Below are positions 1 to 44,098 of a stretch of 44,098 nucleotides of DNA, one piece after another. How positions within the stretch are numbered: the first letter of the stretch is position 1; each line of letters opens with the position of its first letter. The stretch is from Candidatus Endomicrobiellum siamense (GTDB lineage Bacteria; Elusimicrobiota; Endomicrobiia; Endomicrobiales; Endomicrobiaceae), in the NCBI GenBank assembly GCA_031268145.1, contig JAIRXS010000016.1:1-44098 (forward strand). Direction: 5' to 3'. The notes beneath the pieces were generated by a model, which ran no database searches, was not told where the DNA came from, and was given only the letters and a program-made list of their open reading frames with translations. The translations under genes and the position numbers were made by a program.

Positions 1-107
1 TTAACACTTCTTACAAAAACATTGGTATTGACCTTTCTGTTAAGTATTCTGATGGTAAGGCTGGCAACTCCATGGCTGGCTTGCTTAAGTTCTCTTTTAA
101 AATTTAG
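1..107 (+). CDS. C-terminal end of an outer-membrane beta-barrel-like protein (partial)
   Basis: The frame that starts at base 3 is open to the TAG at 105-107 and gives 34 residues, ending LLKFSFKI. Alternating polar and hydrophobic residues (IGIDLSVKYS, then GLLKFSFKI) look like the last two strands of an outer-membrane barrel, where an aromatic residue near the C-terminus is typical. The gene starts outside the window, so family and function cannot be named. Codons such as GCT, GGC, AAC and TCC are richer in G+C than in the neighbouring genes, which may reflect high expression or a different origin. A strong hairpin follows 36 bases after the stop. The barrel reading is inference from a short piece. 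Confidence 0.5.
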   Translation, partial: NTSYKNIGIDLSVKYSDGKAGNSMAGLLKFSFKI

Positions 108-143
108 AAACTAAGCTATATTTAAAAAACTAAAAAAACAAGA

Positions 144-175
144 AAGAGCTGCTATACATTTGTATAACAGCTCTT
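144..175. terminator. bidirectional intrinsic terminator
   Basis: Two 14-base arms (144-157 and 162-175) pair around the loop ATTT with one mismatch. T-rich sequence follows on the plus side (TCTTTGTTT), and on the minus side the hairpin is followed by TTTCTTGTTTTTTT. It lies between the plus-strand gene ending at 107 and the minus-strand gene ending at 197, so it can serve both. Confidence 0.85.
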
Positions 176-196
176 CTTTGTTTAAATCTATAAAAA

Positions 197-517
197 TTAT
201 TTCTTATTACGTGACTTAGATATATTCTTTTTTGCTTTACTAACTTTTGTATCAAATCCTTGCGCTATCTTACGAGCTTCCTTATATGTAATAAGTCCCA
301 TTTTACCTATGGTAGATTTAACAGTTTCTGCTATTTTTTTAGCTAGCTCTTTTTTAGTCTCTTCAGCATGTTTTATCGCATTGTCAACAAATTTTTTACC
401 TTCTTTCTCTTCTATCTTATTATCCTTTACAAATTTTCTAGCTACTTTTTCAACTTTTTCTTTTCCTTTTAACGCAAGTCCTACAGTGACATAAAACACT
501 GATTTTAAATTTGCCAT
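197..517 (-). CDS. phasin-like protein (COG3937-type, PHA granule regulator family)
   Basis: A 106-residue, Lys/Glu-rich, almost wholly helical protein. The N-terminus (VFYVTVGLALKGKEKVEKVA) followed by a charged amphipathic helix with EEKEGKKFVDNAIKHAEETKKEL matches the pattern of small phasin-family proteins of the PhaF/COG3937 group. Members are associated with polyhydroxyalkanoate granules in some bacteria, but many occur in genomes without PHA synthase and have no known role. The start is supported by AAAGGAGG eight bases upstream of the ATG. The Lys/Arg-rich tail (KVSKAKKNISKSRNKK) could bind nucleic acid or a granule surface. No PHA gene is in this window, so the storage role is unproven here. 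The gene stands alone and ends 21 bases from a terminator. Confidence 0.65.
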   Translation of the reverse strand: MANLKSVFYVTVGLALKGKEKVEKVARKFVKDNKIEEKEGKKFVDNAIKHAEETKKELAKKIAETVKSTIGKMGLITYKEARKIAQGFDTKVSKAKKNISKSRNKK

Positions 518-576
518 TTTAAACCCTCCTTTAAAAAAATGATGTCAAATATAATGACCGTATGATCTTACTAAAA

Positions 577-1074
577 CTACCTTGTTATAATTTTTTCTGT
601 AATTTTATTAGAAGTTTTTACATCAATACCTGTGAGAATAATATATTCCACTTTAGGTATAAAACTATCATTTGCAAAAACATATACTGTCGAAAGATAT
701 GCATCTTTATTATTAATTTTGATTTTAGCTTTATATTTACCATCTACACTTACAATTTGCATTTGTCTATCTGAAACTGCTTTTAAGACTAACTCATAAT
801 CTCCTGACTCATTATATTTAATTTTATAGCCATAGGCTTTCTTTTCAAAAGCAGAAATTTCATCGCGTTGTCCCTGTTCTGCTTTCATAATCCAATAAGC
901 ATCCATTGGATTTTTTTTATCTATAGAACCGCCTGGGAGAACTCTAACATCATACATTACGATGTTGGCATTTTTGTTTCGTTCTATTTTAAAAAGATTC
1001 ATATTTAAATTTTGTGAAAATAAAATTGAACTACTTGACATTAAAATTAAAAACAGAACAAAAATCTTATTCAT
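577..1074 (-). CDS. DUF4833 domain-containing exported protein
   Basis: 165 residues from the ATG at 1074, which has AGGA ten bases upstream; an upstream in-frame ATG at 1095 lacks a ribosome site. An N-terminal signal peptide (NKIFVLFLILMSSSSILFS) is followed by LFKIERNKNANIVMYDVR and by DAYWIMKAEQGQRDEISAFEKKAYGYK, the typical signatures of DUF4833. Proteins of this family are small, predicted periplasmic or secreted, and have no assigned biochemical role. The protein is complete. Its immediate neighbours do not suggest a function. Confidence 0.7.
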   Translation of the reverse strand: MNKIFVLFLILMSSSSILFSQNLNMNLFKIERNKNANIVMYDVRVLPGGSIDKKNPMDAYWIMKAEQGQRDEISAFEKKAYGYKIKYNESGDYELVLKAVSDRQMQIVSVDGKYKAKIKINNKDAYLSTVYVFANDSFIPKVEYIILTGIDVKTSNKITEKIITR

Positions 1075-1159
1075 CTTTTTATAATCCTTTTTCATTTTTT
1101 TATATTATACAAAATTATATTTTATTTTAAAGAAGCAACCAGAGTGACACGTATATTTG

Positions 1160-1189
1160 TTGCAGTTTTATATTTTAAAAATGTATAAT
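1160..1189 (+). promoter_or_regulatory. sigma-70-type promoter for the M42 peptidase gene
   Basis: TTGCAG (1160-1165) and TATAAT (1184-1189) are separated by 18 bases, 38 bases before the ATG at 1228. The match is by eye only. Confidence 0.55.
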
Positions 1190-1227
1190 AATTACCATTA
1201 TCATAATATAATTATTCGGGGAAAAAA

Positions 1228-2277
1228 ATGGATAAATTACTTGAAAGTTTATTATTATCAGACGGAATTTCAGGATATGAAGAAAATATGTCCAAAACTA
1301 TGACAAATGCCTTATCTAAAATTTGTAATAAAGTAGAAACCGACACTTTTGGAAATGTCATTGGCAAATTTGGCAATGGCGATAAAAAAATAATGATTGC
1401 AGCGCATATGGACGAAATTGGCATGGTTGTAAAACATGTAAGCGAAAAAGGGTATATTTATTTCATAAAAGTAGGCGGAATTAACGATTCCATATTACCT
1501 GGTAAAATTGTAAAAATCATAAATAAAGAAGGCAAACAAATAACAGGCATTATAGGCACTAAACCCCCACACCTTATGAGTACTGAGGAAGCAAAGCAGT
1601 CAATAAAATATACAAATATGTTTATAGATATAGGATTATCTTCAAAAGAGGAAGTCTTAAAAATAGTAAGCATTGGCGATCAAATAATTTTTGAACCTAA
1701 TGCAGGACTTTTAAGCGACGACTTTTATTATGGAAAAGCCGCAGATAACAGAATAGGCTGTTACGCTATGGTAAAAGTTATGGAGAAACTTTCAAAAGTA
1801 AGCAGACTTAATGCACAAATCTTTGCTTGCGCCACTAGTCAAGAAGAAGTTGGATTAAAAGGTGCTAAGACTTCTTCTTTTAAAATAAATCCTGACTTTG
1901 CGCTTATTATAGATACCACAGTAGCAGGCGACGTGCCTGGGATTGAAGAAAAAGTTTCATCTTTAAAATTAGGAAAAGGCGTGGCAATAACCATGATAGA
2001 AGCTTCAGGACGAGGAACAATAGTACCACAAAAAGTAAGAACAATTATTTTTGAAGCTGCAAATGAAAACAAAATACCACACCAAATAGATGTAGTAGAT
2101 GCTGGAATGACAGACGGCGCTATGATATATACAAACAGAGAAGGTATCTTAACTGGAATTTTAAGTATACCAACAAGATATATCCACGCTCCAACTTCTG
2201 TGTTTAACATTAAAGATGTAAATGCTGCTATTGATTTGGCTGTAAAGATAGTAGAAAAAGCGATCAAACAATTTTGA
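1228..2277 (+). CDS. M42 family metallopeptidase (glutamyl aminopeptidase / FrvX type)
   Basis: A 349-residue cytosolic aminopeptidase of the M42 family, which removes N-terminal residues from peptides as large oligomeric shells with two metal ions per subunit. The metal and catalytic residues are visible in order: H60 and D62 in AAHMDEIG, D173 in KAADNRIG, E206/E207 in SQEEVGLKG, D229 in LIIDTT and H320 in TRYIHAP. Length is normal for the family (about 340-360). GGGG sits just upstream of the ATG as a ribosome site. The stop overlaps the TTG start of the next gene, so the two are probably co-translated. Older annotations call such proteins endoglucanase M or cellulase, but peptide hydrolysis is the established activity of the family. 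Confidence 0.9.
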   Translation: MDKLLESLLLSDGISGYEENMSKTMTNALSKICNKVETDTFGNVIGKFGNGDKKIMIAAHMDEIGMVVKHVSEKGYIYFIKVGGINDSILPGKIVKIINKEGKQITGIIGTKPPHLMSTEEAKQSIKYTNMFIDIGLSSKEEVLKIVSIGDQIIFEPNAGLLSDDFYYGKAADNRIGCYAMVKVMEKLSKVSRLNAQIFACATSQEEVGLKGAKTSSFKINPDFALIIDTTVAGDVPGIEEKVSSLKLGKGVAITMIEASGRGTIVPQKVRTIIFEAANENKIPHQIDVVDAGMTDGAMIYTNREGILTGILSIPTRYIHAPTSVFNIKDVNAAIDLAVKIVEKAIKQF

Positions 2278-3095
2278 GCTTAAATTTTTCAGTTATTGCA
2301 AGCGGCTCAAGCGGTAATTGTTCCATATTATGGAATGAAAAAACTGCAATTCTAATTGATTGCGGCTGTAATGCTAAGTATTTATCTAAACAACTTGAAA
2401 ATCTAAACATTGACATAAAAAACCTGTATTCTATTATAACGCACGCACACCTAGACCATATAAGTGTTTCTTGTATTAACTTTTTAAAAAAAAATCAAAT
2501 CCCAGTATATATTACTAAAAACATTTTTAAAGATATGTTAAAAAAACATGAACATAAAATTAAAGATTGTCTCTATATAGAATATAATAGAAGTTTTGCA
2601 ATTGACAATATTAAAATTGAAGCTTTTGACGTATATCACAAAGATGCTAATATTTCTAAAACTTGTGGATTTACATTTTTTAGTGAAGTAAAAAAAAGAA
2701 GCTATAAAATAGGCTATATTACAGATACAGGAAAGATATGTAATAATATCATAAAAATTTTAGCAAACAGCAATATCCTTGTAATAGAATCAAATTATAA
2801 TAAACAAATGCTGGAATTTAGTTTTAGACCATATGAAAACAAACAATGGATATTAAGCGATTTTGGACATTTATCAAACGAAGATGCAGCAAATGCTATT
2901 TGTGAAATACAAAAATGTTCAACTGTTAAAGATAGTCTAAAATATGTCTTTCTTGCCCACATAAGCAAACATCATAACACTTATGCGCATGCACGACATA
3001 CAGTAAATACAATACTTTTAAACAATAACATTACAGGGATTAATCTTTTAGTGGCTAAAAGAAATTCTAAATCCCCAACCATACGGATTAACTAA
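2274..3095 (+). CDS. MBL-fold metallohydrolase, YycJ/WalJ (VicX) type
   Basis: 273 residues. The start FSVIASGSSGNC is the family hallmark and the zinc motif THAHLDH (H57, H59, D61, H62) is intact; further histidines lie in SDFGHLSN and AHISKHHN. The family belongs to the metallo-beta-lactamase fold and is thought to be a nuclease or phosphodiesterase; the Bacillus member is linked to cell-wall and DNA-mismatch phenotypes. The start codon is TTG, overlapping the upstream stop as TTGA, with no clear Shine-Dalgarno sequence. Translation therefore probably depends on coupling to the peptidase gene. A run of nine A near 2486-2494 lies inside the coding region and could slip, but the frame is intact here. 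Confidence 0.85.
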   Translation: MSLNFSVIASGSSGNCSILWNEKTAILIDCGCNAKYLSKQLENLNIDIKNLYSIITHAHLDHISVSCINFLKKNQIPVYITKNIFKDMLKKHEHKIKDCLYIEYNRSFAIDNIKIEAFDVYHKDANISKTCGFTFFSEVKKRSYKIGYITDTGKICNNIIKILANSNILVIESNYNKQMLEFSFRPYENKQWILSDFGHLSNEDAANAICEIQKCSTVKDSLKYVFLAHISKHHNTYAHARHTVNTILLNNNITGINLLVAKRNSKSPTIRIN

Positions 3096-3118
3096 AGGAC
3101 TTTTAAAGAGACCTTAAA

Positions 3119-4120
3119 CTATTTTAAAAGCATTACAGCGCTTATTAGATAAATATCTTCAAAACTAGAACCTCTACTTAAATCGCTTACAGGAAGAGCC
3201 AACCCTTGAAGGATAGGGCCTACAGCCTGAAATCCGCCAAGTCTCTCTGCAACTTTATAGGCAATATTGCCAGCATTTAAATCTGGGAAAATAAAAATGT
3301 TTGCATTTCCTGCAACTAAAGAATCTGGTGCTTTTCTTTTAGCTATGTTTGGCAAGATAGAAGCGTCAAATTGTAGCTCTCCATCAATATTTACAGATTT
3401 ATTTCCTTTAAAATATTTTTTTGTAAGTTCTGTAGCTTCTATTACTTTTGAAAGCATTTTGTTTTTTGCGCTTCCTTTAGTCGAAAAAGAAAGCATTGCA
3501 ACATTTGCAGTTTTTTCTGGAAAAATTTTTTTGTAACTTGCTACACTAGACACTGCTATATTTTGTAATCCCAAAGCCTGAGGTTCAGGGTTTACAGCAC
3601 AGTCTGCAAACATCAGAGGCCCTTTTATTATCGGATGATTTTCAGGAGGAATCATAAGAAAGTAAGAAGACATCATCTTTAGTCCTTCTTGCATACCTAC
3701 AACATAAATAGCCGCTCTTAAAACGTCTGCGCTATCGTATACAGCTCCGCCTACACAAGCATTACATTTACCGCTTTTAAGATACATCATGGAAAAAAAT
3801 AGAGGATTTTTTAACAAATCTGAAGCTTCCTGTTCAGACATTCCTTTTTTCATTCTTGCATCAACAAAAGATTTGACTTTAGTATTGTCTAACAAAGATC
3901 TATCTATAGCAATAATTTCTATTCCTTTTAAATCTATACCTTCTGCTTGTGCTAAGCTCTTAACTTCTTCTAAATTATTTGTTGGCAAAACAACTGAAGC
4001 TACAGAATTTTTAGTAAGCATAGAAGCAGCTTTTAAAATCCTTATATCAAAACTTTCAGGCAAAATTATTTTACCTTGCGCTTTTTTTGCCATTTGTAAA
4101 ATTTGTTTTCTCATATCCAT
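3119..4120 (-). CDS. pta: phosphate acetyltransferase
   Basis: A 333-residue single-domain phosphotransacetylase that interconverts acetyl-CoA plus phosphate with acetyl phosphate plus CoA. Typical segments are ILPESFDIRILKAA at the N-terminus, ACVGGAVYDSADVLRAAIY, MFADCAVNPEP, MLSFSTKGSAK, DASILPNIAKRKAPDSLVAG, FIFPDLNAGNIAYKVAERLGG and the end GPILQGLALPVSDLSRGSS. The length fits the short Pta class, without the N-terminal DRTGG regulatory part of the enterobacterial enzyme. AGGAG lies nine bases before the ATG. It is 21 bases downstream of an acyl-CoA synthetase gene and is probably co-transcribed with it. No acetate kinase gene is in the window. Confidence 0.93.
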   Translation of the reverse strand: MDMRKQILQMAKKAQGKIILPESFDIRILKAASMLTKNSVASVVLPTNNLEEVKSLAQAEGIDLKGIEIIAIDRSLLDNTKVKSFVDARMKKGMSEQEASDLLKNPLFFSMMYLKSGKCNACVGGAVYDSADVLRAAIYVVGMQEGLKMMSSYFLMIPPENHPIIKGPLMFADCAVNPEPQALGLQNIAVSSVASYKKIFPEKTANVAMLSFSTKGSAKNKMLSKVIEATELTKKYFKGNKSVNIDGELQFDASILPNIAKRKAPDSLVAGNANIFIFPDLNAGNIAYKVAERLGGFQAVGPILQGLALPVSDLSRGSSFEDIYLISAVMLLK

Positions 4121-4141
4121 ATATAAAGTCTCCTTACATAA

Positions 4142-5812
4142 CTAACTCTTCTGCTTAACTGAATCGCAATCTCTTATATGTTTACGCTTTATTTTGCCGC
4201 TTATGGTTTTTGGAAGTTCTTTGACAAACTCTATAATTCTTGGATATTTATATGGAGCAGTAATACTTTTTACATGATTTTGAAGATCTAAAACAAGTTC
4301 TGGACTTGGATTATATTCTTTAGCAAGTACAACAGTGGCTTTAACAACAGATCCCCTAATATCATCAGGAACACCAGTAATTGCACATTCCAAAACACTT
4401 GGATGTTCTAGTAATGCGCTTTCAACTTCAAAAGGTCCAATCCTGTATCCTGAACTTTTTATAACATCATCTGAGCGTCCAATAAACCAAATATACCCAT
4501 CTTCGTCTTTATAGACCATATCGCCAGTGTCATATATTCCACCTTTTAAAACTTTTTCCGTCATAACATCATCTTTATTATAATATCCGCAAAATAAACC
4601 TACAGGTTTAGAATCTTGTATTCTTATAACAAGACGTCCTTCTTCACCCGCTCGACAAGAATTATTCTGACTATCTACAATATCTACATTCCATCCTGCA
4701 GAAGGTTTGCCTATAGATCCAGGTTTTACTTTCATCCAAGGGAACGTTGCAACAAAAGCAACACTTTCTGTTTGTCCAAAACCTTCTTTTATCTCTAATC
4801 CCGTCATCTTTTTAAACTTTATAAAAACTTCAGGATTTAGAGGTTCTCCAGCGGTTTCAGCATACTTTAAATTAGAAAAAGCATATTTAGAAAAATCTTC
4901 TTTTATCATATATCTATAAACCGTAGGAGGAGCGCAAAAAGAAGTTACTTTATAATGAGCAACTCTAGATAATAATTCATGATAATCAAATCTTTCATAA
5001 TCATAAACAAAAATACAAGCCCCACACAACCACTGTCCATAAATCTTACCCCATGAAGCTTTCGCCCAGCCAGTGTCTGCCACTGTAAGATGCAAACTGT
5101 TTTCATTTAAATTCTGCCAAAAACGCGCAGTAATAATATGTCCCAAAGGGTAAGAAAAATTATGATAGACCATCTTAGGCATACCAGTCGTACCTGATGT
5201 AAAATATAATAAAAACTTATCTTTTGAAGTCGTTGCTTCAGCTCCAACAGGTCTTGTAAAAATATCAGAAAATTTTTCAATCTCTTTTGAATATTCTATC
5301 CAACCGTCAACTTTGCCACTTACGGATACCACATGCTTTAACTCAGGGAAATCTTTTTTTGCTTCATTTATTATATCTATAATTCTAAGATCTGAAGCCG
5401 CTACAATAATTTTTACATTTGCAGCTTTTACTCTATATTTTATATCTTTTGCTGTTAATAAATGCGTAACAGGAATCACCAAAGCGCCTATTTTATGCAA
5501 GGCAATTGAGCAATGCCAGTATTCATATCGTCTTTTTAACATTAGTATAACTGCGTCGCCTTTCTTTATTCCTAAAGACTTAAAAAAGTTTGCAGCTTTA
5601 TTGCTTTCCTTTTTTATATCTTCAAAAGTAAAAGTTTTTTCTGCACCTTCAGAATTACACCAAACCATAGCTTTTTTGTTAGGTTCAGATTTGGCTATTT
5701 CATCGACGACATCAAAACCAAAATTAAAATTATTTGGAACATGAATCTTATAGTTTTGTATAAAATCTTCATAAGACTCATAATTAATTCTTACAAACTT
5801 TGCAGCTATCAT
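4142..5812 (-). CDS. AMP-forming acyl-CoA/acetyl-CoA synthetase (medium-chain ACS type)
   Basis: A 556-residue ANL-superfamily enzyme that makes acyl-CoA from a carboxylate, ATP and CoA through an acyl-adenylate. The P-loop motif [12 protein letters not shown] is at about 203-214, followed by GFGQTE, YDTGD and [21 protein letters not shown], then the catalytic lysine region TISGKIKRK near the C-terminus. The overall form ([25 protein letters not shown]) matches the ACSM-like enzymes of Bacteroidetes and clostridia, which act on acetate, propionate or medium-chain acids. The ATG is preceded by GAGAGG. It lies directly upstream of pta, so the pair may balance acetyl-CoA with acetate and acetyl phosphate. 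The exact acid cannot be read from sequence alone. Confidence 0.88.
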
Positions 5813-5894
5813 TTTTCCTCTCTTTTTTATGCATCTAATTTTTATAATCTCAAGTTATTTTTAGATTACAGATAACGTTTTTGCAGAGGCCCTC

Positions 5895-6665
5895 CTATGA
5901 CAAATATGCATTAAATATAACTTTACCATTTTGATTTATAGCTTTTATAGAATTAAAAGAAACTTGATACTTATTTACATAACTTTCAAGATCACTCTGT
6001 AAAGCCTCTTGAATTATAGGCTCTACTACAGAATTTACAGTGCCTAAAACCAGAAAATAAAGTTCATTACCTTTTATACCTATATATTGCATCTGCATTG
6101 CTCCTATTAAAGCTCCGTAAAGAAGGTTTGTTCTAATCATCATATTAATTTGCGAAGCTATAAGTCTTCCAACAAATTCATCTTTTGTTATATCATGTTT
6201 ATCGTTTACCATTCTTGCTGCAAAAGAACTGCCACCAGCAAGTTCAATAAGATTTCTTGACTCATAATCTGAGCGAGATATACGCATATAAAAATAACTT
6301 TTTATATCATCAATATTTTGAACAATCCTAAAAGCCAAAATTTTATTTTTATCAAAAGCTGTCCCAACCATATACTGTATATTAGAATCGCTACTTAAAA
6401 CGACTCTAACTATCGCAAGATTTGTAGTTTGTATTGTTTTTATTGTTTGAAAAACAATTTTATTGTCATTAGAAATGAATTTGTCTATTACTATGTCTAA
6501 ATATAAAGTTTTTCCAATAACAACAACATTTGAGTCTAAACCACATTCCTTTTTTATAAGAGCTTGTAAATCTTGTGAAATTTCTTCTTTTTTATAAGTA
6601 ACTCCACATGAAGCGCATAAAAAAACTGCTATACACAAACTTAATATAACTTTAATTTTACTCAT
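5895..6665 (-). CDS. predicted lipoprotein, function unknown
   Basis: 256 residues. The N-terminus is a lipoprotein signal (VILSLCIAVFLCASCG) with lipobox LCAS-C at about C20. The rest has mixed alpha/beta character: a hydrophobic stretch near LLYGALIGAMQMQYIGIKG and a C-terminal part with SYVNKYQVSFNSIKAINQNGKVIFNAYLS. I do not recognise a family. It starts 37 bases after the FtsH-like protease gene on the same strand and is probably in the same transcript, so a role with that membrane protease is possible but unproven. Confidence 0.7.
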   Translation of the reverse strand: MSKIKVILSLCIAVFLCASCGVTYKKEEISQDLQALIKKECGLDSNVVVIGKTLYLDIVIDKFISNDNKIVFQTIKTIQTTNLAIVRVVLSSDSNIQYMVGTAFDKNKILAFRIVQNIDDIKSYFYMRISRSDYESRNLIELAGGSSFAARMVNDKHDITKDEFVGRLIASQINMMIRTNLLYGALIGAMQMQYIGIKGNELYFLVLGTVNSVVEPIIQEALQSDLESYVNKYQVSFNSIKAINQNGKVIFNAYLS

Positions 6666-6702
6666 AATTGCAATTTTCCCTTTGCAATAAGAATTCTATT
6701 TT

Positions 6703-8343
6703 TTAATTTAAAAAATCAGAAATTATAGATTTTTCAGTTCTAGGTTTTTTCTTACCTACAGTTTCCATAACCTCTTCTAACTCATCAAAGTCAAGTTCCT
6801 TATCTTTTATAAGCCTATTTGCTAGCGCGTCTACTGCATCCCAATTTGATTTTAAAAACTCTTCTACTTTAAAATAACAAGAATTTATTATAGCTATTGT
6901 TTCATTATTTAGTTTTTCTTTTAAGCTTTGAGACATTTGTTCTTTAGGTATAATAGAAAAATTTCCTACCATACCATTGCTACCCATACCAACTTTCCAC
7001 ACCATAGCATTGGCTATGGCCATAGCTCTAGAGAAGTCTGCAGAAACTCCTGTAGTAGTATTATTATATTTTAATTTCTCTGCGGTATAACCAGCAAGAG
7101 ACACCATAATATCTGCAAGAAGTTCATCTTTGTTTTCGTTATGTAACTCTTCCTTAGGAAGTGGAGCAACAAGACCTAATGAACCTTGATGTGATTTTAC
7201 AGTAACTTTAAAGACATCATCAGTTGGATGCATAAGATATATTGCCACAGCATGACCAGCTTCATGATAAGATGTTATTTCAAGTTCTTTAGGCGTCATA
7301 TCTAAATGCGTTTCTATACCTAAATCTATCCTATCCATAGCTTCTGAGATATCTTTCATATCTATTTCTTCTTTATTTTCTCTTGTAGCAATTAAAGCAG
7401 ATTCTTTAACAATATTTTCAATATCAGCTGGAGATTTATATACCGCTTTCCTAGCAAGTCTGTCAATTTTTACTTCAGAAGATATTTTTACTTTTTTCAA
7501 ATAATACTCAAATAGTTTTTCTCTTTCTTTTAAGTTTGGAAGAGTAATAGAGATTTTCCTATCAAATCTGCCTGGTCTAATCAATGCTCTATCTAACACT
7601 GACTCATCAGCATTTGTTGCAGCTATAACAATAACATTACTCTTTTTATTCTCTAAACCGTCCATTTCAACAAGTAGTTGATTCTGAGTACTATTTGTTT
7701 CTTCTCCACCACCCATATAAGAGAATGTTCTTCCTCTACCTATAACTTCAATTTCATCTATAAAAACTATACAAGCTCCACTAGTATAAGCATATTCTCT
7801 AGCTTTTTTAAAAAGACTTCTTACTCTACTTGCGCCAACTCCAACAAATATTTCGATAAACTCACTGCCAGCTATAGAAATAAAAGGAATTTTACATTCT
7901 GTCGCTATAGCTTTTGCAATTAAAGTTTTACCGCACCCAGGTGGTCCCATTAAAAGAATACCTTTAATTATTTTCCCACCTATTTTTTGAACTTGTTTTC
8001 TATCTTTAATAAGTTTTACAACTTCTAAAGCTTCTTTTTTTGCACCTTCAAGACCTATAACATCTTTAAAAGAAATTTCAATGTCTTTAGCTTGAATGTT
8101 TTTCTTTTTTAAATTGCCAAAGCCACCTTTTCTAAACATTATCACATACATGAACACAAAAACAGCTGCATTTGCAACCGCAAGCAAAAGGTGCATAGGC
8201 ATGGTTGCAAGGGTCATTACTCTATAGAAAGATTCAACTTTGCTTAATCCATAAATAGACAAACCTATAAGACCCACAACTATAGCGCCAATAATAAACC
8301 ATATTTTGTTATTTATAAAATATAACCTGAGCTTTCGTAGCAT
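6703..8343 (-). CDS. FtsH-like membrane AAA+ zinc metalloprotease lacking the periplasmic domain
   Basis: A 546-residue paralogue of FtsH. Two membrane spans (about 14-33 and 48-70) are joined by a loop of only about 15 residues, whereas standard FtsH has a folded domain of about 70 residues there. The AAA module has Walker A GPPGCGKT (133-140), the pore motif FVG (166-168), Walker B IVFIDE (192-197) and the arginine-finger region DRALIRPGRFDR. The protease zinc motif HEAGH (360-364) is intact and a downstream acidic ligand is likely in SADFSRA. It should therefore be an active ATP-driven protease with altered substrate entry. Family length is usually 600-650. A normal FtsH may exist elsewhere in the genome. 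A lipoprotein gene follows it. Confidence 0.88.
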   Translation of the reverse strand: MLRKLRLYFINNKIWFIIGAIVVGLIGLSIYGLSKVESFYRVMTLATMPMHLLLAVANAAVFVFMYVIMFRKGGFGNLKKKNIQAKDIEISFKDVIGLEGAKKEALEVVKLIKDRKQVQKIGGKIIKGILLMGPPGCGKTLIAKAIATECKIPFISIAGSEFIEIFVGVGASRVRSLFKKAREYAYTSGACIVFIDEIEVIGRGRTFSYMGGGEETNSTQNQLLVEMDGLENKKSNVIVIAATNADESVLDRALIRPGRFDRKISITLPNLKEREKLFEYYLKKVKISSEVKIDRLARKAVYKSPADIENIVKESALIATRENKEEIDMKDISEAMDRIDLGIETHLDMTPKELEITSYHEAGHAVAIYLMHPTDDVFKVTVKSHQGSLGLVAPLPKEELHNENKDELLADIMVSLAGYTAEKLKYNNTTTGVSADFSRAMAIANAMVWKVGMGSNGMVGNFSIIPKEQMSQSLKEKLNNETIAIINSCYFKVEEFLKSNWDAVDALANRLIKDKELDFDELEEVMETVGKKKPRTEKSIISDFLN

Positions 8344-8385
8344 TACAGAACCCCTTATTTCTATTATTGGGTCTCTCTAAAAACC

Positions 8386-9132
8386 CTATTTTGCTTTTCC
8401 TTGATTTACAACTGCTTCCATAGCTTGCTTAATAGCTTCTTGATCTCCTAAATAGTAGCTTTTTATAGACTTTAAATTTTCATTAAGTTCATAAACTAAA
8501 GGTATAGCTGTAGGTATATTTAAATCCACAATATCATTATCGCTTATCTCATCTAAATATTTAACTAAAGCCCTTAAACTATTTCCATGAGCTGCAACTA
8601 TAATTTTTTTACCTGCTTTTATTTGTGGAACAATCTCTCTTTCCCAATATGGGATAACTCTTGCAACGGTATCTTTTAAACATTCTGTTAAAGGGATCTC
8701 TTGTTTTGAAAGACCTGCATATCTTTTATCTTTCCCTGGATACCTTTCATCATTTTCCTCTAAAGGCATTGGAGGAACATCATAGCTTCTCCTCCATATC
8801 TTCACTTGCTCATCTCCATATTTTGCAGCAGTCTCAGCTTTATTTAACCCTTGTAATGCTCCATAGTGCCTTTCATTTAATCTCCAATTTTTTATAACCG
8901 GTATCCACAATAAGTTCATTATATTTAAAACATTCCACAAAGTTTTTATCGCTCTTGAAAGCACAGATGTATAAGCTAAATCAAAAGTAAAGCCATTGTC
9001 TTTTAACTGTTTACCAGCATCCAATGCTTCTTGATAACCTTTTTGTGACAAATCAACATCTGTCCAACCAGTAAATTTATTCTCTTTATTCCAAACACTC
9101 TCACCATGTCTAATTAAAACAATTTTATACAT
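8386..9132 (-). CDS. gpmA: 2,3-bisphosphoglycerate-dependent phosphoglycerate mutase
   Basis: 248 residues interconverting 3- and 2-phosphoglycerate in glycolysis. The start is the ATG at 9132, preceded by GGAGGG with a short spacer; the longer frame to 9186 adds 18 residues unlike the family. The catalytic RHGESVWN is at the N-terminus, then [13 protein letters not shown], the signature [14 protein letters not shown] and the second histidine in [10 protein letters not shown]. The length equals the usual dPGM (about 248). The gene is complete and single. The protease gene follows after 42 bases. Confidence 0.95.
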
Positions 9133-9266
9133 TGCATCCCTCCACAATTTTCTGACAATTATATTACATTTGAATCTAACACACAACCAAATACTTAATT
9201 GTTAATTATAAACGTTAGCTTTAATATAGCACAACATCAACACTTTTGGAAAAGATGATAGGGATT

Positions 9267-11420
9267 TCATTTGCCAATAACTTCAAGACTAATTCTTTTA
9301 AGTTCGCTATCTATTTTTAATACTTTAACTTTTAAAGTATCACCTACAGAAACAATCCCATGAGGATTTTTAACAAATTTTGAACTTAATTTTGAAATAT
9401 GCACAAGTCCATCTTGATGGACGCCGATATCTATAAAAGCGCCGAAGTTAGTAACATTGGTAACAGTGCCGTCAAGTATCATATTTTCTTTTAAATCTTC
9501 TACAGTATTTATATCTTCACTAAATTCTACTGTTGAAAAATCTTTTCTTGGATCCACTCCCGGTTTTTTTAATTCTGTGATAATATCATTTAATGTCAAA
9601 AGACCTATATCTTTAGTAATATATTTCTTGGTATCAATTTTTTTTATAAGTTCTTGATTGCCTATTAAACCAGTAATATCAACAGACAAATCTTTTGCCA
9701 TTTGCTCTACAATAGAATAAATTTCAGGGTGAACAACAGAGTTATCTAAAGGATTTGAGCCTTCTGAAATTCTTAAAAAACCTGCACACTGTTTAAATGT
9801 CTTTTCTCCAAACAGAGAAACTTTCATAAGATCATTTTTATTTTTAAAAGAACCATTTTGAAGTCTATAATTTACAATATTTTTCGCAACCAGTTTTCCT
9901 ATACCAGAAATATAGGATAATAATTCAACTGATGCAGAATTTAAGTTAGCTCCTACATAATTAACTGCAGATTCAACTGTAGCATCTAACTGTTTTTTTA
10001 ATTGTATTTGGTTTACGTCGTGTTGGTATTGCCCTACTCCTATAGACTTAGGATCTATCTTTACAAGCTCTGCTAAAGGATCCTGCAATCTTCTTGCTAT
10101 ACTTATTGCTCCTCTAACAGTAACATCTAAATTTGGAAACTCCAAAGACGCAAGCACAGAAGCAGAATATACAGAAGCACCTGCTTCACTTACTGTTACA
10201 ACTTTTGAATTTAAATTATATTTTTTTACAACAGCTTTTACAAAAGCAATTGTTTCTTTTGATGCTGTGCCATTACCAATTGATATAAGCTCTACATAGT
10301 ATTCTTTTATTAAATCTACTAATATATCCTCAGCTTCTTGAATTTTCGCTTGTGGTTGATGAGGGAAAATTGCATGGTATTCTTTAAAGTTTCCATTTTC
10401 ATCTATAACAACAACTTTACAACCTGTTCTAAAACCAGGATCTATACCCATTATAATTTTATACCCAGCTGGCGCTGCAAGTAAAAGATTTTTTGCATTT
10501 TTAGCAAAAACATCTATTGCATCTCTGTCAGCTTCATTCATTTTTGCTAAAAATACTTCTACCTGTAAAGATGGGTATAAATGTCTATCATATGCAGTTT
10601 TTACAGCAGTGTAAAGCTCAGGATAAAATAAAGATCTATTGTTTATTGCTACCTTTGCAAGTATTAAATCTACAGCTTGATCATCGTCTACAACTATTTT
10701 CCAAGATAAAACTTGTTCTTTAGAACCGCGCCTTATTGCAAGTAGTCTATGACTAGGGGCAGTCTTTAATGACTCATTATAATCATAATACATATCGTAT
10801 TTAGTTTTAAGATTCTCTACAGCTTTTGTGGCTTTAGACCTAATACTTCCTGTTGAAATTATAAAATTTCTAACCATACCCCTAATATTGGCATTATCTG
10901 ATATTTGTTCAGCTACAATATCTATTGCGCCAGAAACAGCTTTTTCTATAGTATCAACACCCTTTTCTAAATTTAAGTATTTTTTTATGATATTTTCTCT
11001 ATTTTCTTTCATAGAACGTTTCTGTTCCATAATTTCTATAGCAAGAGACTCTAATCCATTAGCTTTTGCAATCGTTGCTTTTGTTTGTCTTTTTGGTTTG
11101 TACGGCAAATAGATATCTTCCAATTTAGTTTTTTCTTTGCATTGTTCTATTTGTTTTTTTAGTTCTGGAGTAAGTTTTTTTTGTTCTTGTATACCATTTA
11201 ATATAGTTTCTTTTCTGGCTTGAAGCTCTACATAATACTGCAATTTATCCGCAATGTCTCTTACATTAATCTCAGACAAATTCCCTGTCTTTTCTTTTCT
11301 ATATCTAGAAATAAAAGGTACAGTATCCCCATCACTTAACATACTAACAGTATTTTTAACGCCAATTTCAGGCAAGCTCAAATCTGTTGAAATCCAATTT
11401 ATTATCTCATCTGCATCCAT
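9267..11420 (-). CDS. tex: Tex-like transcription accessory / RNA-binding protein
   Basis: 717 residues with the full Tex order: an N-terminal helical domain (VPFISRYRKEKTGNL; IYLPYKPKRQTKATIA), a YqgF-like RNase H fold (IMGIDPGFRTGCKVVVID), helix-hairpin-helix repeats (YISGIGKLVAKNIVNYR) and a C-terminal S1 domain (GTVTNVTNFGAFIDIGVHQDGLVHISKLS). Tex proteins bind nucleic acid and associate with the transcription machinery; the exact role varies among species. The length is slightly shorter than the usual 720-780. GGAG is eight bases before the ATG. The upstream CDF transporter gene ends 14 bases before, so the two are likely co-transcribed. Confidence 0.93.
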   Translation of the reverse strand: MDADEIINWISTDLSLPEIGVKNTVSMLSDGDTVPFISRYRKEKTGNLSEINVRDIADKLQYYVELQARKETILNGIQEQKKLTPELKKQIEQCKEKTKLEDIYLPYKPKRQTKATIAKANGLESLAIEIMEQKRSMKENRENIIKKYLNLEKGVDTIEKAVSGAIDIVAEQISDNANIRGMVRNFIISTGSIRSKATKAVENLKTKYDMYYDYNESLKTAPSHRLLAIRRGSKEQVLSWKIVVDDDQAVDLILAKVAINNRSLFYPELYTAVKTAYDRHLYPSLQVEVFLAKMNEADRDAIDVFAKNAKNLLLAAPAGYKIIMGIDPGFRTGCKVVVIDENGNFKEYHAIFPHQPQAKIQEAEDILVDLIKEYYVELISIGNGTASKETIAFVKAVVKKYNLNSKVVTVSEAGASVYSASVLASLEFPNLDVTVRGAISIARRLQDPLAELVKIDPKSIGVGQYQHDVNQIQLKKQLDATVESAVNYVGANLNSASVELLSYISGIGKLVAKNIVNYRLQNGSFKNKNDLMKVSLFGEKTFKQCAGFLRISEGSNPLDNSVVHPEIYSIVEQMAKDLSVDITGLIGNQELIKKIDTKKYITKDIGLLTLNDIITELKKPGVDPRKDFSTVEFSEDINTVEDLKENMILDGTVTNVTNFGAFIDIGVHQDGLVHISKLSSKFVKNPHGIVSVGDTLKVKVLKIDSELKRISLEVIGK

Positions 11421-11434
11421 ATAGTCTCTCCAGT

Positions 11435-12391
11435 TTATTTTTTAACGTTTTCTAATCTACAAGCTTTTATTAAACAACCTTCCTGACATTTTAACGTACA
11501 TGTATTATCGCAAGGCTCCACATGAACTGTAGCAGTAACATTTTCTAATATCTTAGAAATTTCATACTTAATTTTCTCTGTTATTTCATGAGATTGTAAA
11601 ACGCTCATTTGTGGTTTAACCAATATATGAAACTCAACAAACCTTTTATTGCCAGCTTTGCGAGTTTTTAAAGCATGATAACCTGAAATACTCATACTCG
11701 TTGTCTCTATTATTTCTTCTATAAGTTTAACTTCATCCTCCGGAAGACTCACGTCAAATAAGTCTTTAGCAGATTTAAGAATAAGTTTGTAAGCAGTTTT
11801 AACTATTATGAACGCTATAAAAATAGCTGCAACAGAATCTAACCAATAGATATTTATTTTTGGCAAAAAAAATTCAAACCCAGCAATTATAAACAACGCG
11901 ATCATAACACCTAAAGAAGTGTAAACATCTGTCCTTAAATGCCATGCGTCAGCTTCTATAGCAATAGAATCTTCTTTCTTTGACACTATAAAAAGTTTTT
12001 TTGAAATAAAAAAATTTACGCTTGCAGAAAAAAACATAGCTAAAACACCAGCTATAGGCATTTGCATTTCTAAAGGATTTAAAAGTTTATCAACTGCTTC
12101 ACAAATAATATAAATAGCTACTACAAAAATAAGGACAGCCTCTATAGTGCCTGAAACATTCTCGAATTTACCATAGCCATACGGATGTTGTTTATCAGCA
12201 GGTTTTGCAGCTTCTTGCACAGCAAAATAAGCTATCAATGAAGCGACTAAGTCTACCAAAGAATGAGCAGCCTCAGAAATAATTGATATTGAACCTATAA
12301 ACAAACCAACAAAGAGCTTACTTAATGTTAAAACAATATTAGAAAATACAGATAGTCTTGCTGTTTTTATAGATTTATTTAAAACGCTCAT
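11435..12391 (-). CDS. cation diffusion facilitator family transporter with Cys-rich tail
   Basis: 318 residues from the ATG at 12391, which has AGGA upstream; an in-frame ATG at 12415 overlaps the previous gene and lacks a ribosome site. CDF proteins export divalent metals such as Zn, Fe, Mn or Co in exchange for protons. Several membrane spans carry the metal-site pairs, HSLVD in the second span and HLRTD in a later one, and the usual HPYGYGKFE loop is present. The cytoplasmic C-terminal domain (GYHALKTRKAGNKRFVEFHI) ends in an unusual tail, CDNTCTLKCQEGCLIKAC, with five cysteines spaced 3-3-3-4 residues apart. Metal specificity cannot be read from this. Confidence 0.88.
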   Translation of the reverse strand: MSVLNKSIKTARLSVFSNIVLTLSKLFVGLFIGSISIISEAAHSLVDLVASLIAYFAVQEAAKPADKQHPYGYGKFENVSGTIEAVLIFVVAIYIICEAVDKLLNPLEMQMPIAGVLAMFFSASVNFFISKKLFIVSKKEDSIAIEADAWHLRTDVYTSLGVMIALFIIAGFEFFLPKINIYWLDSVAAIFIAFIIVKTAYKLILKSAKDLFDVSLPEDEVKLIEEIIETTSMSISGYHALKTRKAGNKRFVEFHILVKPQMSVLQSHEITEKIKYEISKILENVTATVHVEPCDNTCTLKCQEGCLIKACRLENVKK

Positions 12392-12404
12392 AAAAAAAAT
12401 TTTC

Positions 12405-13157
12405 CTATTTTTCATTACTAAAAGATGTTAGCTTTGCAGATATCACTCCTATATTGATTTCAACCTTTACATAAACAGGCAATTTTTTTGCATCTGCAGT
12501 AATCCATATAAATATTTTACCATCTAAGTCAATTGCACTGTTTTGATAAATTAAAGGCTCTATCACAAAACAATTTCGTTGCCCAAAAATTGTATTTAAT
12601 TGTTCTTTTTTTAAAACTTTAACAGTCATTGGACTAGAAATATTTTGTGAATGTAAGTTTAAAATATATTTATAGCCTACTTTTAAATCAAGCGTTCTAA
12701 TACAATATAAAATAGCTAAAATATCCTTTGCATCTTTTAAAGTTTTCCCTTCCTTTATTACTCCAGAGCTATTTAATCTATAGTTTTGTTTTTGTGGATC
12801 AAATATAACTTGTTCATATCGTTGCTTGCCATCTTGAAATATTTTAGAAATGAACTCAAAAGAGTACTTAGCATTGCACTCAAATAAAGATTCAAATTTA
12901 GCATTAAGAGAAAACATAGAAGACAAAAAATCGTTCGTTACCACACTTAAACTAGCATAACGAGCTTTTATTCCATTTATATCTTTAAACTCTTTAAGAG
13001 TTAAACTAGCTTCCCCAACAGGGAGCATATTCCACGTAAGTGTATAACCTATTTTTTCAAATTCTGTAGCTTGTAATATATTTGATTGATTTGCAACGAA
13101 CAAATTTATTGAAAAAAACCAAAGTACACATAATAATACATTAACTTTCTTTAACAT
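12405..13157 (-). CDS. DUF3108 domain-containing exported protein
   Basis: 250 residues. It has an N-terminal signal peptide (VNVLLCVLWFFSINLFVA), then the DUF3108 pattern: GYTLTWNMLPVGEASLTLKE, FESLFECNAKYSFEFISKIFQDGK, DILAILYCIRTLDLKVG and a C-terminal FIWITADAKKLPVYVKVEINIG. DUF3108 proteins are predicted periplasmic beta-rich proteins resembling LolA-type folds, but no activity is established. The gene overlaps the end of gmhB by 17 bases, placing it in the envelope gene run from the PIG-L gene down to tex. Confidence 0.8.
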   Translation of the reverse strand: MLKKVNVLLCVLWFFSINLFVANQSNILQATEFEKIGYTLTWNMLPVGEASLTLKEFKDINGIKARYASLSVVTNDFLSSMFSLNAKFESLFECNAKYSFEFISKIFQDGKQRYEQVIFDPQKQNYRLNSSGVIKEGKTLKDAKDILAILYCIRTLDLKVGYKYILNLHSQNISSPMTVKVLKKEQLNTIFGQRNCFVIEPLIYQNSAIDLDGKIFIWITADAKKLPVYVKVEINIGVISAKLTSFSNEK

Positions 13158-13722
13158 TTTTATTATCTCTAACTATAAAATTAGCCGCTTGGTTTAAACT
13201 TCTGCATATAGCTAAAGGTTTTATTTTTTCTTGGATTATTTTTTTTTGTTGTTTTTTCCCATGTCCGGTAAGCACTAGTATACCTTTTCCGCCCATATTA
13301 AAACCCAATAAATAATCCCTGATACTATCTCCGACTACATAAGATTTTTTTAAATCTATATTAAAATCTTTAGAACCTTGTACTACCATACCTATTTTTG
13401 GTTTTCTGCATTTACACTTATCTTCATCTATATGAGGACAAAAATATATACCGTCAACAACTGCACCTTGTTCTTTTAAAAGGTCTAAAAATTTTTTATG
13501 GATTTTATCTAAATCTTTTATTGTAAACATGCCTCTTGCAATACCAGACTGATTTGTTACAACTATTACTTTAAAGCCAGCTTTTTTAAGTTTATTAATG
13601 CATTCTGCAGCATAAGAATAAAGCTTAATTTGACTAGGAGAACTTAAGTAGTTCTTATCATAAATAAGAGTACCATCCCTATCTAAAAAGACTGCAGGAC
13701 ATTTATTATACTGCTTTCCCAT
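13141..13722 (-). CDS. gmhB: D-glycero-D-manno-heptose 1,7-bisphosphate 7-phosphatase
   Basis: A 193-residue HAD-family phosphatase that removes the C7 phosphate from heptose bisphosphate on the way to ADP-heptose for the LPS core. The catalytic motif FLDRDGTL (D14, D16), the second motif VVTNQSG, the zinc knuckle C95-P-H97 with C103 and C105, and the late motif VVGDSIRDYLLG are all present. AGGA lies eight bases before the ATG, inside the last codons of lpxK, so the two overlap by 40 bases and are translationally linked. Its presence suggests that the core contains heptose; other heptose genes are not in the window. Confidence 0.9.
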   Translation of the reverse strand: MGKQYNKCPAVFLDRDGTLIYDKNYLSSPSQIKLYSYAAECINKLKKAGFKVIVVTNQSGIARGMFTIKDLDKIHKKFLDLLKEQGAVVDGIYFCPHIDEDKCKCRKPKIGMVVQGSKDFNIDLKKSYVVGDSIRDYLLGFNMGGKGILVLTGHGKKQQKKIIQEKIKPLAICRSLNQAANFIVRDNKNVKES

Positions 13723-14693
13723 TGTTCTTTTCCTGTTATAAATTTCGGAGTTACTTTTAAAACCACAATTTTTCTTTTTATATCTTCATCAATATTGTCA
13801 AGCTTTACAGCATCTTTAGCGGTAACAATAAAATAAGCATTTTTATATTTTTTAATTACATCGTTTAAGAATTTATTGTCAAATACACTGTGATCTTTTA
13901 AAATTATACTGTCTTTTATTTCTAAGCCTGATTTTAAAATACAATTCTCAAAACCGTTTGCAAAACCAATAGCACTTAAAGAATATAAATTTGACTCTTT
14001 TAAAACTCTAATATCAAAATTTGTTTTTAAATCTAAACTCGTATACTCAAAATTATCATAATAAGTTACTATAGAATCTTTCTCTGTTAAAGACAATATT
14101 TCATTTCTTAAGCTTGCTAATTGCGTTTGACTTATCATATCAGAGTTGGTTAACATTATGATATCAGCTCTTTTTAAAGCCTTTATAGGTTCTCTTAAAA
14201 TTCCAGCAGGTAGTAGCATACCATTGCCAAAGGGATTAAAAGCATTTATACAAACTATATCTAAATCTCTTTGTATACTCCAATGCTGAAAACCGTCGTC
14301 TAAAACATACACATCTGTATTTATCTTATTTTCAAATTTTCTAGCATTGCAGTACCTGTTTGTCCCAACAATAACAAAAGTTTCTGGAACACTTTTTGCT
14401 ATTAACATTGGCTCATCGCCACTTATAGTAACATCTAAATTAGTAGTACCATTTTTTAACAATACTGTTTTTTTAGCTTTTCTTAAGTATCCTCTAGTTA
14501 AAACTGTAGGCTTTACTTTATTTTTAACTAAAAACTTTAAAAGCTCTATTACTATAGGAGTTTTACCTGTACCTCCTACAGTTATGTTGCCAACACTTAT
14601 TACAGGTTTTTGTAATCTTTTTGGTTTGCTTAAATTTTTATCTAATTTATACAAAAAAGAATAAACTAGAGATAATGGATATAAAGCTTTCAT
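13683..14693 (-). CDS. lpxK: tetraacyldisaccharide 4'-kinase
   Basis: 336 residues. LpxK phosphorylates the 4' position of the tetra-acylated lipid A disaccharide at the inner membrane, giving lipid IVA. The P-loop region SVGNITVGGTGKTPIVIELL lies at 33-52, followed by LTRGYLRK, the conserved SGDEPMLIAK and VYVLDDGFQHW, and the segment FNPFGNGMLLPAGILREP. The length fits (about 320-340). The start ATG overlaps the stop of the upstream glycosyltransferase by 4 bases. It sits far from lpxB and lpxC but in the same window, completing the pathway from UDP-GlcNAc to lipid IVA. Confidence 0.95.
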   Translation of the reverse strand: MKALYPLSLVYSFLYKLDKNLSKPKRLQKPVISVGNITVGGTGKTPIVIELLKFLVKNKVKPTVLTRGYLRKAKKTVLLKNGTTNLDVTISGDEPMLIAKSVPETFVIVGTNRYCNARKFENKINTDVYVLDDGFQHWSIQRDLDIVCINAFNPFGNGMLLPAGILREPIKALKRADIIMLTNSDMISQTQLASLRNEILSLTEKDSIVTYYDNFEYTSLDLKTNFDIRVLKESNLYSLSAIGFANGFENCILKSGLEIKDSIILKDHSVFDNKFLNDVIKKYKNAYFIVTAKDAVKLDNIDEDIKRKIVVLKVTPKFITGKEQWESSIINVLQSF

Positions 14694-15442
14694 TTATTTT
14701 CTAATTCCCAAAGTTTTACGTATTTCATTAAAGTGTAAAATGAAGAATAAAGCAATGCAAGTATTAAACCTGTAATACCATCCAAAAAACCTTTTTTCAT
14801 TACGTACATTTTAATGAAGATGACAATAGGATTTACTACCAAATTTACTAATTTAAACTTCTTACCTCTTTGAAACATTTCTTTTGAACGCAAATCGCTA
14901 TAAAAGTCAGATTTTTTAATAAAACTTTTTATGCTGTCATAAGGATAATGTAGAATGTCACCTTTAAAATAAAACTTTTCGCCTTTATAATCTATATCTT
15001 CATGAACAAGTTGATCTTTATATTTTACTTTGTTTTTGTTAAGCAAAATTGGGTGTCTATAATCTGGATACCAGCCAGAATGCATAATCCACTTATTTAT
15101 GAATCTACTTTTTCTTGGAGCAATATAAGCGTCAAATTTTAGAGAATTTTTAAGTACATACTCTATTTCATCTTTTAAATGTTGAGATATTACTTCGTCA
15201 GAATCAAGACATACAACCCATTGATAAGAGCATTGCTGTAAAGCAAAATTCCTCTGTTTGCCAAAATATTCAAACTTATTCTGGACAACTTTACAGTCAA
15301 AAGATTTGGCAATTTCTAAAGTAGCGTCTGTACTAAAATCATCTATAATTATAATTTCATCAGTCCACTTAATGCTTTCTATGCATTCTTTTATATGTTG
15401 ACTTGAGTTTTTAGTTAATACATAAGCTGATACTTTATCCAT
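14690..15442 (-). CDS. family 2 glycosyltransferase, WaaE/KdtX-like
   Basis: 250 residues. The GT2 fold is shown by VSAYVLTKNSSQHIKECIESI, the nucleotide site IIIDDFSTDATLEIAKSF, and the metal-binding LDSDE in WVVCLDSDEVI. Then come PRKSRFINKWIMHSGWYPD and LVHEDIDYKGEKFYFKGDILHYPYDS, which are typical of WaaE-like LPS core beta-1,4-glucosyltransferases. A hydrophobic C-terminal segment (FLDGITGLILALLYSSFYTL) may anchor it to the membrane. It overlaps lpxK by 4 bases, so a role in adding the first sugars to lipid A or Kdo is likely; the exact sugar is not known. Confidence 0.85.
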   Translation of the reverse strand: MDKVSAYVLTKNSSQHIKECIESIKWTDEIIIIDDFSTDATLEIAKSFDCKVVQNKFEYFGKQRNFALQQCSYQWVVCLDSDEVISQHLKDEIEYVLKNSLKFDAYIAPRKSRFINKWIMHSGWYPDYRHPILLNKNKVKYKDQLVHEDIDYKGEKFYFKGDILHYPYDSIKSFIKKSDFYSDLRSKEMFQRGKKFKLVNLVVNPIVIFIKMYVMKKGFLDGITGLILALLYSSFYTLMKYVKLWELENK

Positions 15443-15460
15443 TTAAATTGTCCTATAAAA

Positions 15461-16570
15461 CTAATGCCTTAATATTTTTTCATAAACCTCTAAAGTATTT
15501 TTTACAGTATTTTCTAAAACAAATTTTTCTTTAACAAACTTTTTGCCTTCTCTTCCCATCTGTTTTGCAATATCAGGATTTAAAATAAGTTTTTTTATCG
15601 CATTTGCAACCTGAACAGAATTTTTAGGACTAACCATAATGCCTGTAACACCATCTATAAATGCTTCAGTGTTTCCGCCAATATTTGTAACAATTACAGG
15701 TTTTTCTAGAGATTGGGCTTCCACAACAACATTTGGCATACCTTCAGTATCCCAGGCAAGTAAACAAAAAATATCCATAGATAACATATATTTAGGTACA
15801 TTATCATTATCTTGGTAACCCGTAAAATAAACTATATCATCAACATTAAGCTTTTTTGCGTAAGCCTGTTGTTCCTGCAAACCTTTACCTGAACCTACTA
15901 TTAAATATCTTAAATCAGAAAACTCTTCTTTTAGCATTTTAGCTGCTTCCATAAGATGTATCTGACCTTTGCCCATAAAATCTACAATTTGAGAAACTGT
16001 ACCAATAACTTTTTTATTCTCTAAAGAATACGCTTTTATAATATCGCTATAATCTATGTTTTTATTAAATTTTTCAAAATTTACCCCATTATAAACTACT
16101 TTAATTTTCTTAACATCAACTTTTTCATATTTTATTAGACCATTAGCAACAGCTTGCGAAACAGTTATAACAGCGTCTACAAATTTATAATGGTTTTTAC
16201 TTATAAAACTATGTCTAGTATCTTGTCTTCTATGAAAAACTACTTTAATTTTATTTAAACATAAAAATTTTACTAAAAGAGCAGTCCAATATAGTTTCCC
16301 TTGGTGAACATGTAATATATTTACATTGTTTTTTTTTATAATTTTTACTAGTCTTAAAATAGCACTAGGATCAAAAGAATTAGCAGCTTTAAATGCTTTT
16401 AGCTTAATATTTTTTTTAAAAGCCTCTTGATATAATTTACTTCCATATGGAACTGCAACGATATTATCACAAAGACCTGACTTTTGTAAATTTTCTGCTA
16501 AAAGAAGTGTAGTTTTTTCTGCACCTCCAAAGGAATAAGAAGAAAAAATATGTAAAATTTTATATTTCAT
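15461..16570 (-). CDS. family 4 glycosyltransferase (GT-B fold)
   Basis: 369 residues. The N-terminal Rossmann half starts with ILHIFSSYSFGGAEKTTLLLAENL. The C-terminal half has GTVSQIVDFMGKGQIHLMEAAKML, LIVGSGKGLQEQ and the E-x7-E type motif near FCLLAWDTEGMPNVVVEAQSLEKPVIVTNIGGN, which are the marks of GT4 retaining transferases. The adjacent PIG-L deacetylase and WaaE-like transferase suggest LPS or other surface-glycan synthesis. The ATG overlaps the end of the deacetylase gene by 4 bases. Sugar donor and acceptor cannot be assigned. Confidence 0.88.
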   Translation of the reverse strand: MKYKILHIFSSYSFGGAEKTTLLLAENLQKSGLCDNIVAVPYGSKLYQEAFKKNIKLKAFKAANSFDPSAILRLVKIIKKNNVNILHVHQGKLYWTALLVKFLCLNKIKVVFHRRQDTRHSFISKNHYKFVDAVITVSQAVANGLIKYEKVDVKKIKVVYNGVNFEKFNKNIDYSDIIKAYSLENKKVIGTVSQIVDFMGKGQIHLMEAAKMLKEEFSDLRYLIVGSGKGLQEQQAYAKKLNVDDIVYFTGYQDNDNVPKYMLSMDIFCLLAWDTEGMPNVVVEAQSLEKPVIVTNIGGNTEAFIDGVTGIMVSPKNSVQVANAIKKLILNPDIAKQMGREGKKFVKEKFVLENTVKNTLEVYEKILRH

Positions 16571-17280
16571 TTAAACACTTTGTTCCAAAAAGATATATAT
16601 TCTTGAACTGTCATTTTAAGAAAAACTTCAGCATACATCATGCCCCGCTCTTTAACTTCACCCCAATACTGATTCAAACCTTGAGCAATTTTTATATAAT
16701 CTCTTGTGACAAGTTGAGTTTTATAGCATTCTATTGCCTGCCTTTTGATATCCCATTCTTTACTTATATCAAACAAACAGTTTGGATTTAACGGTGACCA
16801 CACAGAATAAGCGTAAACTATAAAATCCAAATTTATTTTCTTTTTTATTTTGTTAAGCGCCCAAGAAATAGCTATATGATCATCATGTTTGTCAAAAAAG
16901 AAAGGCAAAAAAATTGCTTCAGGTTTTACAGCATTTAAAACATTCTCTAAATTTTCCCTAAAATCTTTATTCCCATTTAAACTACGCGCAGGGAAATGCA
17001 TATAATGATTTTTTTTAGACCCTATTATTTCTGCAGATTTTTTAGATTCTTCCATTCTCTCTTGAGAATCTTTTGTACAAAAAACAATCTCTAAATGTCC
17101 ACCTGATTTTACATGTTTTACCAAAGTGCCAGCACAACCAACAGCTTCATCGTCTTGATGAGGAGCAATAGCCAAAACTTTATTAACATAAAGACTATCT
17201 TCTTTTGGAATAGAATAATTTATAAATACTTGAATATGTTCATAAAGTCTAAATAAATGTCTATTCTTTAAACATCTCAT
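16567..17280 (-). CDS. PIG-L family deacetylase
   Basis: 237 residues from the ATG at 17280, which is preceded by GGGGA; a TTG start four codons upstream is possible but would place the ribosome site inside the gene. PIG-L/LmbE enzymes remove N-acetyl groups from GlcNAc-type sugars with a zinc ion. The zinc motif reads LAIAPHQDDEAVGCAG (AHPDDE in most members), with the second ligand region FFDKHDDHIAISWALN. The gene begins the minus-strand run with GT4, GT2 and lpxK, so a sugar in LPS or its core is the likely substrate. Soluble; no signal peptide seen. Confidence 0.85.
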   Translation of the reverse strand: MRCLKNRHLFRLYEHIQVFINYSIPKEDSLYVNKVLAIAPHQDDEAVGCAGTLVKHVKSGGHLEIVFCTKDSQERMEESKKSAEIIGSKKNHYMHFPARSLNGNKDFRENLENVLNAVKPEAIFLPFFFDKHDDHIAISWALNKIKKKINLDFIVYAYSVWSPLNPNCLFDISKEWDIKRQAIECYKTQLVTRDYIKIAQGLNQYWGEVKERGMMYAEVFLKMTVQEYISFWNKVFK

Positions 17281-17298
17281 TATTTTCCCCAAAATTAA

Positions 17299-17329
17299 AT
17301 TATAAATAATAATGCAGATAGTTTATCAA
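17299..17329 (-). promoter_or_regulatory. possible promoter for the PIG-L/GT/lpxK operon
   Basis: On the minus strand TTGATA (17324-17329) and TATAAT (17299-17304) are 19 bases apart, just upstream of the deacetylase start. The spacer is long, so this is tentative. Confidence 0.35.
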
Positions 17330-17365
17330 ATTTTTAAGAAGCAACATAATAAAAATTTTCTCAAT

Positions 17366-17395
17366 TTGACTATGATTTGGCAAATTATGTACAAT
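17366..17395 (+). promoter_or_regulatory. sigma-70-type promoter for rpmB
   Basis: TTGACT (17366-17371) and TACAAT (17390-17395) are 18 bases apart, about 37 bases before the rpmB ATG. It is divergent from the PIG-L operon. Confidence 0.6.
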
Positions 17396-17431
17396 CTTTA
17401 GACATTGATATTATTGGGAGGAATGTAGAAA

Positions 17432-17623
17432 ATGTCTTATAAATGCGCAGTTTGTGGTAAAGGCTCGTCATTTGGTAATACTGTAAGTCACTCAAATAAA
17501 GCTTCAAAGAGACTTTTTAGACCTAATCTTCAAAATTTAAACATTATTGTAAACGGTAAAAAAACTCGCGAATATGTTTGCACTTCTTGTATTAAATCAA
17601 ACAAAGTAAAAAAAGCAATATGA
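17432..17623 (+). CDS. rpmB: 50S ribosomal protein bL28
   Basis: A 63-residue ribosomal protein of the large subunit. It starts [22 protein letters not shown], continues with the L28 core [13 protein letters not shown], and ends [15 protein letters not shown]. Both Cys pairs (CAVC and CTSC) are present, so this is the zinc-binding form. A strong GGGAGGAA ribosome site precedes the ATG. It is the only plus-strand gene between 3.1 and 34.4 kb and has its own promoter and terminator. Confidence 0.96.
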
Positions 17624-17637
17624 TTTTAATCTTGTAA

Positions 17638-17680
17638 ATAAAACACAGCTATTTTCAAATTTATAATAGCTGTGTTTTAT
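17638..17680. terminator. bidirectional intrinsic terminator after rpmB
   Basis: A perfect 16-base inverted repeat (17638-17653 and 17665-17680) closes an 11-base loop. The arms end in TTTTAT on one strand and carry AAAA on the other, so the hairpin can act in both directions. It separates rpmB from the convergent relA/spoT remnant. Confidence 0.85.
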
Positions 17681-19130
17681 AATGTTCTCTTAAATATTTT
17701 CTTATCTTAGAACGAGTTTGAGCAGTCGTTGCATATTCTAACCACTTTATATTTGGTTTTATATTTTTTCTAGTTAAAATTTCACAAACATCACCGGTAT
17801 TTAATTTTGTACCTATTGTTACCATTTTACCATTAACCTTTGCTCCCATAAAAGTATTTCCTATATCTGAATGAACAGCATATGCAAAATCTAAAGTTGT
17901 TGCTCCAAACGGGAGTTTTATAACATTTCTTTTAGGGGTAAAAACAAATATTTGTTCAAAATTACACTCTGTTTTTAACGAATCTAGAAATTCTACAGAA
18001 TCTATCGCATCTTTTTGATACTCAAGGAAATGTTTTAGCCAGTCTAATTTATCTTCAGCAAGAACATTTTTTGTATCTTCTTTGACTATGCCTTCTGCAT
18101 TGCGTTTATAGCGCCAATGCGCAGCAACTCCATATTCTGTGCTCTCTGATGCATTTCTTCCGTTCTAATTTGCGTTTCAACTACAGCGTTTGTATCTGAA
18201 ATAATACTCAAGTGTAAAGACTGATACATATTTGCCTTTGGCATATTTATATAATCTGTAAAAGAACCTTCCACCAAATTAAAGTTTGAATTTATTATGC
18301 TAAGTATCTGGCAACAATGTTCTACAAGTGTCTGTAATAATTCTAAGGCCAAACAAATCTTGAATTTCATTAAACGGTTTATTTTGTCTCTCCATCTTTT
18401 TATATTATATATGCCGTACAAATTTTTTGGTCTTGCCAATTCTCTATATTTTATACCAGTATCTTTTAATTTTTCTTTAATCTGTTTTTCTACCGACATA
18501 AGATTTTCCAAATTACTTTCCGAACGCTTTTCCCATTGGCTTTTTATAAAATTGTATTCTTTAGGATATAACACTTCAAAAGACAAATCCTCTAGCTGAC
18601 TCCTCCAATGATATAAACCAAGTCTATGAGCAAATGGGGCATATAAAGTAAGCGATTCTCGAGCAATAAGTTTTTGTTTTTCTAAAGGCAAAAACTGGAT
18701 AGTTTTCATATTATGGAGTCTATCTGCTAATTTAATTATTATCACTCTAATATCTTTAACTACCGCAAGCAGCATTTTACGCCAATTTTCTGCCTGCTCT
18801 GTTATATATTATCGTCAAACTGATACTTTGAAAGTTTTGTAACCCCTTTACTAAAGAGACCACCTCGCTACCAAACCCTTTTACAAGTTCTTGTTCGGTT
18901 ACTAAAGTATCTTCTAAAATGTCATGCAGTAATGCCGCAGCAATTGTCGCATAGTCCATTTTTAATTCGTCCAAATTTTGCATTACACTTAAATGCAATG
19001 TGATACGTATGGTTCCCCCGAAGCCCTACATTGGCAATAATGAGCGTCTAAAGCATAATTATAAGCTTTTTTCACAATTTCAAGTTCATTTTTAGGCATA
19101 TTAAGATAGTATTTGTAAAATATTTTCCAT
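17661..19130 (-). pseudogene. relA: relA/spoT (RSH, ppGpp synthetase/hydrolase) pseudogene
   Basis: The minus strand keeps readable pieces of a RelA/SpoT protein in several frames. The HD hydrolase part reads NYALDAHYCQCRASGEPYVSH, then MDYATIAAALLHDILEDT. The synthetase part reads KDIRVIIIKLADRLHNMKT and FTDYINMPKANMYQSLH, and the TGS domain NVIKLPFGATTLDFAYAVHSD. The frame breaks near the start (about 19110-19125), at about 19000, at a G4 run (18843-18846 on the plus strand), at 18801-18808, twice inside the synthetase domain (about 18395 and 18325) and near 18145. With at least seven lesions it cannot make a working enzyme. The short open frames here are not separate genes. The gene would have begun at 19130, just downstream of lpxB. 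The 3' part overlaps the terminator of rpmB. Confidence 0.92.
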
Positions 19131-19164
19131 ATCTAAAATAAACCTCTTCAAATAGGCATGTTTC

Positions 19165-20253
19165 TTAAGCGTTTAAAATTATTTCTGCTACTCTTTTACT
19201 TACGCCAATATGACCTAACATTTTCCTAAACAAAAGAAGTTCTTGGACTTTTGGCATATAATTCTTAGGCTCTAGTTGAGCAAGTACATATTCTGATATT
19301 TTCTTTGGATTTGCGTTAAACTGAATAAATTCAGAAATAACATTTTTGGAAGATAAGATATTGACCATTGTTATGTATTTTACTTTTACAATTGCTCTTA
19401 AAAAAAAATAGTTGATATAAGGAAGTTTATATATTATAGCCATAGGAATACCCATTAATGCATTTTCAAGACTTACCGTGCCAGATGGACAAATAGCAAA
19501 ATCTATGAGTTTCCTTTGTTCAAAAGAACCTGAAGTGTCCAATTTAATATATTCTGGCAAATCATAAAAGGCAGAATTTGTACAAAACATTATAAATCTT
19601 GCATTTACTTTTTCTTTAAGTATTTTTGCAGTTTCGAGCAATATTGGGATATGGCGTTTAATTGCCCAGTTGCGACTGCCAGGAAATAATCCTATTAAAG
19701 GCGGATTAGAAAAACCAAAAGCATTTTTATTGAAATTATTTTTTTGTGTTATTTTATCTACTAAAGGATTTCCTACAAAAATAGCGTCAATTTTGTTTTT
19801 CTTATACAACGCTTCCTCAAAAGGGAAAATAACAAGCATTTTTTTTACGACTTTTGCTAGCTTTTTTATTCTGTAACTTCTTGATGCCCACACTTGAGGA
19901 CTTATATAATAAAATACTGAAATGTTTAATTTTTTTGCAAGTTTTGCAAGATGTATATGAAACCCATAATAATCTACGAGTACTATTTTGTCAGGCCGTT
20001 GTGTAGTAAATATAAATTCTAATTTTTTAAGTAAATTTTTGAAATATAATATTTGCTTTAAAGATATAAGGCCAAAAGCATTGATGTTAACTATATCCTC
20101 AATAAAATAATCAGAGACACTTTTTAAATTATTGCCGCCTAAAGCAAGAACTTTACAATTTCGGTTTTTTATTTTAATTTCTTTTATAACATTTGCAGCA
20201 TATATATCACCAGACAAATCTCCAGCTGATATAAAAATCTTATCATTTACCAT
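19165..20253 (-). CDS. lpxB: lipid-A-disaccharide synthase
   Basis: A 362-residue GT19 enzyme that joins UDP-2,3-diacylglucosamine with lipid X to make the lipid A disaccharide at the inner membrane. Family marks are ISAGDLSGDIYAANVIKEIK at the N-terminus, ALGGNNL, DIVNINAFGLISL, LVDYYGFHIHLAKLAKKL, YYISPQVWASRSYRIKKLAK, VGNPLVDK, LFPGSRNWAIKRHIPIL and CPSGTVSLENALMGIPMAIIYK. Length is near the usual 370-390. The start overlaps the stop of the upstream oxidoreductase by 1 base. It is the last intact gene of the large envelope cluster before the relA remnant. Confidence 0.95.
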   Translation of the reverse strand: MVNDKIFISAGDLSGDIYAANVIKEIKIKNRNCKVLALGGNNLKSVSDYFIEDIVNINAFGLISLKQILYFKNLLKKLEFIFTTQRPDKIVLVDYYGFHIHLAKLAKKLNISVFYYISPQVWASRSYRIKKLAKVVKKMLVIFPFEEALYKKNKIDAIFVGNPLVDKITQKNNFNKNAFGFSNPPLIGLFPGSRNWAIKRHIPILLETAKILKEKVNARFIMFCTNSAFYDLPEYIKLDTSGSFEQRKLIDFAICPSGTVSLENALMGIPMAIIYKLPYINYFFLRAIVKVKYITMVNILSSKNVISEFIQFNANPKKISEYVLAQLEPKNYMPKVQELLLFRKMLGHIGVSKRVAEIILNA

Positions 20254-21188
20254 TAAAATACCATGTTTTGCAATATGTTAAGAGCAAGTTCTACTGCATC
20301 TCTTCCTTGCTCTCCTGAAATTAAAGGTTTTTTACCTTCAATTATATTAGATAAAAAATTATCTAATTCATAAAAAAGAGGTTCGTTGGTAGGGAGTTTA
20401 GGCTTTTTTATATCTATATCAAACAAAGATGTTATTTTATCTTTTCCATTTTTTTTAGCGTATACTTTAAGATTTTTACCAGCATAATCTATTGAAATAT
20501 AACTATCTTCCTGAAAAATTCTTATTTTTCTATACTTATCCATAGACACTCTGCTTGCAGATACATCTGCAACACAACCATTTGCATATTTCAATCTCAC
20601 TTTTGCAATATCTTCAGTTTCAGATAAAATTTTTGCACCATGTGCCTCAACTGAAACTACTCTATCTTTTACAAGAGAAAATAAAATATCTAAATCGTGT
20701 ATCATCAAATCAAGTACTACACCTATATGGTTTGCTCTTGGATCATAAGGACCAAGTCTATTTACTTCAATGAATTTAGGTTTATTTATAAAAGGCGCAG
20801 CTGCAATAACTGCAGGATTAAACCTTTCTACATGACCTACTTGTAATCTTAAGTTTTTAGATTTCGCTATCTCTATAAGCTCTTGAGCTTCTTTAACATT
20901 TAATGTGAAAGGTTTTTCCACAAGACAATGTAAATTATTTTCCAAAAGAGGTTTTGCTACTTGATAATGATATGGGGTGGGTACAGCAATAACTACAGAG
21001 TCAACTTTTCCTATTAAATCGTTAAAATCTGTTAAATAACTAGTTTTATTTGCTTTTGCAATTTTTTCAGCTTTTTTCAAATCCGTATCAACAATATATT
21101 CCAATACAGAATTTTGATGTTGCGACAAAATTCTTGCATGATGTTGCCCTAAAGAACCCACCCCTATAACAGCCGTTTTTACTATCAT
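20253..21188 (-). CDS. gnnA: Gfo/Idh/MocA oxidoreductase, probable UDP-GlcNAc 3-dehydrogenase
   Basis: A 311-residue NAD(P)-dependent sugar dehydrogenase. The dinucleotide site is VIGVGSLGQHHARIL, the catalytic-lysine motif is EKPFTLNV in LVEKPF, and H-x3-D is seen in LMIHDLDILFSLV. Membership of the family is clear. The specific call rests on context: it sits with a DegT-type aminotransferase between lpxI and lpxB. In Acidithiobacillus ferrooxidans GnnA and GnnB lie between lpxA and lpxB and make UDP-GlcNAc3N, the precursor of lipid A with amide-linked chains at position 3. The start overlaps the end of the aminotransferase by 4 bases. Another sugar substrate remains possible. Confidence 0.75.
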   Translation of the reverse strand: MIVKTAVIGVGSLGQHHARILSQHQNSVLEYIVDTDLKKAEKIAKANKTSYLTDFNDLIGKVDSVVIAVPTPYHYQVAKPLLENNLHCLVEKPFTLNVKEAQELIEIAKSKNLRLQVGHVERFNPAVIAAAPFINKPKFIEVNRLGPYDPRANHIGVVLDLMIHDLDILFSLVKDRVVSVEAHGAKILSETEDIAKVRLKYANGCVADVSASRVSMDKYRKIRIFQEDSYISIDYAGKNLKVYAKKNGKDKITSLFDIDIKKPKLPTNEPLFYELDNFLSNIIEGKKPLISGEQGRDAVELALNILQNMVF

Positions 21189-22279
21189 TTTTTATAACCT
21201 TGTACAACTTTTATTATTTTAAGTATTTCATTTTTTTTAATAGATGGGTGGACCGGAATAGACACCACTTCTTGAGCTGATTTTTCAGCTTCTTTACAAA
21301 GACCCTGTTTATAGCCCAATTGTTTATAGAACGGTTGATTGTACATAACAGTGTTATAATAAATGCCACTACCTATACCATTGCTTGCTAGATATTTAAT
21401 AAACTTTTCTCGCTCTTTTGTATCAATTCTTAATGTATATTGATGAAATACATGCCTAGAATTTTTAGGTATGAAAGGCGTTTGTAAAAAACCTAAATTA
21501 TTAAAAGTCTCATTATATTTAGTTGCATTCTCTATTCTTTTTGCAATCCAACTTTCAAGCTGTTCTAACTGTGCTATACCAATTGCTGCTGCAAGATTTG
21601 TAAGTCTATAATTATACCCTAAAACAGTATGTGTCGAGTGGCCCTCCCTACCATGATTTATAACTTGCCTTCCATATTTATCATAGTCTTTATTATTTGT
21701 TAAAACAATTCCACCTTCGCCAGTCATCATATTTTTTGTAGCATAAAAAGAAAATGCAGACACGTCTCCAAAAGATCCGGCTTTTTTATTTTTAAACTCT
21801 GCTCCATGTGCTTGGCAAGCGTCTTCAATGAGTTTAAACCCGTACTTTTTTTTAAGTTTTAATATTGCGTCCATATCGCAAGTAAGCCCATATAAATGTA
21901 CTATTAAAACAGCCTTCACATTTTTTTCTTTTTTCAAAGCTTCTTCTAATTTTATCAGATCAATATTAAAAGTTTTTGGGTCAACATCTACAAATATAGG
22001 CTTAGCGCCGCAAAACAAAATAGAGTTTGCAGTCGCTATAAAAGAAAAAGAAGTTGTTATAACTTTATCTTTAGGTTTAACGCCACACATCAAAAGAGCG
22101 GCATGTAAAGCAGTCGTGCCATTTGACGTTGCAATACCGTACTTTGTACCGCAATATTTTGCAAAAGATTGTTCAAACGCAGAAACATATTTTCCACTTG
22201 CTAAAATTTTTGAATCTAAAACTTCTTTAATTAACTGTCTTTCTTTTTTGCCAATAACAGGACATGCTACATTAATCAT
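21185..22279 (-). CDS. gnnB: DegT/DnrJ/EryC1 aminotransferase, probable UDP-3-keto-GlcNAc transaminase
   Basis: 364 residues from the ATG at 22279, which has AAGGA five bases upstream; a longer frame to 22315 runs into lpxI. It is a PLP-dependent sugar aminotransferase. It shows IATSNGTTALHAAL, IEDACQAHGAEFKNKKAGSF and the aldimine lysine in FYATKNMMTGEGG, followed by NYRLTNLAAAIGIAQLEQL. As the partner of the adjacent Gfo/Idh gene inside the lpx cluster, it is best read as GnnB, which converts the 3-keto sugar to UDP-GlcNAc3N with glutamate as donor. The family assignment is firm; the substrate is inferred from gene order. Confidence 0.75.
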   Translation of the reverse strand: MINVACPVIGKKERQLIKEVLDSKILASGKYVSAFEQSFAKYCGTKYGIATSNGTTALHAALLMCGVKPKDKVITTSFSFIATANSILFCGAKPIFVDVDPKTFNIDLIKLEEALKKEKNVKAVLIVHLYGLTCDMDAILKLKKKYGFKLIEDACQAHGAEFKNKKAGSFGDVSAFSFYATKNMMTGEGGIVLTNNKDYDKYGRQVINHGREGHSTHTVLGYNYRLTNLAAAIGIAQLEQLESWIAKRIENATKYNETFNNLGFLQTPFIPKNSRHVFHQYTLRIDTKEREKFIKYLASNGIGSGIYYNTVMYNQPFYKQLGYKQGLCKEAEKSAQEVVSIPVHPSIKKNEILKIIKVVQGYKK

Positions 22280-22304
22280 TTTTTCCTTCTTATAAACTTT
22301 AATT

Positions 22305-23105
22305 TTATATGCCAAATATAGTAACTTTTTCTTCTTTAGCTCTTTTTATAACTTCGTTTTTGTCTAAAATAAGTGTAACACCAGCTTCTATTGCCATTGC
22401 TCTTACTTTATTTTGAATCAAAGTATCAATTGTTTGCAAACCAATAACAGGAACATCAAATCTAAAGTCTTGATTTGGTTTTGCTACTTTAACAACTATA
22501 GAATTTTCTCCGCCAAGATTATATGCTCTTCTTATACATTCGTCAGTACCTTCAACAGACTCAACTGCTAGCACAGACTTATCTTTAACAACAACAGTTT
22601 GCCCAATATCAAAGCCAGCTATACCTTTTGCTATTTTATATCCAAAATCAACATCTTTATTTTCATTAGAAGATAACTTTTTACCAACTATTAATCCTTT
22701 AGGCGAAAGCAAATGCTTTAAGTATATACAAGACGACATTAAGTGCATCCCGTCTTTCTCAAATTCGTTAGATATGGTTTTTAGAATAGTGTCAGTTTTT
22801 TTATTTATTAAGCTGCCCATAACTTTTATAGCGCGAAAATCCATGCTTATAGCAGAATAAATTTTGACGTGCTTTACCTGACCAGCCGTTATAACGTTTT
22901 TGACGTTTTCACTTTTTAACGCATCTATAATTCTTTGAAATTTTCCTATAGAAATCCTAAAAACTTTATCACATACATTTTCTAAATCTGGATCTGCTTC
23001 CTCTTTTAAAGCAATACAGATAACTCTATTGCCATTTCTTTTAATTTCTTCTGCAACTAAAAAAGGAAATCTGTTATTACCAGCTATGAGGCCTATATTT
23101 TCCAT
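22305..23105 (-). CDS. lpxI: UDP-2,3-diacylglucosamine pyrophosphatase, LpxI type
   Basis: 266 residues of the LpxI (DUF1009) family, which cleaves UDP-2,3-diacylglucosamine to lipid X and UMP and replaces LpxH in many bacteria. It shows GLIAGNNRFPFLVAEEIKR, VITAGQVKHVKI, DTILKTISNEFEKDGMHLM, KGIAGFDIGQTVVVKDKSVLAVESVEGTDECIRRA and the C-terminal DVPVIGLQTIDTL with VRAMAIEAGVTLILDK. The length matches the family (about 270). It follows the two lpxA genes and precedes gnnB, as expected for the order of reactions. Confidence 0.93.
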   Translation of the reverse strand: MENIGLIAGNNRFPFLVAEEIKRNGNRVICIALKEEADPDLENVCDKVFRISIGKFQRIIDALKSENVKNVITAGQVKHVKIYSAISMDFRAIKVMGSLINKKTDTILKTISNEFEKDGMHLMSSCIYLKHLLSPKGLIVGKKLSSNENKDVDFGYKIAKGIAGFDIGQTVVVKDKSVLAVESVEGTDECIRRAYNLGGENSIVVKVAKPNQDFRFDVPVIGLQTIDTLIQNKVRAMAIEAGVTLILDKNEVIKRAKEEKVTIFGI

Positions 23106-23196
23106 TTTATACTCTTAAATTGTACATGATATTTAGCAACCAAACCTTATAGATCATGCGACGCTGTTTTGCTTACACAGGATAATTAGGTTAATA

Positions 23197-23958
23197 TTAA
23201 GGCCTTACAATGCCCCTTTTAGAATTTCTAATAAACTTAACAATTTCTTGAACACAAACTGATTGAATTTGTTCAAGTTTTATTAACGCATCTTGCAGCA
23301 AAAGTTTTGATTTAAAAATTATACGATACGCTTCTTTAACTGCATTTATTTCCATTTGAGAAATTTTTCTTCTTTTCATGCCAACAAGATTTAATCCATC
23401 AAGCTTTACTCTATCGCCAACACATAAAGCATAAGGAATTATATCCATTGTAACAACTGCTCCAACGCCTGTCATTGTATCTCTACCAATTTTTGTAAAC
23501 TGGTGAATGCCAACAAGACCGCTTATAAAAGCATTATCGCCTATTTCAACATGGCCGCCAGCAGCAGAACAGTTTGCCATAATAACATTGTCGCCTATAC
23601 GGCAGTCGTGCGCTACGTGAGACGAAGCCATAAAATAACAATTTTTACCTATTACAGTTTTTTCTGTTTTTTTTGTCCCTCTATTTAAAGTAACCAATTC
23701 TCTTACTGTAGTACCATCTCCAATATAAACTTTTGATGGCTCGTTATTATAATTTAAATCTTGAGGAGGCGTTCCTATAGAAGCCGAATTATAAATTCTA
23801 CAGCTATTACCTATTCGCACATGCTCTATAAAAACATTAGAACCTATTATCACATCAGAGCCTATCACAACATCTTTCCCTATTACCGTATATGCTCCTA
23901 TAGTAACATTATCGCCTATAATTGCAGACTCATCTATTATCGTCGTTTTATGAATCAT
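23197..23958 (-). CDS. lpxA: second LpxA-type acyl-ACP:UDP-sugar O/N-acyltransferase
   Basis: A 253-residue left-handed beta-helix acyltransferase with hexapeptide repeats and the C-terminal helical part of LpxA. The catalytic histidine equivalent to E. coli H125 is kept as H117 in SHVAHDC. GIHQFTKIG, the LpxA-type GLNLVGMKRRK and a Lys-rich end are present. It is a clear paralogue of the gene at 24060-24824, with the same length and plan. Differences lie at likely substrate positions: PPQDLNY here against RPQDLKY there (the Lys corresponds, from memory, to E. coli K76), and the acyl-ruler region TGVGAVVTMD against IGAGSMINMD. The two copies may differ in sugar or acyl chain. A gap of about 100 bases separates them. 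Confidence 0.88.
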   Translation of the reverse strand: MIHKTTIIDESAIIGDNVTIGAYTVIGKDVVIGSDVIIGSNVFIEHVRIGNSCRIYNSASIGTPPQDLNYNNEPSKVYIGDGTTVRELVTLNRGTKKTEKTVIGKNCYFMASSHVAHDCRIGDNVIMANCSAAGGHVEIGDNAFISGLVGIHQFTKIGRDTMTGVGAVVTMDIIPYALCVGDRVKLDGLNLVGMKRRKISQMEINAVKEAYRIIFKSKLLLQDALIKLEQIQSVCVQEIVKFIRNSKRGIVRP

Positions 23959-24059
23959 TTTTACAATAACTCCAAAATTGATTAAAATTTAAATCCGTAG
24001 TCTACGTTAAAAGTAAGTTGTTAATCTTTCCTATCACAAGAATCATTTTAACACATATC

Positions 24060-24824
24060 CTATTTGGGTCTTGTAATACCTCGTTGAGAATTTTTTATAA
24101 AAGTTGTTATATCTTTAACGTAAGATGAAGTAGATTCTTCTAATTTTGCTACTGCATCCTCTAAACTTAATTTTGACATAAAAAGAACTTTATATGCAGA
24201 TTTTATGTCTTCTATTTCTGAAAGTTTAACTTTTTTCCTTTTTAAACCTATAAGATTAAGACCTACTACAACAGCCCTATCTCCTTGAAGCGTTACATAA
24301 GGGATGACATCCATATTAATCATAGAACCAGCACCAATCATTACAGATTTTCCTATTTTACAAAATTGATGCACTCCAATACTTGAACTAAGGATTGCGC
24401 CATCATCAACTTCTACATGTCCTGCAAGTCCTGTCGAGTAACCAATAATTACATTATCTTTAATAATGCAATCATGAGCTATATGAGCGCAAGCCATAAG
24501 TAAACAATTCTTGCCTACAACAGTTTGTCCAGCTGCAGCAGTCCCTCTATTTAAAGTAACATATTCCCTTACAGTTGTAGCATCACCAACTATAACTCTA
24601 GTATGCTCACCTTGATATTTTAAATCCTGAGGACGTTTGCCTATAGAAGAAAAATTAAAAATCTCACAGTTTGTGCCTATTTGAGCATATTCTATAACAC
24701 ACTGCCCATGAATTTTAGTGCCACTTCCAACACTAACTTCAGGTCCAATGACAGTATATGGTCCTATTTCTACGTTGTCCTCTATAACAGCGTCTTTGTT
24801 TATCACAGCTGTTTGATGTATCAT
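24060..24824 (-). CDS. lpxA: acyl-ACP:UDP-N-acetylglucosamine O-acyltransferase
   Basis: 254 residues. LpxA transfers a 3-hydroxyacyl chain from ACP to position 3 of UDP-GlcNAc (or to the 3-amino group of UDP-GlcNAc3N), the first lipid A step, as a cytosolic trimer. Hexapeptide repeats run from residue 5 to about 185. Key features are RPQDLKY, REYVTLNRGT, AHIAHDC with catalytic H117, GVHQFCKIG and the C-terminal GLNLIGLKRKK. This copy is closer to the standard LpxA at the substrate positions than the one at 23197-23958. It is directly downstream of fabZ (13 bases), the usual lpxD-fabZ-lpxA type order. Confidence 0.94.
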   Translation of the reverse strand: MIHQTAVINKDAVIEDNVEIGPYTVIGPEVSVGSGTKIHGQCVIEYAQIGTNCEIFNFSSIGKRPQDLKYQGEHTRVIVGDATTVREYVTLNRGTAAAGQTVVGKNCLLMACAHIAHDCIIKDNVIIGYSTGLAGHVEVDDGAILSSSIGVHQFCKIGKSVMIGAGSMINMDVIPYVTLQGDRAVVVGLNLIGLKRKKVKLSEIEDIKSAYKVLFMSKLSLEDAVAKLEESTSSYVKDITTFIKNSQRGITRPK

Positions 24825-24837
24825 AATAACCTCTTAA

Positions 24838-25308
24838 CTATTGTCTATCTACAATAATAAACATAAACTCTGCTTCTGTTGTAAGTTTGCCATCCACATG
24901 AGCTTCTCCACTCATTTTGCCACGCCTACCGCCATCTTTTATTATTTCAACATGAAGTTCAAGAAGATCTCCTGGTCTTACTGGCACACGAAATTTTACA
25001 TTATCTATTGCCATAAAGTATGCTAGCTTGCCTTGCATTTGTGGTCTAGAAAGAAACATAACACACGAAGTTTGCGCCATAGCCTCAACTATTAAAACTC
25101 CTGGCATTATAGGAACTCCAGGAAAATGTCCTTGAAAAAAATTTTCGTTTCCACTTACACATTTATAACCTACAGCCTTTGTGGTATCAGCAGAATCTAT
25201 TTTGACTTTATCTATCATTAAAAATGGATGCCTGTGAGGAATATACTTTAAAACTTCCTCATGACTTAAAATTTTTTCAGTTGGAGACAATTGCTTGTCT
25301 GTGTTCAC
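24838..25308 (-). CDS. fabZ: 3-hydroxyacyl-ACP dehydratase FabZ
   Basis: 156 residues starting from GTG at 25308, which has GGAGG five bases upstream; a TTG four codons earlier overlaps that ribosome site. FabZ removes water from 3-hydroxyacyl-ACP in fatty acid synthesis, competing with LpxA and LpxD for the same substrate. The hot-dog fold shows YIPHRHPFLMIDKV, the catalytic FFQGHFPGVPIMPGVLIVEAMAQ and KFRVPVRPGDLLELHVEI. The gene overlaps the end of lpxC by 32 bases in another frame. In Bacteroidetes these two are one fused protein; here they are adjacent but separate. Confidence 0.95.
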   Translation of the reverse strand: MNTDKQLSPTEKILSHEEVLKYIPHRHPFLMIDKVKIDSADTTKAVGYKCVSGNENFFQGHFPGVPIMPGVLIVEAMAQTSCVMFLSRPQMQGKLAYFMAIDNVKFRVPVRPGDLLELHVEIIKDGGRRGKMSGEAHVDGKLTTEAEFMFIIVDRQ

Positions 25309-26182
25309 CTTTTCCTCCAAAGTTTTTCTTTTGTTCTAAAATAGCTTTACTTACAAACTCTTTAACAAAATTGATATTATTGTAATGTCCAGGTTTTTGA
25401 GCGACTATCTTTGCTTTAATAGGTTTGCCTGCTAAATAGAGATCACCTATCAAATCTAAAATTTTATGTCGTACAAACTCATCTTCATAACGAAGAGGCT
25501 CTTTATTGTGTATCCCTCCTAGGCCTATAACTATGGCATTATCCATTGAACCGCCAAGAGCAAGGCCATTTTTCTGTAAAGCTTCTATTTCATAATCAAA
25601 ACAAAAAGTTTTAGCACTCGCCAAATTATTTAAATAATTATCCTTATTTAAATCTGTTAAAGATAACTTTTGATATTCTAAAAATGGATGATCAAAACCT
25701 ATAGTACATTCTATTTCTAAATTATCGCTAGGATAGGCTGAAATTTTAGTTTGCCCAGATTCAAAATGAACTGGCTCCTTAATTATATAAAATTCTTTTT
25801 CTTTGTCTAATTCTTTTAGCCCTGCATTTAAAAGTGTTTCTGCAAAAATTTTTGAACTGCCATCTAAAATTGGAGGCTCACTATTGTTTATCTCTATAAT
25901 TAAATTGTCAATATTTAAAGCCGCACATGCAGACATTATATGCTCTATTGTGTGTACCCTTACACCATCTTTTTCTATTCCAGTTCCTCTTACAGTAAGC
26001 CCTGTGGATGTATTTTTATAATTTGCTTCTATTTCAGGTTTATTAGGTAAGTCAACTCTTATAAATCTTATACCATAATTAGCATGTACAGCTGGCTTAA
26101 ACACTACAACACTTTTGTTCCCTGTATGAAGACCTACTCCTTCAAGCAAAGCCTCTTTTAAAATAGTCGTTTGTCTTATCAT
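25277..26182 (-). CDS. lpxC: UDP-3-O-acyl-N-acetylglucosamine deacetylase
   Basis: 301 residues. LpxC is the zinc amidase that commits UDP-3-O-acyl-GlcNAc to lipid A. Zinc ligands are H81 in TIEHIMSA, H239 and D243 in VRHKILDLIGDL; the general acid-base H266 is in KPGHYNNI. The start MIRQTTILKEALLEGVGLHTG and the NSEPPILDGSS stretch are typical. The family length is about 300, so the protein is complete. It lies 7 bases after lpxD. Confidence 0.96.
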   Translation of the reverse strand: MIRQTTILKEALLEGVGLHTGNKSVVVFKPAVHANYGIRFIRVDLPNKPEIEANYKNTSTGLTVRGTGIEKDGVRVHTIEHIMSACAALNIDNLIIEINNSEPPILDGSSKIFAETLLNAGLKELDKEKEFYIIKEPVHFESGQTKISAYPSDNLEIECTIGFDHPFLEYQKLSLTDLNKDNYLNNLASAKTFCFDYEIEALQKNGLALGGSMDNAIVIGLGGIHNKEPLRYEDEFVRHKILDLIGDLYLAGKPIKAKIVAQKPGHYNNINFVKEFVSKAILEQKKNFGGKGEHRQAIVSN

Positions 26183-26189
26183 AATAAAG

Positions 26190-27218
26190 CTACTTATCCC
26201 ATAAATCTTTTTTTATTTTTCTTAAATCATTATAAATCTCAGGTAATTTTCTAATTAAAGCTCTTATTTTTATACTTTGGTTTAAAGGTGCCATGGGATT
26301 TCCACCTACTTGTTGACCATCTTCGATATTTCCAGAAATACCAGCTTGGCTGGCTATAGTTACATTATTACCTATTTTTAAATGTCCAACAAGGCCTGAT
26401 TGTCCTGCAATAGTTACATTATTGCCTATATGTGTTGAGCCAGCTATTCCTACTTGTGCAACAATAATACAATTTTCACCTATTTCAACATTATGTGCTA
26501 TCTGTACAAGGTTATCTATTTTTGTACCATTACCTATTTTAGTTGAATCGAAAGTAGCTCTATCTATAGTGGTATTTGCGCCTATTTCAACATCATTACC
26601 TATTTTTACATACCCTATTTGAGGAATCTTATGTATTTTACCATCAATATTTGCAAAACCAAAACCATCTCCTCCAATAACAACACCCGGTTGTATTATA
26701 ACTCTATCTCCAATAACTGTACCTTCTCTTATGACTACGTTTGGATAAATAATGCAATCATTCCCAATTACAACATTTTTCCCTATATAAACATTTGGAA
26801 AAATCTTTGCATTATTTCCAAGTTTTACACCTTTTTCAATAACCACGTTTTGCCCAATATAAGTATTAGCACCTATAACAGCAGTGTCTGATATGGAAGC
26901 ACTGCTGTGTATTTTCAATTCTATTTCTTCCAATTTTTCTTTTTCTATCAAACCCAGAATTAAACTATAGGAGTATTGAGGATTTACCACTTTTATAATA
27001 TTCTTTCTCTGAAATTTTGAAGTTTCAATATCTAATCCTACTAAGATAACACCAGCTTTGGTCGTTAAGGCATCTTGTAAATATTTTAAATTTCCTAAAA
27101 AAGAAATTTCATTTTCCCTGGCATTAGAAAGACTATTAACGCCTGTTAAAATAATATCTGTGTCTCCAATAAGTTCTCCAGAAACAATTTTTGCTAATTC
27201 ACAAGTGGTCAACTTCAT
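26190..27218 (-). CDS. lpxD: UDP-3-O-acylglucosamine N-acyltransferase
   Basis: 342 residues. LpxD adds the second 3-hydroxyacyl chain to the 2-amino group of UDP-3-acyl-glucosamine. An N-terminal uridine-binding domain (about 1-100, [33 protein letters not shown]) precedes a long left-handed beta-helix with many hexapeptide repeats. The segment [27 protein letters not shown] and the catalytic histidine in [14 protein letters not shown] are clear, and a helical C-terminus follows. It is 1 base from the ompH gene, in the usual bamA-ompH-lpxD order. Confidence 0.96.
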
Positions 27219-27788
27219 TTACTTTTCCTTTAATATTTTTACAATTTCGTCTGTAACATTTTTATATTTACCAAACAAAATGCTTTTTTTATCTAAAATG
27301 GTATCTACATAATGTTCTTTTGCAAAAATTTTTAGTAAAGCTTCTATATCTTTTAAAATTTCTGCAGTATAACGCTCTTCAAGCAAAGCAATATCTTTTT
27401 TTGAACTGTCAGACAAATCAGAAATTTTTATGCGTTGTTCTTTTAAACTTACCAAAAGATTTTCTAATTCCTTTGAATGTTTAGAGGCAAGCATTTCATT
27501 GTTTTCTAACTTTGCTTTTGATATTTTTAAATTTAAAGTTTCTATTTTAGATTTTAAATCGTTAAAGTCTTTTATTAAATCTTCTATAATTGTTTTTCTT
27601 TTATATACAACTTCTTTAATTTCATTTTTATATTTTATAGTTTTTGGATGAGCATTAAATATTTCTTCCATATCAACACAAAAAACATTGTTGAAGTTTT
27701 CAACGTTTAAAGGATCATCCAAGCAAAATACCTTTAAAGATATAAAAAACAAACAAAAAATTAATAAAATAAACTTTTTAGAAAGCAT
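27219..27788 (-). CDS. OmpH/Skp family periplasmic chaperone
   Basis: 189 residues from the ATG at 27788, where the signal sequence begins (LSKKFILLIFCLFFISLKVFCL); the longer frame to 27824 lies within bamA. After the signal comes FCVDMEEIFNAHPKTIKYKNEIKEV, then a long charged coiled coil (about 70-150), as in Skp, the chaperone that carries unfolded barrel proteins to BamA. It overlaps bamA by 11 bases. Its place between bamA and lpxD is the classic arrangement of many diderm bacteria. Confidence 0.85.
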   Translation of the reverse strand: MLSKKFILLIFCLFFISLKVFCLDDPLNVENFNNVFCVDMEEIFNAHPKTIKYKNEIKEVVYKRKTIIEDLIKDFNDLKSKIETLNLKISKAKLENNEMLASKHSKELENLLVSLKEQRIKISDLSDSSKKDIALLEERYTAEILKDIEALLKIFAKEHYVDTILDKKSILFGKYKNVTDEIVKILKEK

Positions 27789-30033
27789 TTCCCATCGTAA
27801 AATAAAACTCTTGTAGAGGTTCACCTTCTTTATGATTTAAGCCATAGCCCCAATCAAGTCTTATTGGAAAGACTGGCGTTGCTATTCTTATACCAAAACC
27901 AACTCCAGAACGTAAATTCCTCTCACCTGTTCCAAGATCTAATTTTATAGTATTAAAATCCGCCCATGAACCACCTACATCATAAAAGAAAGAACCTACA
28001 AGTATTGACCTGCCTTTTTCTGCAACTATAGGAAACTTATACTCTACATTAAAAACCCCCTTTACTTTCCCGCCATTGACAGGCCCTATTTGTACTCTAG
28101 GTTTATAACCTCTAACATCACTCGGTCCACCTGTATAAAATCTTTCATAAATAGGGACTAGGGTTTGATTTCCATAAGCTGTAATTGCACCAAATTCAAC
28201 ATTGGCAGTTAACACAAACTTCCAAAATGTTGGGAAAAACCAAGTAGATCTTGCAATACCTCTTACAAAATTTATATCTCCTCCAATCTGATCATTTGCT
28301 ATTTGGAAATTAAGAACTTGCCTACTACCCTTTGAAGGATCAAAAACATAATCCCTAGAATCATAAACAATCTGCGTAAATATGCTGGATGTTTTTCCTT
28401 TTGAAAGGTCGGCTGCTTGTTCTATTTGTTTTTTTACAGAATCTTTTATATCTTTAAGTTTTATATCTTCAAAAGTATACCCAAACATCAATGATACGTA
28501 GTCGCTTAATCTTGGCCCTATTTTAGTAGAAAAACCTATTCTCCCTTCTTCATAAGCCTCTGTGTAAGTTGCATAATCTTTTTTTCTATTCATATCAAAA
28601 AGACTTAAAGTTAAACTTATATTTTTATCTAAAATTCTCGGTTCAGTCCAATCTATCTCATAATTTTGCCTGCGAGATCCAAACTCACACAACAAGTTTA
28701 ATCTTTGAGCAAGTCCAAATAAATTCATATGCTGTAATTGTAAAGAGCCTATTAGTTGATCAACTGAAGAATATCCAATACCTGCAGTAATAATACCTGG
28801 TTTCCCTTCTGTAATAGCAAGAGACAAGTCTAAAACATCCTGTGCACCCGTTGGCATAGGTTGAGTTTCCACACTTTCAATAAAACCTAAATTGTAAATT
28901 TTCTCTACACTCCTACGTACTTTTTGAAAAGAAAATACATCTCCAGGAGATAAAAGTATTTCTCTTCTTATTACCTTATCCTTTGTGGAAACAAGGCCAT
29001 CAATGTAAATATTTCCTATATATACAATTGTATTTTCTTGAATTGAAAAATTTACATCTACAATATTTGAAGACTCATTTGCCTTGTTAAATTCTGGTTC
29101 AATCTTTGCGTTTAAATAGCCTCTATCAGAATATAAAGAATATATCTCCCTGACTATTTCAATAATTTTATCTTGATTATAAATTTGTTTTCTTTTTAAT
29201 TTAATTACTTTTTGAATAATTTTATCATCAATAGCAAAACGTCCACTATAACTTACATTACCAATTTCATATTTATTGCCTTCATCTATATTAATTTTTA
29301 AAAACATTGCTGTTCTGGTGTCATTATAGGTTATAGAAGAAGACAACAATTGGTAATCCATAAAGCCATTATCTTTATAGAAAGTTTGTATTCCCATCAT
29401 GTCTGCCTGGAAAACCCCATCCTTAAATATTTTCTTAGGTTTTGTTTTCATTAGTGTCAGGATCTTTTTATTCTTAAATGAAAAAACCCCTTCAACATCA
29501 ACACCGCCTATAGTAATCTTGTTGTTTTCTGTTATAACAAAAGTTATAGTAATTTTATTTGTGTCCGCGTCTATAGTTGGATATGCTTCTATTTGGCAAT
29601 CCGCATAACCCTTGTCTCTATATAAATCTAATATTTTATTTTTTGTTTCTTCTAATTTTAGAAGATCATAATACTCTTTTTCTTTTAACACGCTTGTACT
29701 TTTTAATTTACTTATTGAAAATGACGAATTACCCTTAAAAACAACGCGATGTATATATGGCTTTTCTGTAACTGTAAAGGTGAGAATTCCTTTTTGCTCT
29801 TCAAAAGAGACTTCAACATTTTCAAAATAGTCAAGCGCAGATATAGAGCGCACAGTTTCTCTGGCAACATCTGCAGAATAGACTTCACCTTTTTTAATGT
29901 TAATAGCAGACAAAACAGTTTTCAATTTAACATTGTGAAGTCCATCAATTTCAATAAAAGATATTATATCTGTAGCATAAACAAAAGAAGTAAATAAAAG
30001 TATAAAAGATATAAAAATAACACGAACTTTCAT
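27778..30033 (-). CDS. bamA: outer membrane protein assembly factor BamA
   Basis: 751 residues. After a signal peptide (VRVIFISFILLFTSFVYA) come POTRA domains (DIISFIEIDGLHNVKLKTV; EKPYIHRVVFKGNSSFS; ITIGGVDVEGVFSFKNKKI; YEIGNVSYSGRFAIDDKII; VYIGNIYIDGLVSTKDKV), then the C-terminal barrel. The barrel carries the lid signature VRGY (in GGPSDVRGYKPR) and ends in FYFTMGNAF with the expected C-terminal phenylalanine. The protein inserts beta-barrel proteins in the outer membrane. A good promoter and GGGAG ribosome site lie upstream. The gene opens the large envelope operon running to lpxB. Confidence 0.95.
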   Translation of the reverse strand: MKVRVIFISFILLFTSFVYATDIISFIEIDGLHNVKLKTVLSAINIKKGEVYSADVARETVRSISALDYFENVEVSFEEQKGILTFTVTEKPYIHRVVFKGNSSFSISKLKSTSVLKEKEYYDLLKLEETKNKILDLYRDKGYADCQIEAYPTIDADTNKITITFVITENNKITIGGVDVEGVFSFKNKKILTLMKTKPKKIFKDGVFQADMMGIQTFYKDNGFMDYQLLSSSITYNDTRTAMFLKINIDEGNKYEIGNVSYSGRFAIDDKIIQKVIKLKRKQIYNQDKIIEIVREIYSLYSDRGYLNAKIEPEFNKANESSNIVDVNFSIQENTIVYIGNIYIDGLVSTKDKVIRREILLSPGDVFSFQKVRRSVEKIYNLGFIESVETQPMPTGAQDVLDLSLAITEGKPGIITAGIGYSSVDQLIGSLQLQHMNLFGLAQRLNLLCEFGSRRQNYEIDWTEPRILDKNISLTLSLFDMNRKKDYATYTEAYEEGRIGFSTKIGPRLSDYVSLMFGYTFEDIKLKDIKDSVKKQIEQAADLSKGKTSSIFTQIVYDSRDYVFDPSKGSRQVLNFQIANDQIGGDINFVRGIARSTWFFPTFWKFVLTANVEFGAITAYGNQTLVPIYERFYTGGPSDVRGYKPRVQIGPVNGGKVKGVFNVEYKFPIVAEKGRSILVGSFFYDVGGSWADFNTIKLDLGTGERNLRSGVGFGIRIATPVFPIRLDWGYGLNHKEGEPLQEFYFTMGNAF

Positions 30034-30050
30034 TAAAAAACTCCCAGAAA

Positions 30051-30080
30051 ATTATAATAACAATTTTTGTATTTTATCAA
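30051..30080 (-). promoter_or_regulatory. sigma-70-type promoter for the bamA-lpx operon
   Basis: On the minus strand TTGATA (30075-30080) and TATAAT (30051-30056) are 18 bases apart, 17 bases from the bamA ATG. The distance leaves a very short leader that still contains GGGAG. Confidence 0.55.
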
Positions 30081-30109
30081 AAATATATGTCTTTCTCAAT
30101 TGTTTAAAA

Positions 30110-30853
30110 CTAAAAACCTATAAACATGCCTAAACTGTAAATAGGCTCTTCTGTGTAAACAGAAACATCTCCAACAAAATTTAATATGCCCAAACTAGCA
30201 CTTAAGCCTACTCCATAGCCAAAATCATATGCCTTTGAAGACATTCCGTAATACTTAGATGAATAATCTTTAAGATCAGTAATATCATAATTTAAACCAA
30301 TATAAGGTTTAATAATTGGAACTTGAGAAAATTGTAAAATCACAGAATTTTTTAAATTCCAAGCTTTAAATTCATTGCCGTTAGCATTAGTAGATGCATT
30401 ATTATATATGGACTGTAAAGAAATAGAGGGAAGTATAACAGTCTTTGATTTAAATAGTTCATGTAATAAGCCAGCTCCAATAATAGTTGTATCATTAAAC
30501 CTTGAAAATCTTAAAATAGCATTAAAGTCATAAGGCAATCCCACACAAAAATGAAGTATAGGAAAAAACAGTGCTTTTGAATCTGAATCTTTGACAATTA
30601 TATTATTCTTAGAAATATCGCGATAAGAAATTTTTAAACTACAAAAAATTCCAAGAGATCCTAACGAAGCGCCTAAACCAAAAGCTCCTCCTGAAATTAC
30701 TTGCCCAAAATCTTTTGTAAAAACATCAAGATTTTTTTGCGCCTCTTGTTCAGATAAAACATTTAAAACAGAATTAAAAGATGTATATGAATTTGCCACA
30801 CATTGAGGAACTAATAAAAAAAACATCACAAAAAATGCAAGAATTTTATTCAT
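30110..30853 (-). CDS. predicted outer-membrane protein, unknown family
   Basis: 247 residues. It begins with a signal peptide (NKILAFFVMFFLLVPQCVANS) and the rest is rich in glycine, aromatic and alternating residues (GGAFGLGASLGSLGIFCSLKISYRD; YGVGLSASLGILNFVGDVSVY), ending SLGMFIGF with a terminal phenylalanine. This fits a small outer-membrane barrel with about eight to ten strands. No family is recognised. It overlaps coaX by 4 bases (ATGA), so it is translated as part of that operon. It lies 76 bases before bamA, but that gene has its own promoter. Confidence 0.65.
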   Translation of the reverse strand: MNKILAFFVMFFLLVPQCVANSYTSFNSVLNVLSEQEAQKNLDVFTKDFGQVISGGAFGLGASLGSLGIFCSLKISYRDISKNNIIVKDSDSKALFFPILHFCVGLPYDFNAILRFSRFNDTTIIGAGLLHELFKSKTVILPSISLQSIYNNASTNANGNEFKAWNLKNSVILQFSQVPIIKPYIGLNYDITDLKDYSSKYYGMSSKAYDFGYGVGLSASLGILNFVGDVSVYTEEPIYSLGMFIGF

Positions 30854-31644
30854 TTTTTTAATCTCCTATTTCTTCTTTCCCATATAATTCGTATACCTTC
30901 TAATGTTAAGTTTGGGAGGATGATTTCTATTTCTTTTATTTCATCTACCATTAAATTAGCGAGCCCACCCGTAGCAATTACATAATCAACTTTCATTTCT
31001 TTTTTTGTTCGCTGTATAATCTCTTTAATAAGTCCTACGTATCCAAAATAAAGACCCGACTGTATACATTCAACTGTTGTTGTTCCGATAGCTTTTAAAG
31101 GTTTTTTAAGTTCAACTTGAGGCAACTGTGCTGTTTTTAAGCTCAAAGACTGGGCAGAAATTAATGGACCTGGTGCAATTGCACCGCCTAAATATTGTCC
31201 TTTAGAGTCTATACAGTCAAAAGTTGTAGCCGTGCCAAAATCAACAATTATACAACCGCTGCCATAAAAAGAATACGCGGCAACTGCATCTGCAATCCTA
31301 TCTGCGCCAAGCTCTTTTTTATCTAAAGATGCAATTTTTAGATCACCACAATGCTCATAATTTACAAAAAATATTGTCTTAGCAAAATATTCCTGCGCTA
31401 CTTCTTTAAAAATGTTATTTAAAGAAGGCACTACGCTTGCAACAGCAATATGTTTTACATCTTTAGCATTAAGTCCATTATAAAAGAACATATCCATAAG
31501 CATAGTTGCATATTCATCTGATGTTTGGTTTTTTACTGTAGACATTCTCCAAACTTTTAAAGGATTGTTTAAAATTTTTTTATGTTCAATTTTAAACAAC
31601 CCAACTGTTATATTTGTATTACCTATATCTAAAGCTAAAAACAT
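30850..31644 (-). CDS. coaX: type III pantothenate kinase
   Basis: 264 residues from the ATG at 31644, preceded by GAGGA; the longer frame to 31692 overlaps the fumarase gene. CoaX phosphorylates pantothenate in the first step of CoA synthesis. The ASKHA-fold motifs are intact: FLALDIGNTNITVGLF, then ELGADRIADAVAAY, VDFGTATTFDCID and GGAIAPGPLIS, with ATGGLANL at the C-terminus. The length is normal (about 255-265). It sits after the fumarase genes with a 10-base gap. Confidence 0.94.
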   Translation of the reverse strand: MFLALDIGNTNITVGLFKIEHKKILNNPLKVWRMSTVKNQTSDEYATMLMDMFFYNGLNAKDVKHIAVASVVPSLNNIFKEVAQEYFAKTIFFVNYEHCGDLKIASLDKKELGADRIADAVAAYSFYGSGCIIVDFGTATTFDCIDSKGQYLGGAIAPGPLISAQSLSLKTAQLPQVELKKPLKAIGTTTVECIQSGLYFGYVGLIKEIIQRTKKEMKVDYVIATGGLANLMVDEIKEIEIILPNLTLEGIRIIWERRNRRLKK

Positions 31645-31654
31645 TTTTATCCTC

Positions 31655-32176
31655 TTAAAAAATATTGTTGCCATTACTATCAATAGCAACAATAACTGGC
31701 ATATCTTTTATTTCAAATTTATAAACAGCTTCTGGACCTAAATCCTCAAAAGCAATCAAATCTGCTTTTGTTATAGACTTAGAAATAAGAGCAGCAACAC
31801 CTCCGGTAGCTACAAAATATATTGCGCTATTTTCTTTTATTGATCTTTGTACTTCTTTAGACCTATCTCCTTTACCTATTAAAATTTTCACTCCTTCTTT
31901 AAGCAATCTTGGTGTAAAAATATCCATTCTAGAAGATGTTGTTGGACCACAAGATCCAACAATTTTTCCTGGACTGGTCGCTGTAGGTCCACAATAATAA
32001 ATCGCAGAATTGTTTAAATCAAAAGGAATTTTACTTTTATTGCCAGAATCCAATAAATCTATTATCCTTCTATGAGCAGCATCTCTTGCAGTATAGACTA
32101 TTCCGCTAAGTAAAATTTTTTGGCCAATTTTTAAATTTTTTATATTAAAAATTAATTCATCTAAACTTATCTTCAT
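31655..32176 (-). CDS. class I fumarate hydratase, beta subunit (C-terminal domain)
   Basis: 173 residues. The heterodimeric class I fumarase converts fumarate to malate with a [4Fe-4S] cluster bound by the alpha subunit. This subunit shows LSGIVYTARDAAHRRI, IYYCGPTATSPGKIVGSCGPTTSSRMD, LIGKGDRSKE, YFVATGGVAALI and FEDLGPEAVYKFEIKDMPVIVAID. The same fold is found in the tartrate dehydratase beta subunit, but with the alpha subunit and malic enzyme next to it, fumarase is the better call. It overlaps the alpha gene by 4 bases. Confidence 0.88.
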   Translation of the reverse strand: MKISLDELIFNIKNLKIGQKILLSGIVYTARDAAHRRIIDLLDSGNKSKIPFDLNNSAIYYCGPTATSPGKIVGSCGPTTSSRMDIFTPRLLKEGVKILIGKGDRSKEVQRSIKENSAIYFVATGGVAALISKSITKADLIAFEDLGPEAVYKFEIKDMPVIVAIDSNGNNIF

Positions 32177-33009
32177 AAAATAACCGTTTGTTTTCTACAA
32201 GAGTGGCATTGAATACTTACCGCTACTGGAAGAGAAGCTATGTGAGTAGGCTTTGTCTCAATAAAAACTGCTAAAACAGTAGTTTTACCATGTAATCCCA
32301 TAGGTCCTATATTTAATTTATTTATATCTTCCAAGAGCTCTTTTTCTTTCTCTTCATAAATAGGACTAATATTTTTGCTTCCTATTTCTCTAAGCAAAGT
32401 TTTTTTTGCCAATAATCCAACTGAAGAAAAGTCTCCCCCTATCCCAACTCCTACTATTAAAGGAGGACATGCATTTCTTGCATTGTCTACAACATCTAAA
32501 ATAAATCTTTTTACTCCATCCCAGCTATAAGAAGGTACAAGCATTTTTAAAGCACTTGCATTTTCACTGCCTCCTCCTTTAGCTAAAAAAGATATTTCTA
32601 TTTTATCGCCGCTTATAATATCAATATAAATATTTGCAGGGGTATTATCTTGCGTATTTTTTCTATCCAAAGGATCGCACACAATAGACTTACGCAGATA
32701 GTTGTTTTTATAACCTAAAGAAATACCTTTATTTATTGCATCATAAATGTTGCCGTCTTCTATATACACATCTTTGCCTAATTTTACAAAAAAATTGGCT
32801 GTGCCAGTGTCTTGGCATAATGGTAATTTTTCTGATCTTGCAATATCAGCATTTTCAACAATTTCTTTTAAAATATCTTTTGCTATACCTTCCTCACATA
32901 AAATTCTTTGTTTTAAAGAAGATAAAACATCGCAAGGTAAACAAAAGTTTGTATCAACACACAAACTCTCTACTATTTCTGTTATAGTTTTAGATTTTAT
33001 ATTTCTCAC
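32173..33009 (-). CDS. class I fumarate hydratase, alpha subunit (N-terminal domain)
   Basis: 278 residues starting at GTG 33009, overlapping the end of the malic enzyme gene by 20 bases. Cluster-binding cysteines are expected in LPLCQDTGTANFF, in NACPPLIVGVGIGGDFSS and near the end in VSIQCHSCR. The part DNTPANIYIDIISGDKIEISFLAKGGGSEN and the late IGPMGLHGKTTVLAVFIETKPTHIASLPVAVS fit the family. With the malic enzyme it gives a route from fumarate through malate to pyruvate. Confidence 0.9.
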   Translation of the reverse strand: MRNIKSKTITEIVESLCVDTNFCLPCDVLSSLKQRILCEEGIAKDILKEIVENADIARSEKLPLCQDTGTANFFVKLGKDVYIEDGNIYDAINKGISLGYKNNYLRKSIVCDPLDRKNTQDNTPANIYIDIISGDKIEISFLAKGGGSENASALKMLVPSYSWDGVKRFILDVVDNARNACPPLIVGVGIGGDFSSVGLLAKKTLLREIGSKNISPIYEEKEKELLEDINKLNIGPMGLHGKTTVLAVFIETKPTHIASLPVAVSIQCHSCRKQTVIL

Positions 33010-34342
33010 TTTTGATATAGCCTTTTTTCATCATTGTATCTGTTACTTGTCTACTTCTTTTTATAATCTTTTCTGCATTTTCATAAATTTCATTATAACT
33101 TAGAATATTAGAAGCAACTTTTTCTTTTATAGCTTTTACGCCTATTGCTGCTGCAACTTTGGGAAAAATTTCCCACTCATCCATAGTAGGGAGGATTTTG
33201 TCTAGTCTTATTTTATTATCAGGCACACAAGAAGCAAGCTCTATAGCTGCTGTTATACACATTGTGTCAGTTATTGTTGTAGCTTTTACATCCAAAACTC
33301 CTCTAAAAACACCTGGAAACCCCAAAGAATTGTTTACCTGATTAGCAAAATCACTCCTGCCTGTAGCAACTATTGCTGCTCCTGCTTGTTTTGCTTGCCA
33401 CGGCCAAATTTCTGGAATAGGATTTGCACAAGCAAACACTATTGAATTTTTTGCCATTAAAGTTACCCATTCTTTTTTTATTGTTTCTGGTCCTGGCGCA
33501 GACAAAGCAATAACAACATCTGCGTTTGTCATAGCTTCTTTTATACCACCTCTAACATCTTTGTCATTTGTATCTGTAGCAAGCGACCACTGCTCGTAAT
33601 ATGACCTTAAATCAAACCTTTCTTTGTGTAATGTACCTTTAACATCAACCATCACTATATTTTTGGAATTTACTCCATACAATATTAGAAGCTTAGCTAT
33701 ACATACATTAGCTGCCCCTGCTCCTATCATTGCTATATTAACTTTTTTAGCTTTTTTACCTACAACTTTTAAAGCATTTATAAAACCTGCCAAAGTAACA
33801 AGAGCTGTGCCTTGTTGGTCATCATGCCAAACTGGGATAGAACACTCTTTTCTTAAAGTACTTAAAACAGAAAAACATTTTGGTTGCGATATATCTTCTA
33901 AATTTACACCACCAAATGATGGCTGCAAAATTTTAACTGTTTGTATTATTTCTTTTTCATCTTTTGTTCCAAGACATATCGGGAAAGCGTCTATTCCGCC
34001 AAGATATTTATAAAGAAGCGCTTTCCCTTCCATAACAGGTATGCTAGCATGTGCGCCAATATCTCCAAGTCCTAAAACTCTTGATCCATCACTTACAACT
34101 GCAACACTATTGCCTTTATTTGTGTACTCATAAACAAGCTCCTGGTTTTCATAAATATCTCTGCAGACTGCAGCTACACCAGGACTATACCATATAGAAA
34201 AATCATCTAAACTTTTCACTTGGCATTTTGGTACTACTTCTATTTTACCTTTATAAATAGAGTGTAGCTTTCTTGCTATTTTGGATGGTTCTTGAGCTGC
34301 TTTCAAAAGTTTATTTTCATCAATTCTTTTATTGCTTTTCAT
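32990..34342 (-). CDS. NAD(P)-dependent malic enzyme
   Basis: 450 residues. It decarboxylates malate to pyruvate with NAD(P). The N-terminal half has KGKIEVVPKCQVKSLDDFSIWYSPGVAAVCRDI, VAVVSDGSRVLGLGDIGAHASIPVMEGKALLYK, and WHDDQQGTALVTLAGFINALK, where the acidic pair binds the metal. The nucleotide domain has IAMIGAGAANVCIAKLL, and SDFANQVNNSLGFPGVFRGVLDV follows. The length matches the short bacterial form without the phosphotransacetylase-like tail. The gene opens an operon with the fumarase subunits, coaX and an outer-membrane protein. Confidence 0.94.
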   Translation of the reverse strand: MKSNKRIDENKLLKAAQEPSKIARKLHSIYKGKIEVVPKCQVKSLDDFSIWYSPGVAAVCRDIYENQELVYEYTNKGNSVAVVSDGSRVLGLGDIGAHASIPVMEGKALLYKYLGGIDAFPICLGTKDEKEIIQTVKILQPSFGGVNLEDISQPKCFSVLSTLRKECSIPVWHDDQQGTALVTLAGFINALKVVGKKAKKVNIAMIGAGAANVCIAKLLILYGVNSKNIVMVDVKGTLHKERFDLRSYYEQWSLATDTNDKDVRGGIKEAMTNADVVIALSAPGPETIKKEWVTLMAKNSIVFACANPIPEIWPWQAKQAGAAIVATGRSDFANQVNNSLGFPGVFRGVLDVKATTITDTMCITAAIELASCVPDNKIRLDKILPTMDEWEIFPKVAAAIGVKAIKEKVASNILSYNEIYENAEKIIKRSRQVTDTMMKKGYIKSEKYKI

Positions 34343-34374
34343 GTCAATCCCAAATTCAAGTATAAATATTTTTA

Positions 34375-34403
34375 ATTATATATCTTTAGACAATACTCGT
34401 CAA
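34375..34403 (-). promoter_or_regulatory. sigma-70-type promoter for the malic enzyme operon
   Basis: On the minus strand TTGACG (34398-34403) and TATAAT (34375-34380) are 17 bases apart, 32 bases from the malic enzyme ATG. This is a near-consensus promoter. Confidence 0.65.
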
Positions 34404-34452
34404 ACAAAGTTAATTTTTGTATAATTTGTTAAATTAAGGAGTTATTGTAAAT

Positions 34453-35478
34453 ATGCCAAAAATTTCAGTTATTATTCCAATTTATAATGTTGAAAAATAC
34501 ATAAAAAAATGTTTAGAGAGTATTATATCACAAACCTTAAAAGACATAGAAATACTTTGTATTGACGACTCTGGAATAGACAACTCTATAAAAATTGTTG
34601 AAAGTTTTGCAAAGAAAGACACTAGAATAAAAATAATACAATTAGATACAAACAAATTACCTGGAGCAGCAAGAAATATAGGTATAGAAAAATCTACTGG
34701 GGAATATATTTCTTTCATTGACCCTGATGATTATATAAAGCCTAATCTATTAGAAATTGCTTACACCAAATTAGAAGAGTTACAACTAGATAGTGTGTGG
34801 TTTAACATAAAAATTTTTGATGACAAAAAGAAATCTTTTACAAAAGATAATTATTTTTTAGAAACTAGTAACAGTATATTAAGCATAACTCCAAAAAATA
34901 TAAACAAGTTTCCAATAAATTGTTGGAACAAAGTTTATCGCACAAGTATAATCAAAAAAAATAACATTATGTTTTCAGAAAATATTCTTTTCGAAGATTT
35001 AGAATTCTATTATAAATTTTTTACCAAATCAAAAGAAACCTATTTCATCAATAAACATCTATATATTTACAGATTAAGGCCAAATTCTATATTATCTAGT
35101 AAAAAAAATAGAGAAGATATTTTTAAAGCTATTAAAAATATCTATTGTTATCTTATCAAAGAAAATATATTTGAGAATTATAAAGATTCTCTTCTTCAAT
35201 TAATTGTGCAAAGCATAGAACGCTCAGATAATGTTAAAGACATAATACCATGTACTGTAAATTTATTAAAACAAATTAACTTCCCTAAAGAATATCAAAA
35301 AGACAAAAAAGGATTTTATAGTTTTTTAAACTATATGATTTATTTCAATAAACTTCCAAAATTTATACAAATTTTAAATAAATATTATTTTGGATTAATT
35401 TTTGGAATTTCAAAATTTTTACCTAAAAAAAGTTATAGAAAAAAGTGTAGAGAAAAATTTAAAAAATATTTTTTTTAA
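34453..35478 (+). CDS. family 2 glycosyltransferase
   Basis: 341 residues. The GT2 catalytic domain fills the N-terminal 200: ISVIIPIYNVEKYIKKCLESIISQTL, EILCIDDSGIDNS, LPGAARNIGIEKSTGEYISFIDPDDYI (metal-binding DPDD), and NKVYRTSIIKKNNIMFSENILFEDLEFYYKF with the later acidic ED. The C-terminal part is very Lys/Tyr-rich. Such enzymes add sugars to surface glycans; donor and acceptor are unknown. It stands alone on the plus strand with AAGGAG eleven bases upstream, and a TATAAT box lies at 34420-34425. The decayed YgiQ-like fragment follows only 8 bases after the stop. Confidence 0.87.
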   Translation: MPKISVIIPIYNVEKYIKKCLESIISQTLKDIEILCIDDSGIDNSIKIVESFAKKDTRIKIIQLDTNKLPGAARNIGIEKSTGEYISFIDPDDYIKPNLLEIAYTKLEELQLDSVWFNIKIFDDKKKSFTKDNYFLETSNSILSITPKNINKFPINCWNKVYRTSIIKKNNIMFSENILFEDLEFYYKFFTKSKETYFINKHLYIYRLRPNSILSSKKNREDIFKAIKNIYCYLIKENIFENYKDSLLQLIVQSIERSDNVKDIIPCTVNLLKQINFPKEYQKDKKGFYSFLNYMIYFNKLPKFIQILNKYYFGLIFGISKFLPKKSYRKKCREKFKKYFF

Positions 35479-35486
35479 GGATTTTC

Positions 35487-35640
35487 ATGTTTTTACCAAC
35501 AACTAAAAGAAGAAATAAACTTACTTAAATGGGACAGGCCTGATATAATTCTAGTTTCAGGTGACACTTACATTGATAGTCCTTATTTTTGTCGAAACGG
35601 ACAGAAATGCAAAACAAAAACAGAAAAGAACAATTTGCAA
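35487..35640 (+). pseudogene. remnant of a YgiQ-family radical SAM gene
   Basis: The ATG at 35487 reads MFLPTTK, then after a one-base shift the next frame reads EEINLLKWDRPDIILVSGD, followed at once by TYIDSPYF. Together they match the conserved N-terminus of YgiQ-type radical SAM proteins (FLPTT, a Trp-Asp pair, VSGD-YID-P-F). After codon PYF (35589) the match stops, and about 50 bases of Lys-rich coding-like sequence follow before the end of the M23 gene. The family is about 600 residues, so nearly all of the gene, including the radical SAM cysteines, has been lost by deletion. Family recognition rests on about 40 residues. Confidence 0.6.
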
Positions 35641-35645
35641 ATAGA

Positions 35646-36593
35646 CTACCAAATAAATTTCATAGGATCTAAAGCTTTATCACTTTTTTTTATTGTAAAG
35701 TGTAAATGAGGGCCTGTAACTCTACCAGTTGCTCCGCTTTTGGCTATAAGCTGGCCTTTTTTTACCTTCTGACCAACTCTAACATATAATTTAGAAAGGT
35801 GTCCATAATGTGTTATGTATCCATTTTTATGATCTATAAAAACAGCAGTGCCATAATGACTAACATCATTACTTGCAGCTATTACAAGCCCGTCTGCTGC
35901 TGCTCCAACCCACGTACCAGACGGCACAGCAATATCTATTCCACCATGAAAGCTAGTTTTACCTGTTACAGGGTGTATGCGCTTACCAAAAACTGAAGAA
36001 TATCTACCGCTTAATGGGGAGTGAAATAAAGATCTCTGTTCATATTTTGCTTGCATTTTCTTGTTCATTAAGTCTATTGCAGGATATTTCCCAGGTACAA
36101 ATATATATTCCCCTATAATCAAATTAACAACCCCAAAATTCTTAAGCTGTAATATATTAACATCTATATCATAGCGCTGAGCTATATTTTGCCAAGTATC
36201 TCCATCTTGAATAGGATGCAAACACCCCCCAGAAGATGGTATTAAAATTTTTTGATTTATATTTATTTCATATGTCTCAAGTTGAGGATTTACGCCTATT
36301 AATGTATGCACTGAATAACCTTGCCTTTTTGCAATTTTCCAAAGATTGTCTTTAGATTTTACAGTATAAACAAAAAAATTTGTTTCCCTAACTCTAGCAG
36401 AAAGATATTTTGCTCTTAAATTAACATCATTTAGCAAATCTTGCGGAGAATAAACAGGAATGCTTACAATTGGAACAGATGATATTATAGCAGCTGCTTT
36501 TTTTACAACTATTATTTGGGTAAAAAAAACTGCAAAAAGAGTAAATGTGATAAATAAAACCCATCTAAAAATAATATCTTTTATTTTATACAT
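35646..36593 (-). CDS. LysM domain M23 peptidase (LytM-type)
   Basis: 315 residues. A single N-terminal membrane anchor or signal (about 10-32) is followed by two LysM repeats (VYTVKSKDNLWKIAKRQGYS, about 95-138; HPIQDGDTWQNIAQRYDID, about 147-188) that bind peptidoglycan. The C-terminal LytM domain begins FHSPLSGRYSSVFGKRIHPVTGK. Zinc ligands are visible in FHGGIDIA (H, D) and GPHLHF (HxH), so the endopeptidase should be active. Such proteins cut peptide cross-links or activate amidases in the periplasm. The TATAAT box ends only 6 bases before the ATG and no ribosome site is seen, so the mRNA may be leaderless. The promoter overlaps that of the divergent sensor kinase. Confidence 0.9.
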   Translation of the reverse strand: MYKIKDIIFRWVLFITFTLFAVFFTQIIVVKKAAAIISSVPIVSIPVYSPQDLLNDVNLRAKYLSARVRETNFFVYTVKSKDNLWKIAKRQGYSVHTLIGVNPQLETYEININQKILIPSSGGCLHPIQDGDTWQNIAQRYDIDVNILQLKNFGVVNLIIGEYIFVPGKYPAIDLMNKKMQAKYEQRSLFHSPLSGRYSSVFGKRIHPVTGKTSFHGGIDIAVPSGTWVGAAADGLVIAASNDVSHYGTAVFIDHKNGYITHYGHLSKLYVRVGQKVKKGQLIAKSGATGRVTGPHLHFTIKKSDKALDPMKFIW

Positions 36594-36599
36594 GCGTGT

Positions 36600-36629
36600 A
36601 TTATAATAAATTTAAAATTTACTTGTAAA
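36600..36629 (-). promoter_or_regulatory. promoter of the M23 peptidase gene (leaderless type)
   Basis: On the minus strand TTTACA (36624-36629) and TATAAT (36600-36605) are 18 bases apart. The start point predicted about 7 bases after the -10 box falls on the ATG at 36593. Confidence 0.55.
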
Positions 36630-36651
36630 ATTATAACAATATTAATATTAT
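36623..36651 (+). promoter_or_regulatory. promoter of the sensor kinase gene (leaderless type)
   Basis: TTGTAA (36623-36628) and TATTAT (36646-36651) are 17 bases apart. The predicted start falls on or next to the ATG at 36658, and no Shine-Dalgarno sequence precedes it. The -35 box overlaps that of the opposite promoter. Confidence 0.55.
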
Positions 36652-36657
36652 ATTTCT

Positions 36658-38676
36658 ATGAAATTTTTTAATTTAGTGTCAAACATATATTGGGAACTTC
36701 ACGATAAAAAATTTTCATTTCTTGTCGTTGTATTTGCAATTCTTTTAAATTGGGCAGGATATTATTTTGTTTACGAGAACAGTTATAACTTTTTATACTT
36801 TGATATGGTTGGAACGTTTGTAGCAACAATAGTATTAGGAACTTTTTGGGGCATAACAGTAGCTTTTGCTTCTACAATTTTACTTTCTATATCAATGTCT
36901 CCACATTTTATTTATCTTGCAGTTGTAAATATTGTTGGAGCTTTATATTGGGGTGTTCTAAATGAATGTGGAATTCTTGCAATATTTAAAAATAATAATT
37001 TAGAACAAAAATCTTTATTGAAACTTAACTTCAATAAAGCTATATCTTTTTTGTTATTTTATGGCGTCGGAGCAGGACTTCTAACAGCATTCTTTTCCTC
37101 TATTACAATAAGCACTATTTCTAAAAACATATCATTTTACAAACCTTATTCTTTATTCTTTGCCCACTTATTTGAAAATCTATTTAATTTTTCAATTTCT
37201 GATATAAATAAAATATTTATAAACTATGTAGCATATACTTTTATAGAAATACCCGACAAAATTATAGATGTGTTTTTTGGACTTACAATATGTTTAACAA
37301 TATTTAAATTTAACAGTTACACATTAACAAACGCTTATCAACAACAAATATATAAATTTAATATACCTTGGCATAAGATCACTCTAGCTCGTTTTTCATC
37401 AGCAGAAATTTACTTCTTTTGTATTCTAATTATTATTTATATTTTAAAAATAAAAACAACTTCTATTGCTATACTGCAAACTCTTATAAATAATTTATCA
37501 CCATATCATCTACAAGATTACATATTCTTAGAAAGTCTTTGCCTTCCTGTATTTATATTTATTACTTTTGCATCATTAAAAATTTTTTCAAGAAATAATT
37601 GCAAATATACACAAATTACACCAACATACATTTTCAATATCAAAATTTTAGATAGAGATAGTAAGTACTTTCTCATTAATATTTTCTTTATATCAAGCAT
37701 TTTAATAATTGCATATTTATTTATCCTTATTGCTATAACAGGTATAACTCCCGTGGCATATTATTATACAATCACTTCTGTAAAAGCTAAGCCAGAGCTA
37801 TTATTGTGGGTATTAGTAACTGTATGTACTTTTATATTAATTGATCTAAGAAATAATAAAATTACAGAATCTGTTACATTAAATAGCGAACTTATAAAAA
37901 AACAAACTTCTGAAACAATATCCGAAGCATTTGACCAGCAAAAACAAAAACTACAAATTTTAGAGTTGAATTGGTCTGACAATACAGTAGAATTTTTAAA
38001 AAGTGCAAGACATGATTTAATAAATGATTTAGAAAAATCAAAAATGGGGCTTGGTGAATTATTATCTGAAGTTTACGATAATGTTATAAAGCCGTATAGT
38101 AATTCAATTTTAAAAAATCAAAAAGAAATACGTGAATATATTGAAGAAATAACTAATGGGAACTTAAAAGTTTATGATTTGCAAGAGCTAATAACAGAAC
38201 TAGACAAAATTATATCAACATTAAAATTAAAAGCATCATATATAAAAATTAAAATTATTAAACCTAAAAAAACCGATATTTATTGTAAAATAAATAAATT
38301 ATTTTTTATAGCTTTTAATAATATATTGGACAATTCAGTATACGCATTACAAAAACATATTCTTAATAATAATTTTAATGCAATTATAAATATAGAAATA
38401 AAAATTAAAAATGATAAGTTTATATCTATATCTATTTTAGACAATGCAGGTGGAATTTCAAAAAACAAAATTTTAAAAATTTATAAAACTCCTATAGAAA
38501 GTTCTAAAAGCAATAGACTTGGAGAAGGCACCGTAATAGTAAGTAATTTCATAAAAGTGTTAGGCGGGTTTATTTATGCAAAAAATATTCAATTAAAACA
38601 AATCGTTGGGTTAGAAACTACAATTAATATTCCGTATTTTACAAAAGAACTTTCAATTGGAGAAAATGATGACTGA
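36658..38676 (+). CDS. membrane sensor histidine kinase with multi-span N-terminal domain
   Basis: 672 residues. About 390 N-terminal residues hold roughly eight to ten membrane spans. The first part (YFDMVGTFVATIVLGTFWGITVAFASTILLS, then VVNIVGALYWG) resembles the S-component-like membrane modules seen in some clostridial kinases. A coiled linker (EAFDQQKQKLQILELNW) leads to an H-box-like segment SARHDLINDL with H452, similar to the RHD motif of Spo0B/CitA-type kinases. The ATPase domain has N-box FNNILDN (N555, D558, N559), G1 DNAGGI (D595) and a weak G2 GEGT (622-625). It overlaps the response regulator by 8 bases. The ligand is unknown. Confidence 0.78.
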   Translation: MKFFNLVSNIYWELHDKKFSFLVVVFAILLNWAGYYFVYENSYNFLYFDMVGTFVATIVLGTFWGITVAFASTILLSISMSPHFIYLAVVNIVGALYWGVLNECGILAIFKNNNLEQKSLLKLNFNKAISFLLFYGVGAGLLTAFFSSITISTISKNISFYKPYSLFFAHLFENLFNFSISDINKIFINYVAYTFIEIPDKIIDVFFGLTICLTIFKFNSYTLTNAYQQQIYKFNIPWHKITLARFSSAEIYFFCILIIIYILKIKTTSIAILQTLINNLSPYHLQDYIFLESLCLPVFIFITFASLKIFSRNNCKYTQITPTYIFNIKILDRDSKYFLINIFFISSILIIAYLFILIAITGITPVAYYYTITSVKAKPELLLWVLVTVCTFILIDLRNNKITESVTLNSELIKKQTSETISEAFDQQKQKLQILELNWSDNTVEFLKSARHDLINDLEKSKMGLGELLSEVYDNVIKPYSNSILKNQKEIREYIEEITNGNLKVYDLQELITELDKIISTLKLKASYIKIKIIKPKKTDIYCKINKLFFIAFNNILDNSVYALQKHILNNNFNAIINIEIKIKNDKFISISILDNAGGISKNKILKIYKTPIESSKSNRLGEGTVIVSNFIKVLGGFIYAKNIQLKQIVGLETTINIPYFTKELSIGENDD

Positions 38677-39709
38677 ACACCATAAAAAGACAATAGCCAT
38701 AACAGATGATGACTCTAGTGTTCGTATGTCTGTAGAAAGAACTATAAAAAAACATTTTCAAAATGTAGAAATATTACAATTTACTAACACAATAGAAATA
38801 AAAAAATTCCTTTTAGATAATCCAAATAAAATAGATCTTTTAATTTTAGATATTTACTTTGGATTTGGTGAAACAGGCATAGACATCTTACCAACCATAA
38901 AAAAATTTTCGCCTAATCTGCAAATAATATTACTTTCTGCTATGGAAAAAAATTATGGGCAAAAAATAACAGATATAGCAGGAGAATACATAATAGATTT
39001 CGTATCAAAGCCCGCAACAGAGACGGAACTCATTATAAAAATAAAAAAAGCTCTAACAAATAAAGATAGTAAAACAAAAATTATTGAAGAGCTACAAAAA
39101 GAAAACAACTTGCTTACAGAAATTCTAGATATAGAAGATAAAGGTGTTGGAAAACTTTTTGAAGATGAAGTGCAAAACAAATTAAAAAGTATGACAAAAG
39201 TATTTATGCAATACCCTCTAGAACCAAAAGTAAATATTATAATTAATGGACAAGAAATTGATGTAATAGCTTTTACAACCACCCCTCTACCTTTTACAAT
39301 AATGTTGTTTGAAGTAAAGTATTTCCCTAATGCAAGAATAACGGGAAGTATCAATGACCCCATGAAAATTATTATAAATAACATAGAAAAAGTTTCTACT
39401 AAAAGAAGAAATATTTTTGAACAGTCTGAAAATCAATTTAAACAGGTAAGTAAACGTATAGAAAAAATTTTGTATGACTCAAATTACACGAAAAAAGAAG
39501 AAAAATTTAGACCTTTTATACAAAATTTTATAGTTTTTACAGATACAACAGATATATCTCAAATACAAATTACAAATGCAAATAAATACACAAAAATATG
39601 TACACTTAAAGATTTAACTCAAGATTTTATAATAAAAACTGCTTTCTCTACGCCAAAACGCACAGTAGAAGAAAAAGTTAAAACACTAATACTAAAGAAT
39701 TTATTTTAG
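38669..39709 (+). CDS. response regulator with C-terminal NERD-like (nuclease-related) output domain
   Basis: 346 residues from the ATG at 38669, with GGAG six bases upstream and overlap with the kinase gene. The receiver domain (1-130) has the acidic cluster DDD (13-15), the phospho-acceptor D61 in LLILDIYFG, S90 in LLSAM and K114-P115. A short coiled linker (134-155) follows. Then residues 159-320 read as a PD-(D/E)XK/NERD fold: GKLFEDEVQNKL (E165/E167), EIDVIAF (D198), FEVKYF (E215-x-K217), ENQFKQVSKRIEKIL and QNFIVFTD, in the order and spacing of NERD. No DNA-binding HTH is seen. This is a REC plus nuclease-like architecture; catalytic activity is inferred from motifs only. Confidence 0.78.
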   Translation: MTEHHKKTIAITDDDSSVRMSVERTIKKHFQNVEILQFTNTIEIKKFLLDNPNKIDLLILDIYFGFGETGIDILPTIKKFSPNLQIILLSAMEKNYGQKITDIAGEYIIDFVSKPATETELIIKIKKALTNKDSKTKIIEELQKENNLLTEILDIEDKGVGKLFEDEVQNKLKSMTKVFMQYPLEPKVNIIINGQEIDVIAFTTTPLPFTIMLFEVKYFPNARITGSINDPMKIIINNIEKVSTKRRNIFEQSENQFKQVSKRIEKILYDSNYTKKEEKFRPFIQNFIVFTDTTDISQIQITNANKYTKICTLKDLTQDFIIKTAFSTPKRTVEEKVKTLILKNLF

Positions 39710-39725
39710 TAGTAAGTTCAATTTT

Positions 39726-40187
39726 TTAAATCTGAGAGTAAAGATTTACCATCTCTATAGCATTCATTGCAGCTTCAGAGCCTTTATTGCCTGCTTTTGT
39801 ACCAGCGCGTTCTATAGCTTGTTCTATAGAATCTGTGGTTAAAATACCAAAAATTATAGGCACTTTACTATTAAATCCCACTAATGCAATCCCTTTTGAA
39901 ACTTCCGCGCATACATAGTCAAAATGAGCAGTAGCCCCTTTTATAATACAACCTAAACAAATTACTGCATCAAACTTTTCAGAATCTGCAATTTTCTTTG
40001 TCACAGACGGAATTTCAAAAGCACCAGGAACCCAATAAACAGAAATATCATTATCAGACACTGAATGCCTTTTAAGACTATCTTCTGCACCTTTAAGTAA
40101 TTGACTTGTTATAAACTCGTTAAATCTAGAAACAACTATTGCAAATTTTTTACCTTCAGATTTAAACTGCCCGCTAATAATTTTCAT
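39726..40187 (-). CDS. ribH: 6,7-dimethyl-8-ribityllumazine synthase
   Basis: A 153-residue lumazine synthase, the penultimate step of riboflavin synthesis, forming large capsids or pentamers. Signatures are [24 protein letters not shown], the WVPGAFEIP motif, [28 protein letters not shown] (with the catalytic histidine in the TAHFDY segment), [27 protein letters not shown] and the end EAAMNAIEM. It is the last gene of the rib operon, 12 bases after ribBA, and ends 16 bases from the convergent response regulator gene. Confidence 0.96.
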
Positions 40188-40199
40188 GTATTTCTCCTC

Positions 40200-41426
40200 T
40201 TATACAACAAACTTATTTATATTTAGTAAGTGTCCTAGTTTTTTCTTTTTAGCACTTAGATATTTTTTATTAGATTTATTAGATTTAGTCTCAATAGGAA
40301 CTCTTTTTGTAATCTTTAAGCCATATCCTTTAAGTCCAATCATTTTTTTAGGGTTGTTGGTCATAAGATTTATACTTTTTATACCAAGAGCACTAAGTAT
40401 CTGAGCACCTACGCCATAATCTCTTAAATCTGGCTCAAAACCTAAAGCAATATTTGCCTCTACAGTATCCATCCCCTCTTCTTGTAATTTATAAGCTTTC
40501 AACTTGTTTGCAAGCCCTATGCCTCTACCCTCTTGATGCATATACAAAACAACACCTTCTTCTGCTTGTTCTATAGAGGTCAAGGCCTTCTCCAACTGTT
40601 CCCCACAATCACATCTTAAAGAATGGAAAATATCTCCAGTTTCACATGAAGAGTGCACTCTCACTAAAACATTTTGTTTATCTTTAACATTGCCTTTTAT
40701 TATAGCTAAGTGAGATTCTTTTGTTATTAAATTTTCAAACAAAACAAGTTTAAATTCTCCAAACTTCGTAGGCAAATTAACACTTACAACTTCTTTTATA
40801 GTGGTTTCTTTTTTTCGTCTATAACTAATAATTTCTTCAATTGTTATAATTCTAAGCTTATGTTTTTTAGCAAATTTCATTAAATCGCGCATTCTTGCCA
40901 TAGTGCCATCATTATTCATTATTTCACATATTACGCCAGCAGGATAAAAACCTGCCATTTGAGCTAAATCTACAGCAGCTTCAGTATGGCCTGCACGTAC
41001 TAAAACACCACCTTCTTTATATCTTAAAGGGAAAATATGTCCGGGTCTAGAAAAATCATTTGTGGAAGATGTTTCATCTATAAGTTTTTTAACTGTTATA
41101 CTTCTATCATAAGCTGAAATCCCTGTTGTAGTACCAATTTTATAATCCACTGATACGGTAAACGAACAACCTTTTTGTTCTTTAGAAATAGCCACCATAT
41201 TGTCTATTTCAAGTTTTTCAAGGCGTTCGTGTTTCATCGGCACACAAATAAGACCTCTTGCATGTTTGGCCATAAAGTTTATTTTTTCAGGAGTAATCGT
41301 CTGCGCTGCACAAAACAAATCGCCTTCATTTTCTCTATCTGGACTGTCCACAACAATCACCATTTTTCCAGCCCTAATTTCTTTTAATGCATTTTCTAGT
41401 GACGCAAAATTTTGTTTATTTTTCAT
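40200..41426 (-). CDS. ribBA: bifunctional 3,4-dihydroxy-2-butanone 4-phosphate synthase / GTP cyclohydrolase II
   Basis: 408 residues. The N-terminal RibB half (about 1-200) has VVDSPDRENEGDLFCAAQTI, CVPMKHERL, TTGISAYDRS, RPGHIFPLRYKEGGVLVRAGHTEAAVDLAQMAG and CEIMNNDGTMAR. The C-terminal RibA half has RVHSSCETGDIFHSLRCDCGEQL with the zinc cysteines, and LYMHQEGRGIGLANKLKAY followed by YGVGAQIL. It provides both precursors of lumazine from ribulose 5-phosphate and GTP. It lies 1 base from ribE. The C-terminal tail is Lys-rich. Confidence 0.97.
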   Translation of the reverse strand: MKNKQNFASLENALKEIRAGKMVIVVDSPDRENEGDLFCAAQTITPEKINFMAKHARGLICVPMKHERLEKLEIDNMVAISKEQKGCSFTVSVDYKIGTTTGISAYDRSITVKKLIDETSSTNDFSRPGHIFPLRYKEGGVLVRAGHTEAAVDLAQMAGFYPAGVICEIMNNDGTMARMRDLMKFAKKHKLRIITIEEIISYRRKKETTIKEVVSVNLPTKFGEFKLVLFENLITKESHLAIIKGNVKDKQNVLVRVHSSCETGDIFHSLRCDCGEQLEKALTSIEQAEEGVVLYMHQEGRGIGLANKLKAYKLQEEGMDTVEANIALGFEPDLRDYGVGAQILSALGIKSINLMTNNPKKMIGLKGYGLKITKRVPIETKSNKSNKKYLSAKKKKLGHLLNINKFVV

Positions 41427-41427
41427 A

Positions 41428-42045
41428 CTAAATAAATCCGTTTCCTTTTAACGTTTCAATCGTAATGTTATTTGTTTTTTTATTTATAAACTTTTCTAAA
41501 TATTTTGAAAGTAAATCTGCTTCTATATTTACTTTATCATTAATTTTCTTAAAACTAATATTTGTATTAGTAAATGTTTCAGGAATAATAAAAACTACAA
41601 AACCAAAAGAATACACTTGAGACACCGTAAGACTTACACCATCTATAGCTATAGATCCTTTTTCCACTATATACTTAATAATATTCTCTTTACATCTAAA
41701 AGAAAATTTGTAAAAGTTATCAATTTTTTTTATATCACTTATTTGTGCTGTTCCATCAATATGACCACTCACAATATGCCCGCCAAATCTTGATGAAAAT
41801 CGTAAGGCTCTCTCTAAATTAACTTTTGATCCTATTGTTAACTTAGATAACGTAGTGTTTCTATCTGTATAGGGACTGTAATCTGCAATAAAACTATTTT
41901 GATTTACTGTAACAGCCGTTAAACACACTCCATTAACGGCAATACTATCACCTTTTGCTATGTCTTTTAAAGATGTTGTTATCTCTATTTTAGAACTAAA
42001 AAGATTCTTTATTACGCCAATATCTTCAATTAAACCAGTAAACAT
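41428..42045 (-). CDS. ribE: riboflavin synthase, alpha chain
   Basis: 205 residues from the ATG at 42045 (MFTGLIEDIG, the invariable start); the longer frame to 42066 lies within ribD. The enzyme dismutates two lumazines to riboflavin and a pyrimidine. Two lumazine-binding repeats are visible: the first with FTGLIEDIG, GDSIAVNGVCLTAV and ADYSPYTDRNTTLSKL, the second with GGHIVSGHIDGTAQI, GSIAIDGVSLTV and IIPETFTNTNI. It follows ribD with a one-base gap and no obvious ribosome site, so translation is coupled. Confidence 0.95.
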   Translation of the reverse strand: MFTGLIEDIGVIKNLFSSKIEITTSLKDIAKGDSIAVNGVCLTAVTVNQNSFIADYSPYTDRNTTLSKLTIGSKVNLERALRFSSRFGGHIVSGHIDGTAQISDIKKIDNFYKFSFRCKENIIKYIVEKGSIAIDGVSLTVSQVYSFGFVVFIIPETFTNTNISFKKINDKVNIEADLLSKYLEKFINKKTNNITIETLKGNGFI

Positions 42046-42046
42046 T

Positions 42047-43123
42047 TTAGCAATTAGATTTATCAATATTACCTGTTATCAATAAATCTACTCCTATCTT
42101 TTTTATTTTTATGTCTTTTATATTTAAACTCTCAGATATTTTTTTTACTCCCTGACCACCAACAATAGGTATCGACATTTTACCTCCTATTATTTTAGGA
42201 GCAATAAAAAAATATATATTATCTATAACATTTGAAAACAATGCAGAAGCAATAATTTCACCTCCCCCTTCTATTAAAACTCTTTTTATTGAAAATGAAC
42301 TTAATTTATTAATTATCAAATTAAAATTTTTTTTTGATGCTTCAATATCTATTGGGACAAGTATTATGCTATCTTCTTTAAAATATTTTGGAATTTTTAA
42401 AATATTTTTATCGTAAAAAATTATTGTACTTGCTTTACCATTAAGCAAACTATAATGTTTTGGAAGTTCTAGTTTAGGATCTATTACAACACGGATAGGA
42501 TTTCTTAAATTTTTACTACGCGACGTAAGCAATGGATTATCTTTTAATGCCGTATTTTTGCCAACTAAAACAGCTTCGTATAAAGATCTTATTTTATGCA
42601 CAAAATCTCTTGCCTTCTTAGAAGTTATCCATTTAGAATCATATTCTTTAGTTGCTATCTTACCATCTAAAGTCATTGCAGCCTTAATAGAAACTAAAGA
42701 TTTTATTTTTAAATGTTTTAAATAATCTTTTATTAAAACTGCTGATTCGTCTTTTAAAAGGCCTTCATAAACTTCTACCCCATTTTTCTCTAAGAATTCT
42801 TTTGTCCTAAAATTTTTCTTATCTTTTATAGAATAGAAAACTCTTTTTATCTTTGCATTTAAAATTGCAAGCGTACAAGGCGAGCGCTTACCATAATTAT
42901 TGCAGGGTTCAAGGGTAACATATAAATCCGCATCTTTAGCATTTTTACCTGCATCTTTAATAGCATTTATTTCAGCATGTTCTCCACCAAAATGTTTGTG
43001 CCAGCCTTTGCCAACAACTTTATTGTCTTTAACTATTACACAGCCAACTTGCGGATTAGGAAAAACTTTATGTTTTCCTTTTTTTGCAAGTTCTATTGCC
43101 ATTTTCATGTATTTAATATTCAT
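42047..43123 (-). CDS. ribD: bifunctional diaminohydroxyphosphoribosylaminopyrimidine deaminase / 5-amino-6-(5-phosphoribosylamino)uracil reductase
   Basis: 358 residues. The N-terminal deaminase has the zinc site GGEHAEINAI and LEPCNNYGKRSPCT. The C-terminal reductase has VSIKAAMTLDGKIATKEYDSKWITSKKARDFVHKIRSLYEAVLVGKNTALKDNPLLTSR and the late VLIEGGGEIIASAL. It catalyses two steps of riboflavin synthesis. GAGGG, the only ribosome-site-like sequence, lies 12 bases before the ATG inside the 3' arm of a hairpin, so initiation may depend on the riboswitch state. It is the first gene of the rib operon. Confidence 0.95.
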   Translation of the reverse strand: MNIKYMKMAIELAKKGKHKVFPNPQVGCVIVKDNKVVGKGWHKHFGGEHAEINAIKDAGKNAKDADLYVTLEPCNNYGKRSPCTLAILNAKIKRVFYSIKDKKNFRTKEFLEKNGVEVYEGLLKDESAVLIKDYLKHLKIKSLVSIKAAMTLDGKIATKEYDSKWITSKKARDFVHKIRSLYEAVLVGKNTALKDNPLLTSRSKNLRNPIRVVIDPKLELPKHYSLLNGKASTIIFYDKNILKIPKYFKEDSIILVPIDIEASKKNFNLIINKLSSFSIKRVLIEGGGEIIASALFSNVIDNIYFFIAPKIIGGKMSIPIVGGQGVKKISESLNIKDIKIKKIGVDLLITGNIDKSNC

Positions 43124-43124
43124 A

Positions 43125-43163
43125 AAAAATAAAAGCCCTCAAAAAGTTATTTTCGGGGGTTTT
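43125..43163 (-). terminator. riboswitch-controlled hairpin/terminator before ribD
   Basis: On the minus strand AAAACCCCC pairs imperfectly with GAGGGCTTTT, followed by ATTTTTT directly before the ribD ATG. The 3' arm includes the ribosome-site-like GAGGG, so the hairpin may stop transcription and also hide the ribosome site. Confidence 0.6.
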
Positions 43164-43182
43164 AGCAGATTATATTAATTGT

Positions 43183-43376
43183 ATCTTCTTTTATCCGGAC
43201 TGAAATAACAACAGACAAACTTACAAAATATTTAAATACATATTGTTATTATCACCGTTGGCACTAGATTCATACTAGCTCAATCTGCATAAAATGCAGA
43301 GTCGCAGGCTTAAAAGAAATTTCTTTATTACTGCCAGTAAGGATTAAAGCAAGCGCCTTTCACCTTCCCCGAAGAT
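43183..43376 (-). ncRNA. FMN riboswitch (RFN element)
   Basis: The minus strand starts ATCTTCGGGGAAGGTGAAA and ends CAGTCCGGATAAAAGAAGAT, with the paired ATCTTC/GAAGAT closing stem (P1) and the conserved segments ACTGGCAGTA, AGCCTGCGA, GTGCCAACGGT and AGTCCGGAT in the RFN order. Two of the arms are long: ATAATAACA pairs with TGTTGTTAT, and CTCTGCAT with ATGCAGA. The second stem differs from the common form, with about a dozen extra bases after GGTGAAA. FMN binding should reduce rib operon expression through the downstream hairpin. Confidence 0.93.
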
Positions 43377-43390
43377 TAAATTTACAGATT

Positions 43391-43419
43391 ATTTTATTTA
43401 TTTTTTTTTAAACAGTCAA
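43391..43419 (-). promoter_or_regulatory. promoter of the riboflavin operon
   Basis: On the minus strand TTGACT (43414-43419) and TAAAAT (43391-43396) are 17 bases apart, with the start expected around 43384, just before the riboswitch. Confidence 0.65.
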
Positions 43420-43427
43420 ATTAAGCC

Positions 43428-43461
43428 ATTGAACATATGTTGATTGATTTTATGTTCAATA
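43428..43461. repeat. 10-base inverted repeat next to the rib promoter
   Basis: ATTGAACATA (43428-43437) and TATGTTCAAT (43452-43461) are perfect inverted arms around a 14-base loop. There is no T-run on either side, so it is not a usual terminator. It lies 9 bases upstream of the rib -35 box and may be an operator for a dimeric regulator. Confidence 0.5.
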
Positions 43462-43773
43462 GAGTCATTACAATATTAATCCTCGACAAACTGCTTTTTT
43501 ACTTCTGTCATTATTTCTAGCCATGAAATTTTAATCACCTCTTTTGCGCTTCATGCTTACAATCATACTTATGTATACGCATAAATTGCAAGTAACACAA
43601 ACTAACAATTAAATTATTTGAATTACTTAACTCCTAAGGAGTTTACAAAATAATTGCCGTTTTCAGTGACTAATAAACCTGGTTTTTTAATAATTTATGA
43701 TCTATGTTTATTTATGACAAGCATGCCAAAAATTCACATAACAATAACAAAAATATAACATCATACATATGCA

Positions 43774-43803
43774 TTGTAAAATATGGAGAAAAATTTATAT
43801 AAT
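43774..43803 (+). promoter_or_regulatory. candidate promoter of the repeat-bearing gene
   Basis: TTGTAA (43774-43779) and TATAAT (43798-43803) are 18 bases apart, giving a leader of about 145 bases before the ATG at 43956. No better pair is seen closer to the gene. Confidence 0.4.
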
Positions 43804-43955
43804 GTTTGTAAATTTGAAAAGAAACGTAGAGTTGTTTATTTATTTTTAAAAAAAATGATATAAACAAAAAAAGTAGTGCAGGAAATATCCCATAGGAAAA
43901 GTATACAAGTTGATATTTGCAATATTAGACTTTAACTTCATATAGGAGGTAACTA

Positions 43956-44098
43956 ATGTCATATCCTTTTAATCTTTTCAAAGCTTTTAAGGTACACCTT
44001 TTTAGTCTTGTCTTGTCTTGTCTTGTCTTGTCTTGTCTTGTCTTGTCTTGTCTTGTCTTGTCTTGTCTTGTCTTGTCTTAACTCCTAATCCCCTTCTT
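43956..44098 (+). CDS. 5' end of a probable phase-variable surface protein gene (signal peptide with pentanucleotide repeat)
   Basis: A strong ribosome site (TAGGAGGT) lies six bases before ATG 43956. The reading frame gives MSYPFNLFKAFKVHLFS, then four copies of LVLSC and LVLS, ending at TAA 44079-44081. The basic start followed by a hydrophobic repeat is a signal-peptide plan. The repeated unit is five bases, so each gain or loss of a unit shifts the frame. With the 15 units present the frame closes right after the tract (OFF). Losing one or gaining two units would join it to the frame ACT CCT AAT CCC, which is open to the window end. The body of the protein lies outside the window, so its identity is unknown. 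Confidence 0.7.
44005..44079 (+). repeat. pentanucleotide microsatellite, GTCTT x15
   Basis: Fifteen perfect copies of GTCTT (75 bases) with no interruption, starting 49 bases after the ATG at 43956. Perfect repeats of this length are highly prone to slippage. The unit is not a multiple of three, so the tract works as a translational switch in the gene that holds it. Confidence 0.95.

Follow-up and report, generated by a model that had tools for sequence, protein, structure and literature searches.

The tract at the 3' end of the window (the whole 44,098-nt stretch of DNA that was analysed) is very probably the 5' end of one classical autotransporter gene in a multigene family switched by slipped-strand mispairing of a pentanucleotide. 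The window is contig C34 of a draft genome (1.26 Mb, 47 contigs), and stretch and contig end together at 44098. G000 denotes the genome under study, C numbers without a genome label are its contigs, and labels of the form G0xx are relatives. The features of the window were:

1..107, + strand: 3' end of another family member, comprising the last beta-barrel strands, NTSYKNIGIDLSVKYSDGKAGNSMAGLLKFSFKI, then TAG
27778..30033, - strand: BamA, outer-membrane assembly factor (TIGR03303, E 7.5e-153, 510.6 bits vs a cut-off of 297)
43880..43949, + strand: upstream segment including AGGAGG, from alignment of upstream regions
43944-43949, + strand: Shine-Dalgarno AGGAGG, read from the sequence
43956-43958, + strand: start codon ATG, read from the sequence
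43956..44004, + strand: ATG and leader MSYPFNLFKAFKVHLF, signal-peptide n-region and start of the h-region
44005..44079, + strand: (GTCTT)15, putative phase-variation tract, coding for (LVLSC)n as the hydrophobic core
44079..44081, + strand: TAA stop reached at 15 units, OFF, product of 41 aa
44081..44098, + strand: start of the ON frame, T P N P L L..., gene cut by the contig end

The leader of the window copy was translated from the ATG as MSYPFNLFKAFKVHLFS, and all 15 GTCTT units were perfect (100% matches in the repeat search). The earlier note had described a ribosome-binding site, ATG, leader, 15 units and TAA, and had read 15 units as the OFF state; both held when coordinates and units were re-read from the sequence, with TAA at 44079-44081 and a 41-aa product. 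Its open frame two bases on exists and is the right ON frame as judged from the C16 paralogue, but, cut off by the contig end at 44098, 19 bases past the tract, it runs for just six codons (TPNPLL). In the C16 and C22 copies the homologous residues read TPNSL(L/I)A, and the 19-mer past the tract was found solely at the ends of C32 and C34. The period-5 stretch measured 75 nt, versus 13 nt for the longest elsewhere in the window and at most 18 nt in order-1 Markov simulations of the window. The upstream segment was common to the paralogues on C11, C22 and C27 and weaker in C3 and C32, while C16 shared the ribosome-binding site only.

The leader was present at eight places in the genome and the tract at seven of them; the other ATG-proximal GTCTT tracts amounted to six further copies of leader plus tract, with one more leader (the start of C28) cut at a contig end. 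A reversed control pattern gave zero matches in the same genome search. Leaders were 94-100% identical over an 80-nt query from ribosome-binding site to tract, followed the form MSNCFNLFKAFKVHLF-S(LVLSC)n with minor differences, and carried SNPs that differed between copies. Four tracts were complete (19 units in C3; 15 each in C16, C32 and the window), and all four were OFF, an outcome with a chance of 19.8%. The remaining tracts ran to contig edges, with 16 units in C27 and 4 each in C11 and at the end of C22; C22 additionally begins within a tract, at 13 units. C-terminal barrel ends were found at ten places, six of them contig starts and one at window positions 1-107; the family numbers about ten autotransporter copies. 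Both ends of the window are therefore occupied by family copies, and these repeats are why the assembly is broken there. Some members have decayed: most of the gene is lost in C22, and fragments remain in C24 and in C27 (28.9-29.1 kb). Tracts of at least 4 GTCTT units were confined to the autotransporter family in a repeat scan of 1,251,029 of 1,259,240 bases (99.3%), pooled by contig. BamA inserts autotransporter barrels, and the copy in the window is a supporting gene outside the switch.

The sole complete paralogue lies inside C16, with unique flanks on both sides. Its product would be 805 aa at 14 units and 810 aa at 17, versus 40-45 aa at 13, 15 or 16 units, showing on this complete copy that in this genome a unit number of 2 mod 3 gives the full-length protein and the other two phases a peptide of 40-50 aa. 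The tract encodes LVLSC repeats in every frame, and the change falls after the tract only. Past the OFF tract of C16, 765 codons stayed open in a genome of 30.8% GC. Pfam gave no relevant match in these 765 residues, and a sequence-profile search of the PDB gave no significant match for the family protein. The AlphaFold2 model of the C16 protein (pLDDT 77.7) had beta-helix-like strands at about 50-400, a 41-residue helix at 435-475 and 12 long strands at 486-763. When this model was compared with the PDB by Foldseek, the top 18 fold matches were all autotransporters, including EspP (E 4.9e-11) and BrkA (TMt 0.83). Three homologues matched NF040482, a BafA family autotransporter (best E 7.9e-6, in a table that reports no cut-off). 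The protein is thus predicted to be a classical (type Va) autotransporter with a signal peptide, beta-helix passenger, linker helix and C-terminal 12-strand barrel, an assignment that rests on the predicted structure because Pfam does not recognise the family protein.

Among the other genomes compared, 18 of 35 from the genus and 0 of 24 from elsewhere in the phylum encoded homologues of the family protein (E <= 1e-4 for both); no match to this protein was found in named genomes. BamA was 81-85% identical to that of named Candidatus Endomicrobiellum species, which places the genome in that genus. Its members are described as endosymbionts living in flagellates of the termite gut and as having an envelope that looks intact (PMC11257099), in support of the earlier suggestion of a probably endosymbiotic Elusimicrobia genome. 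The sister species G030 carried five homologous leaders with CTTCT tracts at the same place, encoding SLLFS repeats; this unit is a rotation of the CTCTT of Neisseria opa. Two of the five were ON (C24 with 13 units; C2 with 22 units, read only 7 codons past the tract to the contig end) and three OFF (C21 with 15 units, C39 with 16 and C35 with 17), the OFF copies keeping long open frames and being interspersed with ON copies. G019 had one leader close to that of the window (MSKCFNLFKAFKQYLF...) with 4 units, ON, and another with 6 units, OFF, and a homologue in G022 had an ordinary, tract-free signal peptide. When the three species were pooled, unit numbers ranged from 4 to 22, and 3 of 11 complete tracts were ON and 8 of 11 OFF, near the one third ON expected under random phase. 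Nearly all homologues had an ...LLA|Q motif after the tract (LIAG|Q in C16), which would fit cleavage by signal peptidase I.

Several repeats in these relatives lay elsewhere. TGTCT x14 (G025 C24:1051-1120), AGAAG x16 (G025 C45:21682-21761) and TGGTCTC x10 (G019 C7, positions 3553-3622 of an extracted segment) were outside family leaders, and AGAAG x5 (G022 C21:116-140) was antisense to a barrel region; the GTCTT/CTTCT tracts of G025 and the AGAAG tract of G022 C21 were rejected as family switches since they are not in family leaders. A tract-free homologue on G022 C24 (positions 4627-7410 of an extracted segment, - strand) showed an unusual fusion, with an OmpA-type domain after the autotransporter-like barrel. 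This was the sole domain that Pfam recognised among the homologues, and no Pmp domains were found.

Contig ends in 22 groups shared exactly 119 bases and contigs of MAGs in the genus are named k119_, indicating assembly at k = 119; tracts of up to 19 units with their flanks therefore fit one k-mer and are resolvable. C34 and C32 ended in an identical 119 bases. C3, with 19 units, continues into C22, and the start of C22 points to another path with exactly 13 units leading there. The sequence of C27 breaks off at exactly 16 units, even though locus-specific bases are present in its final k-mer. Both patterns are suggestive of tract-length heterogeneity in the sampled population, but unbinned paralogues or a gap in coverage may also account for them. 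Contigs C10, C15 and C45 (2.6-2.8 kb) shared the same 119 bases at both ends among all three, and may be copies of a single short element, repeated or circular.

In this reading, the leader is conserved in every member, and its pentanucleotide tract lies within the hydrophobic core of what would be a Sec/SPase I signal peptide. Slipped-strand mispairing would add or remove units and shift the frame just upstream of the mature protein, and members switching independently would produce combinatorial ON/OFF diversity at the surface of a bacterium of an endosymbiont lineage. The tract is long and perfect and its unit number sets the frame of a real gene; tract length differs among loci and relatives, and ON and OFF phases both occur. 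From such sequences we infer slippage in living populations, export through an unusually long, repeat-encoded signal peptide and exposure of the protein at the surface.

An unlikely alternative is that recombination is primary and the tract secondary, with near-identical leaders and barrel ends allowing passengers to be shuffled among dispersed copies. DNA identity to the C16 copy was 96-99% in leaders and about 81-89% in barrel ends, the C16 passenger had no DNA match among the contigs tested, and besides C3 (19 units), at least one further path, with exactly 13 units, leads into C22. For three paralogues of G030, the N-terminal part of the passenger gave dN/dS of 0.95-1.9, which, like the between-species values of mostly 0.3-0.7, is a hint only, coming from pairwise, indel-rich alignments with often saturated distances. 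However, every tract is placed exactly where the frame decides translation, the tract is the feature common to the species while its unit and number have changed, and no leaderless donor cassettes were identified. Shuffling is compatible with pentamer switching, and the two are not exclusive. It is improbable that the copies are decaying pseudogenes, or the tract a neutral microsatellite expanded in a relaxed, AT-rich endosymbiont genome. Erosion is typical of endosymbiont genomes, the members on C22, C24 and C27 have decayed and every complete tract in this genome is OFF; but C16, though OFF, retains its 765-codon frame and complete predicted fold, the OFF copies of G030 keep their open frames amid ON copies, between-species dN/dS was mostly below one as given above, and pentamer tracts occupy homologous places in three species. 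The genome also has a MutS gene, which argues against decay and gives no support to mismatch-repair loss as a cause.

It is very doubtful that the tract serves to adjust the length of the signal peptide or the efficiency of export, with the frame restored by translational or transcriptional slippage. The hydrophobic core was indeed 27-28 residues in the ON phase vs 18-19 in homologues with a short tract or none; yet a stop follows within about 50 codons in two of the three phases, and such pentamers are not known to be slippery sites for ribosomes or polymerase. The earlier note had also suggested a lipoprotein with the repeated LSC as lipobox, and each LVLSC unit does match a loose PROSITE-type lipobox pattern. 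This idea found no support and is hardly credible: homologues have SLLFS units free of Cys or lack the tract, they share the non-Cys LLA|Q site-like motif after it in place of a conserved lipobox Cys at the cleavage site, and a barrel protein needs no lipid anchor. We give almost no credence to assembly artefact or contamination. This is a short-read MAG with most copies at contig ends, but the C16 copy is internal between unique flanks, SNPs distinguish the leaders, other MAGs carry homologous tracts, every complete tract is shorter than k = 119, and contamination was 0.17%. Slipped-strand switching of the pentamer in an autotransporter family remains the reading that we prefer.

In this 30.8% GC genome, the same scan (99.3% of the sequence) detected poly-G/C runs of 9-16, several of which break or restore long frames; the genes with frame-breaking runs are likely to be further phase-variable genes. 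The runs in genes were:

C28:3776, G15: radical-SAM protein, OFF
C6:11115, G13: radical-SAM protein, OFF
C6:16947, G16: GDSL-like hydrolase
C16:39892, G11: exported-looking protein with poly-G in its leader, OFF
C19:729, C9: exported-looking protein related to the C16 one, ON
C44:9192, C10: PAS/histidine-kinase-like protein, in frame
C27:14253, G12: coding gene with a poly-G run

Runs of at least 11 G were widespread but not universal among genomes of the genus, were seen in some outgroups too, and hence are not genus-specific. A CCAA array of at least 27 copies was present at C3:1-111, directly after ATG-AAT-AAT-TTT-G, and at C30:62628-62727, where it leads into a family-9 glycosyltransferase (PF01075). 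We infer a join of C3 to C30 from start codon to glycosyltransferase, an arrangement similar to that of the LPS genes switched by tetranucleotides in Haemophilus. Also observed was a dispersed element roughly 300 bp long, with a promoter-like region, GGGAG, ATG, an array of 6-17 heptamers (AGCATAC or CAACATA) and a terminator-like hairpin. It lies at the starts of C8, C20 and C42, at the ends of C12, C31 and C9, and internally at C30:25238-25281 and C27:28844-28930, the C27 element being fused to an autotransporter-leader fragment with two GTCTT units. Five copies occur in G030 C40.

In Neisseria, the opa genes form a multigene family of outer-membrane proteins in which CTCTT repeats lie in the leader and each copy switches independently (PMC3960869, PMC5354566). 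The Opa-like tract inside a signal peptide proposed in the earlier note was upheld by the re-read leader and tract and by the multicopy family, and the Endomicrobiellum genome shares both the pentamer tract and the multicopy family with opa. The claim of the same design stands for the pentamer in the signal peptide but not for the product, here a predicted autotransporter of about 800 aa with 12-strand barrel and beta-helix passenger, whereas Opa is a small barrel; no Opa-type barrel or sequence homology was found, with no Pfam family matched. Likewise, the unit differs from that of Neisseria in this genome, being GTCTT (LVLSC), but the SLLFS-encoding unit of G030 is the opa unit in rotation. 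The bacterium, too, differs, belonging to an endosymbiont genus of the Elusimicrobiota. As modelled, the family switches in the manner of opa without being an Opa family itself.

Chlamydia Pmp autotransporters, which are phase-variable through poly-G (PMC6740158), are similar in being paralogous autotransporters switched by slippage, in a bacterium that lives intracellularly and has a reduced genome. However, the slippage tract of Pmp genes is a homopolymer within the gene, in place of the pentamer of the signal peptide seen here, Pfam detected neither the repeat nor the middle domains of Pmp in the present family, and Chlamydia lives in animal host cells whereas this lineage consists of gut-protist symbionts. 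The type Va proteins EspP, BrkA, NalP and EstA share the predicted beta-helix passenger, linker helix and 12-strand barrel, but identity was 13-16%, the Pfam match is absent here, and a tract-bearing leader is foreign to those families. Neisseria PilC has poly-G in its signal peptide region (PMC5354566), which the poly-G leaders at C16 39892 and C19 729 parallel in layout.

No paper on phase variation or autotransporters in Elusimicrobia or Endomicrobium was found in the searched literature; a broader search returned other bacteria only, among the matches listed, and the main genome study of the genus mentions neither subject (PMC11257099). The Opa, PilC and Chlamydia Pmp parallels are each already known singly (PMC3960869, PMC5354566, PMC6740158). 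As far as the searched literature shows, what is new is how these elements are combined and where: pentamer-switched autotransporters whose unit changes between sister species, in a protist-endosymbiont lineage.

We tentatively suggest, as a possibility somewhat short of an even call, that inherited protist symbionts maintain an entire phasome, made up of the pentamer autotransporters, poly-G tracts in genes for radical-SAM and secreted proteins, and a tetranucleotide-controlled glycosyltransferase, which diversifies the surface in single host cells, and that the pentamer switch may have arisen or changed its unit repeatedly, converging on the Neisseria unit. Phase variation has been studied mainly in pathogens and commensals under vertebrate immunity. 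An opa-type unit in a remote phylum would be a striking convergence on a pentamer that codes for a hydrophobic signal-peptide core in every frame. Protist recognition or digestion, rival symbionts and phages are speculative selective reasons; if the phasome reading is true, it would mean ongoing recognition, competition or phage pressure within the protist. That intracellular symbionts of gut protists keep switchable autotransporter families and other repeat-switched genes while their genomes shrink points to strong, fluctuating selection acting on their surface within a unicellular host.
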